Assembly (NCBI GenBank): GCA_030998015.1
Contig: JARWMV010000243.1
Coordinates: 806,001 to 870,000 of the forward strand
DNA from: Ceratorhiza oryzae-sativae
Taxonomy: Eukaryota; Basidiomycota; Agaricomycetes; Cantharellales; Ceratobasidiaceae
Direction: 5' to 3'
DNA: 64,000 nt
Positions 1 to 64,000 of the stretch are shown here, piece by piece. A model generated the notes under the pieces. That model was not told where the DNA came from. It saw only the letters and a program-made list of their open reading frames with translations, and made no database searches. The first letter of the stretch is position 1. The number at the start of each line of letters is the position of its first letter. The position numbers were made by a program, and so were the translations under genes.

Positions 1-2951
1 CGCTAGCACTATCTCGAGAAGCTATGGAGCTACAGGCGACGTCATGATGTCTGTGCTAATTCCTTGTTTTTTTGCTCGACGAGCAACTCCTGGCTGCTCC
101 CCAGCATCGGCCTGGGCTGCCGCTTTGCATTTGTTGACACATTTGCAAATACATGTCGTCATGAGCACGGGGCCTGGACTCAAAGCAGCGTATATGCGTG
201 CTGGCGTTGCGGGATTTGGACGTTTCGGGGCCGGAAAAAGAGGAGCAAATACATGTCCACAGATCCCGACTTCGAGCGTTGCGGAGGGTGCATCCACTTG
301 ATGCATGATACGAGTGCATGGAACTGCTTGCAGCAAGCCCAAGAAATCACACGGCGGCGCATTCGTACGCAGAGCTCCAAAAATGGACGTGCCCGGACCA
401 ATAGGGGCAATGGGCTGGACCAAAGGGGGATGTTAGCTGACCGACGCCGCTCACAAGCGCACAAGCATGAATTTTCTACGAACGTGCACGTGGTGGGATT
501 GTCTGGGTATAAAGAAAGGCCGTTCAAGCGGGAGGAGGGGCAACCCAACCACCACCCACCACCCTCCTGCCTCTCGTCTACTACCATCACCTCTTACCCC
601 TCACGGACTCACGGTAGGTAGCACAAAGTCTAGCGCTCCCACAGCTACTGATATGTGCCAGTGGACTGCAACGTTCGCCGGTGCGTTCAGGGCATTAGGC
701 TCGCCGGACGGGCCGGTAGTATGTCCTGGGACCACGCGCGTCGACCAGCGTCGGGGCCCGAGCACACTTCGATATGCGATGAGCTCGAGCATCGAGTCGT
801 TTTGACATACCACCCCCTCTAGCCCACCGTACCATTGTAAGCATTTTTCTCGCCGTACACGGTGCTCGATGGCAGTCTCACTGCTAATGTACTAGCTTCG
901 CCACCCCCTAACCTCTATGCCCAACCGTTCCCTAACACATATACTCTCTCCAAGCTCTCCACATTTCGTCGCCGTTGGCCGTGCCTGAATCTAACACAAC
1001 GGCAAGTTCTTCTCATGCACAACTGCCAACACAATGTGTGATATCTTGTGCTTTCTATTAGGACATTCGGTTCGATGCCGGCCTTCGGCGCTGCCGCGCA
1101 GATTTATCTCCCATCATTGGCCATTCGATGAAGACCTTGCTCGCCGTGAGGAACACCATTGTGCATCTACCAGTGTGATGTCTAACCGCGTTCATCAGTG
1201 AAGCTCGGAGCTCCAGTTCGTAGACCCAGAGGCTATTGGTTGACAATAAGCGATCAGCAAGCACCATGCTTGCACACCAGGTATACTCTTGATTCAATAT
1301 ATACGATGTACATCGGAATATCTACTCAGTACTGCTTTCAGGTCTACTCGAATTCCATTCTATAACTCAAACCTAATCGACAATAATAAAACACTAAAAC
1401 AAAAACGAGACTACTCCCTTTCTGCTCTTTTTTCTGCTTATAATTCTCGATCTCTTCTTAGTTAGTTTCTCTTTCTCCCGGTTGTGTCTCCACTGTACTC
1501 TTTCCAAACTGTACAGAGGCGGTTCGCTTCCTCCGACCAGTACGTACAGCGCCCCCTTGCTCTGCACACGTTGCTAACGTTTTTAAAGCTTCAGCCTTCT
1601 CCACATGTGCGCCGCTCGCCTATAACCCGATTTTTGTTCTGCGCACTCCATCCTGCGTTGTGTCCTACCTGGGCACGGCTGCCTTCGTGATGAGCGGCCC
1701 AGACCGAAGATTCGGCTTGGACAAAACGTCAATCGCCACCCGCCGTCAAGCCCGTACCAGACGCGAGCTCGGCCGACGCTGGGAGGCCCTCTGTGCGCCC
1801 GGTAGGTCGAGTATTCCGTGCCTAGTGTACGCGGTCGGGTGGTCGATCGACGCCGAGCGGAAGCCCGATGGAACGACTGGGGTTGAGCGCTAGATCATGC
1901 GTTCATCGAATGATGGGCTGCGCTGAAGTGATCCGCGTCACCCCGGTGAGTTCATTGGACAAGCCTGTGAGATGAAGCCTCTCCGAGAGCCTGGCTCGAG
2001 CGAGAATGTCATGCGTCTGCCTACACGAGTAGGAGGCTGCTGGAATGACAAGTGGCTCGGTAGAGGTGCAACCTCCCTGAAACATTCTATCCATGTTGCC
2101 TTTTACTTTACTGGTCGGTTCGTGCTCCGTAGAAAGTGAGTGGGCTATATATGATTGAATATGTGCTAATCATTAAAGCGATTAGAGCCTACTGGGATGG
2201 AGCCGAGCCGTTTGATTCCCATGTGCATGTTGTAACGCCTGCTTATCATCTCTACATCAGTTTACATACTGGATTGGCTTGCTTTAACTCTGAGAATATA
2301 AATGCTCCTCAAACCACTTAGAGTCGCTACGCCTATTCACTAAGATGAACCAAAGCTTGCCACCCTGGTCCCAATCGGGTAGTTCATGCCATTAGATGCA
2401 TGTCCTGGCGGTACCAGCGCCTAAGCCTTCACAGGAACGATCGACTTGCCAACATTCGGATTTGGGAAGGATGAGAATGGAGAGCGAGCCCGTTTACAAT
2501 GCGTAGCAGTCTTGTACATGTCATTATCACGGAAAGAAGCATCGTGAATAGGAGGAGATTTGTGGGTGCATGCGCACCCCACATCCGAAAAAGCCCGCCC
2601 GAAGTCTCGTTGTTGCCGTTGATAACGACGTTGCGAAATAAACTCTGGTTTAACTAGCTATGTTATTATTGCTACCGCCCTCTTACGATTTCACCCTAAA
2701 TGTGACCAATGGTACTTGAGTGAATGTATGCGTATGGACCTGTGTCACGACGCGTGAAGGAGCTCACTGACACTGCATACATACTAAATCCCCATCGTGT
2801 CGCTTCGAAGGCGACCCTGCCCGGGATCATACAGCCGACTGAATTTAGCCCCAAAGCCCGAGATCCAGCTCTCTTTGTTCAATATCATGAATAACATTAA
2901 CCAGCTACCTCGGACATACAAGCAAAAAAGAAAAAAAAATACACCATTATA
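1..2951. other. No supported gene
   Basis: Only short open frames with no recognisable protein. A TATAAA at 508-513 is followed by a pyrimidine/C-rich stretch to about 600 and looks promoter-like. A CT-rich tract at about 1415-1480 lies upstream of an ATG at 1690; that frame runs 38 codons (begins MSGPDRRFGLDKTS) to a GTAGGT donor-like site near 1801 and could be a first exon, but I found no convincing following exon. Confidence 0.4.
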
Positions 2952-4551
2952 TTATACATGTGTAGACGAATCCTGATCGAAACTCGGTGCCGACTTGACA
3001 TCCCGTAACGTCCCATCACATCGTGTAGTTAGCTCGATCTGGTCAACTCGAATCGCCAAATGTGGAATGGCTTTCGAACCCTGATGGTACTCCCAGACCG
3101 ATGAGGTATCGGCCTGGTCGAGCGACATGCCAATCGACCCCGACGGGTTCGCCGCCCCCAGCTCTTTCGGTTGAGAGCTAGAATGAAGTTCGGAGCCTGT
3201 CATCCTGGTTTCAGTCGTACCGGAAGCTGGGTTCACGAGGTGCCAACACGCAAGTACGTCTTGCTGGCTGGCAAAGATAAAGAACGTAACGACTCCGCAA
3301 GAGGCGATGATTATGTCTGGAACATCGAGAGCAAAACCGGATGTTGATGCCACGAAGCACAGAATCAAGGCGATCTGCACGAGGCATTAGGCGTGTCTAC
3401 CAACTGGTGAGTGGGGTGCTACTTACGAAAGCCATAACCATGAAGGCCATAGTTCGAAGGAAGAAGGGAACAGTAACATGTCGTCCAAGTTCGTGGCGTC
3501 CGAGTCGGTTGCGTGTCGATTTTCTAAACCTGAGGTACACAAGTACCACCGTCCATGCTGTTATTTTCAACGGTCAGAATCGATGTCGATGAAACAGTGC
3601 GAAGGGGACGCACATTGAAAGATAAGGCATAAACTTAAGGCTATGGCAGCTACAATACTTGACCCCACGCCTAGGAATCTAGGTTAACGACAAGAGGCGT
3701 CTCTGGCTGAAAATAAACGTACCAAGGGTAGTGTCGTCCGAGGTGCAATAGAAGGTAATAGGATGAACACTGGAATCCGCTTGCACAAGAGCAAAGGCAA
3801 CAGCCAGAACTATCCACACAAGATAGGGTGATCCGAGAAGCTACCGAGGGGATAAACACCGATTCTTCTCGTTGGAATAATCACAACCCACCATGCACGT
3901 AAGCCACCATGGCTCATCAACTACGGCCGAGTTTGTTTCGATTCTCCAGGTCAAACTCCAAACCTATGAGAAGCGATCAGATCGGAAAGAACATAGATCG
4001 ATCAGAAAAATTGGGTAAGCATACCTTCCAGACGAGAGCGAACGCGGCAGTGGATACCGCCGGCGACTGTCCTATACCCGGGAGCCATTCAGCCTTGCAT
4101 CCAAGTTATCCCAGGGGACGACTAACCCAACATTAGAGCGCTCTGTGCTTGACATAGCATGGGCGGTGGTTTGGGATTGTTTAGTTGGCCAGTGAGCAAT
4201 CTGATGTGGGATCAATTGAATTAGGTATAGCCCGCATTTATGTCTCGGGGATAGAGCTGCTTACAACATAGAGCCGGCAAAGGAAGAAAGGGCTATCGAC
4301 AGGGACGGCGATCAGCGTCTATTCACGTCCGATCAAACGCCGACTCACTCCAGACAAGTGCGTTGTTGGCAACCGTGGGATGCCTTCTGACAGTTGACGA
4401 AAAGATAAATGTGAATGCCAGGATTGGTAAAAATACGAGGCCGAACAACTGCGTTCATGAGAAAATTAGCTACACGCGAGAGACTGGTTGCTGGAACACT
4501 CACTTGAAAGGCGAAATAGACACCCCGTGGGCCACTGTTAGTCTCTACCAT
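2952..4551 (-). CDS. Multi-pass (about seven-TM) membrane protein, unknown function
   Basis: I read this as a gene of at least six exons. It starts at MVETNSGPRG (ATG at 4551) and splices into a hydrophobic exon (LFGLVFLPILAFTFIF). Further exons follow: one ending in QSPAVSTAAFALVWK, one reading LLGSPYLVWIVLAVAFALVQ then HPITFYCTSDD, and one with MAFMVMAF. The last exon (about 3375-2952) reads IALILCFVASTSGFALDVPD, then a TM segment and a polar tail of about 90 residues ending SSTHV. The order of TM segments, the FYC motif between TMs and a charged cytoplasmic tail resemble the uncharacterised seven-TM, GPCR-like proteins common in Agaricomycetes. Ligand and role are unknown. The middle exon joints (4200-4350) are not fully resolved, so exon number is provisional. 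Confidence 0.6.
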
Positions 4552-5651
4552 TGGGCCAAATTAAATGAGTGTGTGTGTACGGCTGGCCCTATCTTTCCTC
4601 AGGGGTCTGGCCTGGATCCAGTCTGCTAGCAGTGGACAGATGAAGAGAGAGTCAAGTGAAGGGGAAATGACCGTTCAGATCTTTCGTGGCACTCAGGTAC
4701 GCTGGTTATGAGGGAACGGTAGTCAGGGCACGGGTGGAACCCCCAGGATATAGGCCAGCCTGGGCCCTGGCGATAGCCTCGGCAAAAGCCATACGGACCA
4801 AACCCGGACTTGTAAAAAAAATCTAACTTCACCTCGGAGTCCGTTGGACACGCCACAAGTGGAACCGACTCCAGATTCATCCGTATGAATATCACCTCAC
4901 GCCACCCCACGTGCATCTCGAGGAAGCTACTTTCATATGCAATCTCCGATCCTATATTATTAGCCATTGTGACGTTTCGAGTTGCCGCATCGATGTATCT
5001 GCCATATGGGCATGACAGGCAAGGGGCAGGCCACACGGCAAGTGATACAGCCGGTGTCCCAGTGGCTCAGAGTATGCAATGTTGCCAAATTTGCAGAGCG
5101 TTTCAGGGGAGAGCTGTGCATATACGTCGGGGGACACGGACTTTGGAGCGGCTCGGAGAAACGTAGATCCCCCGGGCGTAAGTGGTCGCCGCAGAAACCG
5201 TCTAGACAAATGTGCCCAGAAGTATCTTTGGCTTTGATCGCAGCACTCCATGTTGTGCTCGAGGCTGGCGCGAAAATGAAAACACGTGGCGGACGTCAAT
5301 CTATTGCTCTCGGATGACAGCACGCAAACACACGCATACATGCAACGATGGCGATCCGAGCGCAGTCTTGATGGAATCTTGCGACTCGGCTCGGACACAC
5401 CGCAACGGGTAGGACCGCCCCGCGAGTGGGTGCTTTCTTACCCCCTCATCCAGCGACTTTTAGAAATTAACCAGAGGACAATATGAATAATTCGGCTATT
5501 AGTTTGTACTCAGGTACACAACATCTTCGTGCGATTTCCAGGGGGACCTCATGATATAGCTTGAGTATGAATATGATCGGGTTACATTTCAATCAGAAGG
5601 TCGCACCAAGTGTTCTGGGGTTTCCAACAGAACGCATACATCCCAAACTAC
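4552..5651. other. No supported gene
   Basis: Short frames exist on both strands (for example on the minus strand at 4626-5036), but none shows domain-like composition or consistent splice sites. It lies upstream of the seven-TM gene and downstream of JIP5. Confidence 0.35.
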
Positions 5652-7253
5652 TCACAACTCTGAAAAGAATCCATTGTCGACTTTGCCCTTCTTGGTATTA
5701 CTTTCGCCACCCGTAGTTCCTTGTCTTTTCTTTCTCTTTCTCGATTGCTTGCCCAGCTCTTCGGATACAGAGGCATCCCTTGACTGTGTTGCCTGGACTT
5801 GTTCTATATCTGACTCGGAATCTGTCTCGCCATCACAACTATCGCCTGATTTCGTTTCCACCTGCTCAGCCTCGCCACCCTCTTCCTCTTCAGAGCTGTC
5901 GTCGTCCAGGCTCCCTTCGACGCCGACACCTCCATCGTCGTCGCTGTCTTTCTCCTCGTCACTAGCTTCCTCGTCCGAATCAACTAGCGCATCCCTGATG
6001 TCTGTGAGTTTCAAAACGTCATCGTGGGACGCCGAACCAAGCCATGCGCCGTTCCGGTCTGTTTTTAGACGCTCAACGGGGAACTCTCCGTGGTCTATGA
6101 AATAACATCAGCGCCAGTATAGCGCCGAGAATGACGAGGAAATAGCGCGTACCTGCAATCACGCCTAAGAGCTTATGCGGCAAGAGCTGAACGACACGCA
6201 CAAGTCCGTCCGAGGAACCTGTGGCTATCACATCTTCCGTCAGGGTTGCGAGCGCATCGACGGAATGTGGATGGCTGTTCGATTATGTTAAATTTGACTA
6301 GTGCTCCAGGAACACCAACGTACCCAGGCACACGATCGACACAGTCTCCGTATCCGCTGCTCCTGTTCCAGAGGCTAATAATACCGGTCTGAGTTCCAAT
6401 CGCCAGCTTAGATCCCCTGGCGTAACGATGAGGTTAGTAACTGCAAACGTAACAGCAATAGACACCGTACCCTTTGATACCGATAACCGACAAGAGTTCA
6501 TCTTCCTGGTCTTCAGATTGAGCAAATGGAGCTGTTTTATTTGAGCGAACGTCTAGAACCGAGAGTCTCCCATCGCCACTAGTCTGCCAATCAGTTTCAC
6601 AACGGACATCGTGATAATAAGTTAAACCTAGTGGCGACAAGATGTTTCTTATCCTCGAGCCATAAAAAGTCTGAAATGAAGTCTTGGTGATGTGAATACG
6701 ATCTAACGGCGGTCATTTTACGTGGGTCCCAGAGCTGGGTTGATTGTGTGAGAATTGCGGCAGCGATTCAGGCGAGCGTAAATACAAACCTTGATAACGC
6801 CGTCGTCATCACCTGTAGCAAGCATAGACATGAATCGTGTGATGCGATTTATTGAGGTCCTGTGCAATTATTTACACGCAAGTAAGGCCAGATATAGGAT
6901 GAGTGCGCAAGGTCGACTCACTCATGTGCTTGTGGGCGTTCATGCGTAATTTTTCCAGTCCCAACGTCTATGGCACTATAAAATATGTAAGGGAGGATCA
7001 AAATGTAATAAATGGAAGCTTACTAAATCGACTTGTCCTTTGACCCGCAATACAACTCTCCACCATCGGGGCTTATAGCCAAAGACCTCGCGGTTTTCTT
7101 CGTCGGCTGCACAGAAAAATTGGGTTCACATTTTCCTTCGTCGTTGTACGACAAGGCCTTGACATGTCCAGTCAAGAGCCCAGCAAAGACAACATCATGC
7201 GTTGGACTGAACGCGAGATCGAATACTTGCGTGCCGAGGTTGAAGTCAGGCAT
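5652..7253 (-). CDS. JIP5: WD40-repeat ribosome biogenesis protein JIP5 (WDR55 family)
   Basis: A beta-propeller protein of the JIP5/WDR55 family, nucleolar factors needed for pre-rRNA processing and 60S subunit assembly. The start is ATG at 7253 (MPDFNLGTQVFDLAFSP). Exons separated by short introns carry WD-type segments: GLLTGHVKAL, SLAISPDGGELYCGSKD, MLATGDDDGVIKV, SGDGRLSVLDVRSNK, GSKLAIGTQTGIISLWNR and VIATGSSDGLVRVVQLLPHK. The family block HGEFPVERL and then WLGSASHDDVLKLTDI follows. The C-terminal exon (6014-5652) is a long acidic Asp/Glu/Ser tract, a basic RKRKKRQG stretch and the ending GFFSEL, as in fungal JIP5. No frame break was seen. It shares a 134-bp promoter with MCM4. Confidence 0.88.
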
Positions 7254-7337
7254 GGGAGACTAATTTACATTTCACACAAACTTCATTCGCAATTCGAGGA
7301 CGATCTGATCTAATCTAATCAGGGTGGCATGCAAGTC

Positions 7338-7353
7338 ACGCGTATCGACGCGT
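7338..7353. promoter_or_regulatory. Paired ACGCGT (MCB-type) boxes in the JIP5-MCM4 bidirectional promoter
   Basis: Two perfect ACGCGT palindromes at 7338-7343 and 7348-7353 lie 35-50 bp upstream of the MCM4 start codon, inside the 134 bp separating the divergent JIP5 and MCM4 coding regions. In yeasts this is the MBF (Mbp1/Swi6) site that drives G1/S transcription of replication genes including MCM genes. That MBF binds here is inference. Confidence 0.65.
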
Positions 7354-7387
7354 CTGGGCTTGAACCTATCCATCACTGCGACCAAGG

Positions 7388-10300
7388 ATGAGTTCTCCGC
7401 TCGCTTTCCCGCCCTCGGAGGACGGCACCCCGCGTGGGCGTTGTCAACCGTTGTTTGCCCCTGCAACGCCTGCCATCGGCACACCTGGCTCGGTCCGGTT
7501 CAATGACAGTATGTTGGCGTGTTTATGCGGAGACAAAAGCTCATAAATAGATGTAGCTTTGATGGCCAGTTCGCCTCTTGCGTTCCCAGAAGGATCTTCG
7601 TCTCCTGCTCGCCAGCCTCAAACACCTCGGCGTCTGTTCAGGCCTTCGTGAGCACATCGTTGCTCACATCTTATGCGCGTCTAACAACTTGTAGCTCGGA
7701 TCCACCTCTATCTGGAGGGCCAACTCCACGGGCTTCTCGCCCTCGTTCAGACTTGCGTTCGGCAGCAGCAAGAAACACTCTTCGCAGGAGCCAGCCACCT
7801 TCGACCCCGGGAGGTCTTCCACCTTCAACACCCGGAGGCGACGACCGAATCGCCTTTCCGAGCAGCTCGGCGGGCGCACCGACTCCAAGCAACCAAACAC
7901 TCTCGGCACAGGCTCTACCTTCCGCAGATGACGGTGTCGAAAGGCTCGCTTGGGGTAGTACCATCACCCATAACGAAGTCTTTCACGCATTTTCCGACTT
8001 TTTGCGGAATTTCAAGGCCAAGTACCGTACTGTCTTTGACCGCGAACGACGCGTTCCTACCCGCGCGATTGCTCGTCCCACAGATGGGGAGCGGCTAGTC
8101 TATCAAGGATACCTCCAAAAAATGCTCATCACGGACCAATACCAGCTCAATCTGGATCTGGTTGACTTGCAAGCCTACGCACCTACGAAAAAGCTGCACA
8201 ATGCGCTTATCAAGTTCCCTCAAGAAGTTGTGCCGATGCTGGATCAGTGTTTGGCGGATGCGATGGACGAACTTGTTGCTCAGCAGGATATGCATGACCG
8301 TGCTATGGACGTCGTGTACAAGGTCCGACCATTCGTCAGTGACGGCGCAGTCAATATGCGCGATTTGAACCCGAGTGACACGGACAAGCTTGTCGCTATA
8401 AAGGGCCTTGTCATTCGTGCTACGCCTATTATTCCCGATATGTCTGAAGGCGAGCCTTGCTTCCACCTCTGATGTTCTACTTCTTAACTGATATTTACTA
8501 TAGCCTTCTTCCGTTGCCTAATCTGCCACCACACAATGCAAGTTCAAATCGACCGGGGCAGAATTGCCGAACCAAACCGATGCCCACGCGAAGTATGCGC
8601 CTCCCCAGGCAGCATGACTCTGATCCACAATCGTTCCACATTCGCCGACCGGCAGATCGTCCGGCTACAAGAAACGCCCGATGTCGTTCCGGCCGGTCAA
8701 ACCCCGCATACCGTCTCTCTAGGGTGTTACGATGAACTGGTGGATATGTGCAAACCCGGCGATCGAATTACTGCGACTGGAATATTCCGAGCTGTGCCTG
8801 TACGCGCGAACCCTCGTCAACGCGCTGTGAAAGCCTTGTTTAGAACGTATTTGGACGTCCTGCATGTTCAGAAGGGCTCTGTTGGTCGGTTGGGCCTGGA
8901 TGCGAGCACCCGTGAGGAGTCGGAACGTCACGCAGGAGCCATGGGTGTTGGAGGAGAAGACGAAGACGATGTTGGGCTTGAGGAAGATGCGGAAGGAAGA
9001 GAGGAAGATACAAGAGCGAAACAAATGGAAGCAACGTTGCGCCAGATCAGCGAGCGGCCAGACGTGTATGAACTTTTGGCGAGGTCGTTGGCGCCCAGTA
9101 TCTGGGAATTGGAGGACGTGAAAAAGGGGATTTTGTTGCAGGTCAGTCTAAACTCTTGGGTTCACTTGTCGTACCAATCTCTGACGAGCCGGGTAGTTGT
9201 TCGGAGGAACGAATAAGAGTGTAGCACGTGGTGGAGGCGGAGGAGGACCACGGTATCGGGGAGACATTAATGTGCTGCTTGTTGGCGACCCTGGTACGAG
9301 TAAGAGTCAGATCTTGCAGGTGCGCACGCTTTCACGCGCGCATACAAAGCAATGCTAAATTTGCATAATTCTAGTACGTCCATAAGATTGCCCCTCGAGG
9401 AGTCTACACGTCCGGCAAGGGATCCTCAGCGGTTGGTTTAACTGCATATGTAACGCGTGACCCGGATTCGAAGCAGCTTGTTCTCGAGAGGTAAATGTTC
9501 TTCTACGTGCATGAAGGAGTGGTTTGTCTAACGAATTTTCGACATAGTGGCGCACTTGTTCTGAGCGACGGAGGCGTATGTTGCATCGACGAGTTTGATA
9601 AGATGTCGGACGCGACGAGGAGCGTGTTGCATGAAGTTATGGTTCGTCGGTTCTATATGATTCTTGCCGTTATTTTTACTCACACCTTCAATCATAGGAG
9701 CAACAAACTGTGTCGATAGCCAAAGCCGGAATCATCACGACCCTCAATGCTCGTACCTCGATTCTTGCGGCTGCCAACCCGGTTCAGAGCAAGTATAATC
9801 CAAAATGGCCAATCACACGCAACATCGATCTACCCCCAACGTTGATTTCGCGGTTCGACTTGCTATATCTGGTCTTAGATAACATCGACGAGAGCAGCGA
9901 CAGGAGATTGGCGCAACACTTGGTTGGACTTTATTTGGAAGATGTACCGGAGAGTGCTGCTAGGGATATCATCGTAATTCTTTCTTTCTACCGTCCAAGA
10001 AAGGCTTTACTAACCATGTATTGGTTTACAGCCCACAGAAACGCTCACATCCTATATTTCCTTTGCGCGAAACAAGATTCATCCACGACTGACTGAAGAG
10101 GCTGGAAACGAACTTGTTTCGTCGTACGTTGCATTACGCAAACTTGGCTCAGATGCACGGTCCAACGAACGCCGAATAACTGCCACGACTCGTCAACTCG
10201 AGAGCATGATTCGTTTGTCCGAGGCTCATGCGCGCATGCGTTTCTCCTCCCACGTCGAGCTGGGAGACGTTCAAGAGGCCTGTCGACTCATGCGTGAAGC

Positions 10301-10622
10301 GCTTCGAACGAGTGCCACAGACCCCACAACCGGCTTGCTCGACATGGATCTGATCAATACGGGCTCAGGGGCAGGCCAACGACGCGCACGAGCCGATCTC
10401 AAGAGGGAAGTGACAAGGTTATTGAGTGAGCTCGGTGCAGGAGGGACTCGAGCCGTCAAGTGGAGCGAGCTGCAGCGCGAGTTGAGCAAACAAAGTTCGG
10501 TCGGGGTTGAGGCCACCGAGTTTAGCGAGGTCATAAGATCGTTAGAGACCGAGGGCGTGGTGAAGATTGCTGGAGATCGGGAGAGGAGGACCGTGCAGCT
10601 TGTTGGTGGGAATGATATATAG
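7388..10622 (+). CDS. MCM4: DNA replication licensing factor MCM4 (MCM2-7 helicase subunit)
   Basis: An MCM2-7 helicase subunit (AAA+ ATPase) that loads at origins and unwinds DNA at the fork. Nine exons: 7388-7508, 7557-7647, 7695-8449, 8504-9141, 9197-9319, 9375-9490, 9548-9641, 9698-9973 and 10032-10622. They sum to 2805 nt, an intact 934-residue frame of typical MCM4 length. The N-terminus is a Ser/Pro-rich tail with SSPLAFP repeats and SP/TP sites. The MCM4-type N-domain follows ([18 protein letters not shown]), then the zinc finger with CLICHH and CPREVC, and the MCM4-typical block [20 protein letters not shown]. The Walker A region is [11 protein letters not shown] and Walker B is CCIDEFDKM. 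The arginine finger lies in the [12 protein letters not shown] exon. A C-terminal winged-helix region ends the protein. The intron at 8450-8503 has a GC donor. Confidence 0.97.
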
Positions 10623-11588
10623 TGTCTGCATCTCAGTTCGTTGGAAATGTTTGAACAAGATTTTGTACCGTGCCTGTTAAAATGCGGTTCAAGTTGATCT
10701 ATTTAGTCATCCTTGTGAAGTTCATTGCATGGTTTGTGCCTAGGGTCACTCTAAGAACCGAGTATTTCCGCTCGTATTACTGTTCAGCCCAACCTTTTAT
10801 CACGGAGACAATAACACAATTGATTTCCATTACAGATGGTTGACATGTAGGGTACGGTGAATAACTTGCGTAGGATTGCTGCCCGTTTATGAGCGCGATG
10901 TATGCAAACAGCCGCGTACATAAATACATGCGGAATAGTATGGGATAGCATGTGACATATTGTTGTCCTCAGCTCATCCAGTATACGATCGTGAGCGATT
11001 TCGTGGCGAATTTGGTGTGGCTGCATCCACCAGTATAGCCGCTTCCCGCGCCACAACGCCTAGGTTAGGCTCGTCGCTCAGTAGGTCTCGCGATAATCCT
11101 GGTTGAGGATCTACCCCCTGAGTCATAACACTCTCGAACCCGCTATGAGACCCATGGGGTGATTTGCCACGTCAAACACAAGCGCCGCCTTTGGAGGTGT
11201 AAGCATAGTTTAATCCCCTACTTTCCAACGCCCCTTAAATAGCCCGAGGCACACCTGATGCGGGCAAAACTTGCGTGTTGAAGTTTTGACCCTGGTCTCA
11301 TGGTTGGTGGGAAAAAACCCCGATACACGAAGGTGACTACCAGCATAATAAGGTCATGACCCAGCCCAAGTAAGATTCTATACGCGCTGTTCTCACAATA
11401 TTCAAACTCCAGTTGACTTTGATGCTCCACCCTATCAAATCCTTAGGAGCTGCTCAGTTCCAGCCGTTACTTAAGCGCCGGCTTGACTCGCGTCGAGACC
11501 ACATGTTTTTACTTATCTCTATAATGAAAACATCGTAACCGTACTCTATTGAAATGAAAATTTATCGAATTTATTATGAAATATCTTC
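10623..11588. other. No supported gene
   Basis: The region between the converging MCM4 and F-box genes. It contains only short frames and looks like 3' flanking sequence. Confidence 0.45.
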
Positions 11589-12680
11589 CTAAATAATCCT
11601 CCACCCATATATGTTGACAGATTGTATGTTTGGGCAGCTTCGACGCCACACGTCGGGTTCGGCCAGCTGTCCTAACCACCTCTTCAAATTTGGGGAATCT
11701 GCGTGGACTGCAGTTTTCCCGTTTTTTTGCACTATTGTGAAAACCTCCAAGGCATGAAAGCCGGACAGAATGTGCGGGTAAGAGTCTGGGAGTCTCCAGA
11801 TCATCAAAGTTGGAGGCTTGTTCAGTGTGTCAGGTCTGGCCCAAGGTGATGCCCCTTGAATCACACTTACCAAACAGTCAATTATATTCCAAAATTTTAG
11901 TGACCCCACCAATGGGTCTTCCGGATCTGTGCACTCCAGTATTTCCATCCACAGTCCATCGGGATCGAAGCAAATTAGCGACTGGATCGGTTCCATCGCC
12001 AGCGCGGACACGAATAAGCCTCGCTCTTGCAATCCCTCGGCATGCTGCAGAGTCGTGATTGTGATATGAGGCATGAGTCTACACCGTAGCAGTCCTTGTA
12101 TGGCGTCGGCCGACGCTATGAAATGCACCAAATTGGGCAAAATAGTTTTGAGACTAAATTTGTGAAAAATCATAGCATCAGGATCGATTACGTCTTCGTT
12201 AGTGAATCTAAGTGTGCTGATAGAGCTCTGCTTCTGCAGAAAGGTCCAGAGAAGGGGATCATTGATAAGTGGACAGGACAACGAATGGAGTGAAAACTTG
12301 AAGCTTCGATAGTTCAAACAAGGCTCCAGGTCTTGGGCGTCGATAAAGAGGGAAAGGTCTTGCAAGTTGGATAGGTGGGATAGTATATGTCGAATGAAGG
12401 GTGTCGTGTCGCCATGAGTATTACTGATGCAGTTATACATATCATCAGTAGACCGCCCGATCATGAGCGATTGAACCCAAGTTTTTAATGGCCGCGGGCT
12501 TTTGGTGACTGTTCTGCGGAAATATATGATTTGTGTAGATGTGGCAAGGACGACATCTTTATACAATCTAGGAGCGAGTATATCGTATGTTAGAGGATTG
12601 ATACGACATAGTCTCGTGAGCGTTGGTCGATCAATCTCGGTATGTCCGAAGATTTGTTGCCAAAGCTCCACAGGCAGCAT
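11589..12680 (-). CDS. F-box domain protein
   Basis: A single uninterrupted frame of 363 codons. The first 45 residues fit an F-box: MLPVELWQQIFGH, then the second helix LTRLCRINPLTYDILAPRLY. The N-terminus would bind Skp1 in an SCF ubiquitin ligase. The rest (leucine-rich, e.g. HILSHLSNLQDLSLFIDAQD and LTRLCRIN-type segments) would serve as a substrate-binding region. This is the large, fast-evolving F-box family of Agaricomycetes, and the substrate cannot be told from sequence. It has no introns, unlike most of its neighbours. Confidence 0.8.
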   Translation of the reverse strand: MLPVELWQQIFGHTEIDRPTLTRLCRINPLTYDILAPRLYKDVVLATSTQIIYFRRTVTKSPRPLKTWVQSLMIGRSTDDMYNCISNTHGDTTPFIRHILSHLSNLQDLSLFIDAQDLEPCLNYRSFKFSLHSLSCPLINDPLLWTFLQKQSSISTLRFTNEDVIDPDAMIFHKFSLKTILPNLVHFIASADAIQGLLRCRLMPHITITTLQHAEGLQERGLFVSALAMEPIQSLICFDPDGLWMEILECTDPEDPLVGSLKFWNIIDCLVSVIQGASPWARPDTLNKPPTLMIWRLPDSYPHILSGFHALEVFTIVQKNGKTAVHADSPNLKRWLGQLAEPDVWRRSCPNIQSVNIYGWRII

Positions 12681-12911
12681 ATGGGTTAGAGTTTAAGGGT
12701 AAGAGAGAAAGTTACGTTTAGGGTGGCTATCCCTACCGATTGCACTTGTTTGCGAGCTTAACCCAGTATTGCCTCGTTTCTGTACGAGCGGCGAGCACAC
12801 AATTCAACAAAGAGCGGTGCCATTAACCCCACCGTGGCTATTACATGAAATATATCTCGTGAACTAATCATGAACTAGAAAATAAAACCCCCGAAAAAGC
12901 AAAAAGTACGC

Positions 12912-13911
12912 TTAGACGGCAGCATCGGGGCGGTGAGAGCCGGTCGGGACATCGAAGAAGCTAATAAATGATAAACTTGATTAGAGTCTGGCCGAGATTT
13001 CGCAAGTGATCAACTTACGCATGGTCCTTGGTCCAGATACCAGCAGCACCGGCGTAGGCAGCGATGGCCGAAGTCAGGATTCCAAAGGCACCAGCGGCCT
13101 TCTGGACCTTGACCTGTTCAACAAAGGCAGCGATCATGCCAAGCATGATGGTCAAGCTGATCGAGGACCAGAGAGTAGTCAAGACAACGCTGGCACGGAG
13201 AGAGCCAATGAGCATGATGATCGAGAAGATGAACCAAGCGGAGAACTACTCGGGAATGCGTTAGTTTTGTTTAGACAAATAGTGGGAGCACGTACGTAGA
13301 CGCCAAGAGCGTCGTTGAAAGACCCAGTTCCTTCGTAGGCATCCTCGATACCACTACCAGCCCAGAAGATGGTCTAAAAACGGTTACATCAGGGTCTATA
13401 GGACGGCCTAACTCGACGCATACTTACTCCTGCAGAGAGGTAGAAACCAGAGAGCATACCGAACATGGTGACTGCGTAGGTATTACCAGTAACAAACTCC
13501 CACATAGCGGCCAAGAGCTGGGTGAGACCGCCGAGAGCGAGCGCAAGCGCCAAAGAGAGGTTGACCTGATGGAGAATTTGAGTACTCCTGGACGATCGGA
13601 TGGCAGGACGAAAGGGACTTACAACTTTGACATGACGTGTCTGGACAGCATAGAGAGAAACAGCCCAGGTGGTCAGGGCAAACGCGAACAGACCACTGAA
13701 GGAAGACGTCAGTGATGGTCTGGAACAGGTGACAGGTGACAGGTTAAGCTTACAGAGGAGAGGGGTTGGCAATCCTGCGCCTGTAGGTCGGGAAACCAGG
13801 CTAGATGGCCGCCATCAGTCCCAATCTAGACTCACGTATAACCAAAATACATACCTGAGAGCGGTCATAGGACTCCCTGTTCTTGAGCTCGGCGGGGGCG
13901 GGGGTAGACAT
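12912..13911 (-). CDS. GPR1/FUN34/YaaH (SatP/AceTr) family acetate transporter
   Basis: A plasma-membrane carboxylate transporter of the Ato/Ady2 family, about 220 residues with six TM helices. The start is MSTPAPAELKNRESYDRSQ at 13911 (exon 13911-13855). The next exon joins give the family signature NPSPLGLFAFALTTW. TM segments follow: LSLALALALGGLTQLLAAMW, FGMLSGFYLSAGV, then TIFWAGSGIEDAY, FSAWFIFSIIMLIGSLR, SISLTIMLGMIAAFVEQV and ILTSAIAAYAGAAGIW. The protein ends FDVPTGSHRPDAAV. Several introns of about 50 nt are removed and no frame break was seen. Members import acetate or export ammonium. The substrate here is inferred from the family. Confidence 0.9.
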
Positions 13912-14559
13912 TGTGTAGTTTTTATTACGGTTAAGGATAATATGCGGGTCGTGAAAGTAGAGCGGAAGAGGAGCTCTCGAGCACTAGTAGGCTGTGGGGG
14001 GATGGAGAAAGACAACCGGATTTGTTGTACATTTTAAACCCGGACGCGGCGAACACGCCGACAGTCAGTTGCCGGCTATTGGTCGATTGAGATGTTCAAG
14101 CGAGTTCGGACCGTGTGTGTAGAACCGTTACGTGCGTTTCTAAACTCCAAGGGCCGGCTATCTATTGAATAGTATTGAGAGCGGCAAGAGCGCGGTTGAG
14201 CCATCGAATTGCGTATTTCCCATCAGTTGGACACCGAGCTCGTCACACATCGTTAGAGAAGAATTGGTAGCCATTGTTCGGAAGCTTCTCCTTGCGGGAT
14301 CTTTATCGTTAGGTGGCAAGTGAACCGGCGGAGAGGATTGGAAGGCTGAGGTTGCAATGCTAGAACCGAAAGGGCATACGCTGAACTGAGTCGAGTAGCG
14401 TTTCCAAGTTGTGCTAACATAGCGAAAAGACGCAGATCCGGCTTGGAACGCAAGGTTCAGACCGGAACTCGTCGTTGCCGTTGAGGAGCGATCCAGACGG
14501 CGGGCGTCACGTGGGCGGGCGTTGGGTCTTGGAAGCTCATTCGCTGTCACACGGCTCTG
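13912..14559. other. Shared 5' region of two divergent genes
   Basis: About 650 bp between the divergent acetate-transporter and MoCF-domain genes, presumably holding both promoters. No ORF or clear motif stood out. Confidence 0.4.
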
Positions 14560-15877
14560 ATGAACTACCAATCGTTATCACTAAGGACTCTTTCGCGCTT
14601 TGCTCGCCGTACTATCCCGCTAAACCTTCGACCTCATCTGGCTCCTCTCCTACCCGTGAGAATTATCTCAAAAAATATGACCAACTCGGCCCCACCCCAA
14701 ACAACACTTACCCCACCCCCCGCCTCCCCGGTGCTACTCCCTGTTACACCGATCCCAACACAATTGTCATACAGCAGGAGTAAACCTATCAAAACCGCAG
14801 GGTGTCTCATTATTGGGTAGGCCGTTCAAGTCGATAGCCCACCCGCTAGTTTGTGAAAATACATATATCGCAGCGATGAAATCCTCAACGGGAAGACACA
14901 CGATACGAATTCTCACCATCTGGCCAAATTCTGTTTCGAACGTGGAGTACATTTGTGAGTAGCGCAGATAAACCCCCCGTAGAATCCCTCTACTTACCCT
15001 ACTGAAGAAAGCGAATCGAAGTCATTGCGGACGATGAAGTGGAAATGTAAGCGCTCTGACTGTAATCCGTGGGCTTGCCTAATGTATCTTCTAGAATTGA
15101 AGCCAGTCGCAGGATGGTTCAAAACTATGACTTTGTCGTCACAAGCGGAGGAATAGGCCCCACGCACGATGGTATATTAAATAAACCATGTCCCCGATAT
15201 TTATTGATCTAGCTTCTAGACATTACTTACTCATCACTCGCAACTGCCTTCAACCTGCCACTTGCACTGCATCAGCCGACCCTGGAGCGCATGCATGCTA
15301 TGAGCAAGCATCGGGCCGACGTCCAAAACCAAACCGAAGAGCAAAGGACCGCGCGCAACCGGATGGCGTTGGTACCCGAGGGCCCTGGCGCTGATGTGCT
15401 CTTCGTATGCGAGGATTTGTGGGTTGTAAGTTGGCGGAGCGCGTACATTGGTTCCACCATGGTGCACTAAGTAAACTTGTAGCCGGTCGTCCGACTACAA
15501 GATAAACTATTTGTGCTACCTGGGGTTCCTTCGTTGTTCCGAAAACTACTGGATCATCTTGTGCCATATCTTTCGCTCCCGTTGGAGGGAGACCGCTCAC
15601 ATCGAAAGTTGATACGAACCAAGTAAGCCATCTGTCACTATATGCATCTCTATTTTCCAACTCTTGTCACCCTAGGCTACCTGAGTCGAATATTGCGCCT
15701 TTCCTGACAACTTTGCAAGTGCGGCTCAAGTCCGAAGGAATCCAAGTTGGCTCATACCCGTTGCTTGGACGGGGAGTAACAGTTTCGCTTATAGGGAGAG
15801 ATCAAGTTCGCCTGGGCGCTCTAGGTGAAGAAGTTGCAAAAGAGATCGATGGCGAAGTAGTGGAATCCGATGACTAA
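14560..15877 (+). CDS. MoCF_biosynth/CinA-like (FAD1 N-domain type) nucleotide-binding protein
   Basis: The start chosen is ATG at 14560. The first 40 residues are Arg/Ser/Leu-rich without acids (MNYQSLSLRTLSRFARRT), which resembles a mitochondrial presequence. An internal Met (MTNSAPPQ) could give a cytosolic form. The domain begins CLIIG|DEILNGKTHDTNSHHLA across an intron, then KRIEVIADDEVEI. The family motif DFVVTSGGIGPTHDD follows. Downstream parts are LPLALHQPTLERMH, ARNRMALVPEGPG, KLFVLPGVPSLFRKLLDHLV and a C-terminal GVTVSLIGRDQVRLGALGEE region ending VVESDD. This matches the molybdopterin-binding-like fold found in CinA and in the N-domain of eukaryotic FAD synthase. Fungi keep a stand-alone member whose likely role is in nucleotide or FAD metabolism. 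The exact reaction is not known. Confidence 0.82.
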
Positions 15878-16452
15878 AGTATTTTAAATAAACTTATTGG
15901 CTCGTCGGGCATTAGATGAATAATAAATGTTACCGCAACCCTAGCTGGGACAAGCATTCCTAGGTCGCTTGCCTTCGATGCACAAGGCAGTGCTGTTCAT
16001 GGGATGATGGCTCCACCGTCCGACGAGCCTCGACCTTCCTATTTATACAGCTCTATGGTCCATACTAAATAGGTTCCGAAATCGCAGTATTTCTACGGGC
16101 GAATAATACTCTTTAGCCACGCCGAAAGCTTTTACTTGATCCTGCTTTTGCAACACCATCATTTCAATAAGGGGTACTAAATGACTAGATGACATGTATG
16201 CGCAAGCCAAGAAATAAGATCGGCCAAATAAGCCGGCAGACCGAAGATTTACGAAACTTTGGATACTACACTTATACGCAAAGGCCCCTTTTTGTGAGAA
16301 TTTGTCGTGAGCTACGACCATCGAGCCCGTGGGCGGCGTTATCAGCTGATAGTATCCCGAAGATGATATTTGACTCATCGAGATTCACTACTATATTTTC
16401 ATGCGGGTGAATGTGTCCACCATTATACCCCCATCGTCATCCTTTAGGCTTA
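15878..16452. other. No supported gene
   Basis: A 111-codon minus-strand frame (16378-16043) has no recognisable domain. No CaaX-type pheromone precursor was found by eye next to the STE3-like gene. Confidence 0.35.
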
Positions 16453-17919
16453 ATGCGGGATCCATCCTATAATTTCATTTGCGGTATTGGTACAGCTATA
16501 TCTATAGTACCTCTGCCCTGGCATTGGCACGCACGTAACGTGTGCACATTGATCTATCTCTGCTGGGTGTCTACAGCCTGTTTAGTTGCTTTCATCGATT
16601 CTTTGATCTGGGCAGAAAACGTGGACGATATAAATATGGTGCGACATAGGCGCATATAAAATTTACTCTGCGTGGCATGAGCATGGCTCACGGGGAGCTT
16701 AGCTTCGAGGTATCGCGTATGTCTCAATGCAGGCATACCGGCCGCCGGTCTATGCATACAACGCCACCTCTATCGTCTTGTGACAATCAAAGACGTTGCA
16801 GCACTTGAAAAAGAGGTAAGCAATAGCAATATATGACGTATAGATTTTCTCTGACAGTGAACATGAGAGGGAAAGGAGTCTTTTTATTAACTGTATGATT
16901 GGGGTAAGCCTACCCGCCTTGATGCTCCCGCTTTGCGTGTCATCTTTTTCACATTGCGAACACAGGGGCTAACGCGAGCGTCCTGAATTAGATTATGTGA
17001 TCCAACCGCATCGATACCTGATAGCTGAAGATGTTGGCTGTTGGCCAGGTGAGCAACCCAATTATCCTACAACTTGCGTATGCTGATCCTACTCGATAGC
17101 GACTTACCCGAGCTTCATGTTCCCCATAATGTATTCGATGTGGCCTGTTTTGATCAGTATCGCTTCGTTTGCTTACGGTGGTGAGTTATCATACAACGCG
17201 GAGTGTCGCATACTCATGCTAGCGAGTCCGCCTCAAAGCGCTGACGCTCCGCGCTTTTCTAAAGTCTCGCCGACAGTTTGCCGAAGCTTTGTCCGAGTCC
17301 GAGATTAACATGAGCTTGTCTCGGTTCTTTCGACTCATGGCACTGTCCGTTGCCGAGATAATCTGCGCTCTGCCATTGTCGGCTTATTTTTTGGTAACTG
17401 ACCCAATGTTTCGGCAGTACCGCCATTACTCGTGGACATTTGTGCACCAATACACCCATGAGGCGGCAATTATATTGCATGATGATTGGGACTCGACTTC
17501 CGATACGAGACTTGGGTTCAGCAAATAGTCCATTCCAGGCTGTGCCTTCTTGTTTTTCATGTTCTTTGGGTGTTCTGGTGAGGCAATCAAGTTGTATAAA
17601 CGTATTTTCCGACGGATAGCCGCCCAGCTTGACTCTAGACGTGTCTCCGAAGCAAAGGAGACGGCGTTAAGTTGGTGAGCATTTATAATATCTAATGCAT
17701 GTGGAAGAAATTAATCCAGTCCATGAACCCCCGCCCCTCTCAAAAAGGATCAATCGGTGCCGTCAGAGCCTCGCTACAACCTCCCAAGATCTCGCACTTG
17801 AGCCGACTGCCAATGTGACTGGCTCTGAGACTAAGCAAACGGCGGCACTAGGTGACGAAATGACAGCCGACACCCGAGGAGCCCCTACGGCCACAGAACC
17901 AAGATGCGTTGAGCCTTAA
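16453..17919 (+). pseudogene. STE3-family mating-pheromone-receptor-like gene with disrupted frame
   Basis: The exons match fungal a-factor-type (STE3) seven-TM receptors. They run MRDPSYNFICGIGTA and IVPLPWHWHARN, then LIYLCWVSTACLVAFIDSLI. WCDI follows, then IPAAGLCIQRHLYRLVTIKD, LFINCMIGVSLPALML and LDYVIQPHRYLIAEDVGCWP. TYPSFMFPIMYSMWPVL comes next, then LRAFLKSRRQFAEALSESE, MSLSRFFRLMALSVAEIICA and IPGCAFLFFMFFGCSGEAI. Two breaks are visible. The conserved WCDI is in a different frame from the preceding AENVDDI (about 16625-16640). A TAG at 17526-17528 sits where STE3 proteins have Trp, with the same frame on both sides. An 87-nt in-frame intron (17442-17528) could remove the stop but would delete a plausible loop. 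The C-terminus and the last exon (to about 17919) are uncertain. Confidence 0.62.
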
Positions 17920-18472
17920 TTGAGTCTCGCTAATGAGAATAAGTAGCTGGATGCATGTGTAGTGGATGAATGGTGTATGGCATGGTAGAACCAGTTTTCG
18001 CCATTTGGTTGCTCATGTATTCAACTTGGTGGCAAAACTATGATTCCTGGGAGGAATATAAAAATGATTGCTATACCTTTCCTTCGAACCTTGCATTCAA
18101 TCTATATAAAATGACCTCGTGAATGTGGCATTAGAATTACGAGGCGCATATATGCTCCAATACATGTTGACGAGACACATGCGATCATCTTTGTATGCAT
18201 TCAATCATACCCAGCCAATGATACTTGTTGGTTTTCATATGAGGCGTTTGGCCAATCTACTTCTCCTACTTTACGTCTATAATGTTGACCGATAGACATC
18301 CTTGAGTGATATGCAACTGCACCAAATCGCGTAAGCGCTTTGGGTCAATTACAATCCTCAAACTTTCGGGACATTTTATAGATTTCATGCTATGCACTAA
18401 TCAAGGACAGAGGGTCGAAATAGTAAACAAGAACGTGAGGCTGGGAAGATCCCGCCTTGTAGGATGAGATAT
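17920..18472. other. No supported gene
   Basis: AT-rich space between the convergent STE3-like and fusion genes. No ORF or repeat stands out. Confidence 0.4.
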
Positions 18473-21400
18473 TCAAATCTTTTCAAAAGCAAAGGCGATA
18501 TAGAAGTCTACGAACACAAGCTATCACTTTAGTGGCTTTGAACTGAACGGTGAAAAAACTTACTCGCCGCTTGCCACTGCTCCCTGGTCATGTGGCTATT
18601 TCCTTGTTGGTCAACAACTTTCATTTTACGCAAAAGCCGCTTGAGCTCTGGGTCTTGTCGCCCGTTCATGAAAAAGTCGCGAAACTCAGAACGATAGACC
18701 GCTTTCAGCCCATGCTTAAATGCGAGACTGAAAGCATGATTAGCTATCCAAACCTTGAAGGAACGTACAACCCTACGTTTTCAGCTCATCCCATCGAACA
18801 ACGTATTCAGGTACTTCTTCTATGGTATCAAACAAGTTGAACCAGTATTTGTGTCCGTACACTGGTTGCTGCTGTTTACTGTCAAATCGAACGCGATAAA
18901 CCGAGTTTCCGAAGGAGAACTCGTTTGTCTCAAGTTCGTTGAGCTTGGATCTACGAGGAATGAGGGTCAGCGGCACACGCGTATTTTTGCACGGCTTACA
19001 AGAGAAAATCCGAGTTCGGTATAGTGCCCAAGAATACACCGCCTTTTCGAAGATATTCTGAGACGTTTTTGAGCACAGTATTAGCTTTATCCATAGACTC
19101 AAAGGCGTATTGCAAACGAAATTGCATAGAAACAACATCGAACGGTGTACTGAGGCGTTCTGGGGGGATAATGACACTGATGTGGCCCTGATAGAATGTG
19201 AACAGTGAACCTAAAGAAACCCTATTTCACCTACATTGAAATAATCAAATGAATAAAACGCTGCGTCGAACCGCTGTGAAGGATGAAGTTTTGCGTGTCG
19301 ACGTCGCGCTTCGACTATGTTCTTGTCAAGAATGTCTAAATAGACTTAAGCAACAGCAGCCAAACTAAGGCGCAACTGCCATACCAATTCCGATATATTC
19401 GTTTATCATAGCATTACCCCATTTATTCATATCTCCGCCTTTTGCGCACCCAAGATCAAGGACCTTGCCGGATACCATCGAGCCATCTATGCTCCCGGCA
19501 CTCTGGGTTAGCGGCCTACGGCCAAACTTGAGGATAAAAGCGGATTTAACCCAGTTGTTGAAACAACGTAGGGCAATCATGGGCGATTCTTGGCGGGCGC
19601 GAATGCTAGCGTCCTTCTGTTCCTGCTCTACAGAGCTATTGGGCTGTCGAGAGCTCACGTCAGTAGAGCCAGCACGGTAGCCCCCAGCCCCAGCTCCGCC
19701 CGTCTGTTCCCCGTTAGGTGGATTGTTTCCAAGCTTGACCTTGTCTTGTGAAATTTTGTCATGCGGCGCAGGGCCTGGATCCAGGGGCTGAAATGAAGCA
19801 TTATCATCCCGACGTGGCAAGGAAGCCCCAGGTGGCAATTCTGGACCTCCACAGGCACTCGGGGCCTCGATTCCAGCAGCGTGCATAATTCGTGCGAGCC
19901 ATTCAGGTGCCTTTGGTACATCGATGCACAAGTCACCAATCACGCTAACTGTTGGGAGTAGGCCACGCTCGAATGCCTCAGCTGAGCATATGCGCTTCTG
20001 TCGAAGAGCACAGAAGAGTTTCTCGACGAGTAAGACGACTCTTGCACCTCCATCGAGAGCGGCGTTAACTATCTTGTCAACAAATACCTGACGATACTCC
20101 ACGGGTAAGGTCTCAAGTGCCATGATTGCTTCTTCGACATTCTCTACTGCTAGGTATTCCTACTTGTCTATGAGCTCTTCACAAAATGTCCATGCACAGA
20201 ACAATTTGCATCACCTTAATATCTTCATTCACCCTCCTCTCTATATCGGCTTCGGATACCAAATTTTGAGTCGCAGCAGCAGCAGCAGCGTCAGGCAGAT
20301 CTCCGGTGTTGCTATTTTCGGCGGGACCTGGCCTATGTATAGCCAACGAGTTTAACCCCTCGCACAAAGTTTCCTCATCTACCGCTGGTAACTCAGCCGG
20401 TTGGACGTCCATGCCCGACTTGGGAATACATGCACTTCTAGAAATTGACATAGCTCCTGTTTGGGATGAAATTTCCATTCGGGCAATATCCGGCGTAATC
20501 GAGCCGTTTGCATTCGATCCCATCTTAGACGGAGCTGTATTTTGCTGCTTTAACTCGCCCTTACCGGGTGCATGTGTCTTATTCAGAATTGGGCTCGTCC
20601 GTTTGAGGTTATCGTTAGGGTTGGACACGCCTGCGGGCATGGAAAAAGCTGGAGCTTTGGGATTAAGTCTGCTCGTGCTCTGTCTGCTAAATTTTTGATT
20701 ATGAACTCCAGTATTTTCCCAAATCTGGGATCCAGGATTTGAAGTAACCGCGATTCGCTTGGTTTGACCTCGCGGAATAGCCGTAGTAGAACGAGCTTGC
20801 CAGCCCCGTTGACGAAGTTCAATACTGTCCTGTTTATCGATTATCAATACAACACACAAGAAGAAACCTTGGGAAGACACACCTGCAACATGAATTTCAT
20901 GCGCGGATTAATTTTATTTGCTTCTATCATCTCGATTATCTGCGCAAAATAGATATCCATATGGTTCTTTCCATCAGGAGTATCCAAAATTTGGCCTACG
21001 GTCGCAAGAAGCTGACACAAGCTCTCGATTTCTTCCTCTTCTGGATTGGCCACGTCGGATAACAGCTTGATGATACATTCGTGCATGATACGAGTTGTAA
21101 GCATCTGAAGCTTAAAAAGCTCGCCGATGAACCGAATGAGTCCGAGACCTTGTCGCTTGGCCTTAGCAGCCGCGTAATATTCGTCCGAGTACAATGCAAC
21201 CTCGCCATTGGTAGAACTAGTAGTCTCGGCTACCACATCTGCATTCGTTCGGCTAGCAATCAGTGCAGCAGCAGCTTCTTTCGCTGACCAGCCGCGCTCA
21301 AAGTCCTCCTGGCACCGGTTGAGCAAGTATCTGCGGAAGAGCAGCCCGCCAGTAATTGGTTGACCCTCGGGGTTCCGAGTGGTATCGTCCTGGATGTTGG

Positions 21401-21920
21401 GTGACACACTCTCCATCATTTTTCGACATAATCGCGCATACATCTCGCTAAAAGCAGCCTCGTCCTTGGCCTTGTCGAATACCAGCTTGATTACTTGAAT
21501 CAGCGTCGAGCCATCCTTTTCCTGCTCACTTCTGTTTGCCCAATCGATAATTTGATCAGAGATAGACTCGAAATTTTCCATGGTGAGCTTGTTGAGTAAG
21601 GATTTGACTTTGCGCTCTGCGATTTGATGCGGCTCAGCCTGCTGAAGCATAAACCGAGAAGGGCGGGAAGGGCGTGGGAAAGGATTGGCAGGAGCCGAGA
21701 GCACGGCAGGCTCGAGAGCCCCCGATGGATCATTTTGAGATTCCCGTGGGTGATTTTTGCGTTTTGAGCTGCCACGATAATTCTGGGCATGCTTTGCCTT
21801 GGGCCCGCCAGTAGATTGATTTGGGTCTCCTTTGGGTTGAGGGCGTCCCGACGTCCGCGTACGGGTATCTGAAATATTCACGTTCGGGCCCCTTCTGTTA
21901 AACCTGGTTTGGTTGTCCAT
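18473..21920 (-). CDS. Fusion: eIF4G-like MIF4G+MA3 scaffold joined to mRNA cap guanine-N7 methyltransferase
   Basis: Eight exons (21920-20883, 20829-20215, 20159-19385, 19335-19235, 19187-19000, 18950-18777, 18727-18564, 18507-18473) with GT-AG introns sum to 3090 nt, an intact frame of about 1029 residues. Residues ~102-346 form a MIF4G domain of eIF4G ([48 protein letters not shown], then [14 protein letters not shown]). Residues ~347-551 are a low-complexity linker with poly-Ala. Residues ~552-647 are MA3 ([26 protein letters not shown]). Residues ~738-1029 are an ABD1/RNMT-type enzyme: [21 protein letters not shown] motif [63 protein letters not shown]. The MA3 domain, linker and SAM motif lie in one exon, so the fusion does not depend on a predicted intron. 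ABD1 enzymes methylate the 5' cap of mRNA. eIF4G recruits the 43S complex. Confidence 0.9.
20274..20290 (-). repeat. Trinucleotide (GCT/CAG) tract encoding poly-Ala
   Basis: Six CAG-type units on the + strand encode a run of Ala residues in the linker between the MIF4G and MA3 domains of the fusion gene. A short candidate length polymorphism. Confidence 0.6.
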
Positions 21921-23911
21921 ATACAGATAGGGCACAGCTGGTGGCAACTTCAATGACAAGTGGCTATGGCTTGTCGTTTACTTGCGGGACACAATGTTCT
22001 GTCGATCACGTGGCTATGGCACAAAGTAGAAGGAATCTAGCACTAGCAGTATCGATCGATCGCGAAGATTTCCGTGCACCGCAACTCGAGGATGGTGGTT
22101 GCAGGCGAATTCCATAAACCACACCCGTGTGGCTAGATCAGACATGATTGGGCCCAGCGCTTATAAGGAAACCCTGAGCGCTAAAGTGTCAGCGCTCGTG
22201 GGAGGTTAGGTCGTACCAGCCCAAAGCACTACGTAGCTAGTTCGGCTCAAAGGAATAGCCCCCATCATTGTGGCAACAAGTAGTATTAAATGTTTTTGGT
22301 TCGTATCTGCTCTATGAAAAACGTAGACTTCACCGGTACACCACATTTCGCTTTTGGGGCTATCTTATCTAATAACTGAGAGCAAAATATAGTATTGTCT
22401 ATGCTCTAAATTTTTCACATAATACACCAAACACGTCGTTTTGGACAACACATTGTCGTCCGGGACCCCCCTTCCCCCAACAGCTGTCGTTCAGCGAGCA
22501 ATAATCGAGATGGGATACACCGTACCTTTCAATGCAGATGGTAAAATGGATGCTGGGTTCCCAGTCGACGGGACGTCTTCCAAGAGCTTCGTTTAACATC
22601 TTTTAATCTGCTGAATATGTCGAGGGCAGGTAGTCATCAGCTCAAACGTAGTGTCTCTGATATACAGAGGTTGGTGGAATGGATTTAGTGATCAACAATC
22701 TCGATGCAGCTATTAACAGCCCTGTATCATTTTAGTAGACTAAAATATCCATTCACACTTGGCTGATAGTTCCTGCGGCTTGTTGACATTCGAGAAAGTG
22801 GAAATTTTGGAGCAAAATACCGTGAACCCGACCTCATATTATTCCTGCCAATACATGGCTGCACCGCATCCCAAGGCTCCCAACCCCGGCGTTGTTGTAA
22901 GCTCTTAGCTGCGATTCCTCAATACCGCATATATTAACGTATTATCCATTCAATTTGCGCGAAGCGAACATATTTCTCAAGTGCTTCTCTCGGTACACTC
23001 TCGAAAAGACCCACCTGGAAATTTGGAGATTGGGTGTGGATGCACGCCGATGCGGGCTCAACATATGCACCTTGCAACTCGAATACGAATGATTGTTGGC
23101 GACAAAGAGAATTTAGGCCTCAACTAACTGTATGGATTGCTTAACATATCAGGTAGGATCTTGCATACGACTCGGATACCCTGCTTAGTGCCTTGTGTAA
23201 GTTGAGTGATCCCCTTTTGTTCCGGTTGAAATGTGCGATAGCCTACACATGGCGAGTCCCAAGTTTTCACCAGAAAGCCAAATTAAAACCAACGCTTCTT
23301 AACGGTCTGTATCCGCTTTAATGTACGCCTGATGGCGTTTAAGGTCAAATAAAACAAAGGTAAGCGCATGAGTCGTTCGGACACACTTTCTCAATGCGTG
23401 CCTGTTGAACAATACGACCAACCAACAGAGAAGTAGCGTGGCGCCTGCAATTCTGAATAATTTAAACGAAATAATCATACTCAAGCCCCCTCATATGTAC
23501 CCTAGCTATAGTATGGAGCAGGATAATGTCCTGGGGGTGGCGAACCACGTGAGCAGCCATTTTTTCGTAGAATTTTAACGTGCTACATGAACGCAAGGTC
23601 GAACCGCACAAGTCACACAACCAGACTAGACAAACCAATCAGCCTGGAGGCGGGGGGCGCAAACACGTGAGTAGCCAAAAAGGGGTCCGTGCACATGGAA
23701 GTGTCCCGAACGCGTCCCTGATGGATCGATCCTTGTGCTGGGCTGTTTGGACCAACAACAAATGCTTTCGGGCTTCGCCACCACCTCCCATCGTCGGGCT
23801 ATACCCTCTGGGAAATATCGTAATTAGGGGTACGTTAATCATTTCCTCCGAGCGCTGCTGACTTATCGTTTTTATCTTCAGAGCGCAAAGTAACTCGCCG
23901 CTACGTACAGA
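21921..23911. other. Shared 5' region of the fusion gene and SCC3
   Basis: About 2 kb between two divergent genes with only short frames. An ACGCGT at 23710-23715, about 200 bp upstream of the SCC3 start, matches the MCB core. A single copy is expected by chance every few kilobases, so its meaning is unsure. Confidence 0.4.
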
Positions 23912-26900
23912 ATGTCGTCTGACGCAGAGGCGACGCCCAAAGCTCCTCGTCGCGGCACGAGAGACCGCAAGGCCGTCAAGCCGTTTGCGTCCCGTGGGTT
24001 TATTTCCCAAGCCCTTCAGTCTTGTATGCTAATATCCCTTCAGAATCTCAGCCCACGCGAAAGAGAAAGCGTCCGGAGGTCGAGCAAAACAGCAGCGACG
24101 CTGAAGGGACCACCGGCGGAAGATCGACAGGGAAAGAGGATGGAGATTCTTCAGAAGAAGAGCGAGCTGAAGAGGAACCTCAGGAGGAGGAAAGTGAACA
24201 GAGCGAAGAGGAAGAGGGAGAGGAATACAAGGCTCCACGGTTATCTTCTGGTACTGGCCGGGGACGCGGGAGAGGCAGGGGTCGGGGCAAGGCTACCTCC
24301 GGCACATCGCGGACGGCCAACAAGAAGTCTGCCCCTGCCAAACCCCGTGCGTCCAAGGTGAGAGGAAAGAGCGAGGGTGAGACACAAGTCGTTGGGGACA
24401 TTGCGATTGCCAAGGACAATGCGTTGTTCAGTGAGTGCTGCCGTTTAAGCGCTCTTTCTCCAGCACCAACTCGCTTTATAAGATGCATTATTAAACCCAT
24501 CAGCTGCGCTCCAATCGGTCGTCGACGACTACTTCGAGTCCTATATTCAGTCGCCCTCGGCGGCTCTTGCAGACCTTGCGAACTGCATACTTCGCGCATG
24601 TGGTTGTAACGCTTCTTTGGATTCGGATGAAGTTTTGGACAGCGATAATGTCGTCGATAAGCTTGATGATCTCATAGAGGCGGCCAAAAAGGTGGGGTTT
24701 AAAATGATCTCTCCCGCCAATCTGGATACTTAAAACGACGTTCCCTCTAGGAAACATCTCCAACCTATCCGCTCGCTTCCAAGAGTCCGACGTACAAGAA
24801 ATTTCGCAAGTCACTCTCAGAGCTGCTGCATCGACTTATTCAAACTGCTGCCGATCTCCCTCAACCATCTCCTCTATACCCTGCTTCGGACGACACGGGG
24901 CTGTTGCCAGTTCTCCAACCATGGATAGTCTGCATGTCGACGTCGCTTGTCCGAAGCTTCCGCCATACTGGGACGGTTGTCGCTCTTGAAATGGAATCTG
25001 CGTTGTGCGAAGTTGCTCGGGACGTTGAAAAGGAAGGTGAGGTTTTAGGACGACAGCGGGAAGCCGAGCGCAAGCGGCGCGCCGCCGCTTCTACCAAGAG
25101 CAAGGGGAAAACACCACGAGAGAAAGAGCTGGATAGCAAGGCTGAAGACGTCAAGAAGAGAAGGGGGGTTCTAAACGAATACCTGAAGGAGTTCTTCGAC
25201 GAGTGAGCCGTGAAGCCCTACGTAGTTTCAGTTGTTAACCTTGCTTGGGCAGTGTCTTTGTTCATCGCTATAGGGATGCCGACCCCGGAATTCGGGCGGA
25301 CTGCGTCCGGGAGTTGGGCAAATGGATGAAAACACACCCAGCATACTTCCTAAGCGGCCAATATCTCCGCTACATAGGCTCTTTACTGTCGGATTTGGCA
25401 AGCGTATTCCATTCAAACATTTCTCGGAAGCTGACAGTACTTGTAGAGCACGTCTGTCCGCTCGGAGGCTATCAAGGCTCTTTCGGCGCAGTATACTTCT
25501 TCAGATAACAGCACTGTACTCGCTTTGACAAACTTTACCGAACGATTCAAGCCTCGACTCATTCAAATGGCCGCTCAAGACTCTGACGTTGGCGTTCGAG
25601 TAGCTGTTGCTCGTGTGCTCACAGATATTGACAATCAGGGTTTGCTCGAAGAGGATGAACAAGCGCCCCTTTGCTTGCTCCTGTTCGATGTCGAGGCTCG
25701 AGTTCGCCGTGCCGTGGCTGGATTCGTCCATGGGGTCTGGGATGCAGCTGTCGAGGAGAAGTTGGTGAGCAAAGGTAGCAAGGGAAAGGAAAAGGACAAG
25801 GACAAGCAGCGTGCAGGAATCAAGTGCTTCCTGTCGCTCCTCGTCGGCTGGATAAAGCTCGCGGACGCTTCGAACGCCAATGGAGTAGCCGACGCAGCCG
25901 ATGACGCCGAAAACTCACAACCTCAAGCCCACGCGACGTCTGGAATGGTCGTCTCGCTCTTGCTTAACTCGCCCGGGACCAAGTCGCGTATTGCTCTTGC
26001 TGTTTCGGCTCTCTGGGACGAACTTCCTGTGCTGCGTGAATGGGAGGCCTTTTTGGACCACATCTTGTTGGATCATTCGGGGGGAGGAGAAGCTGGCGTG
26101 ATGGCCAGCCCTTCCAAACGACGCGCAGCGAAGAACGCAGACCAAGAAGGGGATCCCGCATGGCGTTTGAGTGAAGCTGAGGAGAGCGTTGGGATGGAAG
26201 TGTTGATTGCCGTGTTGGAGTGTGTCGAGGAGGAAGCAGCATTGGGCAAAAAGGTGTGTTTCATCGACCTGGCTTCTCTCTGTGAGAAAGTTTATAGTGC
26301 TTCAGGGAGACGACGAGTCTGTAACGATGGATATTACTCGTGCATTGATGAAGGCTTTACCTCGCCTGTTTGCCAAGGTCCAAACAGATGAAAAGCGAGT
26401 TGGCGATGTCTTGGTACTTCCGCAACTCATGAATTTGGATATGTATGTTGAACTGAGAGAAACAGCGGTACGTCGGGGATTCTGCTCTCAATGCTCTGGC
26501 TTGTTGACTTGGTGCAACAGGCGTATGAACAGCTCTGGACCGATGTATCCAAACAATTTATGACCCACTCGTCTCCCACCGTTCTTCGTCATGCGGTTGC
26601 GACGATCCAGCATCTCTCCCAAACTGCCAGCCTAGCAAATACGAATGCCACCAAGATTATCGAGCTCGAAGACGAACTCGCTGGCTCTGTTCGTGAGCTT
26701 CTCGCTGGTCGAGAGGAATTAGATATTGTCACGTTTACCGAGGACGAGGTGCATGCGCTGAGCGCGTTTGTGTTGAGATTGCACACATTGTATGGTGTAC
26801 GAGATATGACACGCTGGATGGAAGAGGATGACGGCGGAAAAGTTGCCAGAACGGTGGATACTCTGGGGGCGTTGTCTGAGCGCGGAAGGCTAGGTTACAA

Positions 26901-28954
26901 AGAAGAGGAGATGGTTCGTATTTTCACTGTGATGATATCTCCCCCAATTCACGGTTCGCGTAACGATAGATGATGAACGAGTCGCTGCATTTATTGGTTC
27001 TCTATATCGCATGGAAGATTCGGTCGTTGCAGATGAACCCCCCTCCAGAGAACGAGCGGGAAGCTGCATATGAAGAGCTCAAGGGGATACGAGATTCGCT
27101 AGCCGCTCGGCTTACCGAGTTTGCAGTGGGCACGCAGTCGAATACCGCCGAAGGGGTTAAACGCAGCGTGGGTTGACTATCCTTGATGCCGATACATCAC
27201 TAACGCTTGCGTGGATCCAGGCCTTTCAATGCTTGCTCAATCTCTATATCCTGTTTCAGCCATCCCGATCCGCCGAAGAAGAACAAACATCGAGACAGCC
27301 GATCCCCATGGTCATCTCTGACGAGCTTCAACTTCGTTGCGCTGCATACATTCAGGCTGAAATCGAGCGATACGTGGATTTGCTCGAAGAAGAGCACGGA
27401 AACGAGGCTGGGCAGTCTGAGAATGAAGGGTCTAGCTCTTCAGAGCTGAGCGATGAGGACGGGGCCAAGGGAAAGAAACCCAAGAAAGCGAGAAGAGACC
27501 AGAAGAAATCCGAGCGTGCTGAATCTCAGGGTACGGCTGTCGACTATACCTGCCAACCGGTTTATTAATCGACGAATTCACAGACACCCAGATGCAACCC
27601 CAAGCTCTCCTCGAGCGCGAATACGCATTCCACCTTGTGATTAGCGCATTCTTGCGTGCGATTCGTACGGGGGCGATCAACACTGAACATTCGTCTGTGC
27701 TTCTTGGACACTATGGACGCGTCTCTTCAGTGTATGACCAGTGCACCAAGGTCATTATCGAAGTGCTTCGTGAGGAGGGCATGTATGGCGGGAATGCCGA
27801 ATTGGTTGGTCGCGTGCTAGTAACTGCTCTGCAAGAAGTAAGTCTTTTTTTTCACCCCTACAACGCATTCACTAATCCTAGTTGTAGTCCTTTAGTCTGT
27901 ACATCGACCATATTACGAAATCCGACGCCAACACCATTGCTCTCGCGAAAGCACTCCAATCCGCACTTGTTATCCGAGGGGCACAGTTGTCAGTCTTGAG
28001 GCGCTTGGACACAGCACAGGTGGCTTCGGTCCACACAAGTTGCATCTCCTGGATCGTCAAGAAGATCGCAGGGTTCGAAGCGATGGGGAACAAGAGCGCG
28101 CGGAACAGGGCTGTTGCCTTTTTCAGAAGTTTGGTGTGGCTTCTGGGCACGGTGGAAAGTGCCGACGCGATCAGGATGTGAGTATATAATGAAGGGGACA
28201 GTGGCGGTGGCTAAATATAGTGACATGCTGTTCAGTAAAAACCATCTGGATGTGTCACTTCAGGACGCCAAGATCGAGACGTCAGCGTCGTCCAAGGTTT
28301 GGGAACCGCTGAGGGCGTACGACAAACGGCTAATCACCGCTATGGCAAAGGATAAAGGTATATTCAATCGTGACTCTGGCTAAAACGTTTCCGTTGACTC
28401 TTTACCGTGATTAGCCCTCGCCGCTCGCATCAAAACCGGAGCAAAGAAAAAGTCCGCGCGGCAATCGCCACTGACGACGAACGGGAACCCGACGAAGGTC
28501 GTGCGACTGATGATGAGCAAGGAGGAGAGGCCGAGGATGAACCACACGAAGATGCGCCCCCGGCTGGGGCCAGACCCCAAACGCGGTCTCGTCCGAAACC
28601 CAAGAAGCCGACGACGACTGACGAGGGCGAGGACGAGAATAGAGACACCGAGATCGCGGATGCTCCAGCCGATGAACTTCAAGAACCTGTTTCACGATCC
28701 CCGACACCCACGCCTCCTGCTCCCAAGACGAGAAGGTCGGCTCGAACGGCCGCGGCCAAGCAAGCAGCCACGCCGAATACGCGAAAGCGGCGACGTGGTG
28801 CTGTGGAAGCAGAAGAGGATCGCCAGCAGCCGAAGAAGAGCCCGAGGCAGAAGCAGAAGAGCCCGAGGCACCACCACCATCGGGCTCAAAGCCTCCGTCT
28901 CAAGCCACGAGCGATGTCGGGTTCACACGACGCCGGAAGCGTGCTAAAGCTTAG
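23912..28954 (+). CDS. SCC3: Cohesin subunit SCC3/STAG (stromal antigen family)
   Basis: The HEAT-repeat subunit of cohesin that binds the SCC1 kleisin and holds sister chromatids together. The start MSSDAEATPKAPRRGTRDRK splices to SQPTRKRKRPEVEQ. An acidic Glu/Ser tract and a GRGRGRGRG DNA/RNA-binding-like segment follow. Conserved parts are ALQSVVDDYFESYIQSP, RRGVLNEYLKEFFDE and the stromal-antigen signature VFVHRYRDADPGIRADCVRE, followed by GKWMKTHPAYFLSGQYLRYI. HEAT-type segments continue (LIQMAAQDSDVGVRVAVARV, LCLLLFDVEARVRRAVAGFV) through ALLEREYAFHLVISAFLRAI. The C-terminus is a disordered acidic and basic tail. The expected ending FTRRRKRAKA at 28952-28954 is in another frame from the acidic tail upstream. 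Joining them needs either a 35-nt intron (28795-28829, GT...AG) or a one-base sequence error. About 1100-1250 residues expected. Confidence 0.92.
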
Positions 28955-29372
28955 AGTCCTCTTATATAATCTTTCTCGATGTTATTTTTTTGGCTCGGTG
29001 TTTTATTGTTCAGTGTATTCTCCGGTTTTATAAGTTCAGGCTCGTATGTATAACTAATAAAAAGTCTGCTGGAGACTGGAATGCGAACGAGAACAAGAAC
29101 CAATAAGTGCGAGCGCCGGGCTACAAGCCAAACACGACTAGAAAAAATATGCTAGATCGAAACAAGAAAACGGATGGATGCAGACGAATCATGCGATAGT
29201 GATGTTATGAGCGTGTGTGTAAGGAAAGAAAAAAAAAACCAAACGAGTGGACAGGTTAGGGATCAAAGCGAAACGAAAAGAATATACAAAAGTATAAAAT
29301 TAAGAATTAAATATCAGAGTCTTGCGGGAGTGTCAGGGCAGCAAGGATCGCAGCGGGCTGTCAACACGGTGG
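28955..29372. other. No supported gene
   Basis: AT-rich, A-tract-containing sequence between the convergent SCC3 and Ser/Pro-rich genes, consistent with 3' flanking DNA. Confidence 0.4.
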
Positions 29373-32300
29373 TCAATACACTGTCAACAGACAAATTGCC
29401 AAAAAACAACTCACGTCCTCGAGAACACCTCCCGTAGCAGGGACACGAACAGCAATCATCCGATCCGACGCGCTCGTGCTATGCCTACGCAAAGCTTGGT
29501 CCGACGTCGAGCGCAAGAGCTTGCCCCTCGGGCCATACGCGCTCGGAGACAGACTGGGTGATCCTGGCGGAGAGCTCACGGGCGACCGCTATCCGAATAC
29601 GAGCGCGGCCGGATCCGGAAGCCGTACTCTTGATACGACAAGCCGAGCATCTTGAGCAGCTCGCTCTGGGCCGTGTACAAGTCGTGCGACGTCGCCGACG
29701 GCGTGGGCACGCTCAGCACCGAGTACTGCTCGTTGGTCCCCGCCGCGGCCGAGTTGGGCGACAGCTGGCTGGCGTACAGGCCCGACGGCAAGACACCGAT
29801 CGACTCGGGCCGGCTGGGCTCAAACGTGCTCAGATGCTTGGACGGCGTCGGCACAGGCGGGACCGGGGGAACAAACTCGCCCGACGTGTTGGGCGCTCCC
29901 GAGTCGGCCGGCAGCGTCGACGGCGGACGGGGAACACGATCCCGTGATAGCGCATCGACGCGCCGCTCGCCGAGGACCGCGCCGACCGACGCACGCTCGG
30001 ACGCAGACTCAGCTTGGACTGGCGGATCGACGACTTGCGCGCCGCCGACACGCGCGACGACTCGCCCTGGCCCTGCTGCGGGCCTGGCGTGCCTCGGCCA
30101 ACTCGCGTTCGAGCGACTCGGCGAGCATCCAGGCCTGGTCCCGTTCGGCTTCCAGTGCGTCCTTCTACACGCAAGGGAGGAGGGAACATCATCAGTCCAG
30201 AAGCTCTTCAAACCAGGAGTCGAGATCAAACGTACCTCAGCCTGGAGCTCGACGACCTCGCTCCGAGCGCGAATATAGCTTCCATTGATTTTGCGCAACG
30301 CGACGGCCAGGGCACTTGTATTGTGCACATCCCTCAACTTGGAAATCTGCGCGAGCTGGTCGCCGACGAGATACAGATCCTCTGCAAGCTGATCGCACAC
30401 GTTGCCCACGTCTTCTAGCTCGTCCATCAGCCGCTTCGAGGTCGGGGGATCGTGTCCGTCAATGTACAACGCGAGGCTCCGCATCAACAGCCTCCTGCGC
30501 GGACTTGAGCCTTGTATTTCGTCTGGAGAACGTCCCGGAGCTGCTCGAGCCTCTCGACCTCGGTCGGGAGCTCCTGGTCGAGCACGTCGAGCGAGAGCAA
30601 TCGAACCGATGACGTCTCGGCCGACTGGCGGATCGCCCGGCTGACGATGTTCTGCAGCTGGTCCGAGCTAAACGTCCACTTGGCCGCATCCATGGTCAAG
30701 CCGCGCCAGCGGACCGGGATCGGCTCAAACGCCGGCGAGGGCGGTTGTTTGGGTTGCGGGCGGGGCGAAGAGTGCTGCTGTTCAGGTTGCTTGGATCGCG
30801 AAGGCTTGACGCTCGGACCCGGGACGGACATGGGTATGGGCGCAGTAGAACCAGCGACGGGGGGAGGCGTCGGGGCCGTCACCCGCGGACCAATCGGTAG
30901 ATGCGCCTTGCGTCCGGACACAACGACCGGGGGAGACTTTTGAGGCATCAGGAGACTGCCGTCCAGAACGAATCCAGGGAAATCGCCACTGCGGGACATG
31001 GTGTGATCGCCAATGCTCTCATTTGAAAACGATCTAGGCGTCGTCGGAAATACGGTCTCCCGACGCTGCTTCATCGCAAGGGCAGACGGCAGAGGCGAGC
31101 TGTTGGACGACGTTGGCGTGGGCTGCTGTGTCCCGGCCCCCGACGAAGGCGATCGGCCATGAGACCCAGACAGGCTCGTCTTCCTCTCGAGTGTGTCTGG
31201 TGGGAGGACCTTTGTCCCGCCCTGGCGAGGCGACGACCGTTTCCTCCTCAACCGTCTCGACCCAACGCGGACTAGACCCGATCCTTTGCTCGACCCGGAA
31301 TTTTCGCGACCGAGCCCGGGCTTGGTCGTCGTGTCCTCGACGGGCGGATCAACCTTGACCGCCACGGCCGGCGCGGGCTCGTCTAGTCTGAGTGACAACG
31401 ACGGCGGCCGGGCTGGTCGAACTGGGGGGGTACCAACGACCTCGACCTCGCCTGCGATCGGCGATAGAGGGGGGGCGCCCACGGTCCAGCCACGTTCGCG
31501 ATGCTGGATCGGGAGTCCAGCGGCAGACGTCTCGCTCACGCTCCTCGCGCGGGAAAAGCTAAACCCATCAAACTGCGACCGGGCAAACTTGGACAGGATG
31601 GATTGCGTAGCCAGGACCGGGCCGGACGCATGGGGGACGGCCGCGGGATTGGGCGCGCTCTGAAGCCTCATGGTCCGCATGCGGGGCGAGTGGTCGTGCT
31701 CAGACGGCGACGGAGGGTCAAAGTATGATATTCCGAGTGTACCTGTCTGGTGCGCGAGACCCGCTACTTGAGCCTGGGTCGACATGCCCGCGCTGGACCC
31801 TTTGCGACCAATCATCCCAACGAGCCCAACCAGTTCAGGCGGGAAGCTGTCAGGTGGAGTAATCGGTCGAGACGGGTGCGTGAGTGTAGTGGCCCCAGAC
31901 GGAGACCTCGCCCGCCGGATGTTTGAACCAGAACCCGAGGGGCATGCGTAGCTATCAAGCCCGCAAAAGGAGTCAGTCATGACGGCATATGGAGCTGTCT
32001 GGGACGCACCTGAGACTGGTCCGGTATGCGGAGAAATGTCCATGGTGGCTGACCTTTGCCGGCTGCTGGCGCTGGTGCTCCCGCTTGGGGGCTCTCGGTC
32101 TCGGCGCTCGGTAAGCGTCTTGGAGCGCATACGCATGGGCGAGGTGGGCTCTGTGCCTTGGCCGTTGGAAGACAACGGAAAGGGCGAGCTCGGAACTTCG
32201 ACGATCCCGGCCATACCCTCGGCGGGGACGTACTGGGAATACGTCGCGCGTGCGAGGCCCTCGTCGGCGGACACGCTCCTCCTGAGCGTGGACTTGGCCT

Positions 32301-33278
32301 TGGGGGGTGGCGAGGGGGCTTCGCTCGGACCGGTGCTCGAGCTGGCGGGGACGGGGGAGAGTCCAGGCGCAGGCTGGGTGTACGGACCCTCGCGCGGGAG
32401 CGTAGCCGAGTCCTGCCTGACGAGCCCGGACAAGTCTGTCGGACGGAGGGTGAGGCCAAAGCCGAGTCCATAGACGGTCGCGCTCGCGCGTTCTGCACGC
32501 AGGATGGTGACGAGCTCGGGGGCAGAGTCTGAAATGACCGAGCCGGACGCGTCGGGCGAAGGCACGACCGAGGACGAGCTCGTGGTCGGGGTCGGGACGG
32601 GGGTGGTGCCCTTGGTCGACGGCGAGGGCGAGTGGGAGCGTACGGCCGGCGAGGACGAGGACTGGGCGGGGGTGCGTTCGATCGTGACGGCCGGTGCGTG
32701 GACGTGCATGCGAGGGATTTTGATCGGCGTGGGCACGCGTCGCTGGGAGTCGGCTACTGCCGCTGTCACCGCCGGAAGCGTGGCCTGGCCGGCCGCCGTC
32801 GACGGACGAGGACCTAGAAAATACGCAAAAAAAATTCAGCACAGCCGGGCAAAGAGCAGGGGGAGTGGATATACGCGCCTGCGGAAGAGGGCCCTTGGGT
32901 GGCGGAATCGGTGGCTCGGACGGGCGACGCGACTTGTCAGACATGTCAGTTGGGACACACCAGTCGAAATGAAGCAGGATGACGCACATGGATCGAACGC
33001 CTGACATCCTCGCTCTCAAACGCGGGGCCGAGATCGAGCTGGAGGGCGGTCGCGGTGTCCCGCGGCGGGCGGGCGTCGGGGGCGGCAAAGCCCCAGGCCG
33101 AGGGCGGGTGGGGCTTGGTGGTCGCGGGCGGGGCGGGCGGCGGGGGCGGGCGCTGGTGGGGGATCCAGGGCGCGGGCGAGCGGACGGGGGAGTAGAACGA
33201 GCCGGGCGACGGGGGCGTGCGGGGCCGCGGCGAGGGCTTGCCCCCCTTTTTCGTCCTGAGCATCGAAAAGGGCGGCAT
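29373..33278 (-). CDS. Large Ser/Pro-rich protein with C-terminal coiled coil, unknown function
   Basis: The start is MPPFSMLRTKKGGKPSPRPR at 33278. Exon 1 is Pro-rich and ends AFESED. It splices to SRRPSEPPIPPPKGPLPQ and then to a very long exon (about 32815-30484) of low-complexity Ser/Pro/Arg sequence with many SP sites. After that come MDAAKWTFSSDQLQNIVSRA, LRDVLQTKYKAQVRA, MRSLALYIDGHDPPTSKRLM, AVALRKINGSYIRARSEVVE and a coiled coil KDALEAERDQAWMLAESLER. The end includes LLKMLGLSYQEYGFRIRPRS and a Ser-rich tail. The pattern suggests a cytoskeleton- or polarity-associated disordered protein, but I do not recognise it. Frame changes near 30487, about 30030 and 29577 look like one-base deletions, so the 3' end is uncertain. 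The DNA is much GC-richer than its neighbours. Confidence 0.6.
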
Positions 33279-36200
33279 GGTCGAGGGGGCGACGGAGACG
33301 CGGGTGCGGGATATGTATACGGGCGGGGACCCTGATCAGCGCTAGCTTGTTTCATCTGTGCCTCTTTTGCGCATGGCGATCATCACGTGCCCGCCCTGTC
33401 TTCCACCCGCCTCCTGTCTTCTGGCGATCCCCTGCTTCTGGCTCCCTGTCGCTTTTCGCGCTGCGATCCGAGCTTCTGCCGCCTAGCGCGAGCCCCAATC
33501 CAGCGACTCCGGCCGCACAGTCGTCCAGACAACCCCCCCTCCCGATCACCGTCATTACGCCCGTGGTTCGGCCCATGTGGCCAATCCGGGTGGCGCACAG
33601 AACCGTGCATACATGTATCACGAAGGGCCCGGGACCAGATAGACGTGCCATCGGTATCGCACGCGCATTGCACGTTAATTTCGTGACCAATTCAGAGCTA
33701 TTCTTGAGCAAAGAATCGTTGCGTAGACAGAACTGAGCAGTAAGCGAGGCGACCTGCTTCGACGTGAACTCCATCCCCCAAGCGAAGCCGATAACTCGGT
33801 CTCCGCGGCGGGACATGGCGGAAGTTCAAGGTATCACTGCTCGCCATCGGCGGCCCAGGAACTCTCGTTGCACAACAATGAATGACATCACTTACTCTGC
33901 CCTTTCATTGACACCCTCGTCCATCGTCAACAAGATACCTACAAACGCGCGTGAATGCAACAGGCACTTGCTCAATTTGAATTCCACATGGAGACCGCAC
34001 ACACACACACACGCACACGCATGATACGAGCCACTCTCCTCGGCAAAGCAGATCCTGTGACACTGTCAACGCTCAATGAAACTAAATTGGGCTCAGAACC
34101 ATGTCTTGGTGTGAAAGATAACCGATTTCCGTCGTTTGGCGTCATGGTGCAACAGCTCGGATCGAATTATCAATGATACCGGTTGGAAATAGGTGCTCGT
34201 CGACAACGCGATGACTAGGCCTGGGAGATTCCACTCGTGTTACCATCGAGATGGTGTCTCGTCAGGCTTACATTTTGAAAAACAGATGGGACCCCTCATG
34301 ATTCAAGCTCCCGGTGCCGCCCAGGACACAAACACCTGGCGGGTGGCACGCTCCACTAATTGCATGTCGCCTAGATCCCGCTACGACCGAGGCTGAACTC
34401 GCATCGCAACAACCAAGGGGACATTTGTAACACGAGCTCGACATACTCCCTTACCGGGGCATGACCAGCGCGCAAGGACGATTCCCAAACATACTTCGGG
34501 CTCCCGTCAGCCCGACGACCTCATTATCGCAAGTCGTTTCCCACCCCATCAGAACGAGACAAAACGAACACCGTCCTCGATACGATCCACATCCACGACC
34601 GCCGGTTTCAGACTAGACCCACCAGACCAAGGAAGCACCCAAACCCACCGGCCTATGTGCTCTCACAGACATTCCGCTCCTCATTCGGACGCTCGAGCAC
34701 CAAGGAAAACACTCGCTCGTCGCTCAGAATGGCAATTCGAGGATAATTTGACACACCACGAGGTACACACCCCGCCGGCCTGCTCACAATTGTCCGAGAA
34801 GTTTATCTCAAATGGTCTAGCGCAGATAATTGCCAGGACGATTTTCGACCCCCGCAATCGAGTGCGCGCAGGGAATGATGCATATAATGAACTGTCCAAG
34901 GTTATGTCTCCAGGTATCATTTAACGCACATCCCCGCATTCGTCGTTGCCGTCCAGTCAGGTGAGCCAAGACGCATTACCCATCAATTAGCGGATGATGA
35001 TAAACGCAAGGTCTCGAGGGACCGAGACCGTTCCAAACGGCCCGAATCCTCCTCGCTTACGACGATTCGATTCCGAGAACGTTCATTTCGGGGAGGGGGA
35101 GGGGGGGGTGAAACTTTTGCCCTGTGACCATCCCACTCTTGACCCTGTTCGGCCATGTCGCAGCAAGCGTCGTCGTCCGAGACAAGATCGAAATCCGGTT
35201 TAGAAAGTCAAGCGCCGTGGGGCTGAGATCATGGCGGGGTATGTTTTGATTCTTGTAGATCTCGCTGACGGGTTTCTCTTTGCTCGGGGTTGTAACCTAT
35301 AGAGACCACCGACCGTGGACAAGGTTACCATCGTCCAGGACGACGTTCCACAGATCAGATAACACAGTTGTCTACACAACAGGTATGGTACAATTGTTGT
35401 CTGCCGTGATAGGATAATATGGTTTGATTCATCGGTCGTCATTATTAGATGAGCGCCAGTTTTCCATAGTTCTGTGAGGATCGAGCTTCGACATTCCCTC
35501 ATATCCCCAAGTCTGGCTTTGGCTGTGCGCACCGGCTATAATGTGAGAACAACGTCGGTGTGTCCATAATCTCCGAGCACACCGACGGGATTATATGACC
35601 CCTTCGCAAAAAGAGGTATGATTCGTGCAACTGAATGAGCCACTATCACGCTAGAACAATCCACCGTTCACACCATACAAGCCCTCACACATCTATTCAC
35701 TCCAATGGCGTTCCCAAAAGCGTCGTGTCTCATGGACCATTGTCGGCCATTCATTCGGCCATTCTACAACATTTAAACAAGTCTCATTCAGAACGCCACC
35801 TGAAGTTAAACTCGCCCTGTACAATCCGTCAAGACGAGTAACAACGTTGCTATACACGTTAATGAACAGAGCGATCAGGACTAACCCGAGCAAGACCCAA
35901 ATTTGATGATTGATCGGATCGCGCAACGGCCGGAAATATCAGAACAGCCAACCTGTGGCGCAGTAACATCGCGGGCAAAGTCCGATGCCTGATATCCGAT
36001 GCAATGCAGGTCTTTTTACACTCACCCTTTACTCCTTCCTTCAGAGAAAAAAAAAAGCCAGGTTGCTCTAGCAACGAGCCTAGCAAGCGAGTTCGAGCAG
36101 TTTTGGGTCTAGACGCTCCGCTCTCGAACCCTTGGTGGTGATTAAGTCAAATGATAGAATTGACGGAGTGTGGGATTAGAGAGGGGGGGTCACAGGTGTC

Positions 36201-38360
36201 ATTACCTTTATCGAAGGGGTGTTGGTTGGAGTTTAATCCGAGCCTAACTGCAAAACGTCAAATCAATTGAATTTAAGATATCGAGACCGGGCCCCGGTCT
36301 CCTTCTCAGCCATCCTGGAAAAACTAAGCTTTCTCGACTAGAAGCACCGCACCCGGCTATAGTCTAGACGAGAGCGGGGCTGAAGGATTTGGGGGTATGC
36401 AGACGCTGGTCGGTTCCGAATGAGTGAATGCCTGTCCGAAGGTTGGTGTGTTCGATAGCGGACACGGTTTGTATCATTGGTTACGAGGGCATCTAGGCCT
36501 TCGGCGGAGCATGGTGCATAATACGATAGGATAGGATAGAAAATAGCAGAAGCTTCAACTCGGACATTGGAGCTGGAAGTGGGTCAGAATAAGGCGATGA
36601 ATATACACGTGACTTGGCGGCAAGTAGAAAAGCACGTCGCGTTGCTCCGAAAGTGACTTTATATTGACGAACCAGGCGTCATTGCGAGTTCAGTTGCTTT
36701 CTGAAATTTATGCCCGAACTCATTTATTGAACCACGTCCAACGGATTCTCCAATTGTGTGTTCTACGTGTTGCCAACCGGTAGAAATGTGAGTTATGTAA
36801 ACAATCACGTCTCGATTGCGGGGCCGTTGAGGGGGAGCTCACAAAGGCACGATCGCGCGAGCGACCCTGACTGCCAAAAGCTAATGGCAACGCCGGCGCC
36901 TCGAGCTCACCCAGAGCGTGATACAAACCTTGGACCGACCACCGAACTCAACTGCTACGATAAACGCTTCCATTAGAGCCCAGGCAAAATGCCTCAAAGC
37001 TCGCGTTCAAGTTCTCCAGCAAGACCTGGGATTCCCCGAGTTTCTACCCGCCCGAGTTTGGAGCAAAGTGACCGATCCGTGCGTCGGTAACCGCTCACTT
37101 TGATTTGGTTACTGTGTATCTCCAGGGAACCTCGGGGGGTTAGGGTCAACTATCTTGCGCTCGTCCATACAACGGATCTTGGTAAGGTTTATTGAAATAA
37201 ACCATAACCAGATATTGCGTTAGTCCTACCATGTGGTATTGTTTTACGCCTGCTTTTGATAAAAGTCGAACCGAGATCAGCGCTCGAACGAGCCTGAAAG
37301 GATGCAATGCGGCGTCGAAGGAATACATGATGAGTGCAACTAATGGCGGAAAATCAATCCTAGTCGCCAGTGATGATTTATGAGCTACCATAGTTGGTCC
37401 GCACAAACGGGTCAACGGACTTGGAAGTCGTGGCGGCCATGACTGTAGCCACAGGGTTTCTTGTTTGGCCCCGTTGTCACTTCATCTGACAAATCGTGGT
37501 AGCGCCAGCTGTCGAGTCTCGAGTTTACCACAGTAGGTGAGAATATCCCAAGTGTATTGCATTCTGGATGGCTCACGTTCTCCTACCAAATATACAGATT
37601 TTTGAACTGTATAATGGCATCCAATAATGACCACGGCGTCCGAGTTGGAGGAGCCATTTCGGCTTCCAAAGTCGTACACGGAAAGCATGGGTAGGTTTGC
37701 TCAACGTTCCTAGTCGTGGATCTACCTTTGACGATTTCGGTGAAACAGACGCAGTCACTTCTTTCTCCATGCTGATGGCTGGAGCGACACTCCTTACACG
37801 CAATTTGTGAGTCCCACGTCCTCGGCAACAGTGCTCAATGCTCATTCACCCTTCCTTTGCCCGGCATCATCGTCTCGTAACAAAGATATGGCGCCTGGCT
37901 AGCACTTTTTGTTTCCGTGAGCGGTTTCATGAATCAACACCCGTTGCGCACAAAGGAGGGTGGTCAGAGTTGGTCCGCTATCATGTGAGTCTGCTCCTTG
38001 ACCGATGATACGAACAATACTCTGTATTCCATTCTACCCTTTGTCGAGTGTGAAACTGATGCTCTATGGACCTAGATTCTCTATTGGTGCACTGGTGACC
38101 GTGTATATGCCTCGTATGATAATCCAGCCTATCGTTGAAGCCGCACGCTCTTCGTAATGTTGGCATCAGCATCACAAAATCTTGCAGAAGCAGGTGCTCT
38201 GGTTTTCTTTGTAGCCAAGGTTTGTTTCTCTCTGGGAACGCTCGTGCGAGTAGCTCATTGTGCTTCAGATGTATAATATATTGTTTTACGTAATAAAACG
38301 ACAGTGCGTGCTCACACGCTGGCACCTCCGTCCACCGTAGACTCGCTCGCTCGTTTACCC
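33279..38360. other. Gene-poor 5-kb region
   Basis: No full gene is supported. The stretch holds an (AC)n microsatellite (33998-34020), G-runs near 35093-35109 and 36180, and short frames only. Between about 37690 and 37980 on the + strand two stretches look coding (NVPSRGSTFDDFGETDAVTS; RFHESTPVAHKGGWSELVRY ending at a GTGAGT donor-like site at 37985), but they sit in different frames without clear joins. They may be a decayed or very short gene. Confidence 0.4.
33998..34020. repeat. (AC)n microsatellite
   Basis: An imperfect dinucleotide AC run of about 23 bp with two G interruptions, in intergenic DNA. Confidence 0.85.
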
Positions 38361-40183
38361 TCAATTTCCTCGATCACTCCGTACATCCTCTAGTCCGCCA
38401 ACCTCTATTACTCGCCTCTCGCGCTGCAGTAAGCCCTTGAATTCTTCCGGCAAGACGTCGCGCTCAAAGTTGAACGAGCTGTACGAGGCCAATGCAGATT
38501 CGACAGCGCCAGAGAATTTTGCAGGATGTGCTGTTGCTAGTACAACTTGAACCGTTCCTTCAGGGCTAACGGAAACAGTAAGTATGCTGGTCGCATCCAT
38601 CCTCACGAAAAACGCACTTTTGAGACGCAAAGATACTGGATGCGTGCAAGCCAACTGCACTGTGTGGGTCAGCAATGTAGGGCTTTGCAGAGTTGAAATT
38701 CTTCTGAATCGTTTCGGCAGTCTGCGCGTCGAACCGATGAGCCCTATGGTTCGATAAGATGGCCCTTACACGACATACCTGAGCATCTGATGCACGCGTG
38801 GCCACAAACTCTTTCCTCGCCGCCTCTAACACAGAAACTGGGACCGAAACGCGGCCATTTGCCTTCAATTTGCTCATCCAGCCTGCGACAGTTTCGCCGG
38901 CATTTGCGCCAGTCTCGTTGGCAAGGTACCAGAGCAGTCGCTCAAAGTTACTCGAAACCAAGATATCCATAGCTGGGCTCAGCGTTTCTTTTACAGCCGA
39001 GGAAGCTTGTTTTCCATCTGATGCGCCATGAGATGGTGCTGTCGGGTTTGGTGGGGCTTTGGGTTTGGAATGAACCGTTTGAGTATATGCGAATGGTTGG
39101 AATTGGTATATCTTACCTTCCAGACCGCATCATCAGCCGCTGTAGCATATAGTCCCGTTTCCCAAAACCTCGCCAGTATATCATTCGAATTTGTTGCTAT
39201 TCCCAAAGGAGCACCAATTGGGAGGCCCATCCGTGTGGCATACCAGCCAGCCAACACATCACCAAAGTTCCCCGTGGGAACCACGAATTGAACCTTGACC
39301 CCCTCCCCCTTCGATTTGACCAGTGACAGGTAGGCGTGGAAATAATATACCGTCTGAGCAAGTATGCGAGCCCAGTTGATCGAGTTGACGGCACCAAGAC
39401 GGTGGCGAGCATTGAACTCGCTATCAGCAAAAAGTGCCTTGACCGCATCCTGACAGTCGTCAAAGGTGCCGCGTACTGCGAGATTGTGGACATTGGATCG
39501 GTTACTGTTGTCATCTGAGCCTCTTGAATTGGAGATACGCGACCGAGAGGGTGAAGAATGTAAATGCTTATCGAAGGCTTGCCTCGCAGTCCGTAAATGG
39601 CGGCGCTGTAAAACTGTTGACAAGAAGTTTGGTGAAATAAAGCGAATGTACATGCCTCCCAGTATCCCCACTCGTCGCACCAACAACGGTAATTCTCTCT
39701 TGTTGAGCAAGAGGCTTCCCTTTATTTCGGCGAGCTAAAAAGTATTCGAATAAGTTACCGAGTAGTTGAAGCGCCACATCTTTGAATGCGAAGGTGGGAC
39801 CGTGGAATAACTCGAGGACAAATTTATCCCCTGCATCATCGAGCTGATGGAGTGGAGTGGTATCGGGGTGCCGAAAAGTTCCATAGGATTTTTCAACCAG
39901 TGTGCGCAGGTCGGCTGAAGGAATTTCTGATGGAGGGATGTAGAGAGACAGGACAGTACGGGCCAGTTCAATGAACGATAAACTTTTCCATTCTGCAATC
40001 CAGTTTGCAGGAAGGGTAGGGATGGAATCAGGGATATAGAGCCCTCCGTTTGGTGCAAGCCCGGTTAAAACCGCCTAAAAGCCTGCTTAGGGAGAGCTAC
40101 CCCACCCGAGTGCTGAATGCGCATACCTCTTCAAAAGACAGACGCTCTTCCCCACCGCGAGTCGACAAATACCGGATTGTCAT
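38361..40183 (-). CDS. Threonine synthase
   Basis: PLP-dependent enzyme converting O-phosphohomoserine to threonine, the last step of threonine biosynthesis. The start MTIRYLSTRGGEERLSFEE at 40183 (exon 40183-40127) joins AVLTGLAPNGGLYIP. Then come RHPDTTPLHQL, the PLP-lysine region HGPTFAFKDVALQLLGNLFE and VVGATSGDTG|SAAIYGL. Further on are RGTFDDCQDAVKALF, NSINWARILAQTVYYFHAYL, VPTGNFGDVLAGWYATRMGL, SPAMDILVSSNFERLLWYL, VVLATAHPAKFSGAVESAL and FERDVLPEEFKGLL. The intron at 39606-39655 uses a GC donor. The frame breaks by one base between QMTTVTD and NVHNLAV (about 39495), and one more base appears to be missing at the intron junction near 39038. With both restored the length would be about 511 residues, normal for the family. 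Probably sequence errors in an essential gene. Confidence 0.92.
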
Positions 40184-40758
40184 AGTAAACAAAAAATACA
40201 CGATACCCTTCGATTTCGTAACGAAAGTGTGGTACTGGTTCAAAAAATGAATTGGTGGTGAGTCACGGTTGATGAGCGGTTGGACGCGGTGGTGATCTTC
40301 GGCCGACTTGGGAGCTTGGTTTTACCGCTGGTTCCAATGACAACTGTGACAAACAAATGCCGCCCCAACGATTTGGTCCGCAAATATAGCGAAACATTAT
40401 ATACAGGTATGGCATGTGCTGAAACATAGTTATAAGAACTACAACCTGTGGCAATATCTCCTCTGGAAGCGAGACAGGAAAAAAAAATTGTGTTGGGTCC
40501 GGGAAGGACTATACTCTGAAAAATTGGCAGCGACATAGCGAGGCAGACCCACGGTCAACTCTAGTAAAAGGCGAGGGTTGAATACGGTATGTGTTCACCT
40601 CGTCGCTATGAGGAAGAGGCTGGGAGACGCAACGTTGTTTGGCCAAATTATTTGATTCCGGGTTTGTGGTTTGTGTCCGTCTATCATTTCGCGCTTTAAC
40701 CCAATAGAAACGGATTCCTGTTCCGTACGTGTTAAATAAACACAACTGATATAAATTC
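40184..40758. other. Intergenic, no supported gene
   Basis: The 5' flank of threonine synthase. Short frames only. Confidence 0.4.
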
Positions 40759-43700
40759 CTAAGAAATAAGCATGATCCGGCCTGTTTCATCGACTAAGGG
40801 TAAACGCGTAGTAGATCCCAAGAGGCGCCTCGCCCCAGCTAAACCAAGGCCATCGTCCTGCTGCGGAACCTCAGCATCAACACCATAACCATCATAATCC
40901 TCAAATTCTAGGACCTTCATTATCGTCCGAAGTTTGAGCGACACTTTTGCATCATGGTACACTTTTACAAACTCGAAGGCCTGATCCTGTGAGCCCGTTC
41001 GAATCGGTTCAAACGAAAGCGACAGGAACCCGATGCGCTTCGACTGCCGAAATCCGTCTAGTTGAGTCCACATTGATCGCAGTGAGGCCGGCGTCCACAA
41101 AATCGAACGCTTCTTTCTTTCTTTCACAATCGGTCGTGAAAATATCGCTGCGCTAGAACATCCCTTCCAGGGCGGGTGTCCACGAACAGGTATGACCCAT
41201 GCTGCGCGCTTCCAGGGGTCGTGGGGAAAGTCTTCGGGCGAAGTTGGATTCCCAGACTCGTCAAACCACACACGCACAGACGATGCTTCCAGTGCATTGA
41301 GCATCCCTTCAGCCAGGGACGGGAAAGGACCCGAAAGCGATGGCAGCAAGTGGGGCTGCGGGATCACTTTGTGTAAACTTCCGTTGTAAATCTTGCTGTT
41401 TAGAGGTGGATTCGAACCGAACGGAGGATCGTTCAGCAGCGTTTGACGATCAGGGATAGAAAGGATGACGGAATTGGAAGGCTTCTGAGCGGGGGTGATC
41501 TTCGTTGAAGTGGCGCCGCTTACATCGGCCCGGGGCGGTTGATTGCCAGAGCAAGGGACCGCATCAAAACGAGGCACGCTAATCCTTTGGTCGCTCGTGC
41601 TAGAATCAATCATTTCGGGCGGAGAATCCGGGTTGATGGGCGGCGCGGGAGGGCAGTGCGAGAGTGTGCGTGCCTGCTGAGACTCGAGTGATATGTCATC
41701 TCCAGCTCGGGTCTAGGCATCCGGAATGCAGGCAATCTATCAGCCTTCACATCACGGGGTACTCGATCGGGTAGAGGGGAATTTATTGATTCAATAGTGT
41801 CGTCCATGAGGTGTGTTGAAGGTTCTGGCAGACTTGGTGTGATGGACTCGATTGAGTCTTCTGCGCTCAGGTATGAAGCGAGCCTGGAAACTTCTGGATG
41901 CATCAACGGGGTGGCGTGGACGATAGACTTTGTTAGATTTTGTCCTAGTTGATGGCTCGAGGAATATGTTTCAGACTGGGGTTGTTCATCCAAAGTCGCC
42001 TGTTGGCTGTTGGGGGATCTTCTCACTCGATTTTCAAAATCTTCTAGCGAGAGCGAGCGAGATGCGGCGACTAGCCCCTCAACAGACGGAATGCTCCAAG
42101 AGCCTGATGGCCGAGCACCGCTCAAAAGCCTTGGAGCACTCGATTGCGAAAACTCGCAAGTGCTCCAAGATGGCATAGGTTCGTGCGGTGGCGCATGATT
42201 CGCCGCCTTGCCTTGTGACCGCCCGAGGCGAAGTCATCTTGGCTTGAGTCGTATAGGGCGATATAATATCAAGCCCGCTAGGAAACCTTTCAGGGCTAGG
42301 TGGATCTATGGTCGCCAAATATAGTGGGGTTTAGTCTGGGAGGAAAAATAGAAAGATTGACCGACCTCGGCTCTGGAGAAGTGGGTCTGAAGCAGTTGTT
42401 ACGCAAGCCTTTTCACGATGTGGTGGCTGAAACATAGGTTCAGAGGCCGGCACAATCCAAGAATCGGCCGGTCCCGCTTGCGAAAGATTCCACGATTCTG
42501 AGACATTTGTATTTTGGCTCAAAAACTTGTCATCGAAACTCGCAGGGAGAACTAAAGATCCATAAGATGTATGCAACTTGCTGTGTTCTCCTGAACGAGA
42601 GCTATTGGATCCTTGGCTTGAATCGTACATGACAGAGGCTATCAACTGGTTGTCTGGTCTACCAGTGCTACTGGCTTCTGTGCTGGGCCTCTCTGGCATA
42701 CGTGTCAGTATACGGCTTGTGCAAAAGGTATAAGGCCTACCTGTTTGCCTGGTTGTCAACTCAGATGTCTTCGGTGATTCCGTAAGTGTTAGTTTTAGGC
42801 AGGGTTGCTCTGGAGAGCTACTGGGTACCATTCTCCCCAAGGAAGGCCTAGTTGTAATATGACAGGGCATCGTAGAGACTGGAGATTGTGAATTACGTGT
42901 AGCGTCATGACGGGCTGAATCCTGGACGGCAGAGCGAGTTCCGGCTGTTCGATCCGGGGAAGCATCTGGGCTAGAGTCGTACGAAACAGAGGTCGCCATA
43001 CGATTGTGTGTCCATGAGGAGTTGCGACTCAAGGATGCTGGGGTGTCGGCGGCATCCGGAGACTGCGATGATGGCACGAGCACAACACCCTTCCTAGATT
43101 TCTCTACTATCGTTTGGCGGCTGGGAGCCAGCGGTCGTTTTGTGATTTGCGCTGGTGTGATGGAAGTACTCGCCACAGGCATTCTTTCGAGTCGTCGTCG
43201 GTATTCAAAATGCGTGGTGGGCCTAGTCCGAGCTGACGTTTGGGTGTCATGTTCACATTACTCGAGCCACCTGTTGGTCTTTTTTGACCAACAGCTGGCC
43301 TTTTGCGTAATCCAAGTCTGAAACGCGCAGTGGCTTGCAAGGTAGCTAGTGCATGACGTGGGGATGAGGAACTAGAGGACGGGGCAGATACTTGCTCAGA
43401 AACGCCCGACTTGACGAGGGGAAGGCACACCCGTTTCGTCGAAAGCAAGTGTGCTAAGGGTTCGGATTCATCTGTCGAGTGCCGTCGTTTTGCCATAGGG
43501 GGCACCACCGAAGTACGGTGTCCGATCCAATCAACGCCAGAGACGAATTCATCTAGTCCAGATATTCCGAGGCTTTCTTGGGCTGTAGCAGGCGTTCCCC
43601 AATCGAGCAGGTGCAAAGCATGAGTGGGAGAAAGTGGTGGAAGGGTTTGAAGCAAGAGCCTTCTTTCAGGCGGCGGCCTTCGAAAGACAAAAATGGAGGA

Positions 43701-43956
43701 TGGATTGGTGTCTATCCTAGCTCTAGCATGAGTCAAGTTGAAGAATTAGACAAAATGGCACTCAGAAATAACCTATAGGTGTGATTGGTTTAGGGAGCGG
43801 CTGTAGCCACTTGGTTTGTTGACCGGCTCTGTTCTTGTTCGTAGCTGCTTGATTGATTAAATGACTCCCCGAGCGTGCAATTGATTCAAGAGAACCAGCA
43901 CTTCCCCGTTCTATGTGACGAATCTCATGTAGGTTAGCATGGAGCGAATCACTCAT
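40759..43956 (-). CDS. Ser/Thr/Pro-rich protein with a conserved-looking C-terminal region, unknown function
   Basis: A probable first exon starts MSDSLHANLHEIRHIERGSA at 43956. Then follow MAKRRHSTDESEPLAHLL, RKRPAVGQKRPTGGSS and MTPKRQLGLGPP, and a long disordered Ser-rich middle with repeated YDSS-type motifs (SVSYDSSPDASPD, SVMYDSSQGSNSS). The last exon (41613-40759) has a more ordered composition: EGMLNALEASSVRVWFDESG, RAAWVIPVRGHPPWKGC, RIGFLSLSFEPI, FVKVYHDAKVSLKL and LPLVDETGRIMLIS. I do not recognise the family. Basic and SP-rich segments hint at a nuclear or signalling protein. The frame shifts by one base near 43165, 42210 and 41640, so the true protein cannot be read without correction, and the exon-1 joint is unsure. 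Confidence 0.55.
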
Positions 43957-44224
43957 GGTGGTCGGGCAAGGGACATAAATGTGCACGTGACACAGATCGT
44001 TTGTTGGTCGACATATAACATCGCAATTGATTCAAACTCGGTGATTGATGTAATACCATCGATTCACAGCACCCGATGATCAGACTGGTGCATGCGTGGC
44101 CTTTCCGATTCAGCATCCGACATACGTCATGTCGCTTCCTGCCTTATATAAATTGGCGCTTGATCCACTGCAAGAGCCTTCATTCTTCCTTGACTCTGCT
44201 TGACTTTTGCCCCTCATCTTCAAC

Positions 44225-45596
44225 ATGGCTGTCCTGTCAAAACTTGTGCCTATTATCATCGGCAACTTTGCCCTCCAGGCAACATTCGCTTCTATCTTTG
44301 TTCCAATGCAAAACGAGATGTTTTATGATTTATGTGGGGCAATCGGATTCCTCACTGGCACGGGGATGTCCCTATACTATCCCTTCCTTCGCGATAAGTA
44401 TTGGTACAAAGTTCCGGGTGCAGCTCTCCCACCTATCACGAGCTTCGCCCCTCGCCAGCTCCTATTGACTGGTTGTTTGTGTATCTGGTCTGGGCGTTTG
44501 GGAAGTTTCCTCATTCAGGTGAGCAATATTCAACACTCCGTTGAATTGTCATAAATTATCTCTGGTCAGCGTGCGATGAAGGTCGGGGGCGACTCTCGTT
44601 TCGACGAAATCAAGAAACAGCCTGCAAAGTTTGCAGGATTTTGGTTCGGCCAAGCTCTCTGGATTTCGCTCGTTGGACTCCCCGTTTACCTCGTGAGTTT
44701 TGGGTTCAGATAGCTTGTGATGTTTGTTCCAAACTGGCTGTTCTAGGGCAATATTCTCCCAGCGAGCAAGCAGGCTCCTCTTGGCCCTCGCGATTGGCTT
44801 GGCTTGTCGTGTTTGCGCATCTCTAGCCGTCGAGGTAAGGTTCAGCCGAATAAAAATAGATGGGCCAAGCTCTCACCTTTCTCTTAGGTGATTGCTGATC
44901 GCCAAAAATCAGAATGGCGTGCTCGCAAGAATGCAAAATTGCACGACGAAAAGTTTATCTCTTCTGGCCTTTGGAGTATCAGCCGTCACCCCAAGTAGGC
45001 CTGCGTTACCATCTCTATGACCTTCCGACTAACTTTCGGCAGTTATGTTGGTGAGGTCGGATTCAGACCGGCATATGGATTCTTTCGACCACAGCATTGT
45101 CATCCCCCCTCCTACCCAAGCTTGCGCCGTGGGCCGCTGCTGTTAGCCCATTATTCACATGGTTTTTATTGAGGAAGGTGGGTGCAGTGCATAGCCGGAA
45201 TCAATGAACCTTCGCAGTTTGGCAACGGAGGGCATGTTGCGCAGTTGGTAGCGTGCTCGCTTAGCTTTTGATGGAGCGAAGCTGCGAACCCCCGTTCAAG
45301 CTCGGGCCTTTTCGTTTTGTTTTATTGTGTCTAAACCAAATCTGACTTTTTTGCGGGGTTGTAGGCCTCTGGGGTTCCCCCTCTTGAGGTATGGCGTCAT
45401 ACGGATAATGAAGAGCATATACTGACGATAGATACGCTGTTTAGGCTTCAGCGCAGAGAAGGTTTGGCAACGATCCGGCTTGGCAAAAGTACAAGAAGTA
45501 TGTGTTTCAGAGCCTCCAGTTTACCAAGTTGGTCAATTGAGATTGGTTGGTTTCAGCACTGTTCCCGTCTTTTTCCCTTGGGGAGGTTACCGCTGA
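44225..45596 (+). CDS. DUF1295 / steroid 5-alpha-reductase-like multi-pass membrane protein
   Basis: Start MAVLSKLVPIIIGNFALQ at 44225. TM segments follow: MFYDLCGAIGFLTGTGMSLY, LLLTGCLCIWSGRLGSF and FAGFWFGQALWISLVGLPVY. The DUF1295 signature ISSGLWSISRHPN|YVGE comes next, then TGIWILSTTALSSP, SPLFTWFLLRK|ASGVPPLE and RRFGNDPAWQKYK|TVPVFFPWG, ending GGYR. The fold is that of isoprenylcysteine methyltransferase and 5-alpha reductases. The substrate is unknown, probably a lipid or sterol. One base is missing between YVGEVGF and TGIW (about 45064). The intron at 45178-45364 is 187 nt, over three times the usual length here, and holds a tRNA-like sequence. Confidence 0.85.
45230..45310 (+). other. 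Degenerate tRNA-Ala(AGC)-like sequence inside an intron
   Basis: D-arm TTGCGCAGTTGGTAGCG matches the polymerase III A box. The anticodon arm starts CTCGCTTAGC (anticodon AGC) and is followed about 8 nt later by GCGA, as if an intron followed position 37. A B-box-like CGTTCAAGCTC with a weak T-stem follows. The acceptor stem does not pair well. T-rich runs follow. It could be a decayed tRNA gene or the head of a tRNA-derived SINE. Confidence 0.4.
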
Positions 45597-46174
45597 ATGA
45601 TATCCTGAAATCGGTGGAGCGTACAGTTTGTGAATGGTACCCTAGCTTTGGCATGTGTGATTATAGTGTAGTTGTACGGTGATAAACAATTCGATTACTG
45701 GATTGGGACTTGTTTGTGGCGGATGTGGCGGATGGCACGTTTTGATTAAACGTAGGAACGTCACATGACCGTGCGTGGAGGACGGTTGACGCCTAGCGGG
45801 CTCAGCACGACTCTCACCTCACGGCCATGCATCCCTTGTAGATTCTCTAACACCCAAGCTCACTGTTGATAGTGCATCCCGATAATATAAAAATTCGGCT
45901 TTCTGCGACGCTACGTGTTTCCAACATCTTGCCTTTGACGCGCTTCGCGGTGCTGTGGGGAACCCCAAAACCTGGTTGTCATAACATCTGATTTAGCTAT
46001 AATATATAATACCGTGTCTTGAGACTCAAAGTGGGTAAGGCCGGCCAATACAGTTACAACGTTCCTCGTGTTTCCTAAATTGAATAACCTTTTTTCGGCA
46101 GACGCTCAGCCTTGACGTAGCCGAACAACTGTCACGCACATCAAGCTCGGATTCGTACGTCAATCTCAACGACC
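45597..46174. other. Intergenic, no supported gene
   Basis: Between two + strand genes; contains the promoter of the 46.2-kb gene. Short frames only. Confidence 0.4.
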
Positions 46175-48836
46175 ATGCCAATACGCAAGCCTCGTAGACA
46201 GACTCTTCAAGAGCTAGCCTACCGTAAGTCCCGATCACCATGATTAAGAACCCGATCTAACACAGTTGTTTGCCCGGCTTCGCGATATAGCGCCAGTTCC
46301 GAAAATAGGTGGTGTGGACCTGCGTGCTGATGAAAAGATACTGGGCATAGAAGACTGGGAAATCGGTGATCGCAGTAGACGATATCCAACAACTCAAGCG
46401 CTCTCGCTCCTCAGTTCTACCGACGCAAGCAGTCGATGGGGTAGTAGTGTTGGTGGATCTAGTGTCACAGGTCGGCCCAGTCTTCCTTCTACGGTTGACT
46501 CTCAAACATCCTCGCGATCCTCGGTAGCTTTTCCTTCGACGAACTCAGCTACCCATCATGTTAAACGAAAAGCTCCACCTAGTTTGGACCCCACGACGAC
46601 ATCCGCTTCAACCGTTTCATCCAACCCCTCGACTTCAACCTCAACCTCGGTGTCGAAGCCCGATTCGCCATCCAAAGCAGACACAAGCATTTCGTCCATA
46701 TCTAGTTCCATACCCAAGCGAAGCTTTGACGGGACAGTACGGCCCGGGGACATTGTGCCGCCCAACTGGAGCCCTCTTACACCCGCTCCGTCATCCGCGG
46801 CATCTCGAGAACGACGGGTTAGCCAGCCTGCTCCCCCACCGACGTCATACCGGTCACTCGGGGTGCCACCATCAAATAGTCACTTGCGGTCACGTTCGCA
46901 TTCTCATACACTGATCTCGGCGCCATCTCTTCCGACGATTTCCCCAGCCCACGCCCGACACTCAACGATACTGCCCCTACAGTTACTGAGCTATCATTTC
47001 CAAGTTCAGCGTTTGAGTCCACGGTGTTGCCTGCGCAACCTACAGAGGTAGCCTCTGCTGTACCGTCGGTCTCCCCACTTCGGGTCGTGAAAAACCCCGC
47101 GGTGCGCCCGCATTCGCCGACTCCTCCCACCGGCTCTTACTTCTCATCCTCCAATTCTGTTTCTCCTTCTCGTGTACCACCCCCCGCTCCATCTACCATT
47201 AGTCCATATTCGTCCGTCAGTCAGCGACCCCCGCAGTTGTCAAGCTCAGTTCCAGAATCTAGCCGCCTACAAGTACCTCATACATCACAGTATGGATTTA
47301 ATCGACCACTTGCAGTTACTGCCCCGGCAACCAGTGTATCGGGTTCGAACTTGGGACCAGATTCGCAGGTCTCTATGCGCAGCCCAACACGATCTGTGTC
47401 GAGAACGTTACCTCAGCCGCCTGGCCCACTCGCATCCTTGCCTGCTGCTGCCTCTCTCGCTCTTTCGGCGAATCATCCTATCGCTGTTTCTGCACCTGTA
47501 TCGCCCGTTGTTGGTCCCCAGCATGCTTCCATTGCTGCATGGAGGAGCGGCGTCGCTGCTTCTGGAAGCACCTATAGCTCCCAAGCACAAAGTCGGCCAG
47601 CACCTCCGGTCCGGATGCAACCTCCACCTCCACCTCAACCATACCTGAACCAGCCCCCCTAGTTCGGTACCAGCCTGCACCTCTCCCAACCCGACCCCAA
47701 CAACCCATTGCGCCTCCGGCTCAGACTCGCCCTCGACCTGCCGCGCAGGCTTTGCTCCCCGCATCTCACCATGCGGGAGCACTCCATATGGATAGCACAA
47801 CGAGTATAGGGGGTTACTCGGCGAATGCAACTAGCAATACGACGAGGCTGGCCCGAAAATTGACAAAAGGCAAAGGGCAGCCTAACTCTGGTCCTCCTCC
47901 AGTCCCCTCGGTCATTCAAAGCCACGGAAGCGCATTTGTTTCGGCTCAACGGGCTCTCGTCGGGACTCACCGGCCAGCAGAAGAGCGGATCGTTTGGGGG
48001 TTGCCCCTAACCAGGGACCCTCGAGTAGGACAGGCAGTGGGCAAGATTGAGAGTATGAAAGAGAGGTTGATCCTCTTTGGAGTGAGTACGGTTTCTGCGT
48101 GCGTTGTGAGATATGTGTATTTATCGCTCGGTATTCTCAGGTTCAACAGTTCCTAAAGGATCGGATTAGGGGAGCAGTCATGTGTAATGTGGACTATCAT
48201 CCGCCTGGCTATCCTGACGAGCTTGCTTTTGATTGGTATGAGACCTGAAGTCTTACCCCGTTCTCCTTCTCACGGGTTCCTGTCGTTTGGTAGGATTACG
48301 TTCCAAGACGCCCAAAAGACGCTGGAGCCAGCTTTACAAAAAGCGATCATACAAACCGATCCTGCCAAGTCCGTTCTGATCGTCGTCTTTCTCCTATCAC
48401 CTTCCCTGAATTCGCTCGCAATGTGGCGTAAATCTGTCACTATCCCACCCGGTTTACTGGACTATCGTCAGATCCAAGAATTAGAGCGGGTCAAGCGTGA
48501 CGTTGCGTCAATGGAGAGGGACTATGTGATCCAAGTCTGGTGAGTTGAGCAGAGGGGGAAGAGAGCGTTGGTGTTCATGACGCAATGTTATTTATTATTG
48601 GTGTGTCACCCTTGGTGGTTTTGTGTCCTTTACTTGTTGGCTAAAGTGAGGACGAAGAGTCGGCTGTCAACAGGGAAGAATTCGGAAAGGCGAGATCCTC
48701 GGAATCTGTTGGGGATGGACTATCGCGAACTGGATCAACTTCGTCTAGGAGTCGCGTGCTGGTAAAATCTCGACAACACCCCCATAGTCCTGAAGCCCTG
48801 TCGGCGTTTAGGTGGGGTAGGTCCAAATCGTCTTAA
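46175..48836 (+). CDS. Ser/Pro-rich protein with conserved-looking C-terminal part, unknown function
   Basis: Start MPIRKPRRQTLQELAYR, splicing to LFARLRDIAPVPKIGGVDLR and ILGIEDWEIGDRSRRYPTTQ. A long disordered Ser/Thr/Pro region with SP motifs follows (to about 47660). Then come LARKLTKGKGQPNSGPP, IVWGLPLTRDPRVGQAVGKI, ESMKERLILFG|VQQFLKDRIRG and NVDYHPPGYPDELAFDW. ITFQDAQKTLEPALQKAIIQ, SLNSLAMWRKSVTIPPGLLD and RQIQELERVKRDVASME follow, and a last exon (48647-48836) begins CEDEESAVNREEF and ends RWGRSKSS. I do not recognise it. The ordered end could be an interaction domain. Frame moves by one base near 46935 and in a C run at 47653-47659, both consistent with homopolymer deletions. The exon-1 joint is also off by one base. 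Confidence 0.6.
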
Positions 48837-50395
48837 GTTTGTTGCATTTCTTTTATTTTGGCATGTCTCGGCTCATTCTTAGTGTTTCGGTTCATCATGG
48901 TTGTTGTTGTGTGTTAAGTCTTGTTTTCTATCATCCAACATGCCGCATCTTTTCCCATTTCTCAGCTCGGTTCATGGACACCACTGGCTCCTCTGTATAT
49001 ATAGCACTCGGCTTGTATTGCATCTTCTACCCCCGCTGATAATTCAGATAGTAATTTGCTATGCTTGGGGCTGCGGGGATATATATACACCAAATAAAGT
49101 TGGGTCTGCCGAAATGCTGAAGACTCAAGGCGCTTAGCTCGGGTTTGGTCCATGAGTGATGTACAAATGTAGAACTTGTGCGCACAGCAGTCCAACCAAC
49201 CACACAGCTTTCGTCATTCCGTTTGTTCAAGAACAAGGCAGACTCTGGACCACATACAACCGCAATATACACACATATCATTTACATATTTTGATTTCAA
49301 TTAATGATGTTGAGTAGGTGACCTCGAAGAGGTAACGGCGGAACTCGTCACTCTGCGCACGACGTTTGAACCGCGCGGAGTTTATTTATTTTGACCCTTA
49401 TTTTTATCTATCTTTTGATCAGGTTTTGGCGGGGGCTCTGGAGTCATTACAGGGTAGTTTGATTTCCCTTTAGACCACGTCCTAGATGAAACCCAAGGCG
49501 TCAATGAGGCAAAAGCGCGCCTGTCGAACATAACCATACTCTGGATATTCCTCAGACCTAACAGCAGAGAGCAGTCAGTTGGGCTGGCATTAGAGACTGG
49601 ATATTTAGGCATACATGATACACTATATATCTAATATTTGCGAGATGCACCAGATGGTGTAGGAGGGGTAACGAGATGCCTTGAGACGAAGGAGCCAGCT
49701 GCGCGCGTTGACACTTATACGGATTCGTGAGAGGTAGGGAGAATAACCATGAGGGATCAAGAGACTATGCAAAGGTGCCATGCTGCCATCGCCAGCGTCT
49801 GTCGGCTCCTATCGATGAATTCAAAGCATGTACGAAGAGGACAGCACAACGAGAAATAGAAAGAGCTACCCGGGGGATGGGAGACCACGATTTATTGTGG
49901 TTCAAACGCTTCCTTTGTGCGCGGGGCTTGGTTTCTGAGCGCAGCAACCGTGTTGAGATCCATCTCGGCTATAGACAAAAGGCCGAGCCGCGATTTCCAT
50001 TGTAGATACCGTGACTCGATCTTTTTTTTTTTTGCATACATATTTAAAGACCTGCATGAACGCGATGGTCAAGATGGTCTGATTCAACAACAAAAGCACA
50101 CGGGTAACAACAGAGCACAAACGGGGGGAACGTACCGTGACTGGATCGGTATTAGATTTTTGGGCGCTTGGGACAGTGATGGACTGGCCTTCACACTCAA
50201 AACTGCGGTCAGGCGTATGCCCATTGCACAGGATATGATCTCCATTTAACTGGCCTCGAGGCCGACGCTAAAATCGCAGATTGGAGATGATAGGGTAAAT
50301 ACGTTGTATATGTTTATATTACAACTAGGGGATCGTGTCGCGACCTGCAGACGGTTGGATCGGCCGGTAAGGGTCGGGGACGCGAGCGGGCCAAC
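48837..50395. other. No supported gene
   Basis: A minus-strand frame at 49612-49382 ends in a lysine-rich tail, and 50250-50130 begins with an ATG followed by a donor-like GTACGT, but I could not join them into a credible protein. A T12 tract lies at 50022-50033. Confidence 0.35.
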
Positions 50396-51075
50396 ATGAC
50401 TGATCACCTCGAACCACGAGCAAGACTCGCGGGTCGAGGTGAAATCCAACAGCATGTTGTCTTGAGGCGAACATTAAAAGGAGAAAACAAAAAGGCAGCC
50501 GCACACTTCTGGGAAAATACTGCTACGGGCATGATGTTCCACCTCCGATACCCGCTCCTCTCTCCTTTTAACTTCCTATCCCACACCTGTAGCATATCGC
50601 ACCCCCTAGTAGCCCTGCTCTTCTGTCTCATCGCTAGCTACATCCAACTCAACGAACACCTTTTCTGGATCCAAACCATAAGCTCCCCAGCCTGCGTACA
50701 CTGCCCCGGTTCCCCGGGGAGGGTCGCACACTTCATCCTCCACTGCCCCTTCTACGCGGCCGAACACTACGTTTATCCCGAATCTGCCGAGCTGGAGATC
50801 CTGTCGCTAGATTACCTCTTCTGCGCCTCCGAGGCTCTCCTCCCCCTCTTTGATTGACTATATAACGACCACAGGCCGCTTCGTAGACACCATTAGATAG
50901 CCCCTCTCCATCATCTCTGTTTTTCGCATATAGTCCTGCCCCCTAAATAGTCCTTCTCGCTCTCTCTCGCTCCGTAGGGTCTCTCCCTGTATTCGGTACA
51001 TACGTCGCACCATAGGGCCTGGCCCCGAAACGACGATAAATAATACTCAACCTTAAAAATAAAATAAAATAAAAG
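50396..51075 (+). mobile_element. 5'-truncated LINE (non-LTR retrotransposon) 3' end
   Basis: The frame at 50396-50857 matches the C-terminal part of fungal non-LTR reverse-transcriptase polyproteins: LKGENKKAAAHFWENTATG, IASYIQLNEHLFWIQTISSP and the terminal zinc knuckle CVHCPGSPGRVAHFILHCPF. The frame continues, interrupted, to a TGRF-like ending near 50880. About 170 bp of CT-rich 3' UTR leads to an A-rich tail of TAAA/AAAAT units (51052-51075). The reverse transcriptase and endonuclease are absent, so the copy is dead on arrival. The 5' edge and target-site duplication were not resolved. Confidence 0.8.
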
Positions 51076-51716
51076 ACATCATACCAGGAAGGACATGATG
51101 TAGTAAGCACTTAATAGTGGGGAAATGGTGGGTATGATGAAAACGAGCACCCGAAGGTGTGCCTACCCACCCACAACGTGGTCAGGGGGAGACGAGAGCT
51201 CCTGTGCCCCGGCATGGACCCAACACGGCTGCCGCTCCGCCGTCCCCGCTGCATGATCCCACTTGTTGCTTGGAAATAATTGAGACAGAAATCAAGGGGG
51301 GCTATTAAAATGAAGTTTGGCCGAGCGGAGCCAGCATACCGTTGCAGGATATATGCGTATCTGTATGGATGGGACGAATAAAAGCAACCGAAGTGACGTA
51401 CGCATGATGAGTCGCCCCTCATGGAATGATCGTCGTACACCTACGGTCAACAAATAACGTGTATGCGATAGCGTCGAATACCAGGCTCTGGACAAATTCG
51501 TTCCCTGGATCACATTAATATCCACATATTCACCCCTTCTGCTTTCAAGCATAGTCATTTATTGCTTGTACATTCAACCCGCACGCAGGCGCTGTCCATG
51601 GCTCACAAGACATAAACGCACATCACGTCCATTCATCATTTCGGCTTTAATCACTGATGTATTAAAAATGAGCTCGCCGGCTACACGGGGCAGGTTGCAT
51701 CTATCATGTCTTTGCG
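51076..51716. other. No supported gene
   Basis: Short frames only, downstream of the LINE tail. Confidence 0.35.
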
Positions 51717-52178
51717 TCATACGCCAACTCCACGTGAGTTGCGCCTGAGTCGTCCGTTCTGGTTACTCTGGATGGTTACTTCTGCTTGATCGCCCCTCTC
51801 GTCCCGGACCCCTTGCTGTCCACCCTGTCCGCCCTGTATCCCGCGCCCACCGTGGCCGCCTTGACGATCCTGCCCACCGCTTACACCGTTTTCAGCGTTT
51901 TCAGCGTTTTCAGCGTTTGCAGCGTTTGCAGCGTTTGCAGCGTTTGCAGCGTTTGCAGCGTTTGCAGCGTTTGCAGCGTTTGCACCATCGCTTACGCCGT
52001 TTGGGCCGCGCCCAGCCTGCCCATGGACTTGATTCGCACCTCTATCCTGCGTGCGATGATGGTTCGCTTCGCTTTGTTCATGTTGTGCCTGCCCCCCTTG
52101 TCCGTCTCGTTCTTGAGCCGGCTCTTTTCCTTGAGGGTTGGGAGGGAAGGTGCGCCCTTTAGACTGTGTACTTTTCAT
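51717..52178 (-). CDS. Low-complexity Gly/Gln/Asn-rich protein with (Asn-Ala-Ala)n / (Asn-Ala-Glu)n repeats
   Basis: The frame from MKSTQSKGRTFPPNPQGKEP (ATG at 52178) runs 153 codons. It carries a hydrophilic Gln/His-rich part, then seven NAA and three NAE tripeptides, then a Gly/Gln-rich stretch (GGQDRQGGHGGRGIQGGQGG) and ends RRNSRGVGV. No domain, signal peptide or membrane segment is visible. The 9-nt units match three codons exactly, and the NAA/NAE variants differ by one codon change. The sense strand was chosen because the other strand gives an implausible hydrophobic repeat. It could instead be untranslated repeat DNA. Confidence 0.4.
   Translation of the reverse strand: MKSTQSKGRTFPPNPQGKEPAQERDGQGGQAQHEQSEANHHRTQDRGANQVHGQAGRGPNGVSDGANAANAANAANAANAANAANAANAENAENAENGVSGGQDRQGGHGGRGIQGGQGGQQGVRDERGDQAEVTIQSNQNGRLRRNSRGVGV
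51890..51988. repeat. 9-bp tandem repeat (GCGTTTGCA / GCGTTTTCA units)
   Basis: About ten to eleven direct copies of a 9-bp unit; three units of the TTTTC form are followed by seven or more of the TTTGC form. On the minus strand each unit encodes Asn-Ala-Glu or Asn-Ala-Ala. Confidence 0.9.
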
Positions 52179-53039
52179 ATACCAGTTACATTGGTGCTTA
52201 GCTATATCAGTGAGATGAAAGGGAACATAATGTACCTGGGATATAAGTCGGACGACCTGCAGTGCCAAATCGTAAACCAACCACCAATCGGGAAAGGAAT
52301 ATTATATACGTACATGCTTTAATCCTTTCTATTTTATTCTATAAACTATTTGTAATGCGATATAGCGTCGGTGACACCACAGAAGGGTAGGCGCCCCTGG
52401 ATGGGACGAAACCTATACGACAACGCAATTATATAGGTTACAGAGACGGCCGAAAAGTACGAGCGCCAAGGCAAAAGGTGACCTTCATTCATTTTTCACA
52501 TCTTCAAATGATTGTCCATTTCGCTGGTTCTGAGTCATGGTCATTTTCCGATGGGTGGGACAGGGCTAATAGGCGTTTAAAACCAACCAGTATCTTGCAC
52601 GCAAATGACATAAATGTGCTAGTCTTGAATGCGAGGCACTGCCTGCGCGCTACATCCATTGGCCCTCGAGGCCTGCCTCGCGCTGGAGATACCAAAATAG
52701 CCACTAACCTACGCCATGGCAAGCGGGGTATCATTGCGGCGCCAAGAGTTGGTAGACACGAAGGTAGCACTGAGCCAGAGCAAGCCTAAACCGTCTGGAC
52801 GGAATCCTGGTGGAGATCTTCGTTTGAGCGCCAGGTGTCAGTTAGCACTGCCCAGGATTACATCTTGGCGCCTCGTTTGGTTCGTGTTCGCCTACGCGAT
52901 CCTGACGAACCTCACGTTGGGGGTATTCAAAAATAATGATTCACACACACTAGGGTTAGGCCTAAGGGCTATAAAAAAATTAAAATCAAGGAAAATCCCG
53001 CAACAACACGGGCCAGCACTGTAATGGCAAGGTCATCTT
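52179..53039. other. No supported gene
   Basis: Short frames only, between the repeat protein gene and the U2 snRNA 3' end. Confidence 0.4.
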
Positions 53040-53186
53040 GTCAACGCTCGTGCAAGCAGAGGAGCATTGACCCGGGCAGCAAAAATTGAATAATCGATAT
53101 AGTTGGCAATGCCAACGTTTAGTCGATTAAGACTAAAAGAACAGATACTACACTTGATCTAAGCCAAAAGGCCAGAGTGGTAAGGA
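53040..53186 (-). ncRNA. U2 spliceosomal snRNA
   Basis: On the minus strand the 5' stem-loop CTCTGGCCTTTTGGCTTAG is followed by ATCAAGTGTAGTATCTG, which continues TTCTT. This contains the branch-point-pairing core GTGTAGTA and matches eukaryotic U2 nearly perfectly. Stem IIa follows (TTTAGTC, loop, GACTAAA), then a Sm-site-like AATTTTTGC at about 53085 and a 3' GC-rich hairpin. U2 pairs with the intron branch site in the spliceosome, which fits the intron-dense genes here. The 5' end (about 53186) and 3' end (about 53040) are estimated from the family. Confidence 0.88.
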
Positions 53187-53414
53187 AATGGTTGCTTGTG
53201 GTCGAGAGTTCTTATAGTTTGTCCAGCCTGGTCTGTGCGGCGCGTTTTGGAAATGATTGTTGTTGTGCACCCTGCTCATCATAAGCATGTCCGCACGGTT
53301 TTGTGGGTGTGACCTACGGATTTTTAGTTCTGTTTCTTTACTTTTCACTAGGACTTCACTTGTATTGATTTTGTTTACTGATGACGCAGGCCAAATGGCG
53401 CATATACTCACTAT

Positions 53415-55759
53415 TCACATTCCTCTCCAAATTTTGTCGGCAACGCTCACAACGTCTTTCATCGCCCGCACATTATGCACCCTCACGATATCCGCCCCGG
53501 CCTGTACGCACACCCCAACCGCAGCAGCAGTCGCCCAATCCCGCTCTTTCGCGTCCTTTTCCGCATTTCCCCGACAATTGCCCCAAGGTAGGATTTGCGT
53601 GACGTCCCAGCCAGAACAGGAAAGCTGTGAGGCCCAGAGAGATGTTTGAGATTCCGAATGAGCTCGAGGTTGCCATCTACGGTTTTACTAAACCCGTATC
53701 CGGGATCGACGATAATGTTCCAACGTCTGACTCCCGATTTGAGAGCTTCTTGAATACGCGCACCGAGCTCGCTTTGGACGCCTTTGAGCACTCCTCCAGG
53801 GTAGAATTTATCTTCATGTGCTGCTCTCGCGAGTGCATGAGTATGATTGGACATCCGAATTCGTGTGAGACGTCGAATGTGGTTGGTCCGTCCCGAGGAA
53901 CGGGCGAATTGAGGTACTCGCCTCGTCCAGCTCGGACGTCGTTTATCCAGCTCGCTCCCGCTAGAATCGCCTCGCGAGCCACGCTCCCTCTAAATGTGTC
54001 CACGCTAATGACCAGGTTTTTATCCTTTTCCTTTAGCGCTGTGATAAACGGAGTAACCCTATTTATCTCTTCTTCGACAGAAACAACTTCTGCGCCCGGT
54101 CTCGTCGAATATCCACCAATGTCTATGATGCTTGCTCTGATTCGAGGGACCTTTGGACATACGAGAGGGCCGTAGTTAGCTGATTGTGGTCTCCGCCGTC
54201 GGAGAAGGAGTCAGGAGTCGTATTGAGTGTCGCCATGAGGAAAGTTTGCGTTCCCCATGTCCAGTATGATGGAACGGAAGATGAGCTTGGCGAGTTGGTT
54301 GGGAAAAGGGACATGACGCGGCGCATTGGCATTAATTGTGGAGGAAGAGAATCAAGCAGCGTTCGATGGGTATTTTGAGAGCAGGGTGAGTATATGTAGG
54401 GATAATACTATAACCTCGTTAGTCGATGTCCAACTGATATTTCGGATACGCACTCGGCTAAAGGTCTCAATACAAACTCTCGTTCCCGAAGTCGCACATG
54501 GGGAACTTGCAATGGAAGTTTGGTGTCGGGAACATCTACTGAAAGGTCGTCATAAAAGATTATGTCAAGGTCGACAACGCGAGGGCCGTTTCTGAACGTA
54601 GGTGTTCGTCCCACTTGTTCCTCGACGGCTTTAAGCAGCGCGAGTAATTCACTGGGACTTAGGGATGTGTGTATCTAATATTTTATTCACTAGATGTAAT
54701 GGTAAAAATACTGGCGTACTTACTGCACAAGCGCCATTCACAAACGAAGCCTGGTCCTCGTGATACATGGCCTTAGTCTCGTACAAAAAGCTTGTATCCA
54801 AAACCTTCACGCCTTTTCCCTCAAGCATCTTGAGTGCCTTTTCGATGTTTCCAAATCGATCGCCCATGTTGGATCCAAGTGCGAGTATGACAACGTGCCC
54901 TTCGGTTGAAGGGGCATACGATAGCGCTCTTGAAAGCGAGTTACATGCGAGTTTGGCAAAGTCTTTCCAAGAACGAGTGATTTGGACTGCGGCGGCCTTG
55001 GCCATCATCAACGCGCTCGGTTTCCCCACCGGACGGTGATACTCTCGATTCCACGACCAGATTCGAGCGCAGTTTGGGCTATACTCGTTGCGAGGGATTC
55101 AACGGTTTGGTATGATGACTCGACTATGAACTAGGGTGACGTAAATAATCAACTTGCTAGGGCGACAAGTGCGGCTCACGTCAGAAACTCGTGCTACGAG
55201 ACTACGAAAGTCGAATCCAGTAGATGGCAGAGTGGAGGCACTCGGGGTTAGTGTCCACTGTAAGTTTATTCGAACTAGTTGCTTCTCAACACGTTCCCAG
55301 GGATGCAGGCCAATGATTGTGCTGAGCTCGAGGTCTCTTACAAAATAAACGACTTCTTCCTGTTTGTCCGTTCGTCGGTGGAATGTTTGGACGCCAGCGC
55401 CTGGGCATGCAGCAACGCCCGTTGCTTTTCGATCACAGTCTGGACCTCGTGAACGCTAGAAAACTTGGAAAAGCAAGAGTGGGCGATTCCGGCGGCGAGA
55501 GATTCGGCCGACGAAAATTTCCCCTTTTCGTGGGCGCAAGCTTCGGCTGCTTTACAGATAGACCCATAGCTGACCGACTCTTCTAGGTTGTCGACAACAC
55601 TAGCCTGAGCAAGATTATGCGGAACAGTAATCGAAAGTGAGAGCGGTTGAAGTTTTTGTTCAACACCAGGACGCGGCCAGTGGGAATCTCCTAGTGTAGC
55701 ATGACGGACAGACCGTCGACAATGATCAAATCAGACTTGGACAGCATCGAGAATGACAT
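53415..55759 (-). CDS. FOL1: FOL1: trifunctional dihydroneopterin aldolase / HPPK / dihydropteroate synthase
   Basis: Makes dihydropteroate in the folate pathway. The start MSFSMLSKSDLIIVDGLSVM at 55759 opens a first FolB-type domain (LGDSHWPRP, SLSITVPHNL, VSYGSICKAAEACAHEKG). A second FolB domain follows (VRDLELSTIIGLHPWERVEK, INLQWTLTPSA). HPPK comes next (VILALGSNMGDRFGNIEKAL, SFLYETKAMYHEDQASFVNG, RNGPRVVDLDIIFYDD). DHPS follows (FLMATLNTTPDSFSDGGDHN, ASIIDIGGYSTRPGAE, INDVRAGRGEY, PIILMHSRE, KFYPGGVLKGVQSELG, RRWNIIVDPGYGFSKT, FPVLAGTSRKSYLGAIVGE, DWATAAAVGVCVQAGADIVR). It ends ADKIWRGM. The frame is broken by apparent one-base deletions near 55692, 55343, 54153, 53823 and 53560. All active-site motifs survive, so I treat these as likely sequence errors, with a true pseudogene as the alternative. 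Confidence 0.9.
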
Positions 55760-56005
55760 TTTGGCTACTCTGGTCGAGAGAGAGACAGATTTGACGGCCC
55801 GCTTGAGCAGAGTGCATCGCATCGATGTCGGACGAGAACAAGCCGGATATCTGCCGGGTTTACCCTGTTCGCGAGCCCAAGCGCCACAATGGCTCCGTCT
55901 CGACCGCATTGACGTCTTTGGACGGACATGCAGTTACCGAACCGGCGAGTGCTCATTCCGTGCGCCGGATTCGCACTAGTTTCGTTCCTGGTGATTGCAT
56001 CTACG

Positions 56006-57396
56006 ATGATATCTGCTGTGCGTAACCACCTCCGATCCAGGATTTTGCCTTATCTGCAGGCTCCACTCCCTTCAACCACCACCACCGCCGCGTCTGTATC
56101 CACTGCATCAGCCTTGAATATGACCACACTATCTGAGTTTCTGAAAAGCAACAAGCAATCATTCCTTGCCGACATAAACTCAAACCAAGGCGAGGGTTGG
56201 ACTATCGTCATGGGCAACGAAGCCGGGGGTGAGTACCCCCTCAACCCTTTCCCCCACCCATTACTGACGTACTGCTAGACCTTGACTCGTGCGCGAGCGC
56301 TATATCGGCATCATACCTCTCCACTAAACTCGATAATATCCCTACGATAGCTCTGATCCAAACATTCCGCGCCGATTTTGCACTTCGGCCAGAGAACCTC
56401 CTTGCCTTTGAGTTTGCTCATCTGGACCCGAGCCACAATGACCTTCTTACGCTCGATGACCTCACTTCAGTCCATTCCTCTATCCAAATTGCGTACCTCA
56501 TTTGCTCTTGTAGATCACAATAGTCTGTTGTCTAAATTTGTCACCGATGGAGAAGATCGCGTGACCGCTATTTTCGACCACCACGAAGACGAAAAGCGAC
56601 ACCTAGGCGCTAAACCGAGGATCATTAATACGGCAGGGTCATGCTCATCCATAGTTGCGGACTATTATCGCAGCCGATTCTCGCCCGATGCAGCAGCCCT
56701 CGACCTGGCTTCGCTCATGCTCTCTGCCATCGTCATTGATACAAGCGGACTCAAGGAAAAGGAGGACGGCGGAAAGGCAGATGAGACGGATATAGAAGCT
56801 AGCAAGTTCCTCTATCCCATCTCCACTTTCGGATTCATCTCCGCCACCGGTCAAGCCTCCACCGAGAGCAAAACGATCCCAGACCTCACGGAGCTCCTCT
56901 CCCAAGCCAAGCTGTCCGTCTCCCACCTTTCGGGACGAGACCTCCTTCGCCGGGACTACAAGAAGTACGAATTCGGATCAGAGTCTACCGGGAACTTTAC
57001 TCGCGTTGGGCTCTCGACCGTACCAATGGGTCTAGATGACTGGATCGAACGAGATGGGGCCACCAAGTTTTGGTCTGACCAAGCTCAATGGATCAAAGAA
57101 GAAGGCCTCACTTTTTCTGGCATTCTTACCACCTTCCGCACCAAGAACACGCAAAAGCATAAACGCGAAATGCTTGTTGTGTTCCCGTCCCGGACGGAGT
57201 TGTGCCGGACGCGCCAACTGGCCTAGAGAAGAAGCTATACGATGGCATAGAGTCGAACGAAACACTTGATGCCGAACAGAGAGACTTGAAAGGGATTGAA
57301 GGGCGACGGGCTCGAGCATGGAAGCAGAAGAATAAGAAGGCAACAAGGAAGCAGGTTGCACCCGCTATCAAAGCGATCATCGAGGCGGGTTGGTAA
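56006..57396 (+). CDS. PPX1: Exopolyphosphatase PPX1 (DHH phosphoesterase family)
   Basis: Cleaves terminal phosphates from inorganic polyphosphate; a metal-dependent DHH-type enzyme. The start MISAVRNHLRSRILPYLQAP is Arg-rich and could be a mitochondrial signal. A downstream Met (MTTLSEFLKSNKQSFL) would give a shorter form. Motifs in order: IVMGNEAG|DLDSCASAIS (metal-binding DxD), TSFALVDHN, the DHH signature AIFDHHEDEK, NTAGSCSSIVADYY, AIVIDTSGLKEKE and the DHHA2 region, ending EKKLYDGIESNETLDAEQRD and a basic tail. One-base deletions appear near 56478 (between TSVHS and PLSKLRTSFAL) and 57187 (between LVVFP and VPDGVVPDAP). It is divergent from FOL1 across about 246 bp. Confidence 0.88.
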
Positions 57397-58628
57397 ATTA
57401 TGTGCTTGTTAGTAATGATTGTGAATAAATATATTCCTTGAGATCATCCCAGTTGATTGGATGTCGACTTGCGGTTGTATGCGTGCATCATGACCTCAAA
57501 GTCTCACACGATTGTTAAAAATGCCTCAGCGGAGGGTAATCCGACTTCTTCACCGCCAGCAAAACTTGATTGAATGAATGCGAGAGCTCGAGGTTACCTG
57601 TACATCCTAGTTGGCATAGCGATTGGCCTGGGCTTCGCTAAGTGATCTTTCATGACAGCTCCTGGAGCATGTAGGCGTTGTATTTCGTTTCAGGGCGAGT
57701 CAGTCAATTAGAGAAATTGTATGAATTATTCTGCTTTGCGAATTTGGTATACATATCTTTGTAACTATTCATGAGCCATGGAATAATACATTCATCCATT
57801 GAGCGACGTCGGCAGGAATCAAATGACATCAACGGAAGAAGAGCCAAGCTGAAATCACTCGTCAGAATCATGTTTTTTGTCGACTCTGAGTAGCTATATA
57901 GCTCTGATTTGTAATGGAGCAGGTCATGCACCAAATCGAGCTACGTATTATGGAACGATGGGCCTCATAACTGAGGAGCCATTCCCCTTCGAAACCAGAG
58001 AACGCTTGGCTCTACACTATTGGGTCGAACATCGAAGGGCACAAAGAGCGTATTTGTATATGCCCTAGGTGCTTGGACACAAACATGACGGCAACCAAAT
58101 GTGGGTTTTAGGGTACGCGTGAAACATGGTAGACGGTGGTATATCGGAGTCCCTATTGCTAGCATACGCGTGCGCGAGGCTCGGTCTCTTGCATTGAGGC
58201 TGCATATTAGCATTATTATTGGTGGCCACAGAGTGCTGAGGAGTTCGGAACCCTCATAGACTACGGTATCAATAGTGTGCCGGTACTTGATGCGTAACAA
58301 CTACTATTGGCGCACCCCAATAGTTTTTGTACCCAACCACTACTGTAAGGGTTTAGCTTTGACCATCGTCACTTCTCTCTCAGATTTTATATTCAATTTT
58401 ATTACAATCTGACATCTTTTCCCATGGTTTATCCGACAATATGGATATCAGTTGCATCTCTGACGCTGAGGGGCTGAATGTTGACAGTTGAGTTCCTCAG
58501 CGCTTGCTTCTGTGTTTGCCTCACTCCTCTTTACGAGAAAACAGTATTTTGATTGAGAAATCAACGCTGATGCACACCTAGATAAAAATACCGATCACGC
58601 ATATGGTCTAATATAGCAGCTTGTTCGA
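57397..58628. other. No supported gene
   Basis: A 76-codon minus-strand frame at 57934-57704 and a few others have no recognisable domain. Otherwise AT-rich intergenic DNA. Confidence 0.35.
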
Positions 58629-59298
58629 TTAACCTGCCCTTCCCCTGCCTCCCCTCAGATAGAATGGGAGAGATCTTCTCGCAGTCTGTATCCTCCCTCT
58701 CCCTCGAGGCTTGATCAGGGCAGGGGGCTCATCACCATCTCCGCTTTCATCCTCGTCTGTGCTATGGTTGCGAAATTTTGGCGAAGATATTACTGTAGTC
58801 AGAACTCCTTGGGGCCCAGCTTTTTCGCCCCCCAGAAGCCCCCAAAGCCTGGCAAGATCATCCTCTTGAGCCTTTAGTTTTGCTCCTTGTTTGGTGAATA
58901 TCTTCTCTAATCTTTCACTCGCTGTTCTAGAGAACCTAAAAGATGACAATTTATTCGTTTGATGGAGAGCTCTGTAAGTAAAGTGCATACTCATCTCTGC
59001 ATTCGAGCTTGAGTTAGTGGCCTTGCTCTTCTGCTTCGTGTTTGATACATGAATCTATGGATATTTCTTTCAGAATAACAAAACAATATCCTCTAAGAGA
59101 ACTGAAAATACCGAGGATGTACTGCTACGGTTGTTCGTGTCATCATACAGTGACAGCTCTTCAGCCACAAGTTCACGAGTCTCGGCATCTTTGAGCGCAC
59201 GCTTCCAACGTGTTACTATTGAATTCAAGACACGTTCGTGTACATGAACCTACCTTGAGAACCACTATAAAATCGCCTTTGGGGACAGTGGTCGACAT
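58629..59298 (-). CDS. Small charged/disordered protein, unknown function
   Basis: Start MSTTVPKGDFIVVLK at 59298, then an intron and TRWKRALKDAETRELVAEEL, SLYDDTNNRSSTSS. After another intron come IHVSNTKQKSKATNSSSNAE, HFTYRALHQTNKLSSFRFSR, SERLEKIFTKQGAKLKAQED and DLARLWGLLGGEKAGPQGVL. The protein ends in an acidic DEDESGDGDEP stretch and an Arg/Gly-rich tail (YLRGGRGRAG). The heptad-like leucines suggest a short coiled coil. Codon pattern and splice sites support a gene, but the first joint is one base off. No family recognised. Confidence 0.45.
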
Positions 59299-59651
59299 GA
59301 TGCAACGATAACTAGAGTTGTTTTGAAGCGCCGGATGCGAAACCTCGGTTGCGCAAACAAAGCCAATTATGGATAAAAGATCTGACAGGATGGCGGTGCG
59401 AGGAACTGATCAAATCGGTTCAACTTAGCAGATGCCATTCCACTGGGCAACATCTAGGCGCATATATCCTAGTTGAAAATGCTGCCCCAACCAAGCAACT
59501 TAGCGAAAGAAGTAGAATTGGATCAACCCAAAGTGTCACTACATGGGATTTACACCTGACAAACTTCACTGATTAACCATAGTTATTTGAGAAGCGTTTT
59601 GGCGCTGTGATTCGTAGTTAGCGCCAGTTAGGGTATATCATTCTGGGAAGG
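59299..59651. other. No supported gene
   Basis: A 75-codon plus-strand frame without recognisable features, between the small gene and the S41 peptidase 3' end. Confidence 0.4.
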
Positions 59652-62614
59652 CTACACATACACATAGGTCCAGAGGTTCTGCGGGTTGTTGTATGTGTCG
59701 GTTGTGTAGGGGATGCGATAATTGGCACGCTCCACATGGAAGGCTATTGCCAAAGTCTCAGTAATAGACACATTCGATGCACGATTTCAACATACCAAGG
59801 GGCTGATCCTTGTTTTCCCATGACCACGCATAGCGCCAATTGACTCGGTAGTTAGCATTGATCATCAGATCCGGAGGAGCCAATGGATCCTGTTAGTCAT
59901 GAATCGATTGATTTTTGCAGATACCACATACTATTATTCACTTACATTCTTCAGCCCTGAGGTCTTGATTTCAGAGTCTAAATCGGCCCATTCGAGCACT
60001 TGGTTTCCCGCCATACCGTTGAAATTACTTGCTTCACCGGGCTATATCCTAGCGTGAGGACCGGTTGAGACCAGAAGGTAGGTTGCACTCACATTTCCGC
60101 CAAAGAGAGCAACTTTGATCCCGAGCCTCTCGTATGCTACACCTGTGAACAGAGCACATGTAGACGCGCATTCGCCATTGCCAACTATGATGATCTATAA
60201 AATAATTAGCTTGAGCCTAAAAGCGTTGGAAGAAAGCACACTTTGGAGGCGGGAAGGAATGGTTGAACGGGAAGGTCGACGTTGTAGGGTGTGCAGATAT
60301 CATGGAATCGTTTCGAAATACCGTCCTTGGTTAAGTTGATTGTGAAATTCGCTAGAATGAAAGTATATTTTAGTGAATGAGAAAGAACTCTGTTGCTCCA
60401 ACATACTTGGTGGTTCCATGTAATTGTAGTTTAGTGGTTGAGGAGTATTGTTCAAGAAAGCCCATTGGTTCGGGCTATAATTCATGTAATCAATCTTTTG
60501 AGCAATATAGGATTTCACGATCTTTTGCGCAAGAGGCCCAGCGCGCATTGTGGATTCAAATCCGCTACCGAGACATTATTAGTTGTATTCATAGCTAGCG
60601 TATTTAAGAAACTCACGCATAGCCGAACCCGGTTCCAGCTAAAGCGTTGATCAAGAACTCGCCTTCAATTGGAGAACCAAGTCAATCTACATCCAAGATC
60701 TAGCGTGAAGCTTACCAAGGCAAACATATCCGCCTCCATTTCCAGTAGTGTCAACGATGAGTTGCTGAACATTAGCAGCCTTGAACTTGGCAAGGGCGGC
60801 AACCGTATCATTCTGAAACTGAATATAGTCTCCTTCGAAAGATCCGACCATAAGCTGAATACATAGGGATTAGTGCACATATCCTCAACGCCGTTGAGAT
60901 TTGTCACCTACCACTCCAGTTTTCTTGTCTATCCCAAATTCACAAGGTTTAGCTAGATATAAAGCGAGGGAATGTTGAAATTACCTGGTAGAACATATGC
61001 TTTGATGACACCGGTTCCATTAATCACCTTGATTTCTGGTCAGTAATAAAACGGTAAAGCTGTAGCCGGACGACTCACATCTGGCTGGCTTGGCAGGTAG
61101 GGCGAGGGAAGACCAACGGCTTTTGCAGCGAAACGCTAATCTTTGCGATTGGCCGACGTTTCTTCTCGCGGAGGTCGCGCTTAACCGTAGTCGAGTTCGT
61201 GCGATAGTCGATACCATTAGTGTCATTCTTCGCTTGACAGTTGGCTTTCCAGAAAGAGGGGCCATCTGTGAACGGTGCTCCAAGGTAAGAAGCACGGTAA
61301 TCAACCTGTGTAGTATTTTTAATTTAGCCGAGAATCCTGACTAGCATGCTAAATGCACTCACATTTATCTGTTCGACTTTTGTGGAGTTGACAGGAATGA
61401 GGGTAAGAGTCACACTGCTTTTATCAGGGAAAATTGGGCCAGCAAAGTCTCCAAGCCGTTGCGACCATACGCCATCGGAGATACGGTAGTTAGTGAAGAC
61501 AGAATTCACACGGATATTATGGTCAATATATTCGCCAGAATAGGTGGTTGCGATGCCATTAACGTAGCTGAAAAATTAATTCAGATTAGAATAGAGCGAT
61601 AAAAAACCACTGCTGCTTACAGCCATGCGCTAACACCATCGATTGCCAGCACCTAGCGAGTGGCTGTTTGTCATTTCGCAATGTAGGTGATATGATTAAC
61701 GCACCTTGGCTCCCGCATACTTCTTATAATTGAACCCTTTTGCGTCGTAATATGATGTGTATGCGGGGCCCAAGAGGCTTATAAACTCTGCCGCATCAGG
61801 GGCGATGTAAATGTCTTGGACTCCATTCTTCTCCAAGGCAATCAATGGTGTTGGGGCAATGTTCTAGGCAAGCGATAATTTAGGTTCTAAATCATCCGGG
61901 AGTAATTTTATAGGACGTACTTGAAAGACAGCCCAGTAGCAGGCCGGAAGCCACACTATCAATGGCAAGTTAATCGCAGACCGGCTATTGAAGCTGATTG
62001 GGTGTCACGTACAGGTATGTCCATCATCGAGGCGACTAAAAAGGTTGGGGCATCATAGGCAAGATATGGCTGGCAAAATTCCAAGGAAAACGTACTTAAC
62101 GACATTGTAAATATCGCGGTTGAAATCGTAGTCAGTCTGCGGATTCGGTCAAAATAATTCGCCAACAAAGTCCCGAGACCAACCCACCTCGTATTTAGTT
62201 GACTTGATGCGTGCGAATTCAAAGGCAAGATTGGATGTGGCTTCGGTGAAAGGCAATGGCGTGAGCTTTTCCCAGTCTTCGAATGTAAAGAATGGGGTAA
62301 CTACGCCGATATTGTATCAATGGTTGAGTAGTTCAATATTTCTGGTCTGTTACCTTTGGTTACAACTTCCATAACATTGTTCGCCAAAGTTGCATTATAA
62401 GGAAAAGACCTGTTAACAGTATTGAGATCAATCGGATGGGCGCCTTGGATAAACTCTACTTCAGACAAGCCATAGCATCGGATGGGCTCGAGTAATTCTG
62501 GCCGGCGATGACTGCGCATGGATCGGCGGTATGTTTTGACACCCCGCCCGCAGCGGCGAGCCCGACAAGTGAAAGAAGCGAAAGAAGTCGAAGTTGTCGA
62601 CGCAAAACGGTCAT
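59652..62614 (-). CDS. Secreted S41-family (CPAF/tail-specific-protease-like) peptidase
   Basis: Start MTVLRRQLRLLSLLSLVG at 62614 is a clear signal peptide ending near AAAGG. Exons with many short introns then give HTADPCAVIAGQNYSSPSDA, KSFPYNATLANNVMEVV, FFTFEDWEKLTPLPF, IALEKNGVQDIYIAPDAAEF, FTNYRISDGVWSQRLGDFAG and APFTDGPSFWKANCQAKN. The S41 core follows: FKAANVQQLIVDTTGNGGGY, MRAGPLAQKIVKSYIAQ and IIVGNGECASTCALFTGVAY, in which the Ser of ASTC is the likely nucleophile. Then GNQVLEWADLDSEIKTSGLK, and the end is YNNPQNLWTYVYV. I traced no frame break. Family members are extracellular serine peptidases; some ascomycete relatives process RiPP precursors, but no RiPP precursor or DUF3328 gene is visible here. 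Confidence 0.85.
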
Positions 62615-63103
62615 TCTGTGAGAGGGGATATGCATGAGCCATCGCTGGCATGTGGCTACTATATGCTGAGCGAAGGCCACCGATCGCCTTCGAACACATG
62701 GCCCACGACTCGGGCACACGAATGAGAGAACCTTAAAAAAGATTCCACCTGAATATTACCCCGGTCTACCGCATCTTCTACTGAGGTAGAAGGTAGAGGG
62801 CCCGGCTAAATTTGGGTATCCTGTAGAATTATAGGGCCAAAATAGAACACCGTCACATGGACAAGAACCTCTCTAAGGTTTGAAAACAGGTCGGATTAAA
62901 CTTAGCCGATTCGGACACTCTGTGGAATCTAAATGGTAACATAGACGTTCATTGATGAAAAACCAAAAAACATGTGATCAACCTGGCAAAATCAAACAAA
63001 CGGTGTCTTATCGTCTTGCCACATGGCCCTCGGTTTCATTTGAAGTAGGTGCCCGCGCTGTTACAATATGGTGAGTGTCACGCGGTACGGTTCAAATCCG
63101 CGC
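62615..63103. other. Promoter space between tandem S41 genes
   Basis: About 490 bp with short frames only, between the 5' end of one S41 gene and the 3' end of its paralog. Confidence 0.4.
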
Positions 63104-64000
63104 TTACACATAACTCCAGAGGTTTTGTGGGTTATTATAGGTATCTTCAGTATATGCGAGTCGAATATTCGCACGCTCAACAAAGAAAGCTTGGTTCAAC
63201 CAAGTCAAACTAAGTAATGCTGCGTGGTTGGGGGGTAACTTACCCAGCGGTGTGCTCTTGGATTTCCAGGACCAGGCGTATCTCCAGTTGATGCGAATGT
63301 TTCCGTTAACGAGAAGATCGGGAGGTGCAAGCGGATCCTATAAGACAACCAAAATGCGTTGTCCAGTCATAAATAGGGTACAAAATTAACCTGTTACGTA
63401 CGTTTTTTAAACCCGCGGTCTTGATCTCGGAGTCGAGATTAGCCCACTCGAGCACCTGATTGCCAGCGAGGCCATTGAAATTCATTGGGGCCCCTGGCTA
63501 GGATCCATAAAGCATTTAATTAACAGCCACAAAATCATGTCGGAAAGCTCTCACGTTGCCTCCAAAAGTTATGACCTTGATACCAAGTTTCTCATAAGCG
63601 ACTCCGCTGAAAAGGGCACATGTTGAACCGCAAAGGCCGTTGCCGACGATCAGGATCTGAGTGAATCCCAGTCAGCACAAGCGACTTTGTATAATATTTG
63701 TATATACCTTGTTAGGAGGAAACGCTGGTTCGGCTGGCAGTTCGACATCATATGGGGTGCCTGTGATTCCGATTCAGCACGTGCATGGAAGGTTAGAATG
63801 GAATCACTTACAAGTGTCGTAGAATCGATTTGAAACAGAATCCTTTTGTCCATTGATAACAAAATTGGCTACGGCCTAATGTTAGTCGCGCGATTCGGCT
63901 CACAAGCGAGCACTCTTACTCGGTGGCTCAATGAAATTGTAACTGGAAGGCTGACGAGTGTTGTTTAAGAATGCCCAGTCTGCAGGCCTGGCTTTAGCAT
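63104..64000 (-). CDS. Second S41-family peptidase, C-terminal part (runs off the window)
   Basis: A tandem paralog of the preceding gene, truncated by the window edge at its 5' side. Readable exons give SVSNRFYDT, PYDVELPAEPAFPPNK, ILIVGNGLCGSTCALFSGVA (nucleophile region GSTC), GNQVLEWANLDSEIKTAGLK and DPLAPPDLLVNGNIRINWRY. The ending AFFVERANIRLAYTEDTYNN then PQNLWSYV closely parallels YNNPQNLWTYVYV of its neighbour, with the same short-intron layout. The catalytic lysine region and the N-terminus lie outside the window. Confidence 0.82.

What the first reader, a model, noticed from the sequence alone, without database searches (positions are those of the whole stretch)
18473..21920. eIF4G-like scaffold fused in frame to an mRNA cap guanine-N7 methyltransferase
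The sequence shows one gene encoding MIF4G, MA3 and an ABD1/RNMT-type methyltransferase. The MA3 domain, linker and SAM motif share one uninterrupted exon (20159-19385), and the eight exons sum to a multiple of three. eIF4G normally bridges the capped mRNA to the ribosome, while ABD1 makes the N7-methyl cap that eIF4E reads. A single chain doing both would couple cap maturation (or cytoplasmic recapping) to initiation-factor scaffolding. I know of no described protein with this architecture; its novelty is my inference.
Basis: partly seen in the sequence, partly recalled or inferred. Interest (0 to 1): 0.92.

Follow-up and report, generated by a model that had tools for sequence, protein, structure and literature searches.

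The report
Translation scaffold fused to altered cap methyltransferase
A fungal gene (close to Ceratobasidium) joins the core of a translation-initiation scaffold to an mRNA-cap methyltransferase whose cap pocket has changed, so it may hold or sense the start of mRNAs rather than methylate it; I found no description of such a protein.

Summary
The fusion is real. Eight exons (21920-18473, minus strand) encode 1029 aa: MIF4G, MA3 and an ABD1/RNMT-type methyltransferase, all above Pfam cut-offs. A 3160-nt database contig encodes the same protein (14 differences). It is shorter than the 3448-nt genomic span, so most simply a spliced transcript. Two Ceratobasidium sp. AG-Ba proteins share the architecture and nearly the same join.

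The gene is extra: the genome also has a full eIF4G and an ABD1 on other contigs. It combines the last eIF4G exons with ABD1 exons 2-7. The eIF4E-binding motif is absent.

In all four fusion proteins (two lineages) the guanine-pocket His, kept in 195 of 195 other methyltransferases, is Gln; a neighbouring Cys is Arg; a SAM-loop Gly is Ala or Asn. The methyltransferase fold is modelled intact; dN/dS is about 0.08-0.09, with high or saturated dS. I read it as a retained eIF4E-independent eIF4G-like protein with a catalytically altered, possibly cap-reading domain. Structure is shown; function is inferred.

The parts
18473..21920 (-). chimeric eIF4G-core / ABD1-type methyltransferase gene, 8 exons, 1029 aa
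   Evidence: splice model; P0001
20883..21920 (-). exon 1: about 40 aa without a match to own eIF4G, a short eIF4G-derived stretch, then nearly all of MIF4G
   Evidence: Pfam MIF4G aa 102-353; residues 41-346 match own eIF4G at 68%; PDB eIF4G matches
20215..20829 (-). exon 2: end of MIF4G, disordered linker, start of MA3
   Evidence: frame and splice sites; residues 353 and 543 map to 20811-20809 and 20241-20239; low pLDDT
19385..20159 (-). exon 3: most of MA3, a linker whose DNA found no second copy in the genome, and the start of the methyltransferase with the SAM motif, in one open frame
19590..19643 (-). join region (residues 724-741): ABD1 homology begins about residue 729-733, at the start of ABD1 exon 2
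   Evidence: coordinates
18473..19335 (-). exons 4-8: rest of the methyltransferase; exon sizes 101/188/174/164/35 identical to the last five exons of the own ABD1
19443..19445 (-). codon of Ala790 (SAM-loop Gly in canonical ABD1)
19116..19118 (-). codon of Arg867 (Cys in 160/163 canonical rows)
19110..19112 (-). codon of Gln869 (guanine-pocket His in canonical ABD1)

Best explanation
Well supported: this is a chimeric gene of a Ceratobasidium-like fungus, transcribed at least in a close relative. It is built from the 3' exons of a duplicated eIF4G (MIF4G + MA3, without the eIF4E-binding N-terminus) joined in frame to exons 2-7 of a duplicated ABD1, on a contig other than those of both parents, with signs of purifying selection. 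Inferred: it works as an eIF4E-independent, DAP5-like eIF4G that recruits eIF4A and the ribosome side through MIF4G/MA3. Its C-terminal ABD1 fold probably no longer methylates efficiently but keeps most residues that grip the cap guanine and phosphates, so it would bring the scaffold to (or sense) mRNA 5' ends.
For: Gene model and domains. P0001, 1029 aa on a 3160-nt contig against a 3448-nt genomic span. Same architecture in P0002 and P0003. Parents elsewhere: eIF4G on C235, ABD1 on C234. Identical sizes of the last five exons. One fusion clade in the methyltransferase tree, 100/99, 34 hand-chosen rows. Motif Y....L(hydrophobic) absent from 4 of 4 fusion proteins, present in 2 of 2 AG-Ba eIF4Gs scanned and in own eIF4G. 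Window MIF4G keeps 130 of 144 near-invariant columns. Shared changes His->Gln, Cys->Arg, Ser->Asn and SAM-loop Gly->Ala/Asn, with Glu, Tyr, Tyr, Lys and Arg contacts kept (contact roles from passages of PMC12276006). Methyltransferase pLDDT mostly over 90 from residue 751 on. dN/dS 0.08-0.09 for MIF4G and methyltransferase.
Against: No biochemistry. The four fusion proteins are two pairs of near-identical ones, so two lineages only. An Arg at the Cys position could also block cap binding, and the HYN element, whose Asn contacts the cap ribose in K. lactis Abd1 (the residue is named in a PMC12276006 passage; that it is the HYN Asn is my inference), is not recognisable in the window protein. The one-origin claim rests on the methyltransferase half: MIF4G gives 70/45, MA3 is unresolved. 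The long branches leave decay open; P0003 keeps only 90 of 144 near-invariant MIF4G columns. dS is high or saturated (not computable for MA3), so the ratios are rough. The model is weak in parts of MA3 (residues 610-637 under 50). P0001 is one contig of unknown strain.
Confidence: 0.45

Rival explanations
1. One reading: an active N7 methyltransferase fused to an initiation scaffold, coupling cap methylation or cytoplasmic recapping to translation.
For: Methyltransferase fold modelled intact; Asp794, Asp810, Asp840, Glu954, Tyr870, Tyr1021, Lys791 and Arg822 kept in the window protein; dN/dS well under 1. Trypanosomatid eIF4G1 binds a guanylyltransferase/methyltransferase protein (PMC5750579, passages).
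Against: Pocket His (195 of 195 non-fusion rows) -> Gln; SAM-loop Gly 160/160 -> Ala/Asn; Cys 160/163 -> Arg; Ser 162/162 -> Asn; adenine-contact Asp -> Asn in AG-Ba. A normal ABD1 is present in the genome.
Confidence: 0.15
2. A regulatory or competing eIF4G fragment: MIF4G/MA3 binds eIF4A without eIF4E and dampens or redirects translation; the methyltransferase half is only a stabilising or docking domain with no cap role.
For: eIF4E motif absent; window MIF4G well kept; several short MIF4G/MA3 proteins are listed for Ceratobasidiaceae (P0009, P0013, P0022, P0029, P0038), though some lie on short contigs and may be partial models.
Against: Does not explain why the cap-contact Glu, Tyr and Lys/Arg residues are kept in both lineages.
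Confidence: 0.25
3. A chimera on its way to decay, transcribed but with little function.
For: Long branches in the methyltransferase and MIF4G trees; lost near-invariant residues; odd gaps near the SAM motif in both AG-Ba annotations.
Against: Open frame over 8 exons; dN/dS 0.08-0.09 with high or saturated dS; present in two lineages; of 14 differences to P0001, 10 lie in the 376 residues outside the domains (Fisher p 0.0098).
Confidence: 0.13
4. Annotation or assembly artefact, or read-through of two adjacent genes.
For: False merges may occur in the database: P0121, P0123, P0126 and P0147 carry unrelated domains beside ABD1 (not checked).
Against: Independent contig over the whole chain; the intact parents lie on other contigs; nearly the same join in AG-Ba.
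Confidence: 0.02

Closest known systems
eIF4G (own full-length eIF4G on C235; human eIF4G1)
   Same: MIF4G then MA3; MIF4G 76% identical to own eIF4G
   Different: No N-terminus with eIF4E-binding motif; a methyltransferase is added at the C-terminus
DAP5/eIF4G2 (NAT1/p97)
   Same: eIF4G-type MIF4G without an eIF4E-binding site; PDB 4iul (DAP5 MIF4G) matches
   Different: Separate origin (inferred); carries an ABD1 domain and no W2 domain was found (the DAP5 domain list is recalled)
ABD1/RNMT mRNA cap guanine-N7 methyltransferase
   Same: Whole catalytic fold; 62% identical to own ABD1 over 303 aa; same exon sizes
   Different: Lacks exon 1 and the HY of the HYN motif; pocket His, Cys and SAM-loop Gly changed; attached to an eIF4G core
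Trypanosomatid EIF4E5/EIF4G1/TbG1-IP and EIF4E6/EIF4G5/TbG5-IP complexes
   Same: A capping-enzyme-like protein (guanylyltransferase + methyltransferase in TbG1-IP) binds an eIF4G (PMC5750579, passages)
   Different: Separate proteins in a complex, not one chain; an eIF4E is present

Membership tests
eIF4G | MIF4G (HEAT-1) domain | tested here: met
   164.5 bits; 130 of 144 near-invariant columns kept in the window protein, 90 of 144 in P0003
eIF4G | eIF4E-binding motif Y....L(hydrophobic) | tested here: not met
   absent in 4 of 4 fusion proteins, present in P0014 and P0033; no N-terminal eIF4G match anywhere in the window
eIF4G | binding of eIF4A/eIF3 | not testable with these tools
   needs pull-down
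ABD1/RNMT N7 methyltransferase | family fold and profile | tested here: met
   275.3 bits over 731-1028; Foldseek RNMT E 2.1e-21 and Abd1 E 4.8e-21
ABD1/RNMT N7 methyltransferase | guanine-pocket His and SAM-loop Gly | tested here: not met
   Gln and Ala/Asn in 4 of 4 fusion proteins; His in 195 of 195 and the CGKGG loop in 194 of 195 non-fusion rows
ABD1/RNMT N7 methyltransferase | guanine-contact Glu347 and Tyr416 (yeast numbering) | tested here: met
   Glu954, Tyr1021
ABD1/RNMT N7 methyltransferase | N7 methylation of GpppRNA | not testable with these tools
   enzyme assay needed
DAP5 | MIF4G and MA3 without eIF4E site | tested here: met
DAP5 | C-terminal W2 domain (recalled) | tested here: not met
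   no W2 among the Pfam matches at E 0.001; so it may work like DAP5 but is not a DAP5

The most novel reading that the evidence does not exclude
A cap methyltransferase has been turned into a cap reader. Lacking the eIF4E-binding end of eIF4G, the chimera uses a catalytically altered ABD1 domain, with the cap-gripping Glu, Tyr, Lys and Arg kept, to place an eIF4G core on mRNA 5' ends directly: an eIF4F-like function in one chain without eIF4E, perhaps selective for unmethylated or recapped GpppRNA.
Probability: 0.2. Interest if true: 0.9.

Novelty: new variant of a known kind. Interest (0 to 1): 0.62.

Why it matters
Cap making and cap reading are normally done by separate proteins. A retained natural fusion of the eIF4G core with an ABD1 fold, whose pocket carries the same changes in two lineages, gives a ready test of whether a cap methyltransferase can become a cap-binding translation factor and whether an eIF4G can work without eIF4E in a fungus. 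It would also be a one-chain counterpart to the trypanosomatid complexes in which an eIF4G holds a capping-type enzyme.

Tried and rejected
Read-through of neighbouring genes: rejected, the intact parents lie on other contigs. A missed upstream eIF4E-binding exon: searched with AG-Ba eIF4Gs over the whole window; matches begin only at residue 951 of P0014 and 877 of P0033. The origin of the linker: a 68-base match (75% and 72%) to the MA3 exon of the two eIF4G loci, a 15-base match in L019 (E 0.50) and a 22-base match in L020 (E 0.30), nothing more; no second copy in the genome (301 bases); source unknown. A single origin from the eIF4G half: MIF4G 70/45, MA3 unresolved. Published mutants of the SAM-loop Gly: 0 papers, PMC2271365 not held, nothing useful in the passages of PMC8511950. 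Papers on such a fusion: the listings (14 papers; 12; 11; 14) show none by title or start of abstract; (7 papers) shows no AG-Ba genome paper by title. Only open-licence papers were searched; I read no paper in full, only passages of PMC12276006, PMC5750579 and PMC8511950.

Rows dropped or chosen: methyltransferase rows; 1 had no BLAST match and 31 of 198 were dropped because the match to ABD1 ended early or was short, leaving 163 non-fusion rows. I then checked all 195 non-fusion rows by motif for the His (195 of 195) and the CGKGG loop (194 of 195). Columns filled in under 80% of rows were skipped. The rows of the trees (34, 38 and 35) were chosen by hand. In one search only the 7989 candidates sharing most words were scored. 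In P0002 part of the SAM motif is missing from the annotated protein, so it says nothing on those positions. While checking this report I corrected the Asn815 codon I had first placed wrongly (it is 19321-19319), the join coordinates, and the odds of the decay rival (0.15 to 0.13), because the odds of the five readings had summed to more than one.

Full report
What is there. On the minus strand, exons 21920-20883, 20829-20215, 20159-19385, 19335-19235, 19187-19000, 18950-18777, 18727-18564 and 18507-18473 give one frame of 1029 codons plus TGA. Pfam finds MIF4G (102-353, 164.5 bits), MA3 (543-645, 35.8 bits) and the mRNA cap guanine-N7 methyltransferase family (731-1028, 275.3 bits). An AlphaFold2 model of the near-identical P0001 (75 aligned sequences, mean pLDDT 65.5, pTM 0.48) shows three folded parts between disordered linkers. 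The methyltransferase is mostly over 90 from residue 751 on, with a dip at 771-780; MIF4G is mostly 65-88 with a dip near 231-260; MA3 is 70-82 at its start and under 50 at 610-637. Foldseek matches the methyltransferase to human RNMT and yeast Abd1 (E 2.1e-21 and 4.8e-21), and the MIF4G to yeast and human eIF4G with lower scores and poor superposition (E about 2e-10 to 4e-9).

Is it one transcript? P0001, source tag 'lgn' (I take this to be the Logan assemblies of public sequencing runs; recalled), is 1029 aa on a contig of 3160 nt. The genomic span from start to stop is 3448 nt with 358 nt of introns, so that contig cannot be the unspliced gene. It agrees with the eight-exon model at 1015 of 1029 residues. 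An intronless genomic copy in another strain would look the same, but this genome showed one copy only. Of the 14 differences, 10 fall in the 376 residues outside the Pfam domains and 4 in the 653 inside (Fisher p 0.0098).

Who else has it? Of the 100 methyltransferase hits (candidates of roughly 570-1800 aa), 3 carry MIF4G and MA3 as well: P0001, P0002 and P0003. The last two are from Ceratobasidium sp. AG-Ba, are named 'mRNA cap guanine-N7 methyltransferase', lie on two contigs of different length, and have an extra N-terminal MA3. In one search the 120 listed of 612 hits hold the same three. In one search (120 listed of 460, candidates of roughly 260-840 aa) none is listed with MIF4G. Absence elsewhere is therefore not proven. 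The window genome's ABD1 is 83% identical to that of AG-Ba over 576 positions and 89% to that of Ceratobasidium sp. 428 over 304, so the window comes from a relative of these; the species is not known.

Where did it come from? The genome also has an eIF4G on C235 with the eIF4E motif in its open frame (YDRDFLLQF), a second eIF4G-like gene about 97 kb away, and a separate ABD1 of 567 aa on C234. The last five exons of that ABD1 are 101, 188, 174, 164 and 35 nt, identical to exons 4-8 of the fusion. ABD1 homology in the fusion begins at ABD1 exon 2; the His-Tyr of the HYN motif is missing in the window protein and in AG-Ba, while the Asn is kept in AG-Ba. The eIF4G part starts shortly before MIF4G: tblastn of the 1556-aa AG-Ba eIF4G matches the window only from residue 951 on, while its eIF4E motif is at 766. 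The methyltransferase halves of the four fusion proteins form one clade (100/99), placed beside the ABD1s of this genome and AG-Ba (84/86, so not firmly), on long branches: 0.19 shared, then 0.51 and 0.42, against 0.048 and 0.026 for those two ABD1s. The eIF4G half neither supports nor rejects one origin (70/45 for MIF4G; MA3 unresolved).

Is it kept? Against own eIF4G, MIF4G has dN 0.144 and dS 1.55 (ratio 0.093). Against own ABD1, the methyltransferase has dN 0.241-0.263 and dS 2.9-3.1 (ratio 0.08-0.09). For MA3, dS is beyond saturation. The ratios mix both branches, so I take them only as a sign of long purifying selection. For comparison, the younger eIF4G copy L019 against L018 gives 0.349 for MIF4G. 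MIF4G keeps 130 of 144 near-invariant columns in the window protein, 135 in L019's copy, but 90 in P0003.

Is it still an enzyme? Among 163 non-fusion methyltransferase rows, the His of the [QM]F..HY motif is invariant (163/163; 195 of 195 when the dropped rows are added by motif) and is Gln in all four fusion proteins. The Cys two places before it (160/163) is Arg in all four; one non-fusion row, P0231, has Arg there too and keeps the His. A SAM-loop Gly (160/160) is Ala in the window protein and P0001, Asn in AG-Ba; a Ser (162/162) is Asn. In all, the window protein keeps 74 and P0003 73 of 90 near-invariant columns. By position these residues are His253, Cys251, Gly174 and Ser199 of yeast Abd1. 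Passages of PMC12276006 say that in K. [quoted passage not shown] Those reported for guanine N1/N2 (Glu), N3 (Tyr), O6 (Tyr) and the phosphates (Lys172, Arg203) are kept; AG-Ba has lost the Asp that contacts adenine N6. Arg144, Asn147 and Lys151 of that paper lie before or at the join and were not mapped. So the donor-acceptor interface was remodelled, while much of the grip on the cap was kept. Loss of methylation is an inference.

Most likely function. Supported: a chimera with transcript evidence, retained in two lineages, without an eIF4E site and with an altered cap-methyltransferase pocket. Inferred: MIF4G/MA3 recruit eIF4A as in DAP5, and the ABD1 fold brings the chain to 5' ends or acts as a docking domain. 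The cap-reader form is the boldest version I cannot exclude. The genome has IF4E-family matches on three contigs, so ordinary cap reading is not missing.

Known relatives. eIF4G, DAP5, ABD1/RNMT and the trypanosomatid complexes in which TbG1-IP (guanylyltransferase + methyltransferase) binds EIF4G1 (PMC5750579, passages) are the nearest. As far as I know none is a single chain with this make-up, and the listings show no description within open-licence papers.

Noticed in passing
L019 (G000:C235:1357001-1366900): A second eIF4G-like gene about 97 kb from the full eIF4G: MIF4G dS 0.24 and MA3 dS 0.02 to it, a divergent start of MIF4G, and a further MA3-like stretch at L019:8468-8872.
   Followed up: partly
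P0121, P0123, P0126, P0147: Other ABD1 records listed with unrelated domains (short-chain dehydrogenase, aminopeptidase, NACHT-type; names recalled from the Pfam accessions or the record names); perhaps merges of neighbouring genes, not checked.
   Followed up: no
P0231 (Rhizoctonia solani): A non-fused ABD1 on a fairly long branch (0.25) that also has Arg at the Cys251 position but keeps the His.
   Followed up: no
window 8488-9213(+), 25447-26388(+), 53680-54210(-), 56357-57223(+): Neighbouring frames match MCM (helicase), a stromalin/HEAT stretch below the curated cut-off, a pterin-binding enzyme domain and a DHHA2 domain (4 of 10 frames scanned matched anything); nothing that explains the fusion.
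   Followed up: partly
P0004, P0009, P0022, P0025, P0038: Several Ceratobasidiaceae records have short or doubled MIF4G/MA3 proteins besides eIF4G; some may be partial models.
   Followed up: no
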